This document shows positions 1-64,000 of a DNA stretch of 64,000 nt, one piece after another. The stretch comes from Verrucomicrobium sp. BvORR106 (lineage in GTDB: Bacteria > Verrucomicrobiota > Verrucomicrobiia > Verrucomicrobiales > Verrucomicrobiaceae), in assembly GCF_000739655.1 (NCBI RefSeq), contig NZ_BATR01000016.1, forward strand, positions 1 to 64,000, written 5' to 3'. A model generated the notes under the pieces. The model worked only from the letters and a program-made list of their open reading frames with translations, had not been told where the DNA came from and did not search any database. The translations under genes and the position numbers were made by a program. The stretch's first letter is position 1, and every line of letters starts with the position of its first letter.

Positions 1-550
1 CACGCAGCCGGACCCTCCTTTCCTCCGGCTCCTCCTCACTCCGCCGGGGTCCGTTGTCATATTTCCTCGAACCCTGCCATAGGGCTTCACCACCACCTCC
101 TCCCGTCCCTCTCTCCTTCTCCTCCACCCTGCTCTCTCCAGGAGAGACGAAAGGCTGGCCCTTTCTCTGGCCAGCGTCAGTGCGCCCAGCGCGACGGGGC
201 CGATCACGATGAGGCTCGCGCTCACGTTCCTGGTAGAGCAAGTGACCCCGCTCGCGATTCGGGTGCGGCGTGGACTTGGCGCTGCGCAGCTTGTGGCGCA
301 GATCACGCTCCGTCCACGGTGGCTGGCAGCCCTGGTTCCAATGCATCAGCAGCGGCAGGGCCTCCTCCGGATCCAGATCAAACCCCCACACCAGCGCCGA
401 TGCCGCCCTGAAGGTGGTGGCATGCCCGCTCTGGCCCGACACCGCCACCGGCATCTTGCTCAAGTACAACCCCGCCCGTTCCAACGCCGTCGCCCGTCTG
501 TCCATCGCCCTGTCGGCGGCCCATTCCCCTTCCCCATCCTGTCTGTGCAT
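1..550 (-). CDS. Primase/replicase-like protein, partial at left edge
   Basis: An open frame with no stop runs from an ATG at 550 through the left edge of the window, giving 183 visible residues. Residues about 25-90 contain LYLSKMPVAVSGQSGHATTF, then WGFDLDPEEALPLLMHWN and PPWTERDLRHKLRSA. This pattern (SGQxGH, then PPWxExxLxHKL) is what I know from the accessory helical domain of bifunctional primase/polymerase or D5/VirE-type replicases of phages and islands. The rest of the visible part is rich in Arg, Glu and Gly and looks like a linker. The catalytic domain would lie outside the window. The reading frame is clear; the precise function is inference. Confidence 0.7.
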   Translation of the reverse strand, partial: MHRQDGEGEWAADRAMDRRATALERAGLYLSKMPVAVSGQSGHATTFRAASALVWGFDLDPEEALPLLMHWNQGCQPPWTERDLRHKLRSAKSTPHPNRERGHLLYQEREREPHRDRPRRAGRTDAGQRKGQPFVSPGESRVEEKERGTGGGGGEALWQGSRKYDNGPRRSEEEPEERRVRLR

Positions 551-677
551 GCGCAGGACAGTGCGCCAAGCTCCTCATCCCGTCATCCCCCGCCCTTTGT
601 GCGGTTGCCGGGGTAACTGGATTGAAGAAACAAGTTGAATCGTTTGTTGGAAATCGGACGCGTTGCTACCCGGGAAC

Positions 678-765
678 CAGTGCGTCAGTCCGTCAGTGGG
701 CAGTGCGTCAAGGTGTTGAAACCGAAGCTGTACGGAGTACAGGCTTCAGCCTGCGCGGGCCGCGG
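678..765 (+). repeat. Interspersed repeat, family B, copy 1
   Basis: The segment has GCGTCAGTCCGTCAGTGGGC, then AGTGCGTCAAG and, after a spacer, GGCTTCAGCCTGCGCG. The same string order returns inverted at 979-1057 and directly at 4696-4812. It lies between genes and encodes nothing recognisable. Confidence 0.75.
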
Positions 766-786
766 AAGACGCCCAAACCAAGCGGT

Positions 787-840
787 CAAATTTCAGTTTG
801 CCTTAGGCCGTCCATCACCGCGTGGGCAAACTGAAGTTTG
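787..840. repeat. Inverted repeat between two family B copies
   Basis: CAAATTTCAGTTTGCC at 787-802 is matched by its near-perfect reverse complement GGCAAACTGAAGTTTG at 825-840 (15 of 16), with a 22-base loop. It sits in the middle of the inverted pair of larger repeats, so the whole 678-1057 segment is roughly palindromic. Confidence 0.7.
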
Positions 841-978
841 TACTACGAACAGAGCCTCGCCAGCCACATCAGCAGCCCTCCTTTGTGCCTTCGTGCCTTT
901 GTATGAGCATAGAGAAGCTCTGCTCAGGGTCTTGCGTCTTGTGTCTCCCTGCTTCGCTTGGCTTGCTTTGTTGACTCG

Positions 979-1057
979 CACAGGCTGAGGCCTGAACTCG
1001 CTACTGGCGCGGGCCCAACGCCTTGACGCACTGCCCACTGACCTACTGACGCACTGG
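979..1057 (-). repeat. Interspersed repeat, family B, copy 2 (inverted)
   Basis: This is the reverse-complement arrangement of the 678-765 repeat: CAGGCTGAGGCCTGAA, then CTTGACGCACTGCCCACTGA and CTACTGACGCACTGG. It ends at the stop codon of the minus-strand gene that begins at 1912. No other function is visible. Confidence 0.75.
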
Positions 1058-1912
1058 TTTGCCCGCGAAGCGGGCCCTCCCGTTCCTCCACGCCGTGAGA
1101 AACGCCGGGAACCCCACGGGCACCTGCCCCATGAGCCGGGCCGCCTGGGTGAGGCGATGGTACGCCGTCTCGCCGTTGGCCGGGCATTCCCAGAGCCGCA
1201 GGGGCAGCCAGAGGCGGAGCAGCCAGTCTGACGTGCTGCGCTGGTAGCGCTCTGGCTTGCGCAGGGCCTGCTCCAGCTCCCGCCCCAGATCGATCGCAAA
1301 CTGCACCCGCCCGGCCTCATGCCGCGCCTGGATGTCACTGGCGTAGTAGGCCAGCACGTTCTCTGGCGGGAACCCATCGCGCAACCGCTCCCGCACCCGG
1401 TGCAGCAGCCGCTTGTCCATCGCCTTCTCTGCATCCCCCTCCCGCGCCGCCGCCCGGGCAGAGCGCCCCACCTGCGAGACCACCTGGCACTCCCGGAGGG
1501 TCAGCCGATGCACATGCTGCACCAGCCCCGTCAGCGACTGTGAAGAAGCCGCCGCAGAAGCCGCATCCTCGGCCTCGGACTCGGCCTCAGCAGCAGCATC
1601 AGACGGGCACCAGCAATACCCCGCCACGTACCGCGGCCAGGGCTCCCGACCTCCTTCACCTTCGCCTTCGTCTTCTCCGCGTGCCAGGCGTTCCTGCACC
1701 AGCCCGTCCAGCATCTCGCAATCCGCCAGCCCCTGCTGCAGCCGCGCCCGCGCCACCGCCAGCACCCACGGGGCCGAGAGCCCAAGCTCCCGGCTCCGCC
1801 CCTTCTCCTCCTCCCGGCAGAGCCGCCGCAAACGCCACACGATCTGCGCCATCCGCCCCCGTACCGCGCGCATCTCTCGCTGGCTCTCCGTTTCGCTGTC
1901 GGCGTTTCCCAT
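1043..1912 (-). CDS. Hypothetical protein, charged and helical
   Basis: This gives 289 residues from the ATG at 1912. The frame stays open in frame upstream to 2038, but that extension is Ser/Pro-rich and falls in repeat-like DNA, so the inner start (MGNADSETESQREMRAVR) is preferred. The first 60 residues are highly charged (RRLCREEEKGRSREL), an acidic linker follows (EDEGEGEGG), and the C-terminal 150 residues look helical and globular (LLHRVRERLRDGFPPENVLAYY, later WLLRLWLPLRLWE). I do not recognise a family. It may belong with the primase-like gene downstream, from which it is separated by the inverted repeat pair. Confidence 0.6.
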   Translation of the reverse strand: MGNADSETESQREMRAVRGRMAQIVWRLRRLCREEEKGRSRELGLSAPWVLAVARARLQQGLADCEMLDGLVQERLARGEDEGEGEGGREPWPRYVAGYCWCPSDAAAEAESEAEDAASAAASSQSLTGLVQHVHRLTLRECQVVSQVGRSARAAAREGDAEKAMDKRLLHRVRERLRDGFPPENVLAYYASDIQARHEAGRVQFAIDLGRELEQALRKPERYQRSTSDWLLRLWLPLRLWECPANGETAYHRLTQAARLMGQVPVGFPAFLTAWRNGRARFAGKPVRQ

Positions 1913-2035
1913 CCCCTGGCCTTCCCCCACCCCCCAAGGCCAAGGCAAGATCCACGCCCCGCTCTCCGACCGGATCCGGGTCGTAGCAGGCAGAGATGAC
2001 GATGAAGCTGGCGATGACGATGGCGATGAGGATCC

Positions 2036-2277
2036 CATAAGCCCAAAAACGATCCCCTAACCAGCCCCAGCCCACTCCTAAAGCCAAGTAAAACCGCCCT
2101 TCCCAAGCCATGAACTTCGTTCCCTCTGCCCCTGATACCCAATTTCTCCTGGTCTCCTCCCACGCGCCAGCTCAGGTCTTGTGTCTTGTGTCTTCTAGTC
2201 TGGCGTCTCCCGCGCAGCGGGCTCTGACCCAGCCCATCCCCAAAGCCAAGCAAAACCGCCCTTTCCACCCCTCCAAA
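2036..2277. repeat. Short duplicated segments upstream of the 1912 gene
   Basis: The string CATAAGCCCAAAAACGATCC near 2037-2056 recurs as CATAAGCCCAAAAGCGATCC near 4537-4556. Inside this interval a 35-base piece containing AAAGCCAAGTAAAACCGCCC (about 2060-2105) is repeated as AAAGCCAAGCAAAACCGCCC (about 2225-2265). A frame encoding a hydrophobic stretch (WAYGILIAIVIASFIVISAC) crosses 1990-2050 on the minus strand, but I cannot support it as a gene. Confidence 0.5.
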
Positions 2278-2360
2278 ACCCCGAAAGTCACAACCCCCTC
2301 ATCCTCAACACTGGTGAATTTCCCGTACGAAGTACGAAAAGAACGAAATGCACGAAATCG
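2278..2360 (+). repeat. Interspersed repeat, family A, copy 1
   Basis: The core CGTACGAAGTACGAAAAGAA is followed by CGAAATGCACGAAATCG and preceded by a variable GTCAYAA..CTCATCCTCAACACTG segment. The core contains the palindrome TCGTACTTCGTACG. The same block occurs at 4581-4675 and 5386-5476, each time next to the end or start of a gene. Confidence 0.8.
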
Positions 2361-2419
2361 AGGCCTGACGAGGCCGGTGTGACTACGAGTACCGGGGGCT
2401 TGACTGGACCTGTTACCGC

Positions 2420-3337
2420 TCACCTGTCCGCATTCGATTCAAGGTACTCAATCGCATCCCCCAGCACGCGTTCTCCAGCAGCACGAAGCCCGTCAACTGT
2501 AGGAGGGTCCGACGAAAGGAGACCATTGAGGCACGTGTGATGGGCTTCCTCGAAATCAGTCTTGCTGGCCATGAGTTCGCGCATTCCGTTCCCCACACTC
2601 TTTGCAAGCACCGACCATTCCGTTGGGAAACAAGCTTGCAGCGCTTTTCGCCACGCCTCTGCCCATGGACGATAGTCGTCCAAGTCCGCCAGCCTGGCAA
2701 TGGCAAGCACCCGTCCGAGATCCTTGTTGCTGCGCTTGATCTCCCGGCCGACGATGGCTGCGCTCATGCGTTCCGGCTTAATCTTCGGATGCTCCAATAG
2801 ATTGGCTAGCACCATCATCTCAGGTCGAGCATACCGAATTCCCAAAGGCCCAGCTTTAAGCGGGCGAAATGTTGTGACGGAAAGAAAGCGAAACGTAGGC
2901 AGACCGAAGTGGCCCTCGGCCAACGGCAGCCGGGTCCACACTCTGCCAGAGACATCAGCAGATTCTGGCACCGTCAACAGTTCGATGAACCAAGCTTCCT
3001 CTGAATCGGGTTCAACATCCGGAGGATACAGCCGTACGGCGGGCAACTCTTCCACGGGTGTCTTGACGCTGCCAGGTTTCTGGTGGTCGCCTGTCACCCT
3101 TCGCTGCCAGCCCGCGTCCAGCAGTTGACGGGCAATACTCTGCCCCGCTCCGACTGCGGCATGGAACGGTTCAAGGACACAATCCACATCTTTGGTGCGG
3201 ACAGCCTTGGTGGGATCTTTCCTGAAGTAGTGATAGCCGGCAGCAAGACTGCCGATCACCACGATGTTGTTGCGGCAGGCCTCCGGAACGGCGCGGGCCA
3301 CTTCTGCAAAAACACGGGAGGGGGAGACGTGACTCAT
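2420..3337 (-). CDS. Nucleotidyltransferase-fold toxin-like protein (AbiEii-like)
   Basis: The protein has 305 residues from the ATG at 3337. An upstream in-frame extension overlaps the partner gene and is not protein-like. Residues 29-30 (GS in VVIGSLAAGYHYF) and D50/D52 (TKDVDCVLEP) match the hG[GS]...DhD signature of minimal nucleotidyltransferases, as in AbiEii/MenT-type toxins. The C-terminal two-thirds is helical (ANLLEHPKIKPERMSAAIVG). It directly follows a winged-helix gene, with the ATG placed to overlap that gene's expected TGA, the normal order for antitoxin-toxin pairs. The toxin role is inference; a housekeeping nucleotidyltransferase is less likely in this setting. Confidence 0.75.
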   Translation of the reverse strand: MSHVSPSRVFAEVARAVPEACRNNIVVIGSLAAGYHYFRKDPTKAVRTKDVDCVLEPFHAAVGAGQSIARQLLDAGWQRRVTGDHQKPGSVKTPVEELPAVRLYPPDVEPDSEEAWFIELLTVPESADVSGRVWTRLPLAEGHFGLPTFRFLSVTTFRPLKAGPLGIRYARPEMMVLANLLEHPKIKPERMSAAIVGREIKRSNKDLGRVLAIARLADLDDYRPWAEAWRKALQACFPTEWSVLAKSVGNGMRELMASKTDFEEAHHTCLNGLLSSDPPTVDGLRAAGERVLGDAIEYLESNADR

Positions 3338-4421
3338 GACGATGATGGGGGGGCAACCGGGTGAGGAACTCCAGGGCTTGGGACTCCAGACGGGCTTCAT
3401 GGAGATCCAGCAGACATTCGACCTCATCCGCCCAACAGAGGCCATTTTCGGATTCGGTGAAGAACGAGACTGGGCGGGACAAGGTATGAAGGACGACCCG
3501 ACAGGGCTCGCCCCGTTCCGCTGGCACCAGGGCAGGATCCAGGCGGCGCAAGAACTCAGTCACCTCGCCCTCTCGACTCGAGTGGATCACGAGATCCAAC
3601 CGGGGTGTGCCGACCAGATCCAGTCCGGGGACATACCGTCGCGCTCCAAGTACTCCGCCGACGGCGATGTCATGACGATGGAGCTCGCGGAGACGGCCTA
3701 GGAGCACCTCAGGAGGACGAGGTCTGCCGGAGCGGTCAGCATATCCTTGGGTTGCGCGGGCCTTCTCGGATTGGGCAACCAACCTGAACCATTCATCGCG
3801 AGGAAATGTATCCAACTCCACCCGCCGGTCGGAGTGTCTGCGCAACGAGGATTCCAAACGCTCCAACGCACTCGCGACAGTTGGATAAGAGAATCCAGTC
3901 TGCTGGCAAAGCTCCTTCAATGTTAGAGGACCACTCCTGCGGAACCAATGGACGAGAAGCACTTGAAACACTTCGTAAAAAGACTCCTTGTGTCGTCTCC
4001 TAGCCTGGGATCTGTCCTGTCTGAGAAGGGCTCTCTCAACCACTTGATCAATGATCTTCTCGTCCTCATTGCTTGGAGGGTTCCCCGCGACCTCTATTCG
4101 ATGCTCGGATCTCCTCACCACCAAACTAAGCTTTGAGGCCAGATCTGGCCTCACAAGGCTGCAAATCGCCTGCCACTCCTGAATCAGTCGCGCGTCCCCG
4201 ACCAAGGGAGCCTCCAGGATCAGAAAGCACCGTTCTATCCTATCCTGATTCCGGTCCGCCAAATGCGCCACCTCCACCACCGCCAGGGCAAAACTCCGCA
4301 GATCTCGCAGCCCTATTTTCACCTCGAAAATGGACTTCCCATCGGCTGAGACAGCATCCACCAAGAATTGGCTGCCATCGTCATACGGCAGATTGACTTC
4401 AAATTTCCGAGGACCCTCCAT
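3171..4421 (-). CDS. Winged-helix antitoxin-like regulator (AbiEi-like), 3' end possibly frameshifted
   Basis: As written the frame gives 416 residues. Residues 1-110 look like a nuclease- or sensor-type alpha/beta domain (FEVNLPYDDGSQFLVDAV). Residues about 165-220 form a winged helix (LTLKELCQQTGFSYPTVASA). Residues 245-340 resemble the C-terminal domain of AbiEi-like proteins. After residue 357 (LTRLP) the frame crosses a run of seven C at 3353-3347 and reads about 55 residues of unlikely sequence inside the next gene. One extra C would end it at a TGA sharing ATGA with the downstream start (362 residues). The gene probably represses its own operon through the 19-bp repeats just upstream. 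Confidence 0.7.
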   Translation of the reverse strand: MEGPRKFEVNLPYDDGSQFLVDAVSADGKSIFEVKIGLRDLRSFALAVVEVAHLADRNQDRIERCFLILEAPLVGDARLIQEWQAICSLVRPDLASKLSLVVRRSEHRIEVAGNPPSNEDEKIIDQVVERALLRQDRSQARRRHKESFYEVFQVLLVHWFRRSGPLTLKELCQQTGFSYPTVASALERLESSLRRHSDRRVELDTFPRDEWFRLVAQSEKARATQGYADRSGRPRPPEVLLGRLRELHRHDIAVGGVLGARRYVPGLDLVGTPRLDLVIHSSREGEVTEFLRRLDPALVPAERGEPCRVVLHTLSRPVSFFTESENGLCWADEVECLLDLHEARLESQALEFLTRLPPHHRHESRLPLPCFCRSGPRRSGGLPQQHRGDRQSCCRLSLLQERSHQGCPHQRCGLCP

Positions 4422-4446
4422 CTGTGTGAAAGTGCTTCCTTAAATC

Positions 4447-4492
4447 AAAGTCGCAACTTTAAATTAAACTCGCGCTTTAATTTAAAACTCGC
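4447..4492. promoter_or_regulatory. Three 19-bp iterated operator-like repeats
   Basis: AAAGTCGC at 4447, AAACTCGC at 4466 and AAACTCGC at 4485 are spaced exactly 19 bases apart and linked by AT-rich spacers (ACTTTAAATT, GCTTTAATTT). They begin 26 bases upstream of the start codon at 4421. Evenly phased direct repeats at this place are typical of the operators of autoregulated toxin-antitoxin operons. Binding by the winged-helix protein is inference. Confidence 0.6.
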
Positions 4493-4580
4493 ACCTTAGT
4501 GAGCAGTAGGGCCGAATCGCGAGTCCGTAAGATCCCATAAGCCCAAAAGCGATCCCCTCACCAGACCCAGGCCCTCTTGC

Positions 4581-4675
4581 CCCCTCCAAAAGGCCAAAAG
4601 TCATAACCACCTCATCCTCAAAACTGATAAATTCTCCGTACGAAGTACGAAAAGAACGAAATGCACGAAATCGAC
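4581..4675 (+). repeat. Interspersed repeat, family A, copy 2
   Basis: This shares CGTACGAAGTACGAAAAGAA and CGAAATGCACGAAATCGACG with copy 1, together with the upstream AAAAGTCATAACCACCTCAT segment and, further left, the CATAAGCCCAAAAGCGATCC block. It lies between the toxin-antitoxin operator and the octamer repeat. Confidence 0.8.
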
Positions 4676-4695
4676 GAACTGAGGCCTGGCGGCCA

Positions 4696-4812
4696 ATGCG
4701 TCAGTACGTCAGTACGTCAGTACGTCAGTACGTCAGTACGTCAGTGGGCAGTGCGTCAAGACGTTGGACCCGAAGCTGGACGGAGTCCCGGCTTCAGCCT
4801 GCGCGAGTGACG
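4696..4812 (+). repeat. Family B repeat, copy 3, with octamer expansion
   Basis: The octamer CGTCAGTA is repeated five times from 4699, followed by a sixth unit CGTCAGTG. Then come GGCAGTGCGTCAAG and GGCTTCAGCCTGCGCGAG, the same order as at 678-765, where the octamer is present only in degenerate form. This points to local slippage expansion of the repeat. There are no CRISPR-like spacers. Confidence 0.8.
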
Positions 4813-4844
4813 CAACACGCCCCGCAGAGCGGTCATTGGGGAGC

Positions 4845-4885
4845 GCACGCATCCTGCGTGCTGTTCGCGGCATCTTGCCGCGAAC
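4845..4885. repeat. Tandem palindromes (REP-like)
   Basis: Two perfect hairpins follow each other: GCACGCA-TCC-TGCGTGC and GTTCGCGGCA-TCT-TGCCGCGAAC, the second with a 10-bp stem at 4863-4872 and 4876-4885. No T-run follows, so a rho-independent terminator is unlikely. They resemble extragenic palindromic elements attached to the family B repeat. Confidence 0.6.
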
Positions 4886-4962
4886 GTCGGTCGATTTGTT
4901 CCTGACGCCCAATCCGTCGCGGACCAACATTCGCGGCCCTCTGTGATGAAATTCAGCCGGAC

Positions 4963-5319
4963 TCAGATGCCACTGGCCGAGAGGCGAATCGAAGCACCCG
5001 GAAACAGCCGACGCGCTTGCCTCGAACTCAAGCGAAGGTTGTTGAGCAGCAGACCCTCCTCCAACCAGCTGGCGACAAAAGGCCCGTCCACGCCCGGTGG
5101 GATCAAGATCACGTTATAAAGGATCGCACTCCGGTCCATTCCCACCGACCACCCCTCCGCCACCAACTTTTTCGCCGCCTCGATCTCCACCAATCGCTCC
5201 TCAATCAGGAAATCCGAATGTCTCAGCACCCCGCTCTTCACGGCATTAAAGAGGACGCAGCAAAGCACCCCGGAGAAGAATCCTGAAAGGTAAAGGCCAA
5301 GATGGATCGCACTTGTCAT
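4963..5319 (-). CDS. Small membrane-anchored hypothetical protein
   Basis: The protein has 118 residues from the ATG at 5319; a GTG at 5358 would add 13. It opens with one strongly hydrophobic segment (LGLYLSGFFSGVLCCVLF), followed by a charged soluble domain (HSDFLIEERLVEIEAAKK, later PPGVDGPFVASWLEEGLLLN). This suggests an N-terminally anchored protein with about 90 residues in the cytoplasm or periplasm. I recognise no family. Family A repeat copy 3 lies just upstream. Confidence 0.5.
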   Translation of the reverse strand: MTSAIHLGLYLSGFFSGVLCCVLFNAVKSGVLRHSDFLIEERLVEIEAAKKLVAEGWSVGMDRSAILYNVILIPPGVDGPFVASWLEEGLLLNNLRLSSRQARRLFPGASIRLSASGI

Positions 5320-5385
5320 GAGGCGGGTTAGGTAGCAGACGAGATAATGTAACGCCACTCTCCGCCAAAAAAGAGAAGTTCGGAC

Positions 5386-5476
5386 CCCTCCAAACCCAGA
5401 AAGTCATAAATCATTCATCCTCAACACCGATAGTTTCTCCGTACGAAGTACGAAAAGAACGAAATGCACGAAATCA
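5386..5476 (+). repeat. Interspersed repeat, family A, copy 3
   Basis: The order is AAAGTCATAAATCATTCATC, TCAACACCGATAGTTTCTCC, then CGTACGAAGTACGAAAAGAA and CGAAATGCACGAAATCAACG. It separates two small minus-strand genes and ends at the stop codon of the second one. Confidence 0.8.
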
Positions 5477-5791
5477 ACGCATCTCCAGCCTGACCGTGCC
5501 GGACCGGTACAATCCTCCCGGCAGCGACTCCAGAAACTGCGCTGCGTTCTGCGGATGATTCAGCCGCTGGGAGGCCAGGTACACCCTCGCCTCCTCTTCA
5601 TGCCCTTTCTGCTCCACGACGAGGACCGAGTCGCTACCTTGAAACCTGAGCAGTACAGGTACTGGTGTTTCTTCTCGTACTGCCCCCCGGTCTTCTCCCC
5701 CAGCCACCCGCCACAACAGGCCACAAAAAACGGCTTCTGCATCCACCATGACAACGCATCCCAAATCGATAAATGCGTCTCTATCATCCAT
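5474..5791 (-). CDS. Hypothetical protein, 105 residues
   Basis: The frame is open and has reasonable amino-acid composition. The N-terminal half alternates hydrophobic and acidic residues (MDDRDAFIDLGCVVMVDAEA), and the middle has a basic-acidic stretch (EQKGHEEEARVYLASQRLNH). No signal peptide or domain is recognised. The stop codon touches the end of a family A repeat, so the gene could be a partly decayed remnant. Confidence 0.4.
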   Translation of the reverse strand: MDDRDAFIDLGCVVMVDAEAVFCGLLWRVAGGEDRGAVREETPVPVLLRFQGSDSVLVVEQKGHEEEARVYLASQRLNHPQNAAQFLESLPGGLYRSGTVRLEMR

Positions 5792-6064
5792 ACCTACGCT
5801 TTCGATCTCAAAAATGGTTTACACGTTCCGGTCAATCGATCAAAAAGTGCTTCCAAACTGCTGTAAGCACCAGATATCAGCACGCGGTTATTGCAAGTAA
5901 ACGCGCAATTTGCACTTGGGCACACTCGCCTCTTACTATCCGAATGCATACACAACAATGAATTTGCATAGCAGTAAAATGCGTTTTTCGTGGCAAACTC
6001 ACAATAAGGGACTCGCGTAACACCACACCGGAGCTTTGTAATCACTATCATTGACTCCAAAACC

Positions 6065-6829
6065 GTGAACCAAGCAACCATCCGCACTTTTGACAGCAAG
6101 TCAGATGAGCACACCTACCGTCAGTGGCTCTATTCACATCCAGACTGTTTTGTTCTTAACTTTCCGAGAAATGGAATTACAGCCTCAATGCATGTTGTTT
6201 TTCACCGTTCCAACTGCCGAGTCACCCTTTCTCATCGCTCGTTCCCCACACCTGACTGGCTCAAGGTTTGTTCAAGCAGCCTGACACATCTGCTATCTTG
6301 GGCTTTACAACGGCGTATATTCAGAGACGCCCCATCTACTCATGCTTGCAAAATCTGTTTTAGGCACGCTCCTTTTGAGTTTGAGCTTCTTGGTTTGAGG
6401 CCAACTTCAGACCCAATTGAGTTTGAAAACCTGGTCAAAACCGCACTAAAGATAATTGAACTCCCACCCCCATTGGGCCAACTCCAGCCTTCACGCATTG
6501 AGCGCGAGGTTGTGCAGTTTAGCCGAGACCCTTGGGTTCATGCTTACGTTTTGCGAAGATCTGCAGGACATTGCGAACGATGTGGCGCACCTGCCCCCTT
6601 TTTAACTCCAGAGGGAAGTCCTTATCTAGAGGTCCATCATATCGTAACGCTCGCAGAAGGCGGCCAAGATACGATCAACAACACTGTAGCTCTATGCCCC
6701 AATTGTCACAGAGAGTGCCACTTAGGCACTCGTGCGGACACAATAGCAGACCAACTTTTTCAGATGGTCGAGAACAAGATGAAGCTTTCCGTCACCCCTT
6801 TGCATGCATCAAACTTCAGCGAGGCATAA
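6065..6829 (+). CDS. HNH endonuclease (McrA-like)
   Basis: The protein has 254 residues from a GTG start. The C-terminal HNH/zinc-finger motif is clear: CERC at 170-173, EVHHIVTLAEGG at 189-200 with the two His at 191-192, NN at 205-206, and CPNCHREC at 211-218. The first 150 residues form a separate domain with no family I can name and may recognise the target. Such proteins are common in defence islands and often cut modified DNA. It lies on the plus strand, convergent with the defence-type pair that ends at 6886. Base composition is more AT-rich than in the neighbouring genes, consistent with transfer. Confidence 0.85.
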   Translation: MNQATIRTFDSKSDEHTYRQWLYSHPDCFVLNFPRNGITASMHVVFHRSNCRVTLSHRSFPTPDWLKVCSSSLTHLLSWALQRRIFRDAPSTHACKICFRHAPFEFELLGLRPTSDPIEFENLVKTALKIIELPPPLGQLQPSRIEREVVQFSRDPWVHAYVLRRSAGHCERCGAPAPFLTPEGSPYLEVHHIVTLAEGGQDTINNTVALCPNCHRECHLGTRADTIADQLFQMVENKMKLSVTPLHASNFSEA

Positions 6830-6885
6830 AATGCCAATTGGGGAAAACTAGATTCAAACATAATGCGCCGATCCACAATCGCCGA

Positions 6886-7560
6886 TTACTCGCATGCGAA
6901 GAGGTATTCACCGCCATTATTCAAAGGAAACCATCTCTGCAAAGTTTGGATGAACTGAAGAAATGACTCGACTTTGCAGCCGTGAAGACTCTCCTTTTCG
7001 ACCAACCTCTCGTAGATTGAGTTCGAACGTTGAATTCCAAATTCTTTCAGTAGCGTTTCGAGCGCCTCCTTTGGATGCTTTGGCTTACCAAGCTCGTTCC
7101 GCCCTCCAAAGCTATCAATCGCAGACTCAACAGCGCTTGGAAAAAATAGATCGACGCGATCCTTGCACTTGCGAGCTCTTTCGCGCACAAGCGCTTGAAG
7201 ATGCGTAGATTCAAATCGAATCCACGCTTCAATCTCAGGATCAACTATTAGTACGCAAGATTTCGCCTCTTCCCATCCACTTTCTATCAGCTCATTATGA
7301 AGGTATTTTTCAAGGTTTGCCTTACCCCTGTCTTCCCACCCACTGCCGTGAAAATCCCTTACAAGGAGGACGTGACTGCAAGATCTTTGGTAAGGTCGAA
7401 GTAGGTCTACCACTTCTTTACTGCTGTCTCGAAACGCATCTTTAACAATTTCGTAGTCGACAGCTCTCAGCCTCAAGCTTGCGCGCCGCTCCCTAAGGAT
7501 CTTCTCAATCACAAGAGGGTAGGCTCCGTCGGGAACTAAGATGGCGATTTTGGCCTCCAT
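6886..7560 (-). CDS. Defence-associated partner protein, Toprim/DUF4276-like
   Basis: The protein has 224 residues from the ATG at 7560, eight bases after the stop of the ATPase gene, so the two are an operon. Motifs: an N-terminal beta strand (KIAILVPDGAYPLVIEKIL), an acidic centre HVLLVRDFHGSGWEDR near 85-100, and CVLIVDPEIEAWIRF near 123-137. This spacing of acidic residues after hydrophobic strands resembles Toprim-like DUF4276/RloB proteins that accompany OLD- or ABC-type ATPases in phage defence. The pairing is strong context; enzymatic function is inference. With its ATPase truncated, the pair is probably inactive. Confidence 0.7.
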   Translation of the reverse strand: MEAKIAILVPDGAYPLVIEKILRERRASLRLRAVDYEIVKDAFRDSSKEVVDLLRPYQRSCSHVLLVRDFHGSGWEDRGKANLEKYLHNELIESGWEEAKSCVLIVDPEIEAWIRFESTHLQALVRERARKCKDRVDLFFPSAVESAIDSFGGRNELGKPKHPKEALETLLKEFGIQRSNSIYERLVEKESLHGCKVESFLQFIQTLQRWFPLNNGGEYLFACE

Positions 7561-7567
7561 ATTTATG

Positions 7568-8323
7568 CTAGCTAAGGATCCCGGCAGCATACAACCGAGC
7601 AAGTGGAAGACCCTTTTTCCAGTCCTGGAGTTTGGGGTGTTGACTTCCATTAAGGACATCCGTCTCCCCTTGTTCGGTCTTAGAGAAACAAAGCAGGTGA
7701 TGCGGCTCACACAGTCCGACGAAAATCGGTGAATGAGTGGCCACCAGCACTTGACCATCATATACAGAATTGAGCGAGAGAAAAACCGCCTCAACTGCTT
7801 GCGGATGAATTCCGTTTTCTGGCTCCTCAATAAAGAAAACTGAACTATTCTCTTTGAGATATGGCAACAGAGTAAGAGCAAACATCCGCAATGTGCCGTC
7901 TGATAAATGCCACGATGGCACCGCCGCTCCATTATCGAAATGAGCGACTAGATGGCTAAATTTTGTATCTGGACTTTCAACTACGTCTACCCTCTTCAGA
8001 GGTAGGATTGTGCGCAAATGCTCTAACCATGCCCCCATCCCAGTCATATCTCGCGAGAGACTGGCAACAACATGAGGTAGATTAGAACCGTCCGGAAGGA
8101 AGCCCCCTTTCTTTAGCGGAGGACAAGCCTTGCGCATCGACTCGCTGTTTAATGTCAATTGGAACGAGCCTTCCAAGAGTTGTTGCTTGAACCAGTTCGA
8201 AAGAGGAAATCGTTCGTCGGATGGCAGCGATCGAAGTGCCGATTCATGAGCTGGATTTCTTATCTGCAAGTTCCACTTTGTCGTCTCCGCTTTGAAATAG
8301 GAGTTTCCTGAGCCGGTTTGCCA
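7568..8323 (-). pseudogene. AAA/ABC-type defence ATPase, N-terminus missing
   Basis: The frame is bounded by a TAG at 8326-8324 and has no credible ATG. What remains is the C-terminal half of an ABC/OLD-like ATPase: signature-like SWHLSDGTLRMFALTLL, Walker B with catalytic Glu in SVFFIEEPENGIHPQA, and the H-loop in VLVATHSPIFVGL. The Walker A half (probably 150 or more residues) is absent. The remnant stops a few bases short of the integrase start at 8330, so the break probably coincides with integration or an associated deletion. It is followed at once by its partner gene. Confidence 0.8.
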
Positions 8324-8329
8324 CTATTT

Positions 8330-9475
8330 ATGGCATCCCTACGTAGAAAGGAACGCTCCCCATTCTGGTTCGCCTGCTTCATTCTCCCGGACGGTCGGAG
8401 GGTTCAGCGGTCCACCAAAGAAACCCGTCGCAAGGTCGCTCAGACCATGGCCGACGAGTGGGAGGTGCTGGCCAAACAGAAGGCCAAGGCCAAGCAGGCG
8501 CATCAAGTCATCTCTGACATTTACAAAAGCGCTCACGGGGAAGACCTCCCATCTTCGACCACCCGGACCTTCCTGGAGGGCTGGCTGGCCCGCCGGAAGG
8601 GGGAAGTGAAGCCCGCCAGCTACTCCAACTACAGTGCCCGGGTTCGCGATTTCTTGAGGTGGCTGGGGAAAGGAGGCGACGACGCCATCGGGCAACTGGC
8701 CCAAAGCTCGTTCGTGAAATACAGAGACGACGTGGCCCAGAGGCTCAGCGTCACCACGGCGAACCAAGCCGTCAAACTGTTGCGCTCCATGTTCGAAGAC
8801 GCCCGCCGGGATGGCTACCTGCCCGAGAATCCCGTTCGGGATGTTCGTCCGCTCAAGTCGGCCGAAGAGAGAGTCAAAAGGCGGCCCTTTACCATTTCAG
8901 AGCTGCAAGCTGTCCTGTCAGTGGCAGATGACGAATGGCGCTCAATGGTGTTGTTCGGGATCTACACTGGTCAACGCATCGCGGACCTAGCTCGCCTTCG
9001 GTGGGCAAATCTGGATCTCCTTCAAGGGGAAATCCGTCTCCAGACTGCCAAAACCGGCAGGGTCGTCATCATCCCTTTGGCTGAGCCCCTTCAGCGGCAT
9101 ATTGCCTCACTCACGGCTGGCGAGGCGGACGCCTTCATCCACCCCCGAGCAGCCAGCCACGTAAAGGTCGCCACCGGCCAGGCTGCCGCCCTTTCGCGTC
9201 AGTTCGGCGACATTCTGGCCGCGGCAGGTTTGCGGCAGATTACCAGCCACGAAGCTCAGAAACAGGGTCGATCCGGACGACATGAAATCGCCCCGTTGTC
9301 ATTCCACTCCCTTCGCCACACCGCTACGAGCCTGATGAAAAACGCCGGCGTGTCGCCAGCCATCGTTCAAGACATCATCGGGCACGACTCGGCAGAGATC
9401 TCCGCCCACTACACCCACGTGGACAGTCCCTCCAAACGAAAAGCCCTCAGCAGCCTCCCAGACCTCAATCCATGA
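8330..9475 (+). CDS. Tyrosine recombinase / integrase
   Basis: The protein has 381 residues from the ATG at 8330; a TTG at 8318 is an alternative start. It begins with an arm-binding-like domain (FILPDGRRVQRST), followed by a SAM-like core-binding domain (residues about 75-165) and the catalytic domain. The catalytic residues are visible: R216 (TGQRIADL), H326 and R329 (SFHSLRHT), H352 (IGHD) and nucleophile Y361 (SAHYTHVD). Its stop codon shares ATGA with the next gene. It is the likely agent for the island that ends at the tRNA fragment near 11960, although it lies 3.6 kb from that site. Confidence 0.93.
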   Translation: MASLRRKERSPFWFACFILPDGRRVQRSTKETRRKVAQTMADEWEVLAKQKAKAKQAHQVISDIYKSAHGEDLPSSTTRTFLEGWLARRKGEVKPASYSNYSARVRDFLRWLGKGGDDAIGQLAQSSFVKYRDDVAQRLSVTTANQAVKLLRSMFEDARRDGYLPENPVRDVRPLKSAEERVKRRPFTISELQAVLSVADDEWRSMVLFGIYTGQRIADLARLRWANLDLLQGEIRLQTAKTGRVVIIPLAEPLQRHIASLTAGEADAFIHPRAASHVKVATGQAAALSRQFGDILAAAGLRQITSHEAQKQGRSGRHEIAPLSFHSLRHTATSLMKNAGVSPAIVQDIIGHDSAEISAHYTHVDSPSKRKALSSLPDLNP

Positions 9476-10023
9476 AGAAAAGTACCTCCCGGATGGTTGA
9501 GAAACCGCGACCACAGCTAGACACCGGGTACCCCGCTGTTGGCGAGCTCGCATTGTTAGCTGCCCAGTTGTTGGGTAAATCCGACGCTCTAGACGTGAAT
9601 GCCGCTGCGGAGAAAGCGCTTTCCCTATGGCGGGCCTCAGCTATGGCCATCTACGCAGCCAAAGAAGCGGAGGTCAACTTTCCCGCTGTGGTCTACGAAG
9701 ACTGGTACATCCAAGCGAAGAAGGCTGCAGACGACCGGTACATCTACCCGAGCACCGGCAAAACGTTGACCTTTAGGGAGGCGGCAAAGACCCTCTACGA
9801 AGAGGATGAGCCCAATTCCATGAAGCTGCTAGCAGCACTCGTCCGCAAGAATGGGGAAAAGGCCTCCCAGCGGGTGACAGTCAACCAATTCTGGTCGTGG
9901 GCAGTATGGCGGGAGGTCGAACGACTCGAAGTCCAGGAAGCAACGAAGAGCAAATGGGGTCGGGAGATGGCTGCCAAACGAGAGGAAAAGAAAAAGACCA
10001 AGGTGAACAAAAATAAACTTTGA
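9472..10023 (+). CDS. Hypothetical island protein
   Basis: The protein has 183 residues, and its ATG overlaps the integrase stop by four bases, so it is translationally coupled. It appears all-helical (ALLAAQLLGKSDALDVNAAA, later FREAAKTLYEEDEPNSMKLL), and its C-terminus is very basic (REEKKKTKVNKNKL), as in nucleic-acid-binding proteins. I recognise no family. Its position suggests a role in excision, replication or maintenance of the element. Confidence 0.75.
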   Translation: MKKSTSRMVEKPRPQLDTGYPAVGELALLAAQLLGKSDALDVNAAAEKALSLWRASAMAIYAAKEAEVNFPAVVYEDWYIQAKKAADDRYIYPSTGKTLTFREAAKTLYEEDEPNSMKLLAALVRKNGEKASQRVTVNQFWSWAVWREVERLEVQEATKSKWGREMAAKREEKKKTKVNKNKL

Positions 10024-10149
10024 CGACAAGAATCTCTCCCCCTCAACGCGCAAAGAACGGGAACAGACGACTCCAGCAACGGCTCCACAACGAAATATCG
10101 ACTGCGTCCAACGACAACCTAACGGGAAGTCAGTTTGCTACCGTGATTT

Positions 10150-10404
10150 GTGAACACGGTTCAAGACAACTCTAAACTCTCCACCGACGCCCTCCCAGAG
10201 TGGGCAAGGCCCACAGACATCACCCGTCTCTTTGGAATCAAGCGAGGTACGCTTTGGGCTCTCATGTCCTCAGGCGACATTCGCAGCGTGTCGCTACGGA
10301 AAAAGCATCAGCTCAAGGGCACACGTCTTGTGAATGTGCAGTCCGTTCGCGACTTCATTGAGGCCCAGACGCCCGGCAGTGAGAAGCGCAGCGAGGGACT
10401 TTGA
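10150..10404 (+). CDS. Excisionase-like helix-turn-helix protein
   Basis: The protein has 84 residues from a GTG. It carries a MerR/excisionase-type helix-turn-helix (RPTDITRLFGIKRGTLWALM) followed by a wing (GDIRSVSLRKKHQLKGTRLV) and a helix (VQSVRDFIEA). Small proteins of this type direct excision or regulate mobile elements. Its stop codon overlaps a possible TTG start of the following replication-type gene. The role is inferred from domain and position. Confidence 0.8.
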   Translation: MNTVQDNSKLSTDALPEWARPTDITRLFGIKRGTLWALMSSGDIRSVSLRKKHQLKGTRLVNVQSVRDFIEAQTPGSEKRSEGL

Positions 10405-10436
10405 GGCTTCTAGACACGAACACTGCAACTTCACCC

Positions 10437-11920
10437 ATGAAGGCCTCACCTGCTGCCTCGATGCCCCGCCGACCGCCTCGCTCGAAGCGAGAGAAGCGCA
10501 TCAACCACCTTACGCCCGCCATGGCCCTTGAGCAGGGCAAAGGCTATGTGGTCCTGCCCAGTGACGCCGTCTCTTCTCTCGACCCTTTCTCCTGCAAGCT
10601 GCTGGCCGTACTGCTGAACCGCAGCAGTGATTTCCAGTGGAACCGGGGGTATCTCCGCCGCGCGGCCAAAATTTCTGACTACCGAGTACGGGACGCCCTG
10701 CTGGCGCTCAAGGCAACAGGTTACGTAAAGACGGAGCACCGTACGACCGATGGCGGCACCAAGATGGCCGGGCAGAAGTGGTGGGTGACCGCCATCCCGT
10801 TCGTCTTTGCCAAAACAGCTGATTCCGAAGCCGTTTCCCGTGTTGTCGAAATCCGTCAAGACGGGGAGCATCACGACAAATGTATTGTATATCATAACGT
10901 AACCACACCCTTACCCTCTCCGTGCCGGAGAGGGGACCAGGAAAGCTTCTCACCGGGAGAAGAGTTGGAAACGATGCCGGAGGCAGCAGATCCGGTGGGC
11001 AGTTTACCGGTATCGAATGATCAGGACTCTTTGACGGTGCTCCCGGGAGATCCCGATAACGGTATGGGGGATCAGACGGAGGACATTCTCTGCGACATTT
11101 CCCCGGTCATTTCCGATTCAGTTGATTTGGATAACGTTGACACTGAACTGGATGCTGCGCCTGCCCTTCGGACATTTCACCTGTCATTTCCCACTCGTTG
11201 CCAGAGTCTCTGCGCCCCTCCCGAAACTGGGGCGACGATACTCGTGCTGCGTTCCAGTGGGTCCTCAACTCCCAGTTCGCGGAGGAATTCCGCAAGATCC
11301 TCGGCAACGGATTTGCCTGGGACATGGCCTCAGCCAGGATGTTTTACCGTCGGTTCCGGGCTGGAACCATCCGCCCCGTCGACACCTACACGATGCAGGG
11401 GATGGGCCTTTCCCAGATCCGTGAAGTGTGTGCGGTGGCGGCGACTTCCCTCACGATGCTGTGCCGTCGCTGGGAGTCGATCATCAACCGCTTCGCTGCG
11501 GACGAGAACAAGATGTGGCAGTACCACCACGACCTGGTCATGCGGACGATGTCCCGTGTGCATGGTACAGGTCTTTGGGAGGAGGTGGGAACCCATCAAG
11601 CTGAAGGTACGGACCTTCCAGTGGAGCCGAACGTGTTCATGCTGCATGCGTTTGATGGTGCTGATCCGGAATGGACCTACCGCCAGCTGGAGCGCTGGCT
11701 CGATAATGATCCGGCTCGTTTGGCTGCGACGCTGTCGTGTGTGTGCCCTGTGCAGGCGGTGGTCCTCCTGGACCCGGCCTGCTCGCCGCCCGAGGTCATC
11801 CGCATGGCCCGCGGCATTGTTCTGCCAGACCTCATCAAGCTGTGCGCCTTGTCGGAAACCGTGGACCGCAACACCTTTCAGTCGCTGGCCGAAGTGGTCC
11901 AGCAAGTTGAACTCCTTTGA
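10437..11920 (+). pseudogene. Replication-type wHTH protein, split by a frameshift
   Basis: The first part, from 10437, has a winged-helix domain like that of phage or plasmid replication proteins (FSCKLLAVLLNRSSDFQWNR, then RDALLALKATGYVKTE). It becomes acidic and linker-like up to about 11150. The continuation is one base back, in another frame, from about 11170 to the stop at 11920 (RAAFQWVLNSQFAEEF, later RWLDNDPARLAATLSC). The original frame after 11160 is Ser/Arg-rich nonsense. The encoded string DISPVIS occurs in both frames (about 11095 and 11171), so a short duplication accompanies the break. The gene is probably inactive unless the frame is recoded. Confidence 0.65.
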
Positions 11921-11935
11921 TACTTTGGAATGATC

Positions 11936-11960
11936 GGGGGTTCGATCCCCTCCCTGCTCA
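11936..11960 (+). other. tRNA 3'-end fragment, probable attachment site
   Basis: GGGGG-TTCGATC-CCCTC forms a canonical T-arm (stem of five with one G-U pair, seven-base loop). It is followed by CCTGCTC as the acceptor 3' strand and the discriminator base A. No matching 5' half (an acceptor strand GAGCAGG) is present upstream, which is protein-coding. Fragments like this are left by integrases that target the 3' end of tRNA genes. The intact tRNA should lie at the other end of the island or elsewhere in the genome. Confidence 0.7.
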
Positions 11961-12023
11961 CTCCTATATTTTATGAGGCTCCGCGCATCTAAAGTCAAAA
12001 CCTAGTCCGTGTTGCCCCCGAAA

Positions 12024-13196
12024 TCATGGACTCAGCACAACCTTTACGCAGCCATCCTGCTTGTCCCGGAACATCTTGTAGGCATCCGGTGCCTTCTCCA
12101 GCGGCAGACGGTGAGTGATCACAAAGGAGGGGTCGATCTCCCCATTTTCAATGCGGGAGAGCAAGGGGCGGAGATAGCGCTGGACGTGAGTCTGTCCCAT
12201 CTTGAACGTCAGCCCTTTATTCACTGCGGCCCCGAAGGGGATTTTGTCCAGCAGCCCTACATAGACACCAGGGATGGAGATGGTGCCCGCCTTCCGACAG
12301 CATCGGATGGCCTGTCGAAGCACGTGAGGTCGGTCCGTGCCCAGCATGACTGCCGCTTTGGCCTTGTCGAGAATTGCATCGAAGCTGCCCGTACCATGCG
12401 CTTCGGTGCCCACGGCATCAATGCAGCGGTCCGGTCCCCGTCCGTCGGTCATGCTCATAAGACGTTCGTAAATGTCATCGTTGTCGAAATTGAGCGTTTC
12501 CGCCTTGCCGTGAGTCGCCGCCATCGCGAGTCGCTCAGGCACCCGGTCGATGGCAATCACGCGGCCCGCCCCCATGATCCAGCAACTCTGAATGACAAAT
12601 TGACCGACTGGACCACAGCCCCAAACCGCAACGGTATCACCGGGCTCAATCTCTGCATTCTCCGCAGCCATGTAACCTGTGGGGAAGATGTCCGAGAGGA
12701 AGAGCACCTTGTCGTCCGGAAGGTCGGACTCAATCTTCACCGGCCCCACATCTGCATAGGGCACACGCAAGTACTCCGCCTGACCACCGGCAAAGCCCCC
12801 CAACATATGCGAATAGCCAAAGAGCCCCGCGGGAGATTGCCCCATTGCCTTGCGGGCGATTTCCGCATTGGGATTAGAGGTGTCGCAACAGGAGTAGAGG
12901 CCTTTGCTGCAGAAGAAGCAGCTCCCACAGGAGATGGTGAAAGGCACCACCACTCGATCGCCTGGACGAAGCTTCTTCACCGCGGCCCCCACCTCGACCA
13001 CCACGCCCATGGGCTCATGCCCAAGGATGTCTCCAGCCTCCATGGTAGGCATGAAACCATCGAACAAATGCAGATCTGAACCGCAAATGGCCGTGGCTGT
13101 TATCTTAATGATCGCGTCAGTAGGATCGATAATTTTTGGGTCTGGAACTGAATCCACCCGTACATCCGACTTTCCATGCCAACAAAGTGCCTTCAT
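12024..13196 (-). CDS. Zinc-dependent alcohol dehydrogenase family protein
   Basis: The protein has 390 residues, a full-length medium-chain dehydrogenase. Catalytic zinc ligands are seen in [12 protein letters not shown] (Cys) and [14 protein letters not shown] (His-Glu). The structural zinc loop is [15 protein letters not shown]. The Rossmann motif is [17 protein letters not shown]. The sequence resembles the formaldehyde-dehydrogenase-like branch used for general aldehyde or alcohol oxidation with NAD. It is cytoplasmic and monocistronic, the first intact chromosomal gene after the island boundary. The substrate cannot be read from the sequence. Confidence 0.93.
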
Positions 13197-13348
13197 ATCC
13201 TCGTGATCGCCGACGCTTCTCCAAGCGGCCCGAATTCATTGCCCGCCCGATAGGCACCTCATCCGGATAACTTACGGTCCAAACTCGTCCACCCCACGAT
13301 TCTCACGACAGAGGAGAATAGTCTCCTGACATTCAATCCCCAATCAAT

Positions 13349-13620
13349 ATGGAGACCATTACCAGAAACATCGAGATAGGCCGATCCCTGCGCACCGTGT
13401 ACAATCAGTGGACCCAGTTCGAAGACTTTCCCCACTTCATGGAGGGCGTGAAGTCGGTGCGGCAGATCAATGACAAGCTGTTGCAGTGGGAAGCGGAGAT
13501 TGTCGGCAAGACCAAAATCTGGGAGGCAGAAATCTACGAACAAGTACCGGACCAGGTAATTGCCTGGCGCAGCACCAGCGGTGCGGAGAACAGCGGAGTG
13601 GCCCTATTCGCGGCATTCAG
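13349..13620 (+). pseudogene. SRPBCC (polyketide cyclase/dehydrase-like) gene, C-terminus missing
   Basis: The first 90 residues match the SRPBCC stress-family pattern (IGRSLRTVYNQWTQFEDFPH, then VKSVRQINDKLLQWEAEI and IAWRSTSGAENSGVALF). The family continues for about 60 more residues, ending in a helix. Here the match stops near 13615, exactly where the stop codon of the convergent receiver gene lies. The open frame then runs on to 13846 as unrelated antisense of that gene. It is a truncated gene. Confidence 0.75.
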
Positions 13621-14015
13621 GACTCCTCCGGGTGTCGGAGCAGGGCCTCTCGCACCACCTTATCCAACTCCCGTAGATCAAACGGCTTTCTCAAGTGCTG
13701 CGCAAAGCCGGCTGCAGAGGCGTCTGCTTCATCCTGTTTCGTCGCGGCAGCACTCATGGCCACAGCGTACACCGGAGCCTGTGCCTCAGCCATCTCTCTC
13801 AAAAGATCCCACCCATGACCATCTGGCAGGTTCCTGTCACAAATAAGAACATCCCAGCGACACTTTTCAAGGTTGGTTCGAGCATCCTGCAGATCACATG
13901 CGACGGCTACCCTGTGCCCCATCCTGTTAAGATATCGATCGAGCACGCCCCGAATGTCAGCATGATCTTCCACCACTAAAATCTGGAGGCGCCTCGATGG
14001 AAAATGTTCATCCAT
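13617..14015 (-). CDS. Single-domain response regulator (receiver)
   Basis: The protein has 132 residues and a complete receiver fold: acidic pocket ILVVEDHADIRGVL, phosphoacceptor Asp in DVLICDRNLPDGHG, Ser switch in VYAVAMSAAA, and Lys in HLRKPFDLREL. There is no output domain, so it would act by protein contact or phosphotransfer. No kinase is adjacent. Its 3' end abuts the cut end of the SRPBCC gene, and the fragment at 14158 lies behind it, so it may have arrived in a rearrangement. Confidence 0.88.
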   Translation of the reverse strand: MDEHFPSRRLQILVVEDHADIRGVLDRYLNRMGHRVAVACDLQDARTNLEKCRWDVLICDRNLPDGHGWDLLREMAEAQAPVYAVAMSAAATKQDEADASAAGFAQHLRKPFDLRELDKVVREALLRHPEES

Positions 14016-14157
14016 GTGTTGAGACTAGATTGCTCACGAATCCGGACAATTCCCCCAATTGAGGGCCAGAAGGAGCAATCCTTCAGCAGGTTGCGAAGAA
14101 GCCCTCTTCCTCCAACCGCAACAATCGGTGCCTCTTGTACCAGACATCATGCCTTCC

Positions 14158-14226
14158 ATGAACGAGTTTGAAATCTATATTCCGCTTCCGAAGGTCGATG
14201 GCGCCGCAGTCCCCTCGATCATCCCA
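14158..14226 (+). pseudogene. 5' fragment of a small conserved gene
   Basis: The start MNEFEIYIPLPKVDGAAV resembles the N-terminus of a family of small hypothetical proteins that begin MNEFxIYIPL and have about 75 residues. The match is lost after about 18 residues, and the frame runs into the 3' end of the LLM gene on the other strand. Recognition rests on a short stretch. Confidence 0.4.
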
Positions 14227-15207
14227 CTACAGAAAGGCGGGGAGTACCTTTTCACCAAACACATCGATAAACTCCTCCTGGTTCCTGCCAATGTTGTGTA
14301 GCACGATCTTGGTGAATCCAGCATCGATGTCATTCTGAATCCACTCCCTGTGTTGCTCCAGGCTGTCTGAAATCCGGATCATATCGTCCATGTCCTCAGG
14401 ACGCACATGTTTGCCGATGGCGTCGAATTCCGCTGGGGTGCGAAGTTCTGCCAGGACATTGTTCTGAAATGCCACACTCCGCCATTGCTGATGGGCATTA
14501 AGACGCGCCTCCTGCTTCGTCGGCGCATAGGAAAGGCCGCTTTTGAGGTAAAGGGGTTTGCCTGCGCCACCTCCTCGATGAAAGGCCTCGACCATCTTCC
14601 GCAATTCCTCGGGCGGCTTAGAGACCGTAATGAGTCCATCGGCCCACGAGCCCATCCATTCAGCAGTGGCTTCGGTGATGGCGGCCCCGATGAGAAGTGG
14701 CGTCTGCCGCGGCAGCGTATAGAGCTTCGCCTCTTCCACCGTAACCAAGCCTCGATGCGTGACCGTATCGCCCGCCCAAAGAGCGCGAATGATGTCCGCG
14801 CATTCCTTTAGCCTTGCATTGCGGATGTCTTTTAGGGGCCACGGCTGCCCGGTGATCTTTTCATTAAGAGCCTCTCCGCTGCCTATCGCCAGCCAATAGC
14901 GCCCTTCGTACATTTCAGAAAGCGTCGCGGCGGCTTGGGCGACAACAGCGGGATGATATCGATAGCCGGGGCAACAGATCATCGCACCGGGCAGAGAAGT
15001 CGCCTGCAACGCAGCTCCCATCCAAGCCCAGGAGAAACCGGCCTGCCCCTGAGCCTCGCTCCAAGGATGAAAATGGTCCGAACTGAAGAACCCGTTGAAT
15101 CCTGCCTTCTCCGCCTTCTGCACCCACCTCAGGAGCGCGCTGGGGGCAAATTGCTCATGCGAAGCATGATAACTGATCTCCAGGTCGCTCTGAGGGGTGG
15201 TGCTCAC
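14227..15207 (-). CDS. LLM class flavin-dependent oxidoreductase
   Basis: The protein has 326 residues with the TIM-barrel pattern of luciferase-like and F420-type enzymes: GFNGFFSSDHFHPWSE near 35-50, YHPAVVAQAAATLSEMYEGR near 85-105, WLAIGSGEALNE, and PLLIGAAITEATAEWMGSWADG near 170-190. The family includes F420-dependent and FMN-dependent members, and the cofactor cannot be decided here. It is cytoplasmic. The DUF892 gene lies 14 bases upstream on the same strand, so the two may be co-transcribed. Confidence 0.88.
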   Translation of the reverse strand: MSTTPQSDLEISYHASHEQFAPSALLRWVQKAEKAGFNGFFSSDHFHPWSEAQGQAGFSWAWMGAALQATSLPGAMICCPGYRYHPAVVAQAAATLSEMYEGRYWLAIGSGEALNEKITGQPWPLKDIRNARLKECADIIRALWAGDTVTHRGLVTVEEAKLYTLPRQTPLLIGAAITEATAEWMGSWADGLITVSKPPEELRKMVEAFHRGGGAGKPLYLKSGLSYAPTKQEARLNAHQQWRSVAFQNNVLAELRTPAEFDAIGKHVRPEDMDDMIRISDSLEQHREWIQNDIDAGFTKIVLHNIGRNQEEFIDVFGEKVLPAFL

Positions 15208-15221
15208 ACGTGCGGATCGGA

Positions 15222-15713
15222 TCAGGCAGCTGCGGACACGTTGATTTCCGACAAGGCAAGATCCGTCAGTTTCTTGTCGGTCGCGCCTTCTTCATCCAGC
15301 GTTTTCTGTAGGATCTTCTGTCCTTCTTTATCGCCAATGATTTCTGCCAGCGACCGGGCCGTGCCGTACCCTGCGATTTCGTAGTGCTCCACCTTCTGAG
15401 CAGCCCCGATGAGTCCGACATCCAGGATCTCTGGATCGGCTTCCTCTTCAATCAGCTCCTTGCCTTCCTCAATGAGACCCTCCATGGCTTTGCACTTTGG
15501 TCCCCGGGTAGTTTGTTTGTGACTGGCCAGGAGCTTCTCCAGACGCACAGCATGCTCCCGAGTTTCCTCCAGGTGAAGTTCGAATCCGGCGCGCAGCTTT
15601 TCATTGGTCGACGCCTTGGCCATTTTGGGCAAGGCCTTGATCAGCTGCTTCTCCGCGCTGTAGAGGTCCTTTAACTGGTGAATATAGAGATCTGTAAGGG
15701 TTTCTAGTTTCAT
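15222..15713 (-). CDS. Ferritin-like DUF892 (YciE-type) stress protein
   Basis: The protein has 163 residues from the ATG at 15713; an earlier in-frame start would add 16 unlikely residues. It is a four-helix bundle with the family's ligand pattern: LYIHQLKDLYSAEKQLIKAL, HLEETREHAVRLE, AAQKVEHYEIAGYGTA and TLDEEGATDKKLTDLA. The Glu and His positions fit a di-iron site. Members are induced by osmotic or oxidative stress. It sits between the LLM enzyme and the amylase on the same strand. Confidence 0.92.
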   Translation of the reverse strand: MKLETLTDLYIHQLKDLYSAEKQLIKALPKMAKASTNEKLRAGFELHLEETREHAVRLEKLLASHKQTTRGPKCKAMEGLIEEGKELIEEEADPEILDVGLIGAAQKVEHYEIAGYGTARSLAEIIGDKEGQKILQKTLDEEGATDKKLTDLALSEINVSAAA

Positions 15714-15776
15714 ACGTGGCAGATTCGGAGTCACTTCATTTGCCGGATGTAGATTATCCAAGGCAGTTACGCCCGG

Positions 15777-17606
15777 TCACATCTGCCAGCGGTCCCGCCA
15801 TTTCGCGGCACCTGTTTCCGGCACGGTACGGCGACGTGGGGAGCGGTGCTCCCGCTTGGCGTCATCAAGGTTGTCCGAATTCAGTACGACGTATTTGTAG
15901 GCAAGGGGCCTCCCACAGGACTCCTCAAAAGCAATCTCGCCGAACCATGTGTTGTTGTTGACGCATTCAAGGTACTGAATGTGCTGCAAGTCCCACTCCC
16001 CTAATTCAGAACAGTCTCCCACGATGCCCACCCGGTCTCCAGGCTTCGTGAGGATACCGTCTACCTGGACATTGACCATCACGCGGGCTTTGAACGGCTT
16101 GCCCCTTATTGTGAAGACCAGCGCTTCCAGACTGTTCACGTGAAGCTTTGCGCGTCCCCCGTCCACCACCAGCTTCTTCCCCGTGAGGATACATTCATAC
16201 GAGCCGTCAGGCATCTCCAGATCGTGCAGGAAAAGATCGCGAGCCACTCCACGATTGAGGACTACCATGCACCTGGAATCGCGGTAACGACGAAGGAACA
16301 CGTACACATCCCTTTCAACGAGTTTCGGCCATACACCTCCCCATTGCACCGCAGAGTTGGACTTGCGTTCTGCACCGAGTATCCGGGTGATCCGTCGGGC
16401 CTCCGTGTCCTCCCAGTCTTTCATCATGGGTCGATTGTACGGGTCACCACCCCCCTCCAAGTTCGAGTAGAGATATTGCTCGCATCCGTAGTACAAGCAG
16501 GGAATGCCTCTCACCGTCAGCAGGAGCACAAGCGCCAGATGGAGCCACTCTCGTTCAGGATTCAAGGACTGGAACCTGGGCATGTCATGATTCTCGATGA
16601 AAGTGACCAGCTCCGTGGCGCTGCGGTAGCGTTCATCCATGCCCAGTATCTCCTGCACCAGGTGAAAACCCTCTTCATTGCGCTTTCCCAAACAGTCTCG
16701 AATCGCGTGGCACAGGGCGAAATCCAGCAGGCACATTCCATCCTCGTTGGCATACTCCATGGCCATCGCATTGTCCGGATGGCTGTCAATCCACTCACCA
16801 AACACGAAGACATCGGGCTTGAACGTGTGCATGTCGGTGACGAACTCCTGCCAGAACCACAGCGGCATGTGTTTGACAGTATCGATCCTCAGCGCATCCA
16901 CTCCGCGGCTGAGCCATAGTTTGATCGCCTCCTTGATGTAGCGGCGATACCGGATGTTGTTCTCGTTGAAGGTCGCCAGCCCCGCGACATCTTTGTTTTG
17001 AATCTGCCATTCGTCCTGCCAGTCCGTCACATCCCCATAGTGATGGTACCAATGATCCACGTCATTTTCGTGATCGGCAACAAGCCTGCCGTCATCATAT
17101 AGCTTGCCTTTCCCTTCCGTCGTTGATGGTGAACTGTGATTGCAGACGATGTCGAGCACGAACTTCATCCCTCTTTCGTGCAGTTCTGCCAGCAGGCGGT
17201 CAAAAAGGGTGTGTTTGCATTGGAAGAGGGAGCATTCGTCGGGATCATTGAGCCAGCGGGCATTGATGCGTTTAAAGTCACGGGTCCAATAACCGTGAAT
17301 GGGCGCGCGGAGCTTCCCGCACTCCAAGGCTTCCACCTGCTCAAAGAGCGGGGTGAGCCAGATGGCCGTCACGCCCGTTTTCTGAAGGTAGTCCAGCTTG
17401 TCGAGCACCCCCTGAAGATCCCCACCCCAATACTTGTCCCAGTCTTGGTGGGAGGGATCGTTGAGCTCGTGATTACCAGCTAAATTACTGGGATTCCCGT
17501 CGTAGAAGCGGTCAACGACGATGAAATAAATCACCTCCCCACGAAAATCAATTTCCTCCGGGGTGAGTGGCGTTAGCTGCGCTGCGTCAAGTTCCGGCGT
17601 GTTCAT
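15777..17606 (-). CDS. GH13 alpha-amylase family protein with CBM20
   Basis: The protein has 609 residues and no signal peptide, so it is probably cytoplasmic. The GH13 barrel shows region I (VLDIVCNHSSPS), the catalytic Asp in GVDALRIDTVKHMP, the general acid Glu in VFVFGEWIDSHPD, and the transition-state Asp in TFIENHDMPRF. The C-terminal 100 residues resemble a CBM20 starch-binding domain (GDRVGIVGDCSELGEWD). The N-terminal NPSNLAGNHELN segment fits maltogenic amylase or CGTase relatives. It probably hydrolyses or transfers glucose from glycogen or maltodextrin. The linkage product cannot be read directly. Confidence 0.93.
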   Translation of the reverse strand: MNTPELDAAQLTPLTPEEIDFRGEVIYFIVVDRFYDGNPSNLAGNHELNDPSHQDWDKYWGGDLQGVLDKLDYLQKTGVTAIWLTPLFEQVEALECGKLRAPIHGYWTRDFKRINARWLNDPDECSLFQCKHTLFDRLLAELHERGMKFVLDIVCNHSSPSTTEGKGKLYDDGRLVADHENDVDHWYHHYGDVTDWQDEWQIQNKDVAGLATFNENNIRYRRYIKEAIKLWLSRGVDALRIDTVKHMPLWFWQEFVTDMHTFKPDVFVFGEWIDSHPDNAMAMEYANEDGMCLLDFALCHAIRDCLGKRNEEGFHLVQEILGMDERYRSATELVTFIENHDMPRFQSLNPEREWLHLALVLLLTVRGIPCLYYGCEQYLYSNLEGGGDPYNRPMMKDWEDTEARRITRILGAERKSNSAVQWGGVWPKLVERDVYVFLRRYRDSRCMVVLNRGVARDLFLHDLEMPDGSYECILTGKKLVVDGGRAKLHVNSLEALVFTIRGKPFKARVMVNVQVDGILTKPGDRVGIVGDCSELGEWDLQHIQYLECVNNNTWFGEIAFEESCGRPLAYKYVVLNSDNLDDAKREHRSPRRRTVPETGAAKWRDRWQM

Positions 17607-17701
17607 AATAAGAGTTTACCTTCGCGTGGTCCCCAATGGGGCAGGCCCTTTCCCGTCAGAAGCCTGCGTGTTCTGATCGCATCCACCAGAGACCTTGGCC
17701 C

Positions 17702-18367
17702 TCACTCCCCGGTGTCCGAGTGCGGCGCATCCACCGGCTTGGACTCGGGAGAACCACGTTGCCTCAGATAGATGCTCAGGCAGACCATGCTGAGGATGGC
17801 GAGGAACTCGCTTTGCCAGTTCTGGAAGGATTCAAACCAAAACCTGCTGCTGCGCAGATACTCCGCCACCCGCATCTCAGGCTCCCCATGCTGGCTGAGT
17901 TCCTCATTGTAGTTCGCGCACCCGCTTACCGCGTGCAGGGCGAAGCAAAACAGGAACAGCACCACGAATGCGAGCGTAAGGGAGTGCTCATACACTTTCA
18001 GGATCCATCCGCCCTGCCGCACCGGCCAGGGCGCATTGGCCTTGTGTTTGGAAAGCCGGGGATCCCGATCCACTTCCTCCACCCTGTCTGGGTCCTTGGA
18101 CTCAGAAGACCCCTTTTGAAACAGGAAGACGGTGACAAACACATAGACGGCCATTTGCAGGAATTCGGACTCCCAGTTTTCCGATGTAGCCTCCAGAAAA
18201 TGAGATCCCGTCAAATACTCACCCATCGATTCGGCGCTCTCTCCGTGACGAACTTTGTCTTTGTTTGACTCGCGGTAACCCGTCAACACCTGACCTGCAG
18301 CCAAGGTCGCGGCGAAGAGCAGGAACAGAGCAAGCGACAGACCGTTTTCCTTGAGAAAGCGCTTCAT
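17702..18367 (-). CDS. DUF6766-like membrane protein with internal duplication
   Basis: The protein has 221 residues from the ATG at 18367. It contains two related halves, each with two membrane segments. The first has LSLALFLLFAATLAAGQVL then ENWESEFLQMAVYVFVTVFL. The second has LTLAFVVLFLFCFALHAVSG then QNWQSEFLAILSMVCLSIYL. The repeated motif F.ExxxNWxSEFL is striking, and both halves end in a QKGSSESK / QRGSPESK tail. I match it to the DUF6766 family of inner-membrane proteins of unknown function. Confidence 0.8.
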   Translation of the reverse strand: MKRFLKENGLSLALFLLFAATLAAGQVLTGYRESNKDKVRHGESAESMGEYLTGSHFLEATSENWESEFLQMAVYVFVTVFLFQKGSSESKDPDRVEEVDRDPRLSKHKANAPWPVRQGGWILKVYEHSLTLAFVVLFLFCFALHAVSGCANYNEELSQHGEPEMRVAEYLRSSRFWFESFQNWQSEFLAILSMVCLSIYLRQRGSPESKPVDAPHSDTGE

Positions 18368-18507
18368 GCCAGCAGTTCGCCCAAAGTAGTCACAGCGGCT
18401 GCAACCATTCTTCGGAAGCAGCAGCCTGTTAGCTGAACTCCCTGATTGAGGCATCGTGGAGCACTACGGTCCACCCTCTGAGCAGCATTTCGCGATCCTG
18501 GTGTGAT

Positions 18508-18885
18508 ATGACGGCGGCTCCAGCCGTCTCAGAAACCATTTCGCCCCATCCCATCACCATGCCTGACGTAGGACTCTTCACCGCCACGGAACCTGTTTCG
18601 AGCGACACTCCCGTGATCATCAAGTTCAGTGTCGAAGTCGGGGGGCTCCCCGTCTATCAGGAGAGCTACGATGTAGACACCCTTCGCGAGGAGGACAAGG
18701 CCGACCCCGACAAGATCGCCGCTCTCTGGCTCCGCAGGTTGCGATGCGTGCTGGAGTCCCGAGACCGTCCCGGCTTCAGTGCCGCACTGACAAGCTGTCT
18801 CGCCACAGGCATGTGCGGGGATCATGGCCAGAGCCCCGGTCAAAAAGTGATCGACCCTCTGGGCATTCCCACGGAAGATTCCTAG
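18508..18885 (+). CDS. Hypothetical protein, 125 residues
   Basis: A start at the ATG at 18559 is also possible (108 residues). The sequence is acidic and looks like a small beta-rich domain (VIIKFSVEVGGLPVYQESYD) with a C-terminal helix (ALWLRRLRCVLESRDRPGF). No family is recognised. It lies between the DUF6766 gene, divergently, and the cytochrome gene, 38 bases downstream on the same strand. Confidence 0.5.
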   Translation: MTAAPAVSETISPHPITMPDVGLFTATEPVSSDTPVIIKFSVEVGGLPVYQESYDVDTLREEDKADPDKIAALWLRRLRCVLESRDRPGFSAALTSCLATGMCGDHGQSPGQKVIDPLGIPTEDS

Positions 18886-18923
18886 AACCCATCTGCATAA
18901 AATAACCTACATCTTGAAAGCTC

Positions 18924-20453
18924 ATGAAAACCCTTTTGGTCCAGGCCACCTTTGTGACCTTCATTACCCTCGCCCTGCCGGCCGTCATCTGGGCTCAGAA
19001 AAAGACTGACTCTCATCCTCCGGATGCTGTTGAGGACGCACAGACGCCCCGTCAGGCAGACAAGACAAGAGTGGAGCAGAAGAAAACCGCTCACGATGCC
19101 GATGACAAATTCAAGGCGGACAAAGCAGCGCCTGCTTCCTCCGCCATCGCGACGCAACCTGATGGGGGGCAAATTCTGGGATTCGACTTTTACAGAGACC
19201 CTCTGAATGCAAAAGTTCCCCAGCAGACCTTTGGCGAGATCATGCAGGCTGACAAAGCAGCCAAGTCTGCGGTGATGGAAGCTCAGGCGAAGCTTCTGGC
19301 CAAGAGATATGACTTGAATCCCAAGTTCGATCCTGTCGCCAAGATGTCCCGGGGCAAACCTGTGCCCCTGGGCCCCACCGCCCGCCTGGCTGAGGGAGTG
19401 AGTTGGGACAAATTGAACGAGGCTGCACCCGGGGACATCCGGAAGGCAGGGACGTTCCCTTACCCCGCCCTGCCCCACCCGAAGCATGTGGCAGGCGGGC
19501 AGGTGTTCCCGGCCATGCAGACAGTCATTTTTCCACGATTGCAGCGGTTTGACGTGGATTTCGATCTGCCGGATGCGTTTCTGCCGGAGTTTCCTCCCGC
19601 CATCTTCCTGCAGAACCGACCGGAACTGGGAGATGTGTCACGGGGAGAGGTGGTCTCCATCAACAACTACTACAAGCTCTTCAAAGACTTGCTCACCCCC
19701 GTGCAACTGGATGGCCTCCGCCTCTTGCTGACGCCACTTCCTCAAGAAGAGTTCAATCCCACCGATGACCGCAAGACAGAGCAACCCAGCTTGGGGGTAA
19801 CCTGTCTGGACTGCCATGTGAACGGACATACCACGGCCCAGTTTCACCTCAGCCCAGACATCCGGCCTCAGCAGAGAAGGCCCCGACTTGATACCGTCAG
19901 TCTGCGAGGCCTGTTCAACCAGCAGGTCCATGGCTCCAAGAGGAGTCTCCGTTCCGTTGAAGACTTCACCGAGTTTGAGCAGCGCACCGCTTACTTTAAT
20001 GGGGACCCCATCCATGCTTTCAAAAAGGGGGCGATGATTCTGGATCGAGTCCAGGTGAGTCACATGGCGCAGATGCAAAACATGTTCGACTTCCCGCCCG
20101 CTCCGAAGCTGGACCCCGCCACGGGTAGGTTGGATCGTTCCAAGGCCACAGAGAGTGAGTCACGTGGTGAAGACTTGTTTTTTGGCAAGGCCAAATGCGC
20201 CACCTGCCACACGCCTCCCTCCTACCTGGATCATCAATACCATGATCTCATGGTTGAACGGTTTACCGACAGCCCTGCCCTTGGCCCCATCAAGACCTTT
20301 ACTCTTCGCGGAATCAAGGACAGCCCACCTTATCTGCATGATGGCCGCTGCCTGACTCTAGAGGACACGGTGGAGTTCTTTAATCTTGTGCTACAGCTAA
20401 AGTTAAACTCGAGTGAGAAAGCAGACCTTTCCGCGTTTATGAAGGCGCTATAA
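18924..20453 (+). CDS. Periplasmic di-haem cytochrome c (peroxidase-like)
   Basis: The protein has 509 residues with a signal peptide (LLVQATFVTFITLALPAVIWA) and a charged linker to about residue 75. Two haem-binding motifs are visible: CLDCH near residue 293 and CATCH near 430, each followed by a folded segment. C-terminal hallmarks are GPIKTFTLRGIKDSPPYLHDG and LEDTVEFFN, as in the cytochrome c peroxidase/MauG superfamily. The axial ligand cannot be settled by reading. It probably acts in the periplasm as a peroxidase or electron-transfer protein. Confidence 0.85.
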   Translation: MKTLLVQATFVTFITLALPAVIWAQKKTDSHPPDAVEDAQTPRQADKTRVEQKKTAHDADDKFKADKAAPASSAIATQPDGGQILGFDFYRDPLNAKVPQQTFGEIMQADKAAKSAVMEAQAKLLAKRYDLNPKFDPVAKMSRGKPVPLGPTARLAEGVSWDKLNEAAPGDIRKAGTFPYPALPHPKHVAGGQVFPAMQTVIFPRLQRFDVDFDLPDAFLPEFPPAIFLQNRPELGDVSRGEVVSINNYYKLFKDLLTPVQLDGLRLLLTPLPQEEFNPTDDRKTEQPSLGVTCLDCHVNGHTTAQFHLSPDIRPQQRRPRLDTVSLRGLFNQQVHGSKRSLRSVEDFTEFEQRTAYFNGDPIHAFKKGAMILDRVQVSHMAQMQNMFDFPPAPKLDPATGRLDRSKATESESRGEDLFFGKAKCATCHTPPSYLDHQYHDLMVERFTDSPALGPIKTFTLRGIKDSPPYLHDGRCLTLEDTVEFFNLVLQLKLNSSEKADLSAFMKAL

Positions 20454-20651
20454 CAGGGAGGCTTCCGGCCCGTCCATTGTTGAGCGGCTAAACAGGCTTC
20501 AATCTGATTGTTCAGCAACCGAAGATATTGCATCCAGCAAGTTGCCTGCATCCGGAGTTAAACGTATTGAGTGTCTCTGAAGCAACACAGAGTCGTCAGA
20601 CTGATCAACTATAAGAATTGCCCCTCACAACTGTTTTGCTAAAATGCCCCG

Positions 20652-20840
20652 ATGAAGGCGTTTGAATTGACGTACGTTGACGGCACGAGGATCAGATGCT
20701 TCGGTGAAAGAGTGTGCGAAACCCCACGATCCTTGGTCTTGATGGCACTCGATGGATCCGAGTCCGTGTATGACAAGAAGACAGTCTGCTGTTGGGAGGA
20801 GGTGTCCCTGGAGACGACGTTGCCCGCTGAGGCGAATTAG
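20652..20840 (+). CDS. Small hypothetical protein, 62 residues
   Basis: A compact, plausible frame starts at an ATG: MKAFELTYVDGTRIRCFGER followed by SLVLMALDGSESVYDKKTV. This reads like a small beta-barrel or SH3-like fold. It stands alone between the cytochrome and the SDR gene. No family is recognised. Confidence 0.5.
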   Translation: MKAFELTYVDGTRIRCFGERVCETPRSLVLMALDGSESVYDKKTVCCWEEVSLETTLPAEAN

Positions 20841-21006
20841 GAGTTTGTTCCTTTTCCAACCTTTCGAATTGTTCACGCGTTTTACTTCCGGCTCCAGATG
20901 GGCTTCAGCTCCAAAGGTGAATGTCAGCGATTGGGTGAGGCTGCTCCACCTCGTCGCCAACAAGTGGCGAAGTAGTGGTTCGCACCCAAAACGTATTCGC
21001 ACCCCC

Positions 21007-21879
21007 TCATCCATTTACGATTTCTCCGCCATTGGGGTGAAGCACTTGCCCGGTCATGTAGGATGAGTCTTTTGATGCGAGAAAGACATAGCACGGCGCC
21101 ACCTCATTGGGCTCCCCTGCCCTTCCCAGAGGGACATCGGAGCCAAAGGATGCTACCTTCTCCGCCTCAAAGGTCGAAGGGATGAGGGGTGTCCAGATCG
21201 GCCCCGGAGCCACCGCGTTCACCCGGATGCCTTGTTTGACCAAGGCATGCGCCAGAGATCTGGTGAAGGTCACAATGGCCCCTTTGGTGGCAGAATAGTC
21301 CAGCAGCGTCGGGCTGCCCCGGTATGCCGTGACTGAAGTCGTGTTGATAATGGCTGCGCCAGACTTCAGATGCGGCAACGCGGCTTTGCACAGATGAAAC
21401 ATGGAAAAGATGTTGGTGCGAAAGGTGCGCTGCAACTGCTCAGTGCTGATGTCGGCAAGGGACTTCTGGGGATGCTGTTCACCCGCGTTGTTCACCACAA
21501 TGTCCAGGTGCCCATAATGGTTGAGGGTCTCTTCCACCAAGCGTTGGCACACGTGCTCATCGCCGATATCGCCCGCCATGAGATGGACTCGTTGCCCCAG
21601 TTCACGTACCTTCTCTGCAGTAGTCTGGGCATCTTTTTCCTCATTCAGGTAGCTGATCACCAGACTGGCCCCCTCTGCCGCGAAGGCGAGCGCCACAGCC
21701 CGTCCGATCCCGCTATCCCCTCCCGTGATGATGGCGACCTTGTGGTGAAGTTTTGGCACACAGGCTTCTGCTACGGGGTCGGCCTTCGGAAAGGGCTTCA
21801 TTTCAGACTCCACACCGGGTTGTTGATCTTGATGCTGCGCGGGGCGAAGCGGCTTTTCATCCTGTTGCATCTGCGCCAT
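21007..21879 (-). CDS. SDR family oxidoreductase
   Basis: The protein has 290 residues from the ATG at 21879; an ATG at 21915 is also available. The N-terminal 35 residues are Gln/Pro-rich, as in the YhdF/YhxD/GsiB-like glucose-dehydrogenase branch. The NAD(P) motif is AIITGGDSGIGRAVALAF; the structural motif is VVNNAGEQ. The active site is Ser (INTTSVTAYRG), Tyr and Lys (LLDYSATKGAI), and the PG motif is NAVAPGPIWTPL. It is cytoplasmic. Bacterial members are often general-stress dehydrogenases; the substrate is unknown. Confidence 0.93.
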   Translation of the reverse strand: MAQMQQDEKPLRPAQHQDQQPGVESEMKPFPKADPVAEACVPKLHHKVAIITGGDSGIGRAVALAFAAEGASLVISYLNEEKDAQTTAEKVRELGQRVHLMAGDIGDEHVCQRLVEETLNHYGHLDIVVNNAGEQHPQKSLADISTEQLQRTFRTNIFSMFHLCKAALPHLKSGAAIINTTSVTAYRGSPTLLDYSATKGAIVTFTRSLAHALVKQGIRVNAVAPGPIWTPLIPSTFEAEKVASFGSDVPLGRAGEPNEVAPCYVFLASKDSSYMTGQVLHPNGGEIVNG

Positions 21880-22039
21880 AAGAGAGAAGGGTTCGAGGGT
21901 GGAATCAGTGTGCAAAAGCGCGCCATTCCTGGATCGTACCAGGGCTTGATAGTCGTGGAGAACAAGACTGCCTGATGGCCGGTTCAGGCGGGCTCATGGA
22001 ATGGAAACGCAGAAACCCGGTCACTTCAGACACCAGGGC

Positions 22040-22663
22040 CTACGTCTTCTCAGCCAGTTGCTGGATCAGCCCGTAAGCGGGGAGTTGATTGCCGTTTTTC
22101 CATGCAGATAGGGCCGTCCTCGCCTTTCTCCGCAGCAGGGTATCCTGCATGGGTGCTACCTTCTTTCTCTTCGCAGGCTCTGATGCCACCTTCTTGCGGA
22201 CTCTGGGTGATTCGGCCTTAGTTTCCTTTTTGGCAGACCTCGCCTGGGGAGGCAGGTGAATGATATTTTGCGGCAGCAGTTCCTCACTCCCCTTCCGTTC
22301 GGTGACGGTCTTGAAAGATTGGACCTGTCGAGTTTTCACCAATGCGGGGGCCACCTTTTTGAGGCGTCGGCGGGGGGCCAGAGGCAACTCTTTCAGCAAG
22401 CGGTAGTCGATTCCCACCACTCGCTTCCCCGCGACATTCTTCAGACTCTTCGGAAACACCAGGATTTGCCCATCGAGGTTCTTGCCCAAGCCCACCTCAC
22501 CCCAATCTTTCTTGGTGCCCGTGCGGGGTTGCATGAGCGTCATCACGCGATGCTGGGCGACGAGCTTGCGCAGGGCCGCGTCCCTGGAGGGGGTCTTCCA
22601 TGGGAGATACACCTCCGGCTTGCCTGCATCTTTCACCACCTCCGTGAATCTGACAATGTTCAT
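22040..22663 (-). CDS. Hypothetical basic protein
   Basis: The protein has 207 residues. The first 90 form a compact domain (KPEVYLPWKTPSRDAALRKL, then VGLGKNLDGQILVFPKSLKN). The rest is very basic and lysine-rich (SAKKETKAESPRVRKKVASE) and ends in a short helix (ALSAWKNGNQLPAYGLIQQL). Basic tails of this kind suggest DNA or RNA contact. The composition is consistent across the frame and supports a real gene, but I know no family. Confidence 0.65.
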   Translation of the reverse strand: MNIVRFTEVVKDAGKPEVYLPWKTPSRDAALRKLVAQHRVMTLMQPRTGTKKDWGEVGLGKNLDGQILVFPKSLKNVAGKRVVGIDYRLLKELPLAPRRRLKKVAPALVKTRQVQSFKTVTERKGSEELLPQNIIHLPPQARSAKKETKAESPRVRKKVASEPAKRKKVAPMQDTLLRRKARTALSAWKNGNQLPAYGLIQQLAEKT

Positions 22664-22819
22664 TTGGTAACGGCCTTCTGCCGAAAAGGGAATCGGAACC
22701 CATCATCTCACTGCGGCTGCCCCTTAACCCAGCATCGGGCCACTTACGGCTCCCTCCGTGTCTTGCCCTTCCACGATCCAGTGAGTGAACACATCTGCAC
22801 CCCCCATTGCCCCCTCCTC

Positions 22820-24355
22820 ATGAAAACCAAATCCTACTGGCTGTCCCTCCCTCCCCGCACGCATGCCACCCCTTTAGACGGCGACAAGGAAGTGGACGTG
22901 CTGGTGATCGGCGGAGGAGTCACTGGCCTGACTACGGCGCTTCTTCTCGCCAAGTCGGGACTGCACATTGCCGTGGTGGAACGTCAAACCATCGGCAGCG
23001 GTGACAGTGGTCACACCACTGCGCATCTCACCTACATGACAGACACCCGGCTCTCTGAGTTGGTGACCAGGGTAGGAAAGGATCACGCGCTGGCGTCATG
23101 GGATGCGGGGGCCCATGCCATGCAGATCATTCATGATCTAGTGCAGGAATATCGCCTATCCTGCGAATTCCGGGTGGTTCCGGGCTTTCTGGCGCTCGCC
23201 GAGGATGCCTCCAGAGATGACGAGAGGAAGACATTGCGGGATGAAGCCACCATGATGATCGAACATGGATTCGAAGCCTCCTTTGAGGAACGGGTCCCCG
23301 TCACAGGGAATTGCGGCATCCGGATGGGCAACCAGATGAAGTTTCATCCCGTGAAGTATCTCCGGGCTCTAGCCCACCAGGCCGCGGCGCTGGGAGTGGG
23401 AATCTATGAACATACGGAAGTGGCGTCCTTTAAAGAGGATCCCCGGAAGGCGGTACTGACCAACGGCCATACCATTCGCTACGACAAGGTGGTGATTGCC
23501 ACCCACATGCCTCTTCAAGGAAACACGGGAACGCTGGGGGCACTGTTCTTCCAGACCAAGTTGTACGCTTACTCCACCTATGCGATCGCCGCCACGATCC
23601 CCTCAGGCGCATTTCCTGAATTCATCTGGTCTGATACGGCGGATCCCTTTAACTACGTACGTGTGGATAAGGGAGCAGAAGCGGACGTGGTTGTGCTGGG
23701 AGGTCAAGATCACAAGACGGGCCAGAAATTGGACACGGACGCCTGCTACCGCCGCCTTGAGGATACCCTGTCGCGATGGATGCCCGATGCCGTGTCAACC
23801 TATCGGTGGTCCGGCCAAGTCATCGAGACGCCCGACGGATTGCCCTACATAGGGACCGTGGATGAACATCAGTATGTGGCCACCGGCTTTTCCGGGAACG
23901 GCTACACCTTTGGCACACTGGCTGGGGCCATCATTCATGACGCCATCACGGAAACCAAGAACCCCTGGGCGGATCTCTTCTCCCCTGCACGTAAGAAACT
24001 CTCCGGCGCATGGGACTATCTCAAAGAGAATGCGGACTACCCCTACTATCTGCTGAAGGGCTTCGCTGCCTCCATTGGAGGCTCATCCAACCAACCAATG
24101 GGCAAAGGAGAAGGCAAAGTTTCTCGCCGGGGTGGCAAACGAATCGCCATGTGCTGCGATCAACAAGGGCAAGTGCACACTGTATCCGCCGTCTGTCCGC
24201 ACCTTGGCTGTATTGTGGGCTGGAATGCTGCAGACCAGACGTGGGACTGCCCCTGCCACGGGTCGCGGTTTCACAAAGACGGCAGCCTTCTGGCAGGGCC
24301 CGCAGAAAAGGGTTTGGACGCAATCGCAGCCAGCGACACAGGCCAGACCCACTAG
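22820..24355 (+). CDS. FAD-dependent oxidoreductase with C-terminal Rieske domain
   Basis: The protein has 511 residues from the ATG at 22820; a longer frame upstream is antisense to the previous gene. The DAO-type FAD domain has VDVLVIGGGVTGLTTALLL, and SGHTTAHLTYMTD follows. The C-terminal 65 residues form a Rieske cluster: CPHLGC and CPCHGSRF supply two Cys-His pairs. The order matches the YhfW/glycine-oxidase-like family with a Rieske tail. It has no signal peptide. The electron donor or acceptor is unknown. A terminator follows 21 bases after the stop. Confidence 0.92.
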   Translation: MKTKSYWLSLPPRTHATPLDGDKEVDVLVIGGGVTGLTTALLLAKSGLHIAVVERQTIGSGDSGHTTAHLTYMTDTRLSELVTRVGKDHALASWDAGAHAMQIIHDLVQEYRLSCEFRVVPGFLALAEDASRDDERKTLRDEATMMIEHGFEASFEERVPVTGNCGIRMGNQMKFHPVKYLRALAHQAAALGVGIYEHTEVASFKEDPRKAVLTNGHTIRYDKVVIATHMPLQGNTGTLGALFFQTKLYAYSTYAIAATIPSGAFPEFIWSDTADPFNYVRVDKGAEADVVVLGGQDHKTGQKLDTDACYRRLEDTLSRWMPDAVSTYRWSGQVIETPDGLPYIGTVDEHQYVATGFSGNGYTFGTLAGAIIHDAITETKNPWADLFSPARKKLSGAWDYLKENADYPYYLLKGFAASIGGSSNQPMGKGEGKVSRRGGKRIAMCCDQQGQVHTVSAVCPHLGCIVGWNAADQTWDCPCHGSRFHKDGSLLAGPAEKGLDAIAASDTGQTH

Positions 24356-24376
24356 CGCTGGTTTTGCCCGGGCGAG

Positions 24377-24405
24377 CGCCACCGGGAAAGGTCGTGGCGT
24401 TTTTT
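24377..24405 (+). terminator. Rho-independent terminator
   Basis: CGCCAC at 24377-24382 pairs with GTGGCG at 24394-24399 and is followed directly by six T. It lies just after the FAD-Rieske gene on its strand. Confidence 0.7.
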
Positions 24406-25015
24406 CTTCGTCCACCAGAGCTCTGGAGAGCGGGATGGCTCGCCATTTTTCCTACCACATGGGTACCCCTGCTCTCTGTACTCTGATACCGATCCGGCAC
24501 GATCCTGACTATTCGTAGATCAAAGTCGATGTCATACTGAACCTTTACTAATCACCTTTGGGCTTCATGGCCCGGTAGTCCTGAAGGCGGAAGTATCACT
24601 TGTCATCTCTTCAGACCGATCCACAGACCGCCATGAAGTCCATCCGCTCTGACACTGGATAACGTGATCAGACAACTTGCGAGACACGGTCACCCTCGCC
24701 GCGGCTCCGAGATCCTGCCACGCAAGAAGTCTTCGTCAGCTGCCAGCCACTCTACTTTCATCCAGCGCAACAGAGGGAATGCAAATTGTAGAAGCCGAAC
24801 ACATGGAAACCAGGGGTGGAAAAATCAGCTTTACCAATCAGCAAGAATGCCGCGTGTTTCGACGCCACGAAGTCAACTTTGGGGAGGAATGCCAGACCCG
24901 GGATAGAGCCGAAGCTGTTCATACTGAATTTCAGATGGACTCGTCACCACATCCCCCAGTGACACTCACAGGTCTCCAGCGAGGTTAAGACGCCCCGAGT
25001 GCTACGCATGTGACG
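24406..25015. other. Intergenic region, no gene supported
   Basis: About 600 bases contain only short frames without recognisable protein character. The best is on the plus strand near 24780-24985 and would start MQIVEAEHMETRGGKISF; it has no known relatives and I do not support it. No repeat or RNA gene was seen. Confidence 0.5.
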
Positions 25016-25630
25016 TCATATGCTGGCTCGCCGCCCTCTGCGCGATGAAAATTCCACTTTTTCACCAGGAACCAGCTCTGCTTTCAGAAACCGTTTCATG
25101 TGTTCCAACGCCAGACGGGTGTCAGAGCGCTTCTCAGAGGCCACGCAGTCCGGTGGCACCACTATTTTATAGTCCCTCATGTAGGCGTCATTGGCAGTGT
25201 AAAGAACACAGAGATTCGCTGCAAATCCTGTGAGCACGAGCCGCGTTACGCCCAGATGCACCAGCAAGACGTGCAAGGTAGTGGAGTAAAAGCCAGAGTG
25301 CTTGGGCTTGAGCACAAAATAGTCGTGGTCCCCCGGGGTGAGAAGACGGACAATCGACGCTCCCGGAGCGGACTTGCGCTGGCAATGCTCCACCTGCCGC
25401 CGGAAGTCTGACTGCCACATGCCAAAATTGTCGTTCACATAGATCACAGGCACTTTTTTCTTTAGCGCCCTAGCTTTCAGCAAAGCAATGTGTTTGGCCG
25501 CCGGCAGCGCAGTTTTCACCAAGCTCCGCCCTCCGGGAAAGGCCATGTCATTGATCACATCGATGAGCACAAGCGCCCAGCCTCGCGCCTTTCTGGAAGT
25601 GAGGTGAGCCTCGGCCCGGGTGGTCTTCAT
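25016..25630 (-). CDS. Isochorismatase-family cysteine hydrolase
   Basis: The protein has 204 residues from the ATG at 25630. The catalytic triad pattern is present: Asp in WALVLIDVINDMAFPGG, Lys in VLKPKHSGFYSTTL, and Cys in VLTGFAANLCVLYTANDAYM. The basic cis-peptide region and strand order fit the family. Substrates across the family include isochorismate, nicotinamide and other amides, and none can be chosen here. It is cytoplasmic, with no operon partner. Confidence 0.9.
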   Translation of the reverse strand: MKTTRAEAHLTSRKARGWALVLIDVINDMAFPGGRSLVKTALPAAKHIALLKARALKKKVPVIYVNDNFGMWQSDFRRQVEHCQRKSAPGASIVRLLTPGDHDYFVLKPKHSGFYSTTLHVLLVHLGVTRLVLTGFAANLCVLYTANDAYMRDYKIVVPPDCVASEKRSDTRLALEHMKRFLKAELVPGEKVEFSSRRGRRASI

Positions 25631-25766
25631 AGGAAGGAAAAATCGAGGAGTGCGCGGGATCGTGCTCTCACGCCACCCTCTTCCACGAAATCGGAGCTGC
25701 CCGGGCAGGAGCGTTGGTGCAAACGAGCACTCGGTGCGCTGAGACGACCCTCCACCTGGGCAGGCC

Positions 25767-26105
25767 TCAAGAGGCCAAGACTCGCTCCCGCCCTTCCACA
25801 GCGAAGTTAACAAGCTCCTCAGCCGAGCGGAGATCCAGCCTCGTCATGATGTTGGCACGGTGGGTCTCCATAGTCTTGATGCCAAGCCCGAGTCGCTCCG
25901 CTATTTGCTTCGTGGCATATCCTCTCGATGGCCATTGGAACACCTCCATCTCACGATGGGTGAGGCCAGAAAGATGTTCCCGATCAAAGCCGGCATGACA
26001 CTCAGCATGTTCCAGAGCGTGCAACAGGTGGGCGACCATCTTGGGAAGCAGGAAATATTCCCTTCTCAAGGTCTGCACTGCTCCAACAATCAGGCTTGGC
26101 GGCTA
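25767..26105 (-). pseudogene. NarL/FixJ-type response regulator, receiver domain missing
   Basis: The remaining frame encodes a LuxR-type helix-turn-helix: LTHREMEVFQWPSRGYATKQ, then IAERLGLGIKTMETHRANIM. Before it is the usual linker of such regulators (RREYFLLPKMVAHLL). An in-frame stop near 26105 precedes it, and no receiver domain follows upstream. Trp-Pro in place of the usual small hydrophobic residues between the first helices suggests further decay. It is a 5'-truncated gene. Confidence 0.7.
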
Positions 26106-26566
26106 CAAATGGAGCGGAGTGGCTTCAGCAAAAAATCGCACCCACGTCGCACTTCTATACGACGCGGCCCGCAGCATCCGTGAGACACAAACAACAAACC
26201 AACGCGCCCATCCTGATCCCTCGCGACGATCCTTCCCACTTGGCTTTTCGCCGCAATATCCCGGATCTGCCCATCAGGCTGATTCAGAGTAGCGGACGGT
26301 TTCGATTTCCCACGTTGGGACCTGGGGCTTCGTCTATCGGGCGGGGCATGAGATGCTGCTCAGCGAACTTCAGCACAGACTGAATGAAAAACGGAGTCGC
26401 CGTTTTGAGGGGCCACTCCGGCCAAATAGGAGACCATGCCTACCTTGGGTTTCGCAGAATCCTCTGCCCGCACCTGAGGCATACCTCTCTTTACGCTCTC
26501 CCGACGGTGATTTAAGATCTGCTCTCCTTCATCCGGTGACATCCCAGATGGTGTTAAGAGCATCTT
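26106..26566. other. Intergenic region between two gene remnants
   Basis: It lies between the truncated regulator and the truncated BrkB gene. Only short unconvincing frames are seen on either strand. It probably consists of degraded former coding sequence. Confidence 0.4.
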
Positions 26567-26932
26567 TCACTGACCAAGTACCCCGGAGGCACCCATCAGC
26601 AGGGTGGCCGCTCCCACGAGCGCAGCCACCACCCCACTCGAGGGCTTGGAGGCACTCTCCACCATGGTTTGCACACCTGCCGCGGCCTGCTTCCCCACGT
26701 ATCCCTCAATGGTCCTGTAGAGCTCGCCCGTCGCCGCTTCATCGTCCAGCACCAGTCCCGCGATCGCCAGGGCGATGATGAGCAAAGGGGCGATGGAGAA
26801 CACGGAGTAGTAAGCCAGGGCCGCACTCAGGCGCAGGGCGTTGTCTTTACTCCAGTCGTTGACCGTGGCTTTCAACAGCCCGGCCCAGCCTTTTATTCCC
26901 GCCGGAGCCATGGTGGATGGGATGGTGTCCAT
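26567..26932 (-). pseudogene. YihY/BrkB membrane protein, C-terminal half missing
   Basis: From the ATG at 26932 (or 26911) the frame encodes the YihY/BrkB N-terminus: DNALRLSAALAYYSVFSIAP then LLIIALAIAGLVL and ALVGAATLLMGASGVLGQ. It stops there, at about 120 residues. The family has roughly 280-300 residues with six membrane segments, so more than half is lost. It belongs to the same debris zone as the neighbouring truncated genes. Confidence 0.75.
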
Positions 26933-26979
26933 ACATTGTGCGCAGCCTCGCTCAGAGTTCCCACGACCCTGTTTCACTC

Positions 26980-27312
26980 TCAGGGCGTGGCATGATTCGA
27001 ATCACTCCATTTGCTCATCCAGGTCTCCACACACTCCACAAGGTCCGCGACCAAGATCCCGTTGTAGGAAGCTTCGGGAGAGACATCTGCGGAATGGTCT
27101 TTCAGCGCCATCCAGACTACCTCCAGAAACTGATCGGAGCACTTCAGCAAGACGTCGGAAGGCGGCCCGTCTGCGGGCGATTCAATCGAGACCGATGTCC
27201 GGGCATCCTTAAGCAGCACTCCGGTATCCGGTGCCACCTCGGCGAGCATCAGTTGAACAGCCTCCACTTCCCTGCTTGGAACGACAAAGGGGTTCATGGG
27301 AATGTGCCTCAT
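26980..27312 (-). CDS. Hypothetical protein, 110 residues
   Basis: The first ATG, at 27312, overlaps the stop of the upstream small gene; a second in-frame ATG at 27297 (MNPFVVPSREVEAVQLML) is also good. It appears to be a small alpha/beta protein with acidic character and C-terminal helix ILVADLVECVETWMSKW. Overlap with the previous gene supports an operon. No family is recognised. Confidence 0.55.
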   Translation of the reverse strand: MRHIPMNPFVVPSREVEAVQLMLAEVAPDTGVLLKDARTSVSIESPADGPPSDVLLKCSDQFLEVVWMALKDHSADVSPEASYNGILVADLVECVETWMSKWSDSNHATP

Positions 27313-27485
27313 CAGTCACCTTTGTCTCCCTGGCCCTTGTCCGCTTTTGTCCGGGCCTTTCGCCGGCGGTCCGACGACAGGGACCGGCCCACGTCGTCTG
27401 ATTCGGAGAACTGTCCTTGCGAGTTCCGGCGCACATACCGCTTGTCGCCGCTGTGGGGTTCAATGAGGTGACGTTTCGAGTTCAT
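27312..27485 (-). CDS. Small conserved basic protein
   Basis: The protein has 57 residues from the ATG at 27485: KRHLIEPHSGDKRYVRRNSQ then SESDDVGRSLSSDRRRKART and a KGQGDKGD tail. I recognise this as a small conserved bacterial protein with the same order of motifs (KRHxxEPHxGDKRYVRR, DVGRSLxxDRR). The function is unknown. It overlaps the next gene at its stop codon. Confidence 0.75.
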   Translation of the reverse strand: MNSKRHLIEPHSGDKRYVRRNSQGQFSESDDVGRSLSSDRRRKARTKADKGQGDKGD

Positions 27486-27646
27486 ACTCAGAGTTCGCAC
27501 ATCGATTCACGGCGGGCGTATGGAGTTACCATCAGGTCAACGGACCACTCCATGACCATTGCATCGCCCCCCCCTCGCTGCAAGCCCTCCGCGCATTCCC
27601 TGAACTGGCCATCAGGCCAAACCATGGTGCCGATACTCATTCACCT

Positions 27647-27946
27647 GTGGCAGGCAGGTGCACCCTGCAGGAGATACGGGACCTCTTCAAGCTCCCCAAG
27701 TTGCCAGCCTCCGTCTTCCGGCGAAACCTGATTGTTGAAGGACTCGATCTCCGGGCCTGCCTTGGCAGACGCTTTATCTTTCAAGGAGTCCTCTTCGAGG
27801 GAAGCCAGGAGTGCAAACCCTGTCATTGGATGGACCGCGCCGTAGCCCCCGGGACTGAAACCTTTATGAAAGCGCAGTTCCGCGGCGGATTGAGGGCGAA
27901 GATTCTTGAGAACGGCGTGCTTCGTGTGCCCCCCCTCTCTGCCTGA
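27647..27946 (+). pseudogene. MOSC-domain protein, N-terminus missing
   Basis: The frame encodes the C-terminal part of a MOSC protein: ASVFRRNLIVEGLDLRACLG then LFEGSQECKPCHWMD and GGLRAKILENGVLRV, including the conserved Cys region ECKPC. The family normally has about 70-80 more N-terminal residues. Upstream of the GTG at 27647 the frame is open for about 35 codons, but the expected N-terminal motif is not found. It is likely a 5'-truncated gene. The opposite-strand frame is antisense. Confidence 0.7.
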
Positions 27947-28123
27947 TCTGCAACCAACCCCCGTGGGCGACGATTCGAAACTGCGCCACCGAAACACAAT
28001 GGCGGTTCAATGAGCCTACTCCAGATTCATCCCGCGTAAAAAATAATGTAGGCGCGGGGCACCATAACACCCCGATCTCATGGCACTGGACCCAATCCAG
28101 CCCAAATTCAAACACTCAAAAAT

Positions 28124-28381
28124 ATGTCATTCATCTGGATGTTGATCATCGGCCTTATCGTCGGAGCAGTCGCCAAGCTCCTGATGCCTGGAAAAGATCC
28201 CGGCGGCATCTTTGTCACCATGGTGATCGGTGTCGTGGGCGCACTCGTCGCTGGCTTCCTGGGCCGCTCGCTCGGCTGGTACAATGAAGGGGAACCCGTG
28301 GGGTTCATCGCCTCCGTAATCGGTTCTATTCTCCTGTTGATCATCTACCGGCTGATTACCGGCCGCAGCCGGGTTGCGTAG
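28124..28381 (+). CDS. GlsB/YeaQ/YmgE family stress-response membrane protein
   Basis: The protein has 85 residues with three membrane segments: IWMLIIGLIVGAVAKLLMPG, VTMVIGVVGALVAGFLG and FIASVIGSILLLIIYRLI. The G.IVGAVA.L..PG and GALVAGFLGR motifs are those of the transglycosylase-associated (GlsB/YeaQ) family. It precedes the glycine-zipper protein by 46 bases on the same strand, and a strong terminator closes the pair. Confidence 0.93.
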   Translation: MSFIWMLIIGLIVGAVAKLLMPGKDPGGIFVTMVIGVVGALVAGFLGRSLGWYNEGEPVGFIASVIGSILLLIIYRLITGRSRVA

Positions 28382-28427
28382 CCCCGGAGGAAAAATCAGA
28401 ACTAACCATCTACTGGAAAAAAATCCT

Positions 28428-28949
28428 ATGAGCACTTCACAATCACAAAGCCAGAATCAGTTCGACCGCGACCGCAACGAAGATCCCATCACGGGTGAGC
28501 CTGGCGCCCATCCCATCGGCACGGGCGTCGGAGCGGCAGGAGGTGCGGCAGCCGGCGCTGCCATTGGCTCAGCCGCGGGCCCGGTGGGCGTGGCCGTGGG
28601 TGGCGTGATCGGCGCCGTGGCAGGTGGCCTCGCAGGCAAAGGGGTCGCAGAAGCGGTGGATCCCACTGTTGAAGACGCCTACTGGACCGAGAACTACCGC
28701 AGTCAGGACTATGTGGACGCCGATGCCACCTACGATGATCTGGGACCAGCTTACCGGACCGGATACGAAAGCTATCGCTCGGGCAAGTATACGTCATACA
28801 ACGAGGCGGAGACCGATCTCGAACGAAACTGGGACTCCGTGAAAGGAAAGTCCCGGCTCGCCTGGGACAAAGCCAGACACGCCTCACGAGCCGCCTGGGA
28901 CAGAGTGGAACGGGCCCTGCCAGGTGATGCAGATCGTGACGGCAAATAA
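28428..28949 (+). CDS. Glycine-zipper surface/stress protein
   Basis: The protein has 173 residues from the ATG at 28428. After a Ser/Gln-rich start, residues about 30-75 form a glycine zipper (GAAGGAAAGAAIGSAAGPVG then VAVGGVIGAVAGGLAGKGVA), suggesting membrane insertion. The remainder is acidic and soluble (EDAYWTENYRSQDYVDADAT, then YRTGYESYRSGKYTSYNEAE). The protein type is common in stress clusters of soil bacteria. It lies downstream of GlsB/YeaQ and immediately before a terminator. Confidence 0.82.
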   Translation: MSTSQSQSQNQFDRDRNEDPITGEPGAHPIGTGVGAAGGAAAGAAIGSAAGPVGVAVGGVIGAVAGGLAGKGVAEAVDPTVEDAYWTENYRSQDYVDADATYDDLGPAYRTGYESYRSGKYTSYNEAETDLERNWDSVKGKSRLAWDKARHASRAAWDRVERALPGDADRDGK

Positions 28950-28965
28950 GTCACACTCGCACTAC

Positions 28966-28993
28966 AAAACCCGCAGTTTGCACTGCGGGTTTT
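28966..28993 (+). terminator. Rho-independent terminator
   Basis: AAAACCCGCAGT at 28966-28977 and ACTGCGGGTTTT at 28982-28993 form a perfect 12-bp stem with loop TTGC, followed by CATCTTTTTC. It is placed 17 bases after the glycine-zipper gene and closes that transcript. Confidence 0.9.
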
Positions 28994-29058
28994 CATCTTT
29001 TTCAGAGCGTATAGCCGGATGACCGAGATAAACCCTCTCCGAGGCACTGATCCCCATC

Positions 29059-30165
29059 ATGAAATCACAGAACACCACCCGACGTAATTTCCTTGCCGCC
29101 ACGGCCCTCGGCTCCGCTGCCATGGTGGCCACAGCCAGTGCTCAAGCAGCCTCTGGCGCTGCGTCCACCCAGAGCACACATTATCGGCCACCCCATCGTT
29201 TTGGCCTTGGTGGGGTCGCGATTGGCAACGGATTCAAGCCCACCTCTGACTCGCAAGCAGAAGAAACTTTGGCAGCAGCATGGGCCAGTGGCGTGCGCTA
29301 CTTCGACACCTCCCCATGGTATGGTCTCGGCCTGAGCGAACGCCGCTTCGGCCACTTCCTGCACAACCAAAAGCGTGAAGACTACGTGATATCGACCAAG
29401 GTGGGCCGCCTGCTGAAAGCCGGGAAGCCACGCGACAAGTTGTTGTGGAAGGAACCCTCCCCGTTCGTCCACACCTATGACTACACCGCCGACGGAGTCC
29501 GCCGTTCCATCGAGGACAGTCTGCAACGGCTCGGCGTAGAGAGCATCGACATCGTCTTCATTCACGACCTATCTCCTGACAATGGCGATCTGGGAGAACG
29601 CTGGACAGAGCAATTCAACATCGCCGCGAAAGGCGCGATGCCTGCATTAACCAAGATGCGCGAGGAGGGTCTCATCAAAGCATGGGGCTTGGGCGTCAAC
29701 ACGATCGAGCCCGCGCTGGCAACGCTGAAGGTGGCCGATCCCGACATCTTCCTCTCCGCCACACAATACTCGCTGATGCATCACGAGGATGCCCTAAATC
29801 GGCTTTTCCCTGCCTGTGATGACCGCGGAGTTTCCATCGTAGTGGGAGCACCGTTAAACGCGGGCTTCCTGGCTGGCTTGGATCGCTATGACTATAGCGG
29901 AAAGATGCCCGAGAGCTTCAAGGAGAAACGTGCCCGCATCAGCACCCTTGCCAACAAACATGGTACCGACCTGCGCACCGCTGCCCTGCAGTTTACGGCC
30001 GCTCCACCCACCGTATCCGCCACCATCCCCGGGGCACGCAGCGCCCAGCAAGTGACAGAGAACGCGACCTCGATGAAAGCGCAGATCCCTGCCGCGTTTT
30101 GGACAGAACTGAAGAATGAAGGGCTCATTGCCAAGACCGCACCCACGCCTAGTATCAAGCAATAG
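29059..30165 (+). CDS. Tat-exported aldo/keto reductase
   Basis: The protein has 368 residues. The twin-arginine signal is NTTRRNFLAATALGSAAMVA, with likely cleavage after ASAQA. The barrel shows HRFGLGGVAIGN, YFDTSPWYGLGLSERRFG (Asp and Tyr of the active site) and VISTKVGRLL (Lys). The closest known branch is the D-threo-aldose/L-fucose dehydrogenase type. Export of an NAD(P)-dependent fold is unusual but known for Tat substrates. It stands just before the aldehyde oxidoreductase operon and may feed the same periplasmic pathway. Confidence 0.9.
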   Translation: MKSQNTTRRNFLAATALGSAAMVATASAQAASGAASTQSTHYRPPHRFGLGGVAIGNGFKPTSDSQAEETLAAAWASGVRYFDTSPWYGLGLSERRFGHFLHNQKREDYVISTKVGRLLKAGKPRDKLLWKEPSPFVHTYDYTADGVRRSIEDSLQRLGVESIDIVFIHDLSPDNGDLGERWTEQFNIAAKGAMPALTKMREEGLIKAWGLGVNTIEPALATLKVADPDIFLSATQYSLMHHEDALNRLFPACDDRGVSIVVGAPLNAGFLAGLDRYDYSGKMPESFKEKRARISTLANKHGTDLRTAALQFTAAPPTVSATIPGARSAQQVTENATSMKAQIPAAFWTELKNEGLIAKTAPTPSIKQ

Positions 30166-30356
30166 ACGCAACGACAAAAGGAAGTGACGCGGGCAGCATC
30201 ACCAACGTTGTCCGAGACCGCTGGTGCGACTCTCTCGCAATAACTATCCCAACCACGCCTCTAGAAAACTCGATGAGGCGACAATATGTGCAATTCAGAT
30301 TCGTCATACACGCACACGCCTCACAGGCACCGTATCATGGTCTCAAGGAGCCTGCC

Positions 30357-31031
30357 ATGAAAGCGGACAAGGAGCCCAGTCCTCAAGCGAGGAATGAACA
30401 CCCTGAGGGTGCTAGCAAATTTTCGCGTCGGGATTTCATCTCACACTTTGGAACGTCAGGCATTGCCGCGAGTTCCGTGATGTTGACTTCCCCACTCGCA
30501 GAGGCCGCCGAAGTGAAACCTGCCGCTGGAAATCCCCCCGAAGGGTTTATGGAGGTCAATCTCACGGTGAACGGCAAGAAGCACACGGTGCAGATCGATC
30601 CACGCAGCACCCTGCTGGATACCCTCCGTGAGACGCTGCATCTCACGGGCACTAAGAAAGGATGCGATCATGGCCAGTGCGGTGCGTGCACGGTGCATGT
30701 GAATGGCGAACGCGCCAACGCCTGCCTCTGTCTTGCGCTCTCGGTGGAGGGGGACCAGATCTCCACCATAGAAGGTCTGGGTGAACCCGGCCGCCTGCAC
30801 CCCATGCAGGCCGCATTTCTCTCCTGCGATGGCTACCAGTGCGGATACTGCACCTCCGGCCAAATCATGTCCGCCGTCGCGCTGATGAAAGAATCCTGTG
30901 GTCCTGCTGACGCCGATGTGAAGGAGGCCATGAGCGGTAACATCTGCCGCTGCGGGGCCTACCCGAACATTGTCGAAGCCATCCAGAAAACCCGGCAACA
31001 TGCCGATCCCGCCCGCGCCCCGAGCGCTTGA
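30357..31031 (+). CDS. paoA: Periplasmic aldehyde oxidoreductase, [2Fe-2S] subunit (PaoA-like)
   Basis: The protein has 224 residues from the ATG at 30357. The Tat signal is KFSRRDFISHFGTSGIAASS with a hydrophobic region to about residue 50. The plant-type [2Fe-2S] site is CDHGQCGACTVHVNGERANAC; the second cluster is GYQCGYCTSGQIMSA with SGNICRCGAYPNI. These match the small subunit of the xanthine-oxidase family. It passes electrons from the molybdenum site to FAD. The next gene's ATG overlaps its TGA by one base. Confidence 0.92.
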   Translation: MKADKEPSPQARNEHPEGASKFSRRDFISHFGTSGIAASSVMLTSPLAEAAEVKPAAGNPPEGFMEVNLTVNGKKHTVQIDPRSTLLDTLRETLHLTGTKKGCDHGQCGACTVHVNGERANACLCLALSVEGDQISTIEGLGEPGRLHPMQAAFLSCDGYQCGYCTSGQIMSAVALMKESCGPADADVKEAMSGNICRCGAYPNIVEAIQKTRQHADPARAPSA

Positions 31032-32041
31032 TGCGCATGAAATCCTTCGCTTTCATCCGTCCGCCGGACTCTGCCGTGGCCATCGCCGCGCAGGCTGAGT
31101 CACCCACCGCCCAGCAGGGAGCCAGCGTCCGCTTTCTCGCGGGCGGCACCACGCTGGTGGATCTGATGAAGCTGAATGTCGAAGGCCCGGACAAGGTCGT
31201 CGATATCAACCGGCTCCCGCTCGATCAAATCGAAAGCCTGCCCGATGGCTGCCTGAAGATTGGTGCCACGGTGCGGAACTCCGCGCTCGCCAATCATCCC
31301 GCCGTGCTGCGGGACTATCCTGTGCTTTCACAGGCGATTCTGCAGGGGGCCTCCGCGCAGTTGCGGAATCGCGCCACCACCGCGGGCAATCTCCTGCAAC
31401 GCACACGTTGCATCTATTTCCGCGATACCGCCATGCCGTGCAACAAGCGTGAGCCCGGCACCGGCTGTGCGGCGATCCACGGGCACAACCGCAATCTGGC
31501 CATCCTCGGCACCAGCGAGCACTGCATTGCGAACAACCCCTCAGACATGTGCGTGGCCATGGCCGCGCTGGAGGCCGTCATCCATGTCACGGGCCCCAAG
31601 GGCGTCCGCGCCATTCCCTTTGCCGAGTTTCACCTGCTGCCTGGGGAGACCCCGCATCAGGAAACGGTGATCCAGCCCGGCGATCTCATCACGCATGTCA
31701 CCCTGCCGCCCCCGGTACCAGGAAACAAATCGCTGTACCTGAAGCTGCGCGACCGTGCGTCGTACGAGTTCGCCCTGGCCTCCGCCGCCGTGGTGCTCAC
31801 GGTGGCCGGGGGCAGGATCACCCGGGCGCGGGTGGCGATGGGCGGCATAGGTGTGAAACCCTGGCGCACCAGGGAGGTGGAAGCTGCGCTGGAGGAGCAG
31901 CCTGCCACGGAGACGACCTACCAGCGGGCAGCGGAGATGGCCGTGCAGGGCGCACGCCCGCAGAGCGAGAACGCCTTCAAGATCGAGCTGGCAAAGCGCT
32001 GCCTCATTCACGCGCTGAAACTCGCCGCTCAACCTGCCTGA
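31031..32041 (+). CDS. paoB: Aldehyde oxidoreductase FAD subunit (PaoB-like)
   Basis: The protein has 336 residues from the ATG at 31031, with a second ATG at 31037. The FAD-binding stretch is SVRFLAGGTTLVDLMKLN near 35-52. A Cys-rich insertion RCIYFRDTAMPCNKREPGTG, continuing to CAA, is the extra [4Fe-4S] site typical of PaoB. The C-terminus has AMGGIGVKPWRTREVE. It has no signal of its own and would be carried out with the Tat-signalled PaoA. It is co-translated with its neighbours. Confidence 0.92.
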   Translation: MRMKSFAFIRPPDSAVAIAAQAESPTAQQGASVRFLAGGTTLVDLMKLNVEGPDKVVDINRLPLDQIESLPDGCLKIGATVRNSALANHPAVLRDYPVLSQAILQGASAQLRNRATTAGNLLQRTRCIYFRDTAMPCNKREPGTGCAAIHGHNRNLAILGTSEHCIANNPSDMCVAMAALEAVIHVTGPKGVRAIPFAEFHLLPGETPHQETVIQPGDLITHVTLPPPVPGNKSLYLKLRDRASYEFALASAAVVLTVAGGRITRARVAMGGIGVKPWRTREVEAALEEQPATETTYQRAAEMAVQGARPQSENAFKIELAKRCLIHALKLAAQPA

Positions 32042-32069
32042 TCCACTCGATGATTTGGAGAACCACGCC

Positions 32070-34349
32070 ATGGCTGCTGAACCCCTCACCTCCCCCAAGA
32101 TCGTCGGCAAGGCCCGGCCCAGAGTGGACGGCCCGCTCAAGGTCACCGGCCGGGCGATGTACAGCTCTGACCACCACTTCCCCGGCATGCTCTATGCGGT
32201 GCCGGTGTCCGCCACCATCGCGAACGGGAAGATTGAGAAGATCGACACCGCGACGGCTGAGAAGATGCCCGGTGTCCGCGCCATCTATCACCAGGGGAAC
32301 ATCGGCAAGCTCTTCCGCGTGTCGGTTAGCTTTGGTGACTTGTCCATGATCGATGAGACGCGTCCGCCCTTTGAGGACGATGTCATCCGCTACTACGGCC
32401 AGTATGTGGCGCTCGCAGTGGCAGACACCTTTGAGCAGGCGGGCGCTGCCGCAGATGCGGTGAAGGTGACTTACCGGCGGGAGGAGCCCAATGTCGAGCG
32501 CGAGCTCGGGGTAGAACGTCTCGCCGGGGTTCGCAAGAAGGGCGGGTCCAAGCCCGAGCATCTGGAATCCCCCAAGGTGCAAAGCGAGCGCGGAGATCCG
32601 GAGCCCGCCTTTGAAAAGGCCGCAGTGACCCTGGATGCCACCTACCTCCTCCCGGCAGAAACGCACAACCCCATCGAGCTCCACGCCACGGTGGCTGTGT
32701 GGGATGGCACCGGCTTCACCTTGTATGACACCACCCAGGCCGTGGTAAATGCGCGCAACGTCCTGGCCCAGATGCTGGGCGTGCCGAAGGAGAACATGCG
32801 CGTTATTTCCAAGTTCCTCGGCTCCGGGTTCGGAGGCAAGCTGTGGCCGTGGACCCACTGCGCCCTGGCTGCGGCGGCGGCGCGCCAGCTCAACCTGCCG
32901 GTGAAGCTGGTGATCAACCGCCGCTCCATGTTCCAGTGCGTGGGGCACCGGCCGCTCATCCAGCAGCGCGTGAGGCTCAGCGCCACGCAGGAGGGAAAGC
33001 TGACCTCCCTACGGCACGAGTATGTCAATCACACCTCCATGCTCGATGACTACGAGGAGAGCTGCGGAGAAGGCACGCCACACATGTACAGCGTGCCGAA
33101 CCTGCGGGTGACCTCCGCCCTGGCGCGACGGAATGTGGGCACCCCCACCTCCATGCGCGGGCCTGGTGCCGTTCCCGGCCTCTATGCCACAGAGTCTGCG
33201 ATGAATGAACTGGCGGATCTGCTGAAGATGGACCCGGTGCAGCTCCGGCTCGCCAACGAACCGGAGATCGACGAGGGCACCAAGCTGCCCTTCTCCTCCC
33301 GGCATCTCCGCGAGTGCCTGACGACGGGTGCGGAGAAGTTCGGCTGGGCACGGCGCACACCAGCCGTGGGTTCAATGAAACAGGACGGTCTGACGCTCGG
33401 CTGGGGCATGGCGAGCTGCACCTGGATAGCCAAGCGCTTCGGGTGCACAGCCCGTGTGGAGCTGCGCGATGATGGCACTGCCGCCGTCAGCACCGCCACC
33501 CAGGACATCGGCACCGGCACCTACACCGTGCTGGCCCAGATCACGGCAGAGAAGCTGCAGATCCCGGTTGAGAAGATCGAGGTCATCCTGGGGGACAGCA
33601 ACCTGCCGGAGGGACCGGTCTCCGGCGGCTCCATGGCCACGGCCTCGGTCATCCCCGCCGTGATGGCTGCGGCGGGAAAGGCGGCCGAATCCCTCCTCGG
33701 CGTGGCGGCCAAGGCACCCGGTTCCCCGTTTGCGGGAAGCAAGCCGGATGGCCTGGCCTTTCAGGACGGGAAGGTGCAGGCCAAGGGCGGCGGAGAGGGC
33801 GTGCCCTTTGGCGAAATCCTGAAGAAAGCGAAGATGCGGGGCGTTTCAGGCCAGGGTTCGTCTGATGGTAATTTCTTGGATCCCAAGCCTCAGTTTTCCT
33901 CGCACTCCTTTGGGGCGCATTTTGTGGAAGTCACCTGGCAGCCGGAAACGGTGCGCCTCAGGATCAACCGCGTGCTCACCGTCATCGATGCCGGCAGGAT
34001 TGTGAACCCGCTTGCCGGTCGCAACCAGATCGAAGGGGCCGTTGTGATGGGCGTCGGAATGACCCTCTTTGAACAGACGCAGTACGAGCACGGCACCGGC
34101 GCCCCCATTAACTCGAACCTCGCGGACTACATCATGGCGGTGAATGCCGATGTGCCGAAACTGGACGTCATTTTCCTCGACTACCCCGACCTCCACTTGA
34201 ATGAATTCGGAGCACGCGGCATCGGTGAGATCGGACTCGCGGGCATCTCCGCCGCTATCACGAGTGCCATTCACCACGCCACGGGTTTTCGCGCGCGCAA
34301 ACTGCCGGTGACCATTGAAGATCTGTTGGGAGCACCCGCTCAGGCATGA
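32070..34349 (+). CDS. paoC: Aldehyde oxidoreductase molybdenum subunit (PaoC-like)
   Basis: The protein has 759 residues from the ATG at 32070. The molybdopterin-cytosine-dinucleotide subunit motifs are FLGSGFGGKLWPWTH, MRGPGAVPGLYATESAMNEL, and at the C-terminus FGARGIGEIGLAGISAAITS with the catalytic Glu in GEIG. Length fits the family. It oxidises aldehydes to acids with water as the oxygen source. Its stop codon shares ATGA with the XdhC-family gene. The three subunits and the maturation genes are in the expected order. Confidence 0.93.
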   Translation: MAAEPLTSPKIVGKARPRVDGPLKVTGRAMYSSDHHFPGMLYAVPVSATIANGKIEKIDTATAEKMPGVRAIYHQGNIGKLFRVSVSFGDLSMIDETRPPFEDDVIRYYGQYVALAVADTFEQAGAAADAVKVTYRREEPNVERELGVERLAGVRKKGGSKPEHLESPKVQSERGDPEPAFEKAAVTLDATYLLPAETHNPIELHATVAVWDGTGFTLYDTTQAVVNARNVLAQMLGVPKENMRVISKFLGSGFGGKLWPWTHCALAAAAARQLNLPVKLVINRRSMFQCVGHRPLIQQRVRLSATQEGKLTSLRHEYVNHTSMLDDYEESCGEGTPHMYSVPNLRVTSALARRNVGTPTSMRGPGAVPGLYATESAMNELADLLKMDPVQLRLANEPEIDEGTKLPFSSRHLRECLTTGAEKFGWARRTPAVGSMKQDGLTLGWGMASCTWIAKRFGCTARVELRDDGTAAVSTATQDIGTGTYTVLAQITAEKLQIPVEKIEVILGDSNLPEGPVSGGSMATASVIPAVMAAAGKAAESLLGVAAKAPGSPFAGSKPDGLAFQDGKVQAKGGGEGVPFGEILKKAKMRGVSGQGSSDGNFLDPKPQFSSHSFGAHFVEVTWQPETVRLRINRVLTVIDAGRIVNPLAGRNQIEGAVVMGVGMTLFEQTQYEHGTGAPINSNLADYIMAVNADVPKLDVIFLDYPDLHLNEFGARGIGEIGLAGISAAITSAIHHATGFRARKLPVTIEDLLGAPAQA

Positions 34350-35293
34350 TGAAAGAACTCCGACAGATCATTGAGCGGGTGCGCGAGTGCCCCGGGCAGG
34401 CATGGGCACTGGCCACCCTGGTGGAAACCCGAGGATCCACCTATCGCAAGCCGGGGGCGCGCATGCTGGTGGATGAGCAAGGCACCACACTGGGGGTGCT
34501 GAGCGGCGGCTGCTTGGAGGAGGAAATCGCGCGGCACGGCCTGGAGCTCATTGATGGCGCCGCAGCACGGGTAATTGAGTTTGATACCCGCCGCCTGTAT
34601 GGATGCGATGGTGCGGTGCGCATCCTGGTGGAGTTCATCCCCCCCGCTGCAGAGAGGGGCAATCTCCTGACAGAACTCGGCCATCGAGTGGATCATCGAG
34701 GCCTCTGTCGTCTCAGCTCCCGCTACGAAGGGGAGGAACTGGGCACCACGTTGCTCGCTCCCGATGAGCTGGTTCCCGAGCGCAACGGCACGTTTCTACA
34801 CTGCGTGCCGCTCCCCGTACGCTTGCTGCTCTTTGGGGCGGGCCCAGAGATATCGCCTCTGCTGCACCTCGCCCAGACACTGGGCTGGCTGACACTGCAA
34901 TTCACCCACGCCACCGATCTCGCAGAAGATTTCACGCCCGATGCCCAGACCGTCGCCCTGGTCATGACGCACAACTTCGGCCGGGACCTTGCGGTTCTCC
35001 ATCGGCTCGTTCCCTTTCAATTGCCTTATGTGGGCTTGCTCGGCCCTCGCAGGCGCCATCAACAGCTCATTGGCGAATTGCTCAGCCTTGGCGCAAGCTT
35101 CGCCGACAGCCTGGCCTCGTTGCATGCACCAGCGGGCCTCGATTTAGGGAGTGAATCCCCAGAGGAGATTGCACTCTCCATTGTATCCGAAGTGGCCGCC
35201 GTCCTCGCCCAGCGTCACGGTGGTCACTTGCGCGACCGCGCCATTCCCATTCATCTTGCGGACACGGCGTTCACGAAAAGCGAAGCTGCCTGA
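34346..35293 (+). CDS. XdhC/CoxI-family molybdenum-cofactor insertion factor (PaoD-like)
   Basis: The protein has 315 residues, with four-base overlap with paoC. The N-terminal XdhC motif is WALATLVETRGSTYRKPGAR then GVLSGGCLEEEIARHG, with the conserved Cys. The C-terminal domain is Rossmann-like (VRLLLFGAGPEISPLLHLAQ). Members bind, and may sulfurate, the cofactor before insertion. It is needed for active PaoC in the systems that have been studied. Cytoplasmic. Confidence 0.92.
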   Translation: MMKELRQIIERVRECPGQAWALATLVETRGSTYRKPGARMLVDEQGTTLGVLSGGCLEEEIARHGLELIDGAAARVIEFDTRRLYGCDGAVRILVEFIPPAAERGNLLTELGHRVDHRGLCRLSSRYEGEELGTTLLAPDELVPERNGTFLHCVPLPVRLLLFGAGPEISPLLHLAQTLGWLTLQFTHATDLAEDFTPDAQTVALVMTHNFGRDLAVLHRLVPFQLPYVGLLGPRRRHQQLIGELLSLGASFADSLASLHAPAGLDLGSESPEEIALSIVSEVAAVLAQRHGGHLRDRAIPIHLADTAFTKSEAA

Positions 35294-35300
35294 GGTCTCC

Positions 35301-35894
35301 ATGCCCGCCACAGCCATTCTTCTCCTTGCTGCAGGCAGCTCCAGCCGTCTTGGCAGGCCCAAACAGCTGCTCCGCTATAGGGATGGCACCCTCCTACGCC
35401 ATGCAGCGCAAACGGCTCTCGCTGCCGCGCTTGGCCCGGTGATTGTCGTTCTGGGCTCTGGGGAGCCTGAGTGTCGCGAGGCACTGCTCGGCCTCCCGAT
35501 CACTATGGTCCTCAATCTCCAATGGGATGAAGGCATGGGCACCTCCATCGCAACTGGGATGCAGTGCGTCCGGGAGGCAGAGCATGATGCTGTGATCATT
35601 ACACTCTGTGATCAGCCAGCCATCACGGCGTGCATGCTCCGGGCTCTAGTCCGCCATCCACACGACGCCGGATGTTCCATTGTGGCCTCACGACATGGCG
35701 ATAACAGGATCGTTGATCCACCTGTTCTGTTTACCGCACAACATTTTGCTCAGCTTCGTCTACTAAAGGGTCACGACGGCGCAAAAGCGATCATTCGTCA
35801 GCGACCTGCTGAGGAGTTGGGTTTCGTTCCGTGCCCCGAAGCAGCTTTCGACGTGGATACAGAACAGGATGTCGCTGCCCTTAATCATCGTTGA
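35301..35894 (+). CDS. mocA: Molybdenum cofactor cytidylyltransferase (MocA-like)
   Basis: The protein has 197 residues from the ATG at 35301, seven bases after the previous stop. The nucleotidyltransferase signature is AILLLAAGSSSRLGRPKQLL; the metal-binding region is VIITLCDQPAIT; a later motif is DVDTEQDVAAL. It attaches CMP to the molybdopterin, as the PaoC-type cofactor requires. This completes a self-sufficient operon of enzyme plus maturation factors. Confidence 0.9.
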   Translation: MPATAILLLAAGSSSRLGRPKQLLRYRDGTLLRHAAQTALAAALGPVIVVLGSGEPECREALLGLPITMVLNLQWDEGMGTSIATGMQCVREAEHDAVIITLCDQPAITACMLRALVRHPHDAGCSIVASRHGDNRIVDPPVLFTAQHFAQLRLLKGHDGAKAIIRQRPAEELGFVPCPEAAFDVDTEQDVAALNHR

Positions 35895-35955
35895 GTAGGT
35901 ACTTGAGCGTCCTTCAGACGCACTAAGCTCTAGAGGCCAAATGGCAGACCTGCTG

Positions 35956-36231
35956 TCAGCTGACTTTTCTCCTGGCGGCCCATCTTCTCTTTTGGGCTTC
36001 GATGATCCGTCGCCGGCCCGCCTCAGACATTACCCGCTTCCTCGTTGGCTTCGGCTTCTCCTCCCTTACCCCAGTCACCTTTGGCGGCCTACCGCGACGC
36101 TTGATGGGCTCGGCGGCAAGGCTGGACCCATCGAGAATTCTTGCCAGATCGCCTTCAAGCTGCTGGATCTGTTCGGCTAGAGCGATGGCTTTCCTGAGAT
36201 TGTCTAAATTCGATGAAGGTGATCGGGCCAT
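35956..36231 (-). CDS. Small basic hypothetical protein
   Basis: The protein has 91 residues. An N-terminal helix (NLRKAIALAEQIQQLEGDLA) is followed by a Lys/Arg-rich linker with an AT-hook-like KRRGRPPKVTG, then the tail SEAGRRRIIEAQKRRWAARR. This tail (SxxGRRRIxEAQKxRWA) recurs at the C-terminus of small proteins in many bacteria. DNA binding is plausible from the AT-hook-like motif. Confidence 0.7.
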   Translation of the reverse strand: MARSPSSNLDNLRKAIALAEQIQQLEGDLARILDGSSLAAEPIKRRGRPPKVTGVREEKPKPTRKRVMSEAGRRRIIEAQKRRWAARRKVS

Positions 36232-36469
36232 TTTACCTCTTAGTTGGGCCTACCCCTGATCTCAAGCCGTAATTCTGACGCTTCGCCACGCGTGCCGTGT
36301 GGTTGAAGTGGTTCAAAGGCGGAACGGCCTCATTTCCTCCCAATTACCCGCCCTCTGAGTGGGGTCTCATGGGAATGTATTCCCCACATTCAGGAAGTGG
36401 ACCAGTGCCGATCATAGCTGGGGTGCCTTGGTAGTCACAGGACTGGTAGTGCATCCAGCCATCTCTTTC

Positions 36470-37246
36470 ATGAAGATCGCCAGCTACAATGTGAATGGCA
36501 TCAACGGTCGGCTCCCCGTCCTCCTCCGCTGGCTCAAGGAGGCGGAGCCGGATATTGTTTGCCTGCAAGAACTGAAGGCACCCCATGAAAAGTTCCCCCT
36601 CCCGCCCATTCAAAGAGCCGGCTATGAGGCGATCTGGCATGGCCAGAAGAGTTGGAACGGCGTCGCCATTCTGTCGCGCGTCGGTAAGATTCAAGAGGTG
36701 CGGCGACAGTTACCTGGGGATCCCCAAGACAGTCACAGCCGCTACATCGAAGGCATTGTCAGCAACATGGTCATTGGATGCCTTTACCTCCCCAACGGAA
36801 ACCCCGCACCGGGACCGAAATTTGACTACAAGCTCGCCTGGTTCAAACGGCTCATCACCCACTCCAAAGCGCTCCTCAAATACGATGTACCTGTGATGCT
36901 CATCGGCGATTTCAACGTCATGCCAGCGGACATCGATGTGTACAAGCCTGAGAGCTGGCAGGAGGACGCACTCTTTCGTCCTGAGGTCCGCAGGGCGTTC
37001 AAACGTCTTACCGATCTGGGATGGACTGATGCCATTCGAAAGCTCCACCCACAGGAGAGAATTTACACATTCTGGGACTATTTTCGCAATGCCTATGCTC
37101 GGAACGCGGGCCTGCGCATTGACCATTTCCTGCTAAACCGTCATCTGGAGAATCGTCTGAAGAAGGCGGGAGTCGACAAGCATGTCCGCGGCTGGGAAAA
37201 AACCAGCGATCATGCTCCGGTCTGGATGCAGCTAAAGGAGCGGTGA
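36470..37246 (+). CDS. xthA: Exodeoxyribonuclease III
   Basis: The protein has 258 residues from the ATG at 36470. Hallmarks of the exonuclease III/AP endonuclease family are IASYNVNGINGRLPVLL, IVCLQELKAPHEKFP with the metal-binding Glu, LIGDFNVMPADIDVY, YTFWDYFRNAYARNAGLRID, and the terminal catalytic SDHAPVWMQL. It acts in base-excision repair. It has its own intergenic region on each side. Confidence 0.95.
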   Translation: MKIASYNVNGINGRLPVLLRWLKEAEPDIVCLQELKAPHEKFPLPPIQRAGYEAIWHGQKSWNGVAILSRVGKIQEVRRQLPGDPQDSHSRYIEGIVSNMVIGCLYLPNGNPAPGPKFDYKLAWFKRLITHSKALLKYDVPVMLIGDFNVMPADIDVYKPESWQEDALFRPEVRRAFKRLTDLGWTDAIRKLHPQERIYTFWDYFRNAYARNAGLRIDHFLLNRHLENRLKKAGVDKHVRGWEKTSDHAPVWMQLKER

Positions 37247-37450
37247 TCCAATTTACCCTGCTCAGGCTCTCGTGCTAATAGATCCGGACTATTCGCCGCG
37301 GCGGCAGTTCTCGATGATCGTCAAGCTCACCGCCGTGTCATGTCCTGCGGAGAGATCTGACCCAGGTTTAATTCCGTGTGTGAGGTAGTGCGGCGGTGAG
37401 AGCTGGCTCAGCCACCTTGAAAATCTCCCGGCTTGGAGTTTAGTGGAGCA

Positions 37451-37663
37451 ATGTACATGCGCGACCTCTTCTTCGAAGCGCCTTTGAATACGAAGCGAGC
37501 AGTGAGGCTGTCGCTGATAGCCCTTCTGGTGACGGCTATCGGTTCTTTGTGGGGTTTGGAATTCCTTGTAGTGTCCCTACCCCTCAGCGGCATGTTGGCC
37601 AGAGCTCTGGATGTACACGATAATCGAAAGCGTGAGGTCCGACGAGCTTTGTCCAAGATTTGA
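37451..37663 (+). CDS. Small membrane protein, hypothetical
   Basis: The protein has 70 residues from the ATG at 37451; 37457 is also possible. Its middle is hydrophobic (LSLIALLVTAIGSLWGLEFL then VVSLPLSGML), consistent with two short membrane segments, and its tail is basic (VHDNRKREVRRALSKI). No family is recognised. Confidence 0.45.
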   Translation: MYMRDLFFEAPLNTKRAVRLSLIALLVTAIGSLWGLEFLVVSLPLSGMLARALDVHDNRKREVRRALSKI

Positions 37664-38270
37664 ATCGGAATGCCGGGAACACTTCTGGGAAAGTGGCGCA
37701 TCCCAGCAGGCAACGGGGTAAGCCTTTCATGCAGGCAGGCCCACTGGTTGCTCCTCCAGGCGGTGGCGTGGCTTCCAGGTGCTGAAATGTTCCGGAATTC
37801 GCTCCAGCTAAACCACAGGCCCCTATGGGAGGGGAGCTATCCACCAGACCACCTGGTCCTCCGGCCCGACATCCGGCAACGCCCCTCACACAGACCAAAC
37901 GTCTGATTTTTTCCTCTCAACGGGCTGCGAACACGCCCAAATGGAGATCACTCCATTCCAGGTGTCTCCCGAAGCCCCCTGCGCCTGCCACCCCGGCGGC
38001 CTCCTCGCGGGGGTTGAGCCAGATGTTGTTGCCCCGTACGCCATGCTGTTCGTGGGAGACTTCGACGCATCGTTTCATATCTCTGCTCACTAGACCGGAA
38101 CCATACCTGACTATCAAATGGCCAAGTAAGCCGTCAGCCTACGAGTCCTGCTGGTATAAAACATGTCACATGTATCAGGAGCAGGTCCTCTCACGCCCCG
38201 CCTCCGTGGGCGCCAGAACATTGCGAAACAGCCATATAGGCAGTAGCCCCCGATCCTGCGCATAAACAGC
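37664..38270. other. Intergenic region, nothing recognised
   Basis: About 600 bases between the small membrane protein and the kinase. Short frames on both strands lack protein-like composition. I see no repeat, RNA gene or clear regulatory structure. Confidence 0.4.
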
Positions 38271-39440
38271 ATGGAGATCATAGATGCAGTCCAACTACGC
38301 TCTCAGCTCGGTGCCTTCTTAGCCGAAAGGACGGGTGACATTGTCCGGTCGTGGGTGGACGAGGTTAAGAAAGACCCCCGCCTCACGACCGCGGACCGTC
38401 TCTCTGATCATCTCCTTGAAGATCATATTCCCCTGCTTCTGGAGGACTTCATTCAGGTTCTACGCTCAGGGGACGAAGAAACTGGAATCGGTGCAAAGTG
38501 GAATGCCGTGAAACACGGTGCTGAGAGATGGGGCCAAGGATACAGTTACAAAGAACTCGTTTGGGAAATCTACAGGCTCCGCAGGGTATTGTTTGACAAC
38601 GTCAGGGAGTTTGCACGTGGCAAACCAAACGAACTGGATGTATTTTCTCTCGCATGCAGCTCGGCAGACTCTTTTCTGAACGAACTGGAATGTCGTTCGG
38701 TCGAAAAGTATGCCGAAGAAAGCGAGACTACTGTCCGGCTCTCGAATGAGGCCCGACTTCGTCTCATCCGCACTGTGTCGCATGAGCTTCGCAATTTGCT
38801 AAACTCCGTAGGTCTGGCATCCGCGCTTCTGTCGAGCGACGACCCGGAGTCGATCGAGTTTATGAGGGGAAACCTCGACCGCAACTGCGGTCACATGAAG
38901 CAGGTTCTTGACGACCTGCTTGATCTGTCTCTCATCTTTTCACGTCAGAACGTAGCCAAACCCGCGTGGTTCGATCCTCGGTCGCTTCTCAAGCTCCTCG
39001 AAGCTGCACACCGCCCGGTGGCGGAGGCCAATGGAGTAATTTTTAGATCCTCCATCATAGGCGAACTCGGCACAATTTACACAGACGAGCTCCGTGTAAG
39101 GCAGATCGCGGAGAATCTCGTGTCCAACGCCATCAAGTACACCCCTACCGGAGAGGTTCATCTCCGCTTCGAGGGCGTTAGCACCAACGACTGGGCCATT
39201 GTTGTGGAAGATACCGGCTTGGGCATTTCTGAGGCGGACCGCCAACATATCTTTTCTGAGTATTACCAGGTAGCCTCAGCATCGCCACTTCGCGGATCGG
39301 GCCTGGGGTTGTCCATTGTTTCGGGGCTTGTAGATTTGCTCAAGGGATCTATTTCACTCGAATCTGAAACGAACCGAGGCAGTGTTTTCAGGGTAGTACT
39401 TCCCCGAATTCACGGAGTGCTAGACCTCCGTGCCCAATAA
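38271..39440 (+). CDS. Sensor histidine kinase with RsbRD-like N-terminus
   Basis: The protein has 389 residues and no membrane segment. Residues 1-140 look like the helical RsbRD N-terminal sensor (RSWVDEVKKDPRLTTADRLS). The phosphoacceptor His is in LIRTVSHELRNLLNSVG near 170. The ATP domain has the N box (IAENLVSNAIKYTPTG), G1 (IVVEDTGLGISEADR) and G2 (RGSGLGLSIVSGLVDL). It is cytosolic. It faces the second kinase in convergent arrangement; no response regulator is adjacent. Confidence 0.92.
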   Translation: MEIIDAVQLRSQLGAFLAERTGDIVRSWVDEVKKDPRLTTADRLSDHLLEDHIPLLLEDFIQVLRSGDEETGIGAKWNAVKHGAERWGQGYSYKELVWEIYRLRRVLFDNVREFARGKPNELDVFSLACSSADSFLNELECRSVEKYAEESETTVRLSNEARLRLIRTVSHELRNLLNSVGLASALLSSDDPESIEFMRGNLDRNCGHMKQVLDDLLDLSLIFSRQNVAKPAWFDPRSLLKLLEAAHRPVAEANGVIFRSSIIGELGTIYTDELRVRQIAENLVSNAIKYTPTGEVHLRFEGVSTNDWAIVVEDTGLGISEADRQHIFSEYYQVASASPLRGSGLGLSIVSGLVDLLKGSISLESETNRGSVFRVVLPRIHGVLDLRAQ

Positions 39441-39482
39441 CTCCCCGCCGCGCATGGTGAGGAACGGTAGATCTTCGGCAAG

Positions 39483-41069
39483 TCACTTGAACTGCTTGGC
39501 CAACGCTGCAACGGTAACCACAAGCTCTGACGAGTCCGCGGGCTTGGGCAAGAGGATTTGGAATCCTGCACAGAGTGCTCTGACTCGGTCTTCCACGCGG
39601 CTATATGCGGTTAGTGCCACCGCTGGCACCTTCCCCCCGTCTTTAGCAGACTTGGAACGGATGGCTTCAATAAACGTATAGCCGTCCTTCTCGGGCATGC
39701 CGATATCGCTGACTATCACATCGGTTGCCGAGGTCCCGAACTTCAGAAGCGCTTCATCTGCCGAGCACGCCGTTGTCACCGTTGCTCCCGCGTTTTTCAG
39801 AGTCCGCGCGAGAAGATGCCGAGAGTCCTCGTCGTCCTCAACCACTAGCACGGAGAGTCCTGAGAGCTGAGGCAACGACCTTTGGGGAATCTCTGTTGAT
39901 GGGGCTGGAGCGCGACCATGCGTGCCTTCGCCCTCCTTCAGGGCGGCAATCGGCAGCATGACCGCGAAGGTTGACCCTCGTCCTGGCCCGGCGCTCTTAG
40001 CAACTACCGTTCCGCCATGAAGCTCAACCAGGTGTTTTACGATAGCCAATCCCAGGCCCAAGCCACCGTGGGTCCTGGTGGAAGAAGCGTCCGCCTGACG
40101 AAACCTGTCAAAAACATAAGGGAGAAAGTCCTCCGTGATACCCACGCCGTTATCAGAGACCGCGGTTTCAAAATGTGAATTCACTCTTTGAAGCAGGATC
40201 TCAATTCGCCCCGCCCGGGGTGTGAACTTTATGGCATTGTTGAGCAAATTCCAAAATACCTGATGGAGGCGTTGGGGATCTCCGTGTACCAGTTTCGGGA
40301 GCCCATCAAGAACAGCATGCATGCGGATGTTTTTCGCATCAGCGGCGGGCTTCACGGTTTCCATGGCAGCCTCCAGAATGGGGCCAAGCTCGACACGCTC
40401 CACCTCAAGACGGACCTTGCCTGAGAGGATCCGGTTCATATCCAGAAGATCTTCAATGATTCGCTGCTGGGATTGAGCGTTTCGCTTGATCACATTTAAC
40501 CCCTCTCTCACCTCCACCTCATCCATATCGCCTGCAAGCAGGAGCTGCACCCACCCCAAGATCGATTGCAAAGGGGTTCGCAGTTCATGGGACAGTGTGG
40601 CAAGGAACTCATCTTTCATCCGGCCTTGACGCTCCGTCTGCTCGTTTGCTTCAGCAATGGCTAGCGCCGCCTTTTTCTGGGCTGTAATGTCTCGTGCAAT
40701 CTTGGACGCACCAACAATCCGGCCCGTGCTATCTCTAACGGGTGAAATTGTGAGGGAGATTTCGCGGATCTCTCCATCCTTGCGGACGCGTTGGGTTTCG
40801 AAATGGTCCACACGCTCACCGCGGCGTAGCTGTTCGAGTATCAGGGGCTCTTCTTCCAGCCTCTCTTTAGGAATCAGCAATGAGATGTGTTTGCCAATGA
40901 TTTCAGGGGCAGAATAACCGAAAATGCGTTCCGCCCCCCGGTTCCAGCTGGTCACAATACCGTTGAGGTCCTTTGAAACAATGGCATCGTCGGATGAGTC
41001 CACGATCGCCTGTAGCAGGTGCTCCGGGCTGCCAAACCCCTTAATAAATAACCCAGTATTGTCGCTCAT
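39483..41069 (-). CDS. Hybrid histidine kinase (PAS-HisKA-HATPase-REC)
   Basis: The protein has 528 residues from the ATG at 41069. Order of domains: PAS (AIVDSSDDAIVSKDLNGIVT, RIFGYSAPEIIGKHISLLIP), phosphoacceptor His (FLATLSHELRTPLQSILGW), ATPase N box (VFWNLLNNAIKFTPRAG), G2 (GGLGLGLAIVKHLVELHGG), and C-terminal receiver (VLVVEDDEDSRHLL, VIVSDIGMPEKDGY, ILLPKPADSSEL). It has no membrane segment. The receiver probably feeds a histidine phosphotransfer step. Confidence 0.94.
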   Translation of the reverse strand: MSDNTGLFIKGFGSPEHLLQAIVDSSDDAIVSKDLNGIVTSWNRGAERIFGYSAPEIIGKHISLLIPKERLEEEPLILEQLRRGERVDHFETQRVRKDGEIREISLTISPVRDSTGRIVGASKIARDITAQKKAALAIAEANEQTERQGRMKDEFLATLSHELRTPLQSILGWVQLLLAGDMDEVEVREGLNVIKRNAQSQQRIIEDLLDMNRILSGKVRLEVERVELGPILEAAMETVKPAADAKNIRMHAVLDGLPKLVHGDPQRLHQVFWNLLNNAIKFTPRAGRIEILLQRVNSHFETAVSDNGVGITEDFLPYVFDRFRQADASSTRTHGGLGLGLAIVKHLVELHGGTVVAKSAGPGRGSTFAVMLPIAALKEGEGTHGRAPAPSTEIPQRSLPQLSGLSVLVVEDDEDSRHLLARTLKNAGATVTTACSADEALLKFGTSATDVIVSDIGMPEKDGYTFIEAIRSKSAKDGGKVPAVALTAYSRVEDRVRALCAGFQILLPKPADSSELVVTVAALAKQFK

Positions 41070-41392
41070 AAAAATCCACTTGGGGTTGCTGACGAACCCG
41101 TTGCAAGTGCAATCCAACCTACGAGCGAGCGTTCATTGCAAGATCGCGCGAGAACATAGTGCTGGATGCATCAACGGGCTTGGGCGTGGCTTGCGCAAAC
41201 GCAGCACACGTCAAACCATGCCAGCGGATCCCATCAGAAAAGTTCCGCCGTTCCACTTCCATTGATTCTTGCCGCTCACCAAAACACCTGATCAGCACAG
41301 CGTGAGAGCGGGCAAAGAGGGTTCGCGGAATGCAGTTCTCGCCCAAGTGCTGCGCGGGACTTAAGCCAGCCCTCCTATTCGGAGGAAGTGCC

Positions 41393-41990
41393 ATAGATAA
41401 TCTGCCGGAGCGCTCGAAGCAGCGCTCCCGCGATGTACCACTTGGGCAGAAAATGCGAGCCCTGCGTTTGACTCACGTGCTACCACGCCGTCAGCGTTGA
41501 GACCGCTGGCAGCAAGCACTTTTACTTTTGGATTGATGCGCACAAGCACCTGAATCATCGTTGGCCCGTCCATCAGAGGCATCATCATGTCAGTGAGCAC
41601 GACATCTATCTCTTGGCGATGCAGAGCATAGGTGGCGGCGGCCCTCGGCTCCAGCTCATGCGAGTGTAGCCTTGTTGTCGAATGCCTCAAGGGTCTGATG
41701 AGTGATCTCCCGAACCGAGACTTCATCGTCCACCACCAGGACGAGCTCGCCATTTCCCCTTGGCAGATCCGCCGTGAAGTTTTCACTCAGCGGCATCTCG
41801 GCATGCGTTTGGACGGGAAGGCAAACCTGGAACCGGTTCCCCAAGCCTCTTTCGCTATAGACTTTGGGAAATCTGCGTGGTTTTTCACGATCGCCAAAGT
41901 GGTTGATAACCCCAGGCCTGCACCTTGGCCTGTCTCGTTGGTAGGCCCGAGATCGGCCCGAGAGACTTCGCGCAAAAATGACCCAAGCGA
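41393..41990 (-). pseudogene. Decayed histidine kinase-receiver gene, three frameshifts
   Basis: Successive pieces of one protein appear in changing frames, reading from right to left: an ATPase G2 box (GLGLSTTLAIVKNH, about 41935-41890), then VYSERGLGNRFQVCLPVQT from about 41862 with receiver start ELVLVVDDEVSVREITHQTL, then HRQEIDVVLTDMMMPLMDGP from about 41650, then HFLPKWYIAGALLRALRQII from about 41445. Together they form the end of a hybrid kinase with all landmark residues recognisable. The upstream part is gone. It is a clear pseudogene. Confidence 0.85.
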
Positions 41991-42202
41991 ATTGAGTCAA
42001 AGTTTCAAGATTGAGACAATTTTTCACTCCGAGCCACCTCCATCCCATATGCATAAAGCCCACAAAACGAGGTGGTTGCAAATGCTCAACACTGGCATGA
42101 ATTCTGTTGGGGACATTTCGTGCGCAAAACGCATAGACAGAGACGCGGTGCGGGCCGCGGTCTGTAATCCACTAAGCCCGCTAACCTAATTCAGCTACCG
42201 AC

Positions 42203-42649
42203 ATGAATGCAGTTATGCGATGGAACCCTCTTCGGGAGATCGAAAACCTTCAGAATCGAGTCTTCAACGCCCTCGCTCCAAGCATGGCCAACAACGGAGG
42301 CCCTGATATGGAAAGCCCACCGTGGGCCCCACTTGTGGACATCGTGGAAGACCCCTCAGAATACCTGATCACCACCGAACTGCCGCAGGTGCGCAAGGAA
42401 GACGTGAAGATTACTCTGGAGAACGGGAGGCTCACCGTCAGTGGCGAACGGAAACCCAAAGAAGAAAAGGACGGTCGGAAGATCCATCGACTTGAAAGGC
42501 CTTACGGACCGTTCTTCCGAACTTTCGCCCTCCCTGAAGACGCGGATCCGGGCAGGGTGAGTGCCGCATTCAGTGAGGGAGTGCTGCACATCACCGTGTC
42601 CAAACATGAAAAAGCACTTCCTCGTCAAATCGAAGTGAAAGTCAACTGA
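42203..42649 (+). CDS. Hsp20/alpha-crystallin small heat-shock protein
   Basis: The protein has 148 residues. The N-terminus is MRWNPLREIENLQNRVF. The alpha-crystallin core is visible (PLVDIVEDPSEYLITTELPQ, ENGRLTVSGERKPKEEKDGR), with the conserved end GVLHITVSKHEKALPRQIEV. It acts as an ATP-independent holdase in the cytoplasm. A hairpin follows 17 bases after the stop. Confidence 0.95.
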   Translation: MNAVMRWNPLREIENLQNRVFNALAPSMANNGGPDMESPPWAPLVDIVEDPSEYLITTELPQVRKEDVKITLENGRLTVSGERKPKEEKDGRKIHRLERPYGPFFRTFALPEDADPGRVSAAFSEGVLHITVSKHEKALPRQIEVKVN

Positions 42650-42665
42650 GCCATTTGCTCTGCGA

Positions 42666-42697
42666 CCGCTTCCAGCCGCCGCGAGCGCTGGAAGCGG
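42666..42697 (+). terminator. Hairpin after hsp20, possible terminator
   Basis: CCGCTTCCAGC and GCTGGAAGCGG form a perfect 11-bp stem with a 10-base loop. No T-run follows, so it may act as a transcript-end stabiliser rather than an intrinsic terminator. Confidence 0.5.
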
Positions 42698-42747
42698 AGC
42701 GCGCATAACACTTGGAAACCTACTGGCAAACCAATTCTGACCATCTT

Positions 42748-42924
42748 ATGAAATCCGTGCCAAAGCCGATCATCGGAATTGTGATGTTGGCGGCAACAAT
42801 AATCTTCTCGCCGGTGATTGTGGGCCACATTGTATTCTCCGCTCTTTTGCGTGAGTTCAAAGGAAGCTCAGACAACCAACGAATGGAGTTTCCAAAAGAC
42901 GAAGCCGGGAGCAGGACAGCATGA
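42748..42924 (+). CDS. Small single-pass membrane protein
   Basis: The protein has 58 residues from the ATG at 42748. One membrane segment (PIIGIVMLAATIIFSPVIVG, extending to HIVFSALL) is followed by a hydrophilic tail (REFKGSSDNQRMEFPKDEAG). No family is recognised. It lies downstream of hsp20 on the same strand, beyond the hairpin. Confidence 0.5.
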   Translation: MKSVPKPIIGIVMLAATIIFSPVIVGHIVFSALLREFKGSSDNQRMEFPKDEAGSRTA

Positions 42925-43026
42925 AGGTGCGGGAGTGTCTCCCCCCTGCCCGGTGGCTCGGTAAATACGCGGAGAGAACCCTGGAGCTGCGGCGCAGAAC
43001 CATCCGCTCGCATACATACAAACTCT

Positions 43027-43830
43027 ATGCGCATGACAACTGAAAATTGTGTTATCAGGGCGGGAATTTCCCCAGTGGAATTCGCAGGCCTTGCGGCAAA
43101 CCTGGTCGCCGCGGGGATTGTGACAACTTCATCCTCTCCCGCACCCGAAAACCAACCTCAGTCTGCGATGCAGAGAGCCATTGAAGGAACTCTGGTATTC
43201 CTTGAACTATGCTCGGAAGCATTGAGTGCCAGAACAAACGGCGACGACCATGCGTCTGCCGCCCTGGCCATAGCCGCCAGTGCAAACAGGATAAAAAATG
43301 CAGCGTATGAGGCATTCAACAATAGTCCGCCTCCTACCGCCGAGGCCCTGGAGCGAATTGGCGAAAGCCGCGTTTGGGAAAGCCTCTCCGGCGATTCGAA
43401 ATCCGAAGTCAGAAAGAAGCTGGCTCGTGCACCCATTGGAGAGTTTTTGCGGGAAGCCAACGTCGGCATTCTCCCTCCAACTGAGCACGAGCTTGGAAGC
43501 ATCGGAGAAGCGCGCGCTTGGGCCTCCATACCCGCTGCAGAACAATCCAATTCAATTTTCCGGCTCTTGACCAATCACATGATTGTCCACGGGAGCGAGC
43601 AAATTCCTGCACTGACAGATGCAGTTATATCCGAGTATGGGAAGGAGGGGATTCCGGTCGAACTAGCAGAGGGCATCCTCTGGCACTTAAAACTATCAAA
43701 CGAGAACCGGCAAGCTTCCCGCGAAAAGGGGACGTCTTTGGTCATGGAAGCGGAAGGTGTCTCAGACGAGGAGGACAGTGAGATTAAAGGGAGTTCGACC
43801 AACAGAAACCCGGAGTCAACAACGTCATGA
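43027..43830 (+). CDS. Hypothetical protein, 267 residues
   Basis: The frame is open with balanced composition. It looks largely helical (QRAIEGTLVFLELCSEALSA, then AALAIAASANRIKNAAYEAF), with two related charged segments (IGESRVWESLSGDSKSEVRK near 115 and IGEARAWASIPAAEQSNSIF near 160). This suggests an internal duplication. A disordered acidic tail ends it. There is no signal peptide and no known family. Confidence 0.6.
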   Translation: MRMTTENCVIRAGISPVEFAGLAANLVAAGIVTTSSSPAPENQPQSAMQRAIEGTLVFLELCSEALSARTNGDDHASAALAIAASANRIKNAAYEAFNNSPPPTAEALERIGESRVWESLSGDSKSEVRKKLARAPIGEFLREANVGILPPTEHELGSIGEARAWASIPAAEQSNSIFRLLTNHMIVHGSEQIPALTDAVISEYGKEGIPVELAEGILWHLKLSNENRQASREKGTSLVMEAEGVSDEEDSEIKGSSTNRNPESTTS

Positions 43831-44299
43831 CGGCGATTCTTTGCCCGGAAAGCCAAACAGGCTTTATCGGACGGCCTTTTAAACACGCATCCGTCGTACT
43901 TGGCGGAGTTTGCACAGTGTTCGTCCTCGCACTTTCGTGTCCGGCTGATAAAACCCCCGCCGCAACTCAGGACTGACGCAAGACCACTGCCCCACTTCAG
44001 CGGCTCCATGCCAAGCCAAGCGCCTGTGGCAAAAAGGGCATCTCAAAGTGTTGTAAATATGGCTCACAGCGAAAACGGTCCGAGAAAATTCGCGCATCCC
44101 GAGGCACGAACTGCTTTTGCGACATTCCTTCGGTCTTCAAGGTCATGGCCACGGGGCTTGGGTTCCTAACTCGTACTTCTTGTGCGTCATGTGCTCCGCG
44201 ATGCAGTACACTACCAGAGGGCCTATGCAGGAAGGTGGAGCTTCGCGCGGTTCGTACGCTTTTGCCCCAGCATCCGCCGGCACAAGGCCGGGCTGACAC
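43831..44299. other. Intergenic region bordering a transposase remnant
   Basis: No intact gene is seen. The right part is probably degraded transposase sequence, but only the piece at 44300-44503 is readable. Confidence 0.4.
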
Positions 44300-44503
44300 T
44301 GTTCTGCCCGAGCGGCGGTTTTGCTTGTGCACCCAGCTCATGAAGGTTTGATAGTTCACGCCAGCCAGGGTCGCAAAGCGTGCCCCGCTCAGGCCGCTGC
44401 GGGCGAACTCCGCGAGCAATTCCTCTCGTCGTGTCACCGGGGTGCGCACACGCCCCAGCCCGTCCAGTTTCAAAACCAATGACGTCGTACTCATAGACGT
44501 CAT
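44300..44503 (-). pseudogene. IS66-type accessory protein (OrfA/TnpA-like) remnant
   Basis: From the ATG at 44503 the frame reads VTRREELLAEFARSGLSGAR then FATLAGVNYQTFMSWVHKQN, the helix-turn-helix of the small first protein of IS66-family elements (SGLSGxxFAxLxGVxYxTFxxWV). After about 65 residues the frame degenerates. No transposase (TnpC-like) or terminal inverted repeats are seen. It is an old insertion-sequence scar. Confidence 0.7.
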
Positions 44504-44590
44504 AGCCTTTCGAACCTCGACATCTATGATGCCAGCGAGCTCATAAGGCACTGGGCGTCACGCTTACAGGTTGCCAACATCAATGACCAG

Positions 44591-45052
44591 TTGAAATACC
44601 AGGCTCTCCGGTCGCGAAGCTTCGCAGCGGTATACGAACCGAGGAAACATCACATCGATCACTTCCAGACTACCGTTGTGACAGATCCCGATTTGCAGGA
44701 GTATCTCATGGCCCTGCCATCAGCCATTGAGCTGATGGATGGGGGAATGAAACAGATGGAGACCCAATCCCAACGCGTTCTCGAGAACCAAGCCAATCTC
44801 ATGCGCTTGATGCGGATCACCTACCTGGAACATCTCCTTCGGCATCGCTATGCTGAAGCTGAACCCGCCATTTCCCATGAAGTGGAGTTTCCTCCCCAAA
44901 TGGCGCAGATGATGTCCGTCATTCCTCGCTACTCTGAAATTACTCCCTATTGGGTGGAGACGAAGCTCCTCAATCAGAATGTAGAAGCAGACAAATTTCA
45001 AAGTCAGCTGCCCAGAAGGGGCTTTCCTAGCGGAGTGATGCCAAGGTATTAA
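44591..45052 (+). CDS. Hypothetical protein, 153 residues
   Basis: The frame begins with an ATG soon after the transposase remnant. The sequence is helical and amphipathic (LPSAIELMDGGMKQMETQSQ, RVLENQANLMRLMRITYLEH), with a C-terminal part rich in Pro and aromatic residues (SVIPRYSEITPYWVETKLL). No family is recognised. Its start could have been cut by the insertion scar upstream. Confidence 0.5.
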   Translation: MKYQALRSRSFAAVYEPRKHHIDHFQTTVVTDPDLQEYLMALPSAIELMDGGMKQMETQSQRVLENQANLMRLMRITYLEHLLRHRYAEAEPAISHEVEFPPQMAQMMSVIPRYSEITPYWVETKLLNQNVEADKFQSQLPRRGFPSGVMPRY

Positions 45053-45090
45053 ACTCCTACCGCCAATCTCAAAATGGGGTGACGATCTCA

Positions 45091-45255
45091 CTTCGAGTTC
45101 AATATCGAATCGACGGCCACCTTCCCAAATGGGACGCCGATACCGAAGGCGCTCTCCCCTACCTCCGACTTCGGCGTGACGGGCGTCTCAAGAACCTCAT
45201 GGGTCGTCACGGTCTGTAGGAGGTTGATATCCGACAACCGCATTCTGGTGTGACT
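45091..45255 (-). pseudogene. Remnant copy of the 3' end of the 53140-53988 gene
   Basis: The plus-strand text CACTTCGAGTTCAATATCGA, GGGACGCCGATACCGAAGGC and TCCCCTACCTCCGACTTCGG matches, base for base in most positions, the end of the secreted-protein gene at 53140-53310 (CACTTCGAGTTCAACATCGA, AGGACGCCGATACCAAAGGC, TCCCCTACTTCCGACTTCGT). The match extends over about 160 bases with small gaps and then stops. It is a truncated paralogue. Confidence 0.8.
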
Positions 45256-45286
45256 GTGTGTTAAGTCCAGCCGCCCGGAGGCGCTT

Positions 45287-46888
45287 TCACAACTTTACAT
45301 CCTTCATCGAAGCAATCTCCGGAAAATAGGCCTTCATTGAGGGGCAGCATTCGGTCACAACTGCATCAACGTGCTCTCTCGATAGCTTGGCAAGTACGCC
45401 ATGCTTCGTGGGGTTTTTGAATTGGTGGCATTCTTCCAATTTCACGGCCCAGCGTGGCAACTCAGCAAAGTCGGCGATCTCCATTGCCCTGTCGGTCAAA
45501 TCACTGGTCCTCACCACCAACAGTTTGTCTGCGGGAACTGTCTCCAACACGTGCCGGTAATGATGTTCCCAATACGTCAAATAACCGCGCAGCGAATACA
45601 GCCCATAGTTTGCAAGCAACTCATCATCATTTCCTTCAAGAGGGAAAAGATCCGGCCTAAATCGCGCCTCCCTGAGTCGCAACCAGTTGGCATTGACATC
45701 ACGCCGCAAGCTGTCGTTGATAAAGGAATCAAGCCATGAGTAGCAGTCCCTCATGGTGAGAACGAAGCGAGCTCCGGAGAAAGACTCCAATAGTTCCTCT
45801 AGAACAAAGAAATTCAATTGAGACGAATCGACATCCAGCAGTCGTACCTGGGTTGTCTTGAGCAGGAACCGCTTTAGTTGTCCGGCATCGTATTCTCCTG
45901 TCAATTTCTTCAAGATCAGTGGGATCAATTTGTCGGCTCTGGACTCGTGTTCGGACCTGACTGGATTGCCGAACATAGCCGCAAGTGAATGGGTTCCACT
46001 CTTGGCTGGCCCGACGCCAAAAATCCTCGGAGAGTGGAAAGTGTCACACTTCGTGGTGTTCGAGCGAGCCAACCTCGAACGACTCCCTAGCTTCGCGAAT
46101 CGCGCTTCCGCCTCCTTCACCGCAAACGAAAGATGACTGGAAGCAGCTTTGCGCAACTCATCTCGTGTTTGCACACTCAAGCGAATCCCCTGATCCGGTA
46201 GTCCTTCAGAAACATCAATAAAAGGAATCAACTCCTTTAAACACCCCAGCCTTGGATCGTCGGGTTGGGGAACTACGAACATCAGGGGCGTTCCGAACGC
46301 GAGACACGGCAGTGCGACGTGCAAGCGGCTAGTCACCACCAAACTCGCAGCTTGATACGCCTCCAATCGAGAAATCGTGAGCGGTCTCATATGGACTGGA
46401 TGGCTGCTCATGGGTCCATGGTGAGACAGCAACTGGCAGCCCTCGGGAAGCTTTGTTCCCTTTGGAACATCAACCGCCAGCACCGGCCCATTTTCAACCT
46501 GCGCTAGCCAGCGCTTCAATCCAAGCGTCAAACAATTGCTCAAATAGCAGGGCACTCCAACCGACTTCATCAACTCCAGCGTTGCAAGATCACGGCAACC
46601 GACTGGCGCCGATTCAACAAAATGATCCTTGAATCCTCGTATTGCGCTTTCACTCAGCGCAAAATGGGCGCCTACATAAGCTGTCACAAGGCCAGGCTTG
46701 GGCGGAAAATCCCAGGCTCTGTGTTTCCACCAACCGTTCGCAATCAATATTCCCGATGCGGATTGATGAGAAATCCGTTCTCGATCCAAATAGCCGTCGA
46801 GTTTCCCCACCATTTGCTCCACCGCAAAGGTCTGCACGTCATCCCCAATGTTTGAACTCCACGAACTGAAGACTCCGTACAGATGCAT
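45287..46888 (-). CDS. Polysaccharide pyruvyl transferase-sulfotransferase fusion
   Basis: The protein has 533 residues from the ATG at 46888. Residues 1-275 are a polysaccharide pyruvyl transferase domain (LYGVFSSWSSNIGDDVQTFA near the start; SLVVTSRLHVALPCLAFGTP near 200). Residues about 295-533 are a sulfotransferase: the PAPS-binding loop is RIFGVGPAKSGTHSLAAMFG, and the 3'-phosphate region is ARFVLTMRDCYSWLDSFIN. A protein joining both modifications is unusual. It probably decorates a cell-surface glycan. It lies 14 bases downstream of the PLOD-type gene, in one operon. Confidence 0.85.
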   Translation of the reverse strand: MHLYGVFSSWSSNIGDDVQTFAVEQMVGKLDGYLDRERISHQSASGILIANGWWKHRAWDFPPKPGLVTAYVGAHFALSESAIRGFKDHFVESAPVGCRDLATLELMKSVGVPCYLSNCLTLGLKRWLAQVENGPVLAVDVPKGTKLPEGCQLLSHHGPMSSHPVHMRPLTISRLEAYQAASLVVTSRLHVALPCLAFGTPLMFVVPQPDDPRLGCLKELIPFIDVSEGLPDQGIRLSVQTRDELRKAASSHLSFAVKEAEARFAKLGSRSRLARSNTTKCDTFHSPRIFGVGPAKSGTHSLAAMFGNPVRSEHESRADKLIPLILKKLTGEYDAGQLKRFLLKTTQVRLLDVDSSQLNFFVLEELLESFSGARFVLTMRDCYSWLDSFINDSLRRDVNANWLRLREARFRPDLFPLEGNDDELLANYGLYSLRGYLTYWEHHYRHVLETVPADKLLVVRTSDLTDRAMEIADFAELPRWAVKLEECHQFKNPTKHGVLAKLSREHVDAVVTECCPSMKAYFPEIASMKDVKL

Positions 46889-46902
46889 TGTGCTTGATTG
46901 TT

Positions 46903-48075
46903 TTAGACTAGTCCGAGCTTTGCCATCCACTGGTCCTGACAGTCTCGCCAGGCTCCTCCACTGAAGTGAATCACGGATGGATACGAATCGCTGGCGATGG
47001 ATCTCAACTTGCCGGCTTCAAACTCATAGTCGGGATTCCCGCTCAGGAGCCTGGAGGCAGTACCCACATTCGTGAAGATCCTTTGCTCTATGTCCCCCAT
47101 GATTGGGACCCTCTTGTTCTGATAGGCAAGCTGGAAGATCCATTGGTCATCATGCGCATAGGCCGCATGCTGCTGCCACTTGCTCAACCTCCCCTGCAAA
47201 CCTCCACGGGTGGCTTGCTCATAGAGGATCATGCATTCTGTCAAGACAGCCCGCACACCCTCACAGGTACCCATCCACCCACCCGCATTGGGCCAGCGCC
47301 TGTTGTCCAGAACGTCTGGAAAACTTTCTCTCCATTCCGGATCATGCACAGGCCAGCAGCCTCTCTCCATCGAGATTGCAAATGGCGTGCGCAACTTCTC
47401 AAATTCAGCAAGAAGATGATCTTCACCGTTCAGCAGCACGCTGTCACTGCCGTCAGAAAACAAAACATGAGTCACTGTCTTTTCCAGGCTGTCGAGTACT
47501 TCCAGCACGTCGATGATCTTGTCATGGACCCAGCTTTGCGGCTTTTTTCCTGCCCCAAGTACTGTTGGAATCAGATTGCAACGAAATGCGGACCTCGTGA
47601 AGTTCTTCAGTTTCCATGGCAGGTCTACCAAAGGGTATCTGCCAACCGTGAGAATTCCCAGTTTGGGGCCTGGCACGCGCGCTTGTGGTTTGATTTCCCA
47701 GGCTGAATGCCTGCTGTGAGGTTGTTTGCGGATGAGGCACTGAAGTACATATCTTCCAGGGGGCAAGAGCAGCTCCGAAGTGCATTCCATTGGCCCATAA
47801 AGAACTCCAAGGGTCCCATGATTAAGAGCGAACAGCGTAGGGTTGCCAGGCTCCCAAGTGCTGGTACCCGACATGAAGCCTCGAATCGTAGCAGCCACCT
47901 TCAACTCGATGACAAGCCTCGAGTTGGCATGGGCGGATATTGTCCACGCCTCATCGACCGTGCCCGGACATACAATACGATTGTGAGAAATTGAGCATCG
48001 ATATCCGAGACTCCCACCTCTTCCGACACTGCCCCATTCCGTATCAGCTTCGAGAATTTCCACCGCTTCCTCCAT
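46903..48075 (-). CDS. PLOD-type glycosyltransferase
   Basis: The protein has 390 residues. A beta-rich N-terminal region (1-145) precedes a glycosyltransferase domain: LGILTVGRYPLVDLPWKLKN, KIIDVLEVLDSLEKTVTHVL, metal-binding FSDGSDSVLLNGEDHLL, and AHDDQWIFQLAYQNKRVPIM. This resembles the glycosyltransferase domain of procollagen lysyl hydroxylase (PLOD), also found in bacteria. The donor and acceptor are unknown. It sits between the GT25 gene and the pyruvyl/sulfotransferase fusion, suggesting one glycan pathway. Confidence 0.8.
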   Translation of the reverse strand: MEEAVEILEADTEWGSVGRGGSLGYRCSISHNRIVCPGTVDEAWTISAHANSRLVIELKVAATIRGFMSGTSTWEPGNPTLFALNHGTLGVLYGPMECTSELLLPPGRYVLQCLIRKQPHSRHSAWEIKPQARVPGPKLGILTVGRYPLVDLPWKLKNFTRSAFRCNLIPTVLGAGKKPQSWVHDKIIDVLEVLDSLEKTVTHVLFSDGSDSVLLNGEDHLLAEFEKLRTPFAISMERGCWPVHDPEWRESFPDVLDNRRWPNAGGWMGTCEGVRAVLTECMILYEQATRGGLQGRLSKWQQHAAYAHDDQWIFQLAYQNKRVPIMGDIEQRIFTNVGTASRLLSGNPDYEFEAGKLRSIASDSYPSVIHFSGGAWRDCQDQWMAKLGLV

Positions 48076-48148
48076 ACGTTATCTCCGATGAACCCTATAG
48101 ATACTGTCGCGGCAACTACTCCTGTTTGAAACTGCACCCCCTGCGTCA

Positions 48149-49228
48149 TCAGATCCTTTCAGCGCGGAGAAGCCCCTCTTTATCACGCTGCATTGCACCA
48201 GATCTAACGGGGAATGACGTCGGCCTCAACCTTGCGGCCTCCCTCATCTCCGCCACTATACCTTGGTAGGCAGACTGCCACGTTGCTTTGATGCTTTGAG
48301 GACTCCACTCGATGACAGGGCCGCTCCAGCGTTTAGCGAGCTGAGCACATGAGATGCTGTTCCAGCGTAGTGCTGGCAGCTTTTCTTGCGACAACGCAAG
48401 TTTCGCAATCTTCGTCAGCCTCTGGCTTATGTCATCTTCGCCGGCATCCACGCTCGCAGCGCATACCTGGCCAAGATCACCGACAAGAATTGGTTGCTCC
48501 GCAAATTCCAGATCAACAGGGCAGGCGCTTGAGATCCAGATGAATGGCAAACGCTTCGCCCAAGAGACAGGATGCCACCAAAGTCTAGGATTTGTCGCAC
48601 CACTAATGTTGCTCCATTCGGCCTCCTGGCCCGCAAGCCAATAGATTGGCGAGTAGGCCTGCCACAATTCACGGGAGTGCCCCAGTCCGAATTGATGGTC
48701 GATATGCCACCCGCTGCGGCCGTCACGATAGTCGTCCACATTCCAAATATGCTCAAACACTTCCTTCATGGCACGACGGTGGACTGCGTACGCATGCGTT
48801 CGATATACTCCAGTCGCCTTGTGCACAAACGGGCAACTGGCAACTGGCTTGGGTTCGCGCCAGTGTTGCCCGCCAAGGTATAGCTGTCCCCAGTCATCGG
48901 GAAGCTGTCTCATGAATGCCTCAAGCAACTCAACTATATCGTCACGGAAAACCACGTCATCCTCCAAGATAAGCACACTGTCCACTTCGTCTTCGAGTGC
49001 CTCTGCCAGGACGCGGGAATGGGACAAAAAGCATCCCCATGCTCCTTTTCCTGCATTCCACCATGAAGGATGTGGCACTGCATGTCCCGAATAAGCCCGC
49101 GCCCACTCAACTTCGCTTTCTCGTACGCCATATGACTCCAAATGAGTCTTCAGACGCTGTCTCCGATCCGGCCGGTCCCTAAGGTTGAGAACGCAGATGC
49201 GCTCAAAATGGTGAGTGAGATGAACCAT
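48149..49228 (-). CDS. Glycosyltransferase family 25 protein
   Basis: The protein has 359 residues. Family 25 motifs are RICVLNLRDRPDRRQRLKTH, GAWGCFLSHSRVLAEALE, the metal-binding VLILEDDVVFRDDIVE, and YAVHRRAMKEVFEHIW. Relatives add galactose to lipooligosaccharide or to hydroxylysine in collagen. The last 100 residues are an extra domain I do not recognise. It is the first gene of the three-gene glycan cluster. Confidence 0.88.
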   Translation of the reverse strand: MVHLTHHFERICVLNLRDRPDRRQRLKTHLESYGVRESEVEWARAYSGHAVPHPSWWNAGKGAWGCFLSHSRVLAEALEDEVDSVLILEDDVVFRDDIVELLEAFMRQLPDDWGQLYLGGQHWREPKPVASCPFVHKATGVYRTHAYAVHRRAMKEVFEHIWNVDDYRDGRSGWHIDHQFGLGHSRELWQAYSPIYWLAGQEAEWSNISGATNPRLWWHPVSWAKRLPFIWISSACPVDLEFAEQPILVGDLGQVCAASVDAGEDDISQRLTKIAKLALSQEKLPALRWNSISCAQLAKRWSGPVIEWSPQSIKATWQSAYQGIVAEMREAARLRPTSFPVRSGAMQRDKEGLLRAERI

Positions 49229-49313
49229 ATTCTCTAAGCACCAATTGGCATCATGTGAACTTTCTTCCTTTTGGCGATCTTGGAGAACTTGCTTTCTCCT
49301 CGAAATTCCTCAC

Positions 49314-49985
49314 TCATTTGGCGGCATCAGGCGCCACACGCGTGCTAGGCACTATCCAGTTTACTGCTATGCTCTTGTTCTTAGGGAAGTACAGTGCGTA
49401 ATATCCATAAGTTTTGGCACCAGTCCGCGAGCACTTGATCAGCAAATCTCTGAGCGTGCCCTTGAAAGGAGGAAGATCCAAGTGATGCTCATCTGGGTAG
49501 AGTGCCCTGTCATTGCTGCCAAGCTCTCCAAATCCAGCAGAAAGGTCTACATTCTGCTTTTTCAGTTCGACACAGAGTTGCTTCATTGTCCCGCTGAACT
49601 TTGGCAGATCCACAATCTGATCAAACGGAAGATCTCCCTTTAACGAACCAGGTGCCCTGTCGACGATCACAATGGTTTCATCCTTTATGTATTCGGACAC
49701 TGTTCCCAATTTGATTGCGCCTGACAAGGCGGCAACCACATTGGGTGGCGTATTGTTTCCGCTGCAAAGCTCCGCAAGGAATCGAAGCCTGTCCGTATCC
49801 GCCGATACCCGGGCATTTTCAGAATTGGCTTCTAGTGATGTCTCGACCACTATTTGGTACCGGGACTTTTTTGCAATCGTCTCATAGGCAGACGAAACAT
49901 TCTCAAGAGCAATCTCTTGGCCTCTAACCACAGTGACAGCCGTCACCATGCACAGAATAAAACGAGAAAAACTGTAAGTATTCAT
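49314..49985 (-). CDS. Secreted hypothetical protein, paralogue of the 51347 gene
   Basis: The protein has 223 residues with an N-terminal signal (FSRFILCMVTAVTVVRGQ). The two repeated features LPKFSGTMKQLCVELKKQNV and LPPFKGTLRDLLIKCSRTGA recall secretin/TonB short N-terminal-like domains. The gene at 51347 shows the same order (VPEFRGKFKELNALLKRKGV, TGFTGTAKELLRDCLRQANG). Its start overlaps the stop of the preceding gene by four bases. It probably acts in the envelope. Confidence 0.65.
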   Translation of the reverse strand: MNTYSFSRFILCMVTAVTVVRGQEIALENVSSAYETIAKKSRYQIVVETSLEANSENARVSADTDRLRFLAELCSGNNTPPNVVAALSGAIKLGTVSEYIKDETIVIVDRAPGSLKGDLPFDQIVDLPKFSGTMKQLCVELKKQNVDLSAGFGELGSNDRALYPDEHHLDLPPFKGTLRDLLIKCSRTGAKTYGYYALYFPKNKSIAVNWIVPSTRVAPDAAK

Positions 49986-50920
49986 GGCCAGACATATTTT
50001 AGAACTCCGCCCTCGATGATCTGGCTCCGCGATCCCCCGTCAATTCCTCGATCGCTGGCAGGATCAATCAGAGCTTTCAAATCTTGATCATTGCTTGGCA
50101 GAAGCCCGATGGACTTGCTTTCTACAGTGGCGCTGTTGGGGCCAGTAGTAGCAGCATTTGTCCAATCGATTGCGTCTTGTTCGACGGTGGTCGGATTTGG
50201 CGTCCCTGCTGGCCTGGTGAAGTACCGAATGCCTACTGAATCGGTGTAGATCCCCTTATTGGCGATCTGAACATTCAAAGAGTAAAATGGACTCCACCCT
50301 GTCGCATTGCCCTTCGTTTCGTAAACAGTCTCTCCATCATACCCCTCCAACGGCTTGTCCAAATGATCCATAATTTGAACACTCAGAGTTCCAGAGACAG
50401 CGCTCACCATGTTCCATTTGCCCACTGGTGTATCGGGATCGCCTGGCACCGTCCCCGCGTTCAAAGACAGGTTTTTCGCCACGGCTCCTGCCACGGGCTG
50501 GTAGGTAGTAACTGGCCTTGGTGAGCCAACTTTCTTTGGCAACGTCACCGTTAGGGTGCGTTGCGCCGGCGGCCATCCCGGTGGAGTGACGATCTTAACT
50601 GTAACGTCATCTTCACCGATACTTTTGGATTTGCCTTTTATTTTGAAAGTCATCACGCCTGTGGCGGGATTCTTCTGGATTGAACCGGCCACGATTTCCG
50701 CTCGAGTACTGCCCACCGGAATACCGGGAGCCGCATTGGTCACCCCCGAAGCTGGAGTGAAGGTAGCTTTCCATTCTACTTCACGATTTTTCGAATCCGT
50801 TGTAATGCCAATACGCCTCGGCCCTTCTATTAAGACATCATTTCCTGATGTGCTTGAACTGTCATCCTGCATAAAATTGACGGGGGTGAATTTTCTAGCT
50901 TCCAACCGTGTTAAGCTCAA
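49982..50920 (-). CDS. Hypothetical envelope protein
   Basis: The protein has 312 residues if a TTG at 50920 is used, or 296 from the ATG at 50872. The coding character extends upstream of the ATG (RLEARKFTPVNF), so the true start may be the TTG or the gene may be 5'-truncated. The protein is Thr/Pro/Gly-rich and beta-structured (ATFTPASGVTNAAPGIPVGS, VKIVTPPGWPPAQRTLTVTL), typical of surface or periplasmic domains. No family is recognised. It shares ATGA with the next gene. Confidence 0.6.
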   Translation of the reverse strand: MSLTRLEARKFTPVNFMQDDSSSTSGNDVLIEGPRRIGITTDSKNREVEWKATFTPASGVTNAAPGIPVGSTRAEIVAGSIQKNPATGVMTFKIKGKSKSIGEDDVTVKIVTPPGWPPAQRTLTVTLPKKVGSPRPVTTYQPVAGAVAKNLSLNAGTVPGDPDTPVGKWNMVSAVSGTLSVQIMDHLDKPLEGYDGETVYETKGNATGWSPFYSLNVQIANKGIYTDSVGIRYFTRPAGTPNPTTVEQDAIDWTNAATTGPNSATVESKSIGLLPSNDQDLKALIDPASDRGIDGGSRSQIIEGGVLKYVWP

Positions 50921-51346
50921 CCGCGACCTTCGCGGATGCTATATTTCCCTCAAATTCCGATCCAAAATCGAGCTCAGATTCAACTCGCATTATCGGTCGG
51001 ATGGAAAAGCAATTTCGGTTGGATAGTGCCAGCAAACTTTTAAACAATAAAGACAAAAATGCCTCTTCAGTTTAATTTTTCATCGTCAAAATCAGTCACT
51101 TCACTACTCGCTTTGTTCAGAGCCACTACCCACTCTGCTTAGAGTGTGCTAACACCTCGAGTTCACGGCAAGCCTCCACAACTTTTTTCAACTCTGTCAT
51201 ATCCTTGCGTACCCACGTCTGACGGCCAGCCTATCGAAAGGAACTTGCGACGCACGCTTCAGGACTAAGGTAGAAACATATTTTCACTACATGCAGCTCC
51301 GCATTCAACTTGAGTCAAATCGTCCAGGCCACCCAGCCATTGCCGA
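50921..51346. other. Intergenic region, nothing recognised
   Basis: About 425 bases, more AT-rich than the flanks, with no convincing frame or repeat. It could hold the promoter of the 50920 gene or its lost 5' end. Confidence 0.4.
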
Positions 51347-52009
51347 CTAGAGTTTTCTCACTGAACTGCCGAGAATCGGAAATACTTCGACTTTACGCCC
51401 CTCAATAGTACTCACACAAATGCAGCCAAGGATGCCATTTGCCTGTCGCAAGCAGTCCCGAAGAAGCTCTTTAGCCGTACCAGTGAAACCTGTGATGTTG
51501 ATGGCACTTTCGCCGATGGCGATGTGTTCAGCACTCCTCTCCAGGACGATCCCGATGTCGACACCTTTTCTTTTCAATAAAGCATTGAGTTCTTTGAATT
51601 TCCCCCGGAATTCAGGCACTGCAATCGACTGCTCCATAGCGCCCCCCTTCGTAAACGTAATGGGGAAAGACTGAATAATGGTCAGGACACCCGACTTCTG
51701 ATCAGCGTCAACTCGTGCACCGCGCAATGCTATGTCCACCGCAATGGGAACATCGATCTTGGCTCTCGTTGCAAGCAACTCCAAGAGATACCCCAGCCGA
51801 ATGGTGTCCTCACTCAAGAAGAGCGGACTCGCCTCTGTCTTGTATGCTTCGACAAACACCATCATTCCGGCACTCTTTGCGACAGATGCATACGATCCCG
51901 CGTCTAGCGGCATGGGCACAGATACCTCACGCCTGCCGTCTGCAGCTTGTACCCAGCTTGCCGTCACCAGGAGGCAGGCCATCAGCAATTTTTCGTTCGT
52001 CACAGCCAT
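51347..52009 (-). CDS. Secreted hypothetical protein, STN-like
   Basis: The protein has 220 residues with signal peptide LLMACLLVTASWVQAADG. The mature protein contains YASVAKSAGMMVFVEAYKTE and LGYLLELLATRAKI, and the two motif copies VPEFRGKFKELNALLKRKGV and TGFTGTAKELLRDCLRQANG shared with the gene at 49314. It may be a periplasmic short-domain protein. Function is unknown. Confidence 0.65.
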   Translation of the reverse strand: MAVTNEKLLMACLLVTASWVQAADGRREVSVPMPLDAGSYASVAKSAGMMVFVEAYKTEASPLFLSEDTIRLGYLLELLATRAKIDVPIAVDIALRGARVDADQKSGVLTIIQSFPITFTKGGAMEQSIAVPEFRGKFKELNALLKRKGVDIGIVLERSAEHIAIGESAINITGFTGTAKELLRDCLRQANGILGCICVSTIEGRKVEVFPILGSSVRKL

Positions 52010-52830
52010 CGTAGTTGGAGTTGTGAGGTTTCCATACCTTTGCGACTAATGACACCCAGTAGCCAGCAGTGGTTCGATCAATCTCACCTCTCACATTGAG
52101 TGCCCGAAGAAGCTCGCGATCTTCGGCGGGACACAGCAAACGCATCCAGCTCGGCATTGGGAAAAGTGAAGCATTCGCCAGAGTGCCTTCCATTTCGCAG
52201 GGCTCCGTCCCAATTGATGGACAGCCCCCAGGGAGAGCCCGGTGTGCGAGATTGGTAAACTGATTGCGCCCCCGGGCGGAGTGTGCGCGGTTTACACCGT
52301 TGGGCGGGTCATCAAGCAGCCAACTCAATGTGGCGGCAGAGCAGTGGCAACAAGTGATGCCGGAGCACTGGGTGACCACCATGGCACCGACAGTCCGGCA
52401 GATCATGTTGCACTTACGGGTGGTGTATTCCCGGAACCTGCCCCCGCAGCCGTTTTTGCACTTCCTCCCAAGCTTGGACCTATGACACATGGACCCCTCA
52501 AACTCTCTTTCCCAATATCAGTCACCAGCGAGCATACTTCGTGTGCAGATTTCACATGTAAACCACTCAACACCAACAAGTTAAACTTCTAATCTCACGT
52601 CAGAACGCTAGCACAAATCGCATCATAACTCGTTCAGTATGAAGGGTGAAGCGGGCACACTTGGGCCTATTTTCAACACTAACTGCGCTCGCAAAATGCA
52701 AGTCTCTAGCCAAAAATGCGCGGCCTGTCGTTGGCATCTGGTCGCCTTGCCTGACAAACAACGCCGGACAAACTAGCTAGGGTAACAGCGCAAATGTGCG
52801 GCTCTCACTTAGCACTCTTCGCGGTGGAAC
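52010..52830. other. Long non-coding interval with gene debris
   Basis: No intact gene was found in about 820 bases. It contains the small remnant at 52195-52262. The rest shows no readable protein family, repeat or RNA gene. Confidence 0.45.
52195..52262 (-). pseudogene. Internal fragment of a second copy of the 53140-53988 gene
   Basis: The text AATTGATGGACAGCCCCCAG (52215-52234) matches AGTTGATGGACAGCCCCCAG in the intact gene near 53703-53722, with flanking CGTCCC and ATTGGTAAACTG / GTGAACTGGTAAC also alike. The translation (NQFTNLAHRALPG.. against YQFTTRDVHWGLS..) is only partly preserved. It is a scar of a former paralogue. Confidence 0.65.
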
Positions 52831-53106
52831 TCATTTCATCTCACCTCCCAGCACCGCTCGCAGCCCGGCTTTAACGATCTTGAAAACCCCTACCAGTCCC
52901 CAAAAGTAGCCAAGCACCACCGCCACTCCCACAGCGAGGGCCATCACACCCTGGAATCGGCCGATGAACCACCACATGACCGCTTCGGAGCTCACGGTGG
53001 CATAGAACAGGATTGCCCCAGGAAGCCAGACCAACACGAATGCGAGTCCGGTCGCGAGACATCCCAGACTAGCCTGGCCGTTTGAGTTGAGAGTGTTGCC
53101 CGACAT
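52831..53106 (-). CDS. Small two-pass membrane protein
   Basis: The protein has 91 residues. Hydrophobic segments LGCLATGLAFVLVWLPGAIL and MALAVGVAVVLGYFWGLVGV are separated by a short polar loop, and the C-terminus is basic. No family is recognised. It lies 33 bases downstream of the secreted protein at 53140-53988 on the same strand, so it is probably in the same transcript. Confidence 0.6.
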   Translation of the reverse strand: MSGNTLNSNGQASLGCLATGLAFVLVWLPGAILFYATVSSEAVMWWFIGRFQGVMALAVGVAVVLGYFWGLVGVFKIVKAGLRAVLGGEMK

Positions 53107-53139
53107 GAATCAGAAGAACGAGTTGGCAGGAGGGGCGGC

Positions 53140-53988
53140 TCACTTCGAGTTCAACATCGACTCAACCGCTGCCTTGCCGAGCAGGACGCCGATACCAAAG
53201 GCGATCTCCCCTACTTCCGACTTCGTGGTACCGGTCGTTTCGATCACTTCATGGGCCGTCACGGCCTGCAAAGCGTTGTTGTAGGTCAGCCTGAGTTTGG
53301 TGTGACCGTTGGCCTGGATGATCCCATGCCAATAGAGGGTGTAGTCTACGGTGTAGCGGTGAATGTCCGCCGCAGAAGTCTTGGACGCCCCGTCCTTCCA
53401 CTCGATAGAGACATCATTGACCGAGACACTCACGCCCGTCCCAATGGGGTGGACTGACGAGAAGAGAGCCTGGGCTCCCGTCTGAGTGGAACCGTCTGCA
53501 AGCTGCACCTCCGCGTTGAGATCGGCTTCCACCATGAGCAAGAAGCGGTTCTTGAATGCCTGCTCCGTGAGAGTTGCCGAGTCATTGGTCGAGTCCTGGA
53601 GGGTCACGGTCCACTCCCCTACCTGCTTGCCGGTGCCCAGATTGGCATTGGGTGAGGCATAGTACTCTCCGGACAGCTTCCCATTGCGCTGAGTCCCGTC
53701 CCAGTTGATGGACAGCCCCCAGTGGACATCCCGGGTTGTGAACTGGTAACGGTTCCCATCTTTCTTGCCGGCGATGGGGCCGCTTCCCACCAGCCATCCG
53801 CTGATGGACATGTACCCCTGTAGCGAGCCGTCAGCCTTTTCGAAGATGAAGAGCTTCAGCAGTCCATCAAGGCCATGGGTGACATTCCGGCAAGTCCCGG
53901 AAAACAGGAGGGTCTCGTCGGCAACGGCGACAGGAGCGGCCCCGAGAAGTGAAACCGCGACGCAAAGGGCAGTCAGGAGGGCTTTCAT
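53140..53988 (-). CDS. Secreted hypothetical protein (intact member of a duplicated family)
   Basis: The protein has 282 residues. The signal peptide is LLTALCVAVSLLGAAPVAVA. The mature protein is beta-rich (YMSISGWLVGSGPIAGKKDG then WGLSINWDGTQRNGKLSGEY) and ends in a hydrophobic helix-like segment (VGEIAFGIGVLLGKAAVESM). Degraded pieces of related copies lie at 45091-45255 and 52195-52262. No domain family is recognised. It is probably periplasmic or at the outer surface. Confidence 0.7.
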   Translation of the reverse strand: MKALLTALCVAVSLLGAAPVAVADETLLFSGTCRNVTHGLDGLLKLFIFEKADGSLQGYMSISGWLVGSGPIAGKKDGNRYQFTTRDVHWGLSINWDGTQRNGKLSGEYYASPNANLGTGKQVGEWTVTLQDSTNDSATLTEQAFKNRFLLMVEADLNAEVQLADGSTQTGAQALFSSVHPIGTGVSVSVNDVSIEWKDGASKTSAADIHRYTVDYTLYWHGIIQANGHTKLRLTYNNALQAVTAHEVIETTGTTKSEVGEIAFGIGVLLGKAAVESMLNSK

Positions 53989-54045
53989 CGAAGTGAGGGA
54001 TTTAGGTACTAGAGCGAGAACCGGCGGAATCGATAAGGGCTGAAG

Positions 54046-54249
54046 TCAGAACTTCCGGGACATGCCGATGCCGCACTTCGGGCATTTGGGTTGAAAGTAG
54101 GCCGTGGTGGAATAGCCGCAGAATCGACATTCCCAGGCTGGGACCGGGTTCTGAGCGGTGACGGGAGGCTCGGACGGCACCCGGGCGACGAGTAGCCCTG
54201 TGGAAATACCAAGAGCCAAAAGAAGTAGGAGGAGATGGAGGGGTTTCAT
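54046..54249 (-). CDS. Small exported zinc-ribbon protein
   Basis: The protein has 67 residues. The leader is LHLLLLLLALGISTGLLVAR, followed by a Pro-rich linker and a four-cysteine ribbon (WECRFCGYSTTAYFQPKCPK then CGIGM). The CxxC...CxxC pattern suggests a zinc or metal site outside or at the membrane. No family name can be given. Confidence 0.65.
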   Translation of the reverse strand: MKPLHLLLLLLALGISTGLLVARVPSEPPVTAQNPVPAWECRFCGYSTTAYFQPKCPKCGIGMSRKF

Positions 54250-54326
54250 AGTCCTGAAGTAAAACTCAAGATCAGGATACTTGCTCTCATTTTGGAGGCA
54301 AGCGCATTTACTCTCAAAATCACAGC

Positions 54327-54581
54327 GTGCGAAAAGCCGTCCACAGCACCCTCTCGAAGATCTTCTGCGATCACATCCGCAGTTTGAGGGAAAAGGCTGG
54401 CATGACGCAGCGAGACCTGGCTGTAGCCTTGGGCCGCGAGCATGGAATGGTGGCGCGGATTGAACTTGGTGAACGACGCGTAGATTTGGTAGAAGCCTTC
54501 GAGCTTTTCAAAGCGCTAAAGGCCGATCCTGAAGCCGAGGCTGCCACAATAATGCGGAAGTTCTCTGCTCTAGGTACATAA
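54327..54581 (+). CDS. XRE-type helix-turn-helix regulator
   Basis: The protein has 84 residues from a GTG. The helix-turn-helix is IRSLREKAGMTQRDLAVALG followed by HGMVARIELGERRVDLVEAF, the Cro/C1 pattern. It precedes the cysteine desulfurase by 155 bases on the same strand. Small XRE proteins often act as controller proteins for restriction-modification and defence loci. That role here is inference. Confidence 0.85.
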   Translation: MRKAVHSTLSKIFCDHIRSLREKAGMTQRDLAVALGREHGMVARIELGERRVDLVEAFELFKALKADPEAEAATIMRKFSALGT

Positions 54582-54736
54582 ACCACTTGTTCACCTACCG
54601 TTACCGGTCGCGTGGCACAAGGCAGACCCGAGGAGTGACTGATCGGTCGACTGGTCGACCTGCTTGCACTAAAGCAACCGGACTCCAATCTCACAGAATC
54701 GGATGGCAAGCTCCTAAAGTGATCTTAGAGTGCACT

Positions 54737-55864
54737 GTGATCTACCTCGACCACAACGCCACAACCCTCCCATTTCCTGAGGCGATTGATGCGATGCTGC
54801 CCTGGCTCCATCACTGCGGCAATCCATCAAGTATCCATGCTACAGGAAGGGAAGCTAGGCGTGCGGTGGAAGCCGCTCGTCACAGCGTTGCGGAGTACCT
54901 AGGAGCAGAGGCGCAACAGGTCATCTTCACCAGCGGGGCCACTGAAGCTAACAACACCGCTATTCATTCGGCGCTGCTGCGGCAGCCCTCAAAACGCCAT
55001 CTGATCACGTCCTCCGTTGAGCATTCTGCTGTATTGGCCTACTGCGATTACTTGGAGCAGCATCACGGCGTCGAGGTCACTCGCCTTCCCGTAGGCATTG
55101 ATGGAAGCCTCCCTATGGACGCGCTCCGCAATGCCCTCCGCGATGACACCGCCCTAGTGTCCCTGATGTGGGCGAACAATGAGACGGGCGTTATGTGGCC
55201 CATCAGCGAGTTTACTAAAGTCTGCGTCGAAGCGGGAGTACCATTCCACACGGACGCTGTGCAGGCAGTCGGCAAGGTGCCGGTACAGTTTGCGACATGC
55301 GGCGCCAACTACCTCTCCCTCAGTGGACACAAGTTCGGTGCCCCCAAGGGCATCGGTGCACTCATTGTCGCCGACCCCGAGCGATTCATGCCACTCCTCC
55401 ACGGAGGCAAACAGGAACAAGGTCATCGGGGCGGCACCGAGAACGTTGCTCATATCGTGGCGTTAGGAGCTGCCGCTGAGCAGTCGAAGCTTCAGGGCCG
55501 CACGCGGTGGGAAAGAGTGGCTAAACTGCGAGATCAACTGGAAGTTCGGGTCGCCCAACGCTTCCCGGAGGCAGAAGCCCATGGAGTGACAGTACTTCGG
55601 CTGCCCAACACCTCCAACCTGTACTTCCCCGGCATGGATAGCGATGCCTTGGTCACCTACCTCGACGCCCAAGGCATCGCAGTGTCCTCTGGCTCGGCTT
55701 GCCTGGAAAGCGCCTTGGCGCCCTCTCATGTCATCCTCGCCATGACAGACTCCTACGAACGTGCCAGCGAATCCATTCGCATCAGCCTTGGTCCAGCCTC
55801 GACGAATGAGGAGGTGCAACGCTTGGTCGACGCTGTGGAGATTTACGCAACGCTAAACGCCTAG
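54737..55864 (+). CDS. Cysteine desulfurase, DndA/SspA/IscS-like
   Basis: The protein has 375 residues from the GTG at 54737, where homologues start (IYLDHNATT). It is a PLP enzyme: SGATEANNTAI near 66-76, HTDAVQAVGK near 171-180, PLP Lys199 in SLSGHKFGAPKGIG, and catalytic Cys322 in VSSGSACLESALAPSH. It moves sulfur from cysteine to an acceptor. No IscU or IscR is nearby; instead a PAPS-reductase-like gene lies in the opposing operon, so a role in DNA sulfur modification is more likely than Fe-S assembly. Its stop overlaps the convergent GHKL gene in CTAG. Confidence 0.9.
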   Translation: MIYLDHNATTLPFPEAIDAMLPWLHHCGNPSSIHATGREARRAVEAARHSVAEYLGAEAQQVIFTSGATEANNTAIHSALLRQPSKRHLITSSVEHSAVLAYCDYLEQHHGVEVTRLPVGIDGSLPMDALRNALRDDTALVSLMWANNETGVMWPISEFTKVCVEAGVPFHTDAVQAVGKVPVQFATCGANYLSLSGHKFGAPKGIGALIVADPERFMPLLHGGKQEQGHRGGTENVAHIVALGAAAEQSKLQGRTRWERVAKLRDQLEVRVAQRFPEAEAHGVTVLRLPNTSNLYFPGMDSDALVTYLDAQGIAVSSGSACLESALAPSHVILAMTDSYERASESIRISLGPASTNEEVQRLVDAVEIYATLNA

Positions 55865-58275
55865 TCCCCTAGTGAGGCGATGAGATCTTCCATGCCAAAG
55901 TTCAGAAGGAACTCGGAGTAATAACTTGAGAATACGTCTCGAAGGTAGTCCTGCAAATCGATGGGCTTCTCTCCCTGCTTGATCTCATACTTCTTGTTCT
56001 TTGTGATGGTGAAGAGGAAGATAGTGTGGAAGTAAACAGATGAGATGTACTTGTTCTCCGCGAGCTTTTTCTGTTCCACCGTTATGTTGCCCAGTCGGCT
56101 GAGGTAATTTCGCAGAACCTTGCTATCCATATTGATTAGGACCTTTTCGAGGTTACCCTCACCGTCCACCATAGGGTGCATCGGAATCCCCCAGCCCATC
56201 TCAAGTCCTGATTCTTCCAGTTTCGACCAGGTCAATGCATCCGGTGCATCTGCCGGAGGCGTTTCGAAGACCATCTGATAATCAGGCAATCCCATTGGCG
56301 GCTCAGCCTCGTCTTCGACTTTCTTTACGTCTTTAGGCTTCTCAACAGGGTCTACGATCTTGACCCAAAATCGACATTCGTGGTCTTCCGGCCCTCCCAA
56401 TGTGGCTAGAATCTCGATCTCCTCGCCAACTTTCACTTCACCGGTCGCCCCCAGACCAATTCGGATCGTTCCTTCTTTCGGGCTGGATTTGCTAATGTCT
56501 AACAATTGCTCAGGGGTATCCACCTCACCTGCCTGAGTGCCACCTTCGGTACTGTTGGTGCGGCGCTGGAGAATCGAAACCTTGAGATCGCCCGGGTCAT
56601 CACCGCGGTCAAAATAGGAGTCCTCGACATCCGTTGAGAACTGAATGGTTCGGTCCTCTCCATCTGGAATAGAGATAAACTTGTCCCCGTTCCCAGACTT
56701 AAGTTTGAAGAATGAGGGGTATCGCTTCGGGTGAAAGGGCGCTTTTACTTTAGCCTCTTTTGGTTTTTCGGGCTTTTCGGGCTTCTTCTTCTCTTCGTCC
56801 TGCTTTTCGATTTTGAAAGTTTGGGTCAGCAGCTGCATCAGGTCCTTATTGAAGGGCAAATTCTTTGAGAAGGACCTCAGCAAGTCCTTCGCATCTCCAC
56901 TCCCTACATCGAAGGTATTCTTCCGCTGCTTGTAAACTTCAGACAACCTACCCTTGATCAGCAGATCCCTTACCATGTTCCGCAGTTCTTGAGTCTTATC
57001 TCCGGACTTCAACCTATCCCGAGAAGCCATGAAGAGCTCTGTCCGGAAGTCGAACTCCAGCCCAGTACAGTCCACATGAATCAACAGGTGATTCTTCAGC
57101 AACGGCATCTTCAGCGTCGTGGAAATGAATTGTGTACCGATGTGACCATGGACCTGACCATTTAGAGAGAACAGAACGGACATGCCATCGTGAAAGAACT
57201 CCGTTTCAATGGCTTCCTTGGTATCCTTGGCAGTTTTACCTTCGACTTTAGCTTTGAAAATGTAGCAGGTGGCCTTGATGGTTCCGGTGTCTTTGTGTGA
57301 GAACTCCTCAGTGAAGTGCTCCTGAATGTACTGATTCTCTTCGCCATCAAGCCGTCTCTTGAGTCCGAAAGTATCACCTTCCAAAACCTTGTTGTTCGGA
57401 TACCTCTCAGGACTATCCTTGAGAAAGATTGGTAACGCTGGCTCAAACAGGTACTGATTCAATGCCCGCCGAATCTCCTGAGGAAGAGCCCCTCGAGTGC
57501 CCGACGGAAGCTGGTAGTCAAATAGCTTGATGATGGTCCCGGTAGTGAACTTGCGCCCTGCCAGTCCTATATCCAACTCCGTAATGGGGAAGCTCGGAAT
57601 CTTGCCATCGATCTTCAGGTACTCATACCACGTATTCTTCTTCGTCTGCTTCTCCTCTGCTGTCATGGGATGCTTGCGCACCAAGGTGAAGCCAAACTCG
57701 CCAGATCCGTCAAAGCGCTTTGAACCAATAAGTTGGTAACGATGCTCTCCACAGAAGACGATGGCACCAGTACCGCCCATATTGTACTTGCCTTGCACAA
57801 ACGGTATTTCGTTCTTGTTGCCTCTGAGGAGAGAAAGAAATGTGCGCTCAAAATCTTCAGGATGCTGCCCCTCCCCGTCGTCGTAGATCGTGAGACAGGG
57901 TCTGGGTCGCGAACCGGCAGCTAATATTTGTATCGCATGAGACTGCTTGCGGCGGATTGCCTGGAGATGCCAATTTTTATTCTCTGGGCTAAAGAACCTC
58001 CCAACCGCTTCATGCATAGAATTAGGAGCAACCTCGGACTTGGGATTGATTCCCGACTCCAAGCAACGCCTCATCAAGATAGCGTCGATTGAGTTCGTGA
58101 GTTTCTCTACCAGGGCCGCAATTGGAGACGATTGCTGATTTTCGATGACTCCAATATTATTCTCGTTCCCTCCTAGGGGAGCCCAGGTTATCGTGCGATC
58201 AGTTTCTATCGCGAGAAGGACCTCAACTTCCGACTCTAAGCTTATAAGTTTATCGAACATCGAGAAGCTCATCAT
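55861..58275 (-). CDS. GHKL-type ATPase, large, defence-associated
   Basis: The protein has 804 residues. The N-terminal ATPase shows the N box (IAALVEKLTNSIDAILM, Glu57 and Asn61), G1 (LTIYDDGEGQHPEDF, 128-142) and a glycine loop (YNMGGTGAIVFCG, 165-176). A transducer-like part follows to about 480 (LIHVDCTGLEFDFRTELFMA). There is a lysine-rich linker near 495-525 (EKKKPEKPEKPKEAKVKAPF) and a C-terminal domain that is acidic and beta-rich. It resembles MutL/Hsp90/topoisomerase ATPases, not SMC or helicase types. Its start shares ATGA with the DGQHR gene's stop. It is not a standard Dnd or Ssp component. Confidence 0.85.
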   Translation of the reverse strand: MMSFSMFDKLISLESEVEVLLAIETDRTITWAPLGGNENNIGVIENQQSSPIAALVEKLTNSIDAILMRRCLESGINPKSEVAPNSMHEAVGRFFSPENKNWHLQAIRRKQSHAIQILAAGSRPRPCLTIYDDGEGQHPEDFERTFLSLLRGNKNEIPFVQGKYNMGGTGAIVFCGEHRYQLIGSKRFDGSGEFGFTLVRKHPMTAEEKQTKKNTWYEYLKIDGKIPSFPITELDIGLAGRKFTTGTIIKLFDYQLPSGTRGALPQEIRRALNQYLFEPALPIFLKDSPERYPNNKVLEGDTFGLKRRLDGEENQYIQEHFTEEFSHKDTGTIKATCYIFKAKVEGKTAKDTKEAIETEFFHDGMSVLFSLNGQVHGHIGTQFISTTLKMPLLKNHLLIHVDCTGLEFDFRTELFMASRDRLKSGDKTQELRNMVRDLLIKGRLSEVYKQRKNTFDVGSGDAKDLLRSFSKNLPFNKDLMQLLTQTFKIEKQDEEKKKPEKPEKPKEAKVKAPFHPKRYPSFFKLKSGNGDKFISIPDGEDRTIQFSTDVEDSYFDRGDDPGDLKVSILQRRTNSTEGGTQAGEVDTPEQLLDISKSSPKEGTIRIGLGATGEVKVGEEIEILATLGGPEDHECRFWVKIVDPVEKPKDVKKVEDEAEPPMGLPDYQMVFETPPADAPDALTWSKLEESGLEMGWGIPMHPMVDGEGNLEKVLINMDSKVLRNYLSRLGNITVEQKKLAENKYISSVYFHTIFLFTITKNKKYEIKQGEKPIDLQDYLRDVFSSYYSEFLLNFGMEDLIASLGD

Positions 58276-59543
58276 CCACCTGCTTTAATTCTGGCCGCAG
58301 CGGTTTTTGCATCAACCTCGTGCGCATTCATAAATGCTTGCTCAAGCTTGCCATTGTCGCCAGCTTTCAGCAGCCCAGCCAACTTAAGCCACATCAATGT
58401 GGCACAAGTAAGGTCGGTTTTTGTAACCCGCCGCATCTTGAGATTTGAGGCGTCAAATAGTAGCCCAGCCCATGGAGACATCTGTAAGGTTCTGTCGATC
58501 TTTGCCAATGCTGGAACTGCGACCTTCAAGTCGATGGAATTTATCTTGCAGTACGCAAGACAGTCACCTAGTACTGACACTCCAACAGGCCTAAATATGA
58601 GCGATCCTCCCGTGAATCCTCCACGGTATGGACCAGCATCAGCTGGCGCTTTAAAATATTGCTTCAGCTCGGAAAAGGAAAAGGCAAGCAACTGGAAAAC
58701 TTGCGACATTTCCTTACACATCGAATCTAATTCAATTTTAGGTTTCCTGAGCATCTTGAAGGATGCCATTTGTTTAGTCTTCCATCCACGTCCTCCCAGC
58801 AAGACCCGCTCGATAAAATCATAAAGCGCCTGAATACTTGTGAAAGATTTCTTGTCAGTTACAGCCAAATTCTTGGTTTTGGACGCAGCAATGACTTCGT
58901 TCCGACTCAGGTAAGGATCATGGTACAGGAGCCAACGAGTTACAATCGCAATAGAGTCGTCCTCATCGAGTGCGATAATCTCTCCGAGCTTCACAGGCTT
59001 AGCATATCTATTGAGAGTAGAAAAGAGTCGACGAGTCCGCTCAATTCCTGATGAACTGCCGTTATGCGCAACAAAAATAACTGCACACTCTTCTTTGTCG
59101 TGCAAGGAGTCCTTCTGAAGAGCCACTTTGATTCCCTCGACTCTATGCTGACCATCGATTGCAAAAATTTTCTCCTGTCCGGTCAATTCAAGGACACCCA
59201 CTGAATTCCTCACAAAATCAGTTGGCTCAGAGTAGCGCGAACGTTCTGTCGAATCCAAATCGATTTCAATCCATCTGGGCTCCCCTTCGTATATCCCTGC
59301 GATAACTGCGTTAAAAAAATGTTGCTTCTGATTTCGGATATAGTCGCTAATTTCCGTGGATCTACCGGTCAGCGCCCGTTGCAACAACTCGTTTAACGTC
59401 TTATTTTTGTGTATTTCCTCTGCGGGTTTGAATCTATCGGCGATTTGCCTGAACTGCATTAAAGTAACGTAGTACACCCAATCTTCAACCTGACCACGTA
59501 AGCAAGGGAGTAGCAGTGGCGACGAAAAGTTAGAAACACTCAT
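58272..59543 (-). CDS. DGQHR-domain protein (DndB-like)
   Basis: The protein has 423 residues. The DGQHR motif is at 130-134 in KIFAIDGQHRVEGIKVAL. Upstream YYVTLMQFRQIADRF and downstream RLFSTLNRYAKPVKLGEIIA fit the DGQHR/DndB family, related to ParB-like proteins. DndB regulates dnd operons, and other DGQHR proteins accompany 7-deazaguanine and phosphorothioate systems. It overlaps both neighbours by four bases, so it is co-translated with the GHKL and GIY-YIG genes. Confidence 0.9.
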   Translation of the reverse strand: MSVSNFSSPLLLPCLRGQVEDWVYYVTLMQFRQIADRFKPAEEIHKNKTLNELLQRALTGRSTEISDYIRNQKQHFFNAVIAGIYEGEPRWIEIDLDSTERSRYSEPTDFVRNSVGVLELTGQEKIFAIDGQHRVEGIKVALQKDSLHDKEECAVIFVAHNGSSSGIERTRRLFSTLNRYAKPVKLGEIIALDEDDSIAIVTRWLLYHDPYLSRNEVIAASKTKNLAVTDKKSFTSIQALYDFIERVLLGGRGWKTKQMASFKMLRKPKIELDSMCKEMSQVFQLLAFSFSELKQYFKAPADAGPYRGGFTGGSLIFRPVGVSVLGDCLAYCKINSIDLKVAVPALAKIDRTLQMSPWAGLLFDASNLKMRRVTKTDLTCATLMWLKLAGLLKAGDNGKLEQAFMNAHEVDAKTAAARIKAGG

Positions 59544-60028
59544 CTATAGATTTCTTTTTTCAGTTTTCCTAACTTTCCTGGAAACCTCTCATTGTTCGGA
59601 GGCATCAGAGCTTCCAGCAGTTCGTCCTCTGCCTTTCCTGCATCTTTTTCCGACAACGCAGCAAAGTAATAGTAAAGATTGTTCTCCCAAAGCTTTAACA
59701 TCTCTCCGACCCAAAATCTTGGCTTGGATGCGTTCACTTCATCAAAATATTGTTGGAAGCGTGTCTGAAAGCTCTGCGCTTCGGTCTTACCGACGTAAAG
59801 GATATATCCACACCACGCAATATTCACGTTATCAGGGCGGACAACAAACGCGTAGACTCCCTGGGCGTTGGGAAGTTGGCCTTTGTTCTGTTTCTTTGCC
59901 TGAATAGATTTCCAATCAAGCTTTACGGTAGGATTGAACGCCATGAACTGTTTTTCCCAAAGACAAAATCGACGAAGGTAATTCCGTCCGGAGGAAATTT
60001 CACGATTTGTTAGATCATGCTTAGCCAT
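59540..60028 (-). CDS. GIY-YIG nuclease domain protein
   Basis: The protein has 162 residues. The GIY-YIG signature is degenerate but complete: GVY at 57-59, YVG at 78-80 in GYILYVGKTEAQSFQTRF, catalytic-type Arg90, and an acidic residue in KDAGKAEDELLEALMPPNNE near 130-140. It could cut DNA next to or instead of the modification. It overlaps the DGQHR gene by four bases and follows the PAPS-reductase-like gene by three bases. Confidence 0.82.
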   Translation of the reverse strand: MAKHDLTNREISSGRNYLRRFCLWEKQFMAFNPTVKLDWKSIQAKKQNKGQLPNAQGVYAFVVRPDNVNIAWCGYILYVGKTEAQSFQTRFQQYFDEVNASKPRFWVGEMLKLWENNLYYYFAALSEKDAGKAEDELLEALMPPNNERFPGKLGKLKKEIYR

Positions 60029-60031
60029 ACC

Positions 60032-60877
60032 CTATTTTTGGCACATTAAACAAGCTTCGGTGGGCGTGGTCGACTTTCCGCTAAACACAGATAATAACTT
60101 CCCGTCAGACTTCGGGGCGGCCTCTCTGATCCCGGCCGAGAGCACCCGATCCCGCTCCTTTCGATCCAAGAGTGAACTCAAGGGAGCACCCTCCATCCAG
60201 GTAAAGCGCTTATTAGGATCATTGGGATCAATGGTTTCGTACTTCATAGCTTCTTCAAAGTATTCAGGATACGTCTCCAAGAGCTTCACCCATTCATAGG
60301 GAGCCTGGAAAAAGCAAAAAGTGCAGCCAGAGTTGGTGCGCCCCCACTTCATAAATGTAGGTAGGCCCAGACCGCTATCCTCCAAGATGCGGACGACACC
60401 ATCATAGTCGATTCCCGCCTCTTTGAGTGGATAGCGAGTTTTGATGTTTGGCTTCTTGCTAATATAACCCACACGATCCTCATCAGCCCGCAGCCCGACA
60501 TAGCTAACGACGTTGTCGTTGCCAACGTGAGCCTCAAACGGTTTCAGCTTGAGCATCTTCGTGCACCAGCGATTCTGGGGTGAGGGCAGGTAACCCCCGA
60601 AGACCTTGTGCCAGTGGTCAAATCCCGCCTTGGCATTCAGGCGAATGATCTTCTTACCCAACTCAGCCTCCAGCCTGGCAAGGTACTCATAGGTTTCAGG
60701 CAGTTCCTTCTGGGTGTCACAGAAGACATACTCCATACCGTCATGCCGAAATTGCTCCAACCCCTTGACTCTACCGGCCATCAGGAGGGCCAGCGCCGAG
60801 CTGTCCTTGCCTCCGGACACGTTAAGGACGTGGCGCACAGGAAGGTCGTTGCTGAATTTGACCGTGAGCGGAATCAT
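60032..60877 (-). CDS. PAPS reductase/ATP-pyrophosphatase family protein (DndC/SspD-like)
   Basis: The protein has 281 residues. The PP-loop SGGKDSSA is at 21-28. Cys-containing motifs RWCTKMLKLKPFEAHV, GCTFCFFQAPYEWVKL and CLMC at the end could ligand an iron-sulfur cluster, as in DndC. YVGLRADEDRVGYISKKPN follows the usual family order. It would activate the DNA backbone or handle sulfur, together with the cysteine desulfurase. It overlaps the large ATPase gene by four bases. BrxP of BREX type 4 belongs to the same superfamily and is an alternative. Confidence 0.88.
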   Translation of the reverse strand: MIPLTVKFSNDLPVRHVLNVSGGKDSSALALLMAGRVKGLEQFRHDGMEYVFCDTQKELPETYEYLARLEAELGKKIIRLNAKAGFDHWHKVFGGYLPSPQNRWCTKMLKLKPFEAHVGNDNVVSYVGLRADEDRVGYISKKPNIKTRYPLKEAGIDYDGVVRILEDSGLGLPTFMKWGRTNSGCTFCFFQAPYEWVKLLETYPEYFEEAMKYETIDPNDPNKRFTWMEGAPLSSLLDRKERDRVLSAGIREAAPKSDGKLLSVFSGKSTTPTEACLMCQK

Positions 60878-63800
60878 TTTTCTTTAGACAGGTTATCCCA
60901 CAACAGGCGCGACAGAGCCGCAAGCGAAATTTGCGATTTGTCTTTGGGAATGTGTTTGCGGAGTTCCAACAGAAGGTTCTCCATTTCGCGGGATTGATCT
61001 GATGTCAGACAAAACACGAGGTGTTTCTCCACTCCGCTGCGCGGGGTCACTGCAAGGCGGATCGCTGTCTCAGGGAGAGAGCCATCCTTCAGGAAACAAG
61101 TGGATAACACCCGGTTGAACTGGTCTGCAAAGGCATAAATGCGCTCTCGGAAGACCACTTCATCGCGGTCATTCCACCGGCTAGGTGGGCGGCGCGTGAG
61201 CAAGCTGCCGAGTGATTCCAACCATTCAGGCTCATCCAGCTCGGCATCACCAAGCTTCAAACAGAACGCCCGGAAATCGGGGTCGCCCAGGCCAACTAGC
61301 AGGGTCTCCGCTGTGCCCGCGATGGCTGAACGCCACGCTTCAAGAGGACCCTTCGCTTGGAAAGCGTCCAAGATGAGCTCCGCCATGCGCTTCTGCAGGC
61401 CTTCAAAACTTTGGCGAAGCTCCGCAATGGATAGCCCGATTTTTTTTGCCAAGGACTCGGTGTCGACCTTTTCCTTTGCATCCAGATCAATGCCAAATGC
61501 TTTGGGAATGTCACGGAAGATCAATTGCGCAGGCTCCCTAGCCGCCTCAATGGCTTTTCGCAGAGCAAGAGTCTCGATAGAGAGCTGGTCAGTGTTTCGT
61601 ACATAGTCAGGAAGCCCTGCAACAAAACTGTAGAGAGGGCGCACCACTGATAGAAGACGGGACTTGTCCGATTCTTTCGATTCAATGGTCGAGGCTAATT
61701 CCGTGATCAGCGTCTTTCGTAAGCCGGTAATCCGGCAGAGCTGGAATTCGAACGTTTCTGGAGCCTTGACCAGGCGCATCATGAGATACTCTTCGATCTC
61801 CGGCTGAAACACATCGTCTTCATACACGGCAATCTCCGTCTCGTGAACGATGAAAACTACCAGGAGCAGAATCGGGATGAGACCGTCGCGCACACCGTAA
61901 GGACTGGACCGCAGCAGTTCGTAGAGCTCACTGACCGGCACGCGTTGGTCTGGAACCTTTTCCAAACGAGTCATTACCGCATCCAGCGCAGGCCGAAATT
62001 GCAGAGGATCCCCAGTCCTGCCGGCTTTTGGGAACACAATGCCCCATATGCCATCGGTTTCACGATGAAGCCTGCCTGCTTCCAGAACGGACAAGTAGAT
62101 TGACTTTTCCGGGGGAGCCTTGTCTTCTGGCAGACTCAATTTGGGCTCCGCCGCATCCTCCAGCATCGCCTTGAAAAGCTTCTGGCGGGCAGATGCTGCC
62201 GCGGAGCTAAGGACGTGACGGTTGATCAGTTCATTGCGAACCGAAGGTGCTTTATCGTAGAGTCTATCGCAAAGGTCGGAAAGGAACGACTGCAGCCTGA
62301 CCGTGCGCCCGATCGACGGATCGGCTTGGCCGGCATAATACCAAGCGACTCCAGGGGTCTCCGAACTGGCATCAGCCTCATTCCGGAAACCGACCAACTG
62401 TTGGAGACCAGCATCGAGCAACTGCCTGCTAGCGGCAATTTGCCGGGAGACTTCCTCTGCAGCAAATCGATCATCCTTCAGTTCGGGAGTGTTTCGCTCC
62501 ACCCATTCCCAACGCTCCAACTCCAGGGCGCTGCTCGTGAGGGCATCCAGTGGTGCGCTGATGGCGACCAATTGCTCAGCGCTATGGACCGCTTTCGCGC
62601 CCCACAAAATCGAAGCCTGGCGTTCGGTTTCCGATTCGCAAAGCACTACGATGACAATTCCGGAGGCTGGATAGACTGCCCGGATCCCACTTGCTTCAGC
62701 GGTGAACTCGGTAGCCGTGACGAAGCGAACATCAAAGTACCGCAGATTGCCCGTGAGGATGTAGTGCCGACGGGCAACAATAGGACAGGCGTCCAGTTTT
62801 TCTCTCGCGACCGTCGCAATGGGGGAAGCATGCGTCAACTTCTCCCTCGCCTCTTCAATGCGCTGTTCAAGGTTTACACTCGCGTGGGGCCAGAGGGAAT
62901 AACCTGCCTTGCCCCGGTTGAACAAAATGCCACGCTTAACCAAGTCCCTGAGACGAGTCGTAGTTCCCCCTGGTTGACCAAGTGCTACATTGACGATGGC
63001 TTCCGTGGGACATAGCTCCGCCGCAGCGATCACATTCAAGATGCCAACTGTCTTGAGCAATTGCTGAATCTCCAGTGGCTCGTTCTCGGCACTCCGGATA
63101 CGTGCATCAATATGATTCCAATGGCTGCGAAAGCTCTGTCCGCTCAACCGTTGACTAAAATTATTTGCCGCAAAGTCGTAAAAGTCCGCCAAGCGATAGA
63201 CAACGTTAGGAGAGGCCTCACGCGTGGCAAAATCCTGGAGTGCGTAAGGTTCCGAGGACAGCAGGAAGCTAAAGAGGGAGCGCTCATTCTGTCCGAACCG
63301 GCGAAAGAAACGAGAAAGTACGGGAATGACGGCCGGATGAAGGGGATACAAGGCCGAGGCAGCCTGAATCAACGCCGTCCTCGCAGCCGTGGGACCATAC
63401 ATTCCCAGATCGAGAACTTCGGTCATCAGTTCCCTCGAACGTTTTTTCCATCCTCTGAGATGCTCACTCTCCGAATCCAGAGCGAGCGCCGCAGCTATTA
63501 AAGTGACCACTTGCCCTAAGGGCTGAGAGAAACTGATCTCTTCAAATCGCTCCGAAACCTTCGCCCACTCCAACTGGGCGGTACCCGAGAGCTTCTCGGC
63601 ATAGTCGGTGAAACCCTGATGCAGCAGCCCCACAAGATGAATGGGATTAGGACCGCTCCGAGAAGCGCATTCCGCAATTTGTTGCAGGAAATAGACGTCT
63701 TGCTTTTCCGGATTCAAAGCCGCGTACTCAAGAAACTTGCCCAACTCATCGACAATGAGAATGACGCCGCCAGCCAGTTCCTTGGAGACAAGCTCTCTTG

Positions 63801-64000
63801 AGATCTGCTCCACCAGCGAGACAGCTTGAGAGTCTGCAACATGACCAGACGCGATGGCAGCCGCGATTTTGTCTCTGGCTGAAAGCTTCTTCCTACCATC
63901 GATGGTGCGATTGAGCGACGTCTGAATCCCTCGCAAGATGGCCACGGCAAGGGGCTCTCGCGAACCGGTGACAAGCACAGTCAGTGGCTCTTTGAAATTG
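60874..64000 (-). CDS. Large P-loop ATPase, partial at right edge (SspC/BrxC/DptH-type candidate)
   Basis: About 1040 residues are visible and the N-terminus lies beyond the window. A Walker B-like strand is clear near the start of the visible part (GGVILIVDELGKFLEYAALN), followed by QQIAECASRSGPNPIHLVGL. The long remainder has helical repeats and a winged-helix-like part (EIQQLLKTVGILNVIAAAEL). Walker A must lie to the right of 64000. The order ATPase then PAPS-reductase-like gene, overlapping by four bases, is the order of sspC-sspD. I cannot name the family with certainty. Confidence 0.75.
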   Translation of the reverse strand, partial: NFKEPLTVLVTGSREPLAVAILRGIQTSLNRTIDGRKKLSARDKIAAAIASGHVADSQAVSLVEQISRELVSKELAGGVILIVDELGKFLEYAALNPEKQDVYFLQQIAECASRSGPNPIHLVGLLHQGFTDYAEKLSGTAQLEWAKVSERFEEISFSQPLGQVVTLIAAALALDSESEHLRGWKKRSRELMTEVLDLGMYGPTAARTALIQAASALYPLHPAVIPVLSRFFRRFGQNERSLFSFLLSSEPYALQDFATREASPNVVYRLADFYDFAANNFSQRLSGQSFRSHWNHIDARIRSAENEPLEIQQLLKTVGILNVIAAAELCPTEAIVNVALGQPGGTTTRLRDLVKRGILFNRGKAGYSLWPHASVNLEQRIEEAREKLTHASPIATVAREKLDACPIVARRHYILTGNLRYFDVRFVTATEFTAEASGIRAVYPASGIVIVVLCESETERQASILWGAKAVHSAEQLVAISAPLDALTSSALELERWEWVERNTPELKDDRFAAEEVSRQIAASRQLLDAGLQQLVGFRNEADASSETPGVAWYYAGQADPSIGRTVRLQSFLSDLCDRLYDKAPSVRNELINRHVLSSAAASARQKLFKAMLEDAAEPKLSLPEDKAPPEKSIYLSVLEAGRLHRETDGIWGIVFPKAGRTGDPLQFRPALDAVMTRLEKVPDQRVPVSELYELLRSSPYGVRDGLIPILLLVVFIVHETEIAVYEDDVFQPEIEEYLMMRLVKAPETFEFQLCRITGLRKTLITELASTIESKESDKSRLLSVVRPLYSFVAGLPDYVRNTDQLSIETLALRKAIEAAREPAQLIFRDIPKAFGIDLDAKEKVDTESLAKKIGLSIAELRQSFEGLQKRMAELILDAFQAKGPLEAWRSAIAGTAETLLVGLGDPDFRAFCLKLGDAELDEPEWLESLGSLLTRRPPSRWNDRDEVVFRERIYAFADQFNRVLSTCFLKDGSLPETAIRLAVTPRSGVEKHLVFCLTSDQSREMENLLLELRKHIPKDKSQISLAALSRLLWDNLSKEK

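What the first reader, a model, noticed from the sequence alone, without database searches (positions are those of the whole stretch)
54327..64000. Candidate DNA-sulfur modification and restriction system of unusual composition
Seen: on the plus strand, an XRE regulator and a DndA/IscS-like cysteine desulfurase; on the minus strand, an operon with overlapping genes for a large P-loop ATPase, a PP-loop PAPS-reductase-like protein, a GIY-YIG domain protein, a DGQHR protein and a GHKL ATPase. Known: Dnd uses DndA-C-D-E with DndB as regulator and DndFGH for restriction; Ssp uses SspA-B-C-D with SspE or SspFGH. Desulfurase, PAPS-reductase and large ATPase fit Ssp, but GHKL, DGQHR and GIY-YIG replace the usual restriction genes, and no DndD or DndE is visible. 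Inference: a variant phosphorothioate system with a new effector or sensor module.
Basis: partly seen in the sequence, partly recalled or inferred. Interest (0 to 1): 0.9.

Follow-up and report, generated by a model that had tools for sequence, protein, structure and literature searches.

The report
Ssp sulfur-DNA defence with swappable effectors
This bacterium carries a complete gene set for sulfur-tagging its own DNA (SspA-B-C-D). The usual DNA-cutting partner is replaced by a GIY-YIG nuclease, a DndB-like NTPase and an unnamed, strongly conserved GHKL ATPase, and in related bacteria that ATPase sits beside the same tagging genes while the effector genes between them are swapped.

Summary
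The "P-loop ATPase" is SspC, the PP-loop protein is SspD and the desulfurase is SspA. The missing SspB (DUF4007) lies 325 bp beyond the window's end, so the Ssp phosphorothioation (PT) module is complete. There is no PglZ in the genome, and no SspE, SspFGH, DndD or DndE at the locus. In their place the operon continues as GIY-YIG nuclease, DGQHR (DndB-like) protein, 804-aa GHKL ATPase. The GHKL ATPase is an unnamed family ("hypothetical protein" in RefSeq, no PADLOC model), conserved across phyla (mean column identity 59%). In 41 of 41 relatives with enough flank it lies next to SspB/C/D. Between SspD and GHKL sits an exchangeable cassette: GIY-YIG+DGQHR, DUF262+SIR2, DUF262+kinase, PIN-like+AAA, histidine-kinase set, or SspE (at least 21 changes on the GHKL tree). 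A family member has the window's exact layout with DUF262+SIR2 in place of GIY-YIG+DGQHR. GIY-YIG+DGQHR also travels with Dnd, so it probably depends on PT. I read this as a new Ssp subtype: a PT mark, a GHKL clamp, and plug-in effectors. Function is inferred; nothing has been tested at the bench.

The parts
54327..54581 (+). XRE-family HTH regulator upstream of sspA (84 aa)
   Evidence: Pfam HTH_31 E 5e-9, HTH_3 E 3e-8; its role as regulator of the locus is inferred from position only
54737..55864 (+). SspA cysteine desulfurase (~375 aa from the likely GTG start; the longer ORF begins at 54587)
   Evidence: PADLOC SspA E 3e-127, DndA E 2e-124; PLP lysine motif SGHKFGAPKG and catalytic-cysteine motif SGSAC present
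55861..58275 (-). GHKL ATPase (804 aa), the constant member of this Ssp subtype: GHKL+S5 module (res. 36-458), linker, Ig-like beta-sandwich (~512-640), small alpha/beta C-terminal domain (~665-804)
   Evidence: Invariant GHKL motifs (N-box E..N..D, G1 DxGEG, G2 GxYNMGGxG) in 49 relatives; AlphaFold model pLDDT 78; Hsp90 Z 20.7, MORC3 18.1, Topo VI-B 16.6, MutL 15.6; HATPase_c_3 in 44 of 49
58272..59543 (-). DGQHR (DndB-like, ParB/sulfiredoxin-fold) protein, 423 aa; proposed NTP-driven DNA-status sensor of the cassette
   Evidence: NCBIfam DGQHR TIGR03187 98.3 bits (cut-off 58.9), Pfam DndB 5e-22, below the DndB equivalog cut-off (53.5 vs 328); DGQHR, RRxF, NRYA and DExD motifs invariant in 16 relatives
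59540..60028 (-). GIY-YIG nuclease (162 aa), proposed DNA-cutting part of the cassette
   Evidence: Y59, Y78, G80, R90, N146 invariant, E134 in at least 90% of 14 relatives; profile hits UvrC GIY-YIG domain 1yd6 E 0.004; Pfam GIY-YIG in relatives, best E 6e-6
60032..60877 (-). SspD PP-loop sulfurtransferase (281 aa, short form)
   Evidence: PADLOC SspD E 2e-93, Pfam PAPS_reduct E 1.5e-9; PP-loop SGGKDSS, six cysteines
60874..64000 (-). SspC AAA+ (Orc/Cdc6-type) ATPase; start codon outside the window at 64311 (1145 aa). The next gene of the operon, SspB/DUF4007 (311 aa), lies wholly outside the window at 64325-65260 of the same contig (G000:C194, same numbering), minus strand
   Evidence: PADLOC SspC E 0; Walker A GDFGSGKSS read beyond the window; SspB: Pfam DUF4007 E 3e-67, found by extending the contig

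Best explanation
A complete Ssp phosphorothioation-based restriction-modification system of a subtype not described in the literature I could search. SspA takes sulfur from cysteine. SspD, with the DNA-scanning pair SspB (DNA-binding) and SspC (AAA+ ATPase), puts it into the host DNA backbone at specific sites (inferred from homology). The restriction arm is not SspE or SspFGH but the sspD-linked genes GIY-YIG + DGQHR + GHKL. The GIY-YIG protein is the nuclease. The DGQHR protein is an NTP-driven switch of the ParB/sulfiredoxin superfamily that reads DNA status and restrains or releases the nuclease, so that the pair works like a split SspE/DndI (inferred). The GHKL+S5 protein is an ATP-operated dimerising clamp of the MORC/MutL/Topo VI kind that loads on DNA and licenses the effector on unmarked DNA (inferred). 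Shown: the gene set, the intact motifs, the near-obligate linkage of GHKL to SspBCD, the pairing of GIY-YIG with DGQHR, and the exchange of whole cassettes between SspD and GHKL. Inferred: PT modification, the self/non-self logic, nicking, clamping and phage defence.
For: SspA, C and D by PADLOC and SspB by Pfam. GHKL is next to SspB/C/D in 41 of 41 genome loci with at least 5 kb on both sides, in 3 of 3 plasmids with a GHKL of at least 45% identity (only 94 of 72,556 plasmids have SspB), and in 3 of 3 GHKL-bearing genomes of the host's family (SspB in 6 of 59). GIY-YIG and DGQHR are adjacent in nearly all loci that carry this DGQHR family (exception L026), also in SspABCD without this GHKL, in SspABCD beside a FtsK-type module, and in a dndBCDE locus, so the pair follows PT rather than Ssp proteins. 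Cassette swapping: at least 21 changes on the GHKL tree. L031 vs L036 are 83-88% identical in GHKL, SspB, SspC and SspD with different cassettes. L112 has the window's layout with DUF262+SIR2 instead. L112 and L080 share 95.6% identical SspC, yet one has GHKL and the other does not: GHKL is not needed for the modification core. Cassette and GHKL GC of 0.44-0.49 against 0.53-0.55 in sspC/D and 0.565 in the rest of the window. GHKL motifs invariant and fold GHKL+S5. Known relatives of the sensor (SspE, DndI) couple PT sensing to NTP hydrolysis by a DGQQR motif and switch a nuclease (PMC9646914, PMC11662687).
Against: No PT measurement, no activity assay, no phage test. DGQHR and DUF262 profiles align only around the DGQ[HQ]R motif (hhalign probability 9%), so 'split SspE' rests on superfamily membership from the literature. 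DndB, the best-known DGQHR protein, is described as a transcriptional repressor, so a purely regulatory role is open. The same cassettes occur without this GHKL, so GHKL is not strictly needed for them. No nuclease motif was recognised and no DNA-binding test was possible for the GHKL C-terminal half.
Confidence: 0.6

Rival explanations
1. Same Ssp system, but the DGQHR protein is a DndB-type transcriptional regulator of the operon, the GIY-YIG protein alone is the nuclease, and GHKL is an independent second effector.
For: DGQHR is in the DndB Pfam family (E 5e-22); DndB is known as an ATP-dependent repressor of dnd (PMC12704722). GHKL occurs with many other cassettes, and in L033 it follows SspD directly with no cassette in between.
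Against: The locus already has an XRE protein. GIY-YIG and DGQHR are inherited together even into a dnd locus that keeps its own dndB, which suits a two-part effector better than a promoter-specific repressor. It fails the DndB equivalog cut-off (53.5 vs 328 bits).
Confidence: 0.2
2. GHKL belongs to the modification arm (helps SspB/C/D find or remodel target sites) rather than to restriction.
For: Next to sspB/C/D in 41 of 41 loci; pairwise identities track SspC, SspD and SspB (r 0.68-0.73).
Against: A 95.6%-identical SspC system in the same genus lacks GHKL (L080 vs L112); only 2 of 12 (phylum sample) and 3 of 6 (family sample) SspB-bearing genomes have it; published SspBCD modify DNA without it (PMC8092258).
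Confidence: 0.12
3. BREX type 4 (BrxP/SspD, BrxC/SspC, DUF4007 with PglZ and BrxL).
For: SspC is homologous to BrxC and SspD to BrxP (PADLOC BrxC E 6e-121, BrxP E 3e-10); type 4 BREX shares DUF4007.
Against: No PglZ anywhere in the 99.9%-complete genome; no BrxL among the genes next to the operon; SspC and SspD score far better as Ssp than as BREX.
Confidence: 0.01
4. A solitary PT epigenetic system whose neighbours are unrelated defence-island genes that happen to sit together.
For: Ssp and Dnd modification genes without restriction partners exist (PMC8092258); GC of the cassette differs from sspC/D.
Against: 4-bp overlaps at three joints of the operon; identical layout in L045/L111 and in an operon split by a prophage; 41 of 41 linkage across many phyla.
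Confidence: 0.05

Closest known systems
SspABCD-SspE
   Same: Same SspA/B/C/D modification genes; restriction arm contains a DGQxR protein of the ParB-like superfamily (SspE N-terminal domain DGQQR; here DGQHR) and a nuclease
   Different: SspE is one DUF262-HNH polypeptide; here sensor and nuclease are two genes, the nuclease is GIY-YIG instead of HNH, and a GHKL ATPase is added. True SspE occurs as one of the alternative cassettes (c3, PADLOC SspE E 4e-246)
SspABCD-SspFGH
   Same: Same modification module; multi-gene restriction arm
   Different: No Walker-A SspF, SspG or FtsK-like SspH at the locus; in Rhizobium K1/93 the GIY-YIG+DGQHR pair lies beside an FGH-like module, so they are different units
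DndBCDE-DndI / DndFGH
   Same: DGQHR protein in the DndB Pfam family; the GIY-YIG+DGQHR cassette occurs beside dndBCDE in Rhizobium NXC14; GIY-YIG (URI) nucleases are noted near dnd genes in PMC10853773
   Different: No DndD or DndE; SspB/SspC instead; DGQHR protein is not a DndB equivalog
MORC / paraMORC GHKL ATPases of restriction-modification systems (PMC2292703, PMC8011034)
   Same: N-terminal GHKL+S5 module, intact ATP motifs, association with DNA modification systems; the proposed role is ATP-driven DNA looping
   Different: Association with phosphorothioation genes is not described there; no helicase or methylase partner here; C-terminal half has an Ig-like sandwich and an unassigned domain, and no REase or TIR domain was recognised
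BREX type 4
   Same: SspB/C/D homologues
   Different: PglZ absent from the genome

Membership tests
Ssp modification system (SspABCD) | SspB (DUF4007), SspC (AAA+), SspD (PP-loop) as one operon | tested here: met
   DUF4007 E 3e-67; SspC E 0 and SspD E 2e-93; contiguous genes
Ssp modification system (SspABCD) | Cysteine desulfurase SspA (or IscS elsewhere) | tested here: met
   PADLOC SspA E 3e-127; SGHKF and SGSAC motifs
Ssp modification system (SspABCD) | Phosphorothioate linkages in host DNA | not testable with these tools
   needs LC-MS/MS
SspABCD-SspE | DUF262 (GmrSD_N, DGQQR) + HNH (GmrSD_C) protein at the locus | tested here: not met
   none among the operon proteins; the only GmrSD_C match in the genome is unlinked (C135)
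SspABCD-SspFGH | SspF/G/H with FtsK-like SspH at the locus | tested here: not met
   no PADLOC SspF/G/H hit among the window proteins; flanking genes are DUF932, clamp-like and ligase-like
Dnd | DndD ABC ATPase and DndE | tested here: not met
   no DndD/DndE hit among the locus proteins; DGQHR protein below the DndB equivalog cut-off (53.5 vs 328 bits)
BREX type 4 | PglZ | tested here: not met
   0 matches in the whole genome; the control search detects PglZ elsewhere
BREX type 4 | BrxL | not tested
   not searched genome-wide; not recognised among the neighbours
GHKL ATPase superfamily | N-box E..N..D, G1 DxGxG, G2 GxxGxG and Bergerat fold | tested here: met
   invariant in 49 relatives; model Z 15-21 to Hsp90, MORC, Topo VI-B and MutL over res. 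36-458; HATPase_c_3 in 44 of 49
paraMORC1-5 (Iyer 2008) | Family-specific C-terminal domain (e.g. REase in paraMORC3, TIR in paraMORC4) | tested here: inconclusive
   C-terminal model shows an Ig-like sandwich (Z ~9, middling) plus an unassigned alpha/beta part; no reference sequences of the families to compare
GIY-YIG nucleases | GIY..YIG strands with catalytic Tyr, Arg, Glu, Asn | tested here: met
   Y59, Y78, G80, R90, N146 invariant, E134 in at least 90%; UvrC GIY-YIG structures hit by the profile, E 0.004
DGQHR / DndB-like (ParB/Srx superfamily) | DGQHR domain | tested here: met
   TIGR03187 98.3 bits over cut-off 58.9; Pfam DndB E 5e-22

The most novel reading that the evidence does not exclude
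SspBCD plus this GHKL ATPase is a general PT-marked chassis. The GHKL clamp reads the outcome of PT scanning and licenses whatever effector is plugged in between: DNA nuclease (GIY-YIG or SspE), NAD+-depleting SIR2, Ser/Thr kinase, PIN-like RNase or a histidine-kinase relay. PT-based immunity would then include abortive-infection outputs and not only DNA cutting, with one conserved ATPase as the hub.
Probability: 0.33. Interest if true: 0.85.

Novelty: new variant of a known kind. Interest (0 to 1): 0.7.

Why it matters
Known PT defence pairs a modification module with SspE, SspFGH, DndFGH or DndI, all of which damage DNA. Here one strongly conserved, unnamed GHKL ATPase is tied to SspBCD across many phyla while the effector genes between them change class. 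That gives a concrete handle on an open question about PT defence: how an effector tells self from non-self when only a small part of the sites carry sulfur. It also predicts PT-dependent effectors that do not cut DNA (SIR2, kinase, PIN-like). The gene set is small and close to ready-made swaps (window vs L112), so the hub hypothesis can be tested directly.

Tried and rejected
BREX type 4: no PglZ in the genome. Sulfate assimilation: SspD scores as SspD (E 2e-93) and sits between SspC and the cassette. A Hachiman HamB match of the GHKL C-terminus (E 0.0013) was dropped as chance: 1 of 49 relatives. PDB search by sequence with the GHKL profile found nothing. The GHKL C-terminal half gave only common Ig-like sandwiches (Z up to 9.1) and nothing for the last domain; a weak result, not proof of a new fold. 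DGQHR vs DUF262 profile comparison aligned only the DGQ[HQ]R motif. A phage-borne cassette (IMG/VR contig, L100) first looked like a virus carrying GIY-DGQHR-GHKL alone; the other end of the contig holds SspB-C-D and the first half of the GIY-YIG gene, so it is more likely a prophage that split a bacterial operon. Promoter and terminator scans gave fewer hits than shuffles.
Full report
What is there. Profile searches name them: SspA, SspC and SspD score as such in PADLOC (E 3e-127, 0 and 2e-93); the DGQHR protein passes the NCBIfam DGQHR cut-off and hits Pfam DndB but is far below the DndB equivalog cut-off. The contig continues to 98,281 bp. The next gene upstream in the operon (64325-65260, minus) is DUF4007, E 3e-67: SspB. 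The rest of SspC carries the Walker A motif GDFGSGKSS. The order is therefore sspB-sspC-sspD-giy-dgqhr-ghkl on the minus strand with 4-bp overlaps at three joints and gaps of 3 and 13 bp at the others, and xre-sspA converging from the plus strand; the sspA and ghkl stop codons overlap.

The GIY-YIG protein. No Pfam hit in the window's own copy, but an alignment of 14 relatives shows the GIY-YIG catalytic set (Y59, Y78, G80, R90, N146 invariant, E134 in at least 90%), its profile hits UvrC GIY-YIG structures (best E 0.004), and four relatives hit Pfam GIY-YIG (best E 6e-6). It should be an active nuclease (inference from conserved residues).

The GHKL protein. 49 full-length relatives align with 59% mean column identity over 800 residues. 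Mean pairwise identity is 55% for GHKL against 30% for SspC and 33% for SspB over the same loci. All GHKL motifs are invariant. The AlphaFold model (pLDDT 78) shows a GHKL plus S5 transducer module over residues 36-458, closest to Hsp90 (Z 20.7), MORC3 (18.1), Topo VI-B (16.6) and MutL (15.6). Residues ~512-640 look like an Ig-type sandwich (Z up to 9.1, middling); the last ~130 residues are unassigned. PADLOC has no model for it and RefSeq plasmids call it a hypothetical protein.

Linkage. 63 relatives were found in one scan of 84,980 species genomes. Of the 41 with at least 5 kb on both sides, 41 have SspB, SspC or SspD beside the GHKL gene, 36 all three (most of the others end inside the operon); SspA-like genes are near in 14, as expected where IscS serves. 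Independent collections agree: in plasmids the three relatives with 45% identity or more all lie beside SspBCD, although only 94 of 72,556 plasmids have SspB; the weaker relatives (25-31%) that I looked at in plasmids are unlinked. In the host's family GHKL is in 3 of 59 genomes and SspB in 6; all three GHKL genomes are SspB-positive and linked (chance about 6e-4 by simple counting). In the phylum sample SspB is in 12 of 289; GHKL is linked in two (own and G169), and two others hold a divergent orphan beside a C5 methylase or a fragment. So GHKL marks a subtype: nearly always with Ssp, but in a minority of Ssp systems.

The swappable cassette. Between SspD and GHKL lies a variable set: GIY-YIG+DGQHR (21 of 68 loci classified, two subfamilies and more distant versions); DUF262 (GmrSD_N)+Ser/Thr kinase; DUF262+SIR2; a PIN-like protein with an AAA ATPase and a third gene; a GHKL-histidine-kinase set like that of PMC8011034; true SspE; and others including a second MORC-like ATPase with a GIY-YIG protein (L009, L044). 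Some loci stack two cassettes. On the GHKL tree at least 21 changes of cassette are needed (L044 was mislabelled there as the histidine-kinase set, which changes the count by one at most). L031 and L036 are 83-88% identical in GHKL, SspB, SspC and SspD but carry the histidine-kinase set and DUF262+kinase respectively. In the host's family, L111 (apparently the same contig as L045) repeats the window's layout exactly, and L112 has the same layout with DUF262+SIR2. L112 and the GHKL-less L080 share 95.6% identical SspC. In the window the cassette and GHKL have lower GC (0.44-0.49) than sspC/sspD (0.53-0.55).

The GIY-YIG+DGQHR pair is portable and follows PT. It sits beside SspABCD without this GHKL in Roseobacter, beside SspABCD plus an FtsK-type module in Rhizobium K1/93 and beside dndBCDE in Rhizobium NXC14. 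This is the best evidence here that the pair depends on the sulfur mark or PT machinery in general. L026 is the exception: a longer DGQHR-like protein there stands beside DUF262, not GIY-YIG.

How it most likely works. Shown: gene content, motifs, linkage, swapping. From established knowledge: SspABCD makes single-stranded PT marks, and SspE and DndI use a DGQQR NTPase to sense PT and control an HNH nickase (PMC9646914, PMC11662687). Inferred: DGQHR plays the sensor-switch part and GIY-YIG the nuclease part; GHKL, like MutL, MORC and Topo VI-B, closes on DNA with ATP and brings or licenses the effector. That GHKL can be missing from a system with almost the same SspC places it with restriction, not modification. 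Its strong conservation speaks against a role in sequence recognition or in direct contact with fast-changing phage proteins.

Against what is known. Ssp modification: all sequence-level features met. SspE, SspFGH, DndD/E: absent from the locus. BREX type 4: no PglZ in the genome. The literature available here (PMC open subset) does not describe a GHKL partner of Ssp: GHKL and MORC are absent from PMC10853773 and PMC12839542, and searches pairing GHKL, SspBCD or DUF4007 found nothing relevant. PMC10853773 does note GIY-YIG (URI) nucleases near dnd genes. Most subscription journals and preprints were not searchable, so "undescribed" is limited to what I could read.

Verdict. A real and interesting variant: a complete Ssp system with a GHKL hub and a GIY-YIG/DGQHR cassette, part of a plug-in family. 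Not categorically new, because the modification core and each domain are known.

Noticed in passing
L108:611-6225 and L100:6032-10349 (IMG/VR contig IMGVR_UViG_3300037424_001491): A 50-kb 'viral' contig holds SspB-SspC-SspD and the first half of a GIY-YIG gene at one end and the second half, DGQHR and GHKL ~35 kb away, with phage genes between (repressor-like gene, tape measure, tail fibre, Dam methylase): probably a prophage inserted into the GIY-YIG gene of the same operon type. Terminase and amidase genes beyond GHKL are not explained.
   Followed up: partly
L080 (G200:C19) vs L112 (G317:C1): Two genomes of one genus share 95.6% identical SspC but have DUF262+SIR2 cassettes only 32-38% identical, and one has GHKL while the other lacks it: very fast turnover around a stable modification core.
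   Followed up: partly
L094, L080, L007, L039, L043, L112: SspBCD followed by a DUF262-only protein and a SIR2 protein: a candidate NAD+-targeting, PT-linked effector pair.
   Followed up: partly
L015, L016, L020, L034, L036, L057, L082: SspBCD followed by DUF262 and a Ser/Thr kinase-like protein (Pfam Pkinase E 3e-20 in L036): candidate PT-linked kinase effector.
   Followed up: partly
L009:15288-17500, L044:12720-15452: A second, MORC/MzaB-like GHKL ATPase with a GIY-YIG-like protein sits next to SspD in loci that also have the constant GHKL protein.
   Followed up: no
L089:1982-5477: SspABCD locus without the constant GHKL protein but with a MORC-like GHKL ATPase and a DEAD-type helicase next to SspD.
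   Followed up: no
L091:6983-10500 (G046): Divergent orphan GHKL relative (782 aa) next to a C5-cytosine methyltransferase, with no Ssp genes nearby; suggests the wider family also partners base-methylation systems.
   Followed up: no
L003:1637-5342 (G000:C194:65637-69342): Beyond SspB lie a DUF932 protein, a DNA polymerase III beta-clamp-like protein and an ATP-dependent DNA ligase-like protein, possibly a mobile element next to the defence operon.
   Followed up: partly
L083, L085, L087: In GHKL-less Ssp loci an SspF-like ATPase carries an extra N-terminal domain (760-800 aa; PADLOC SspF from residue ~170 in L083).
   Followed up: no
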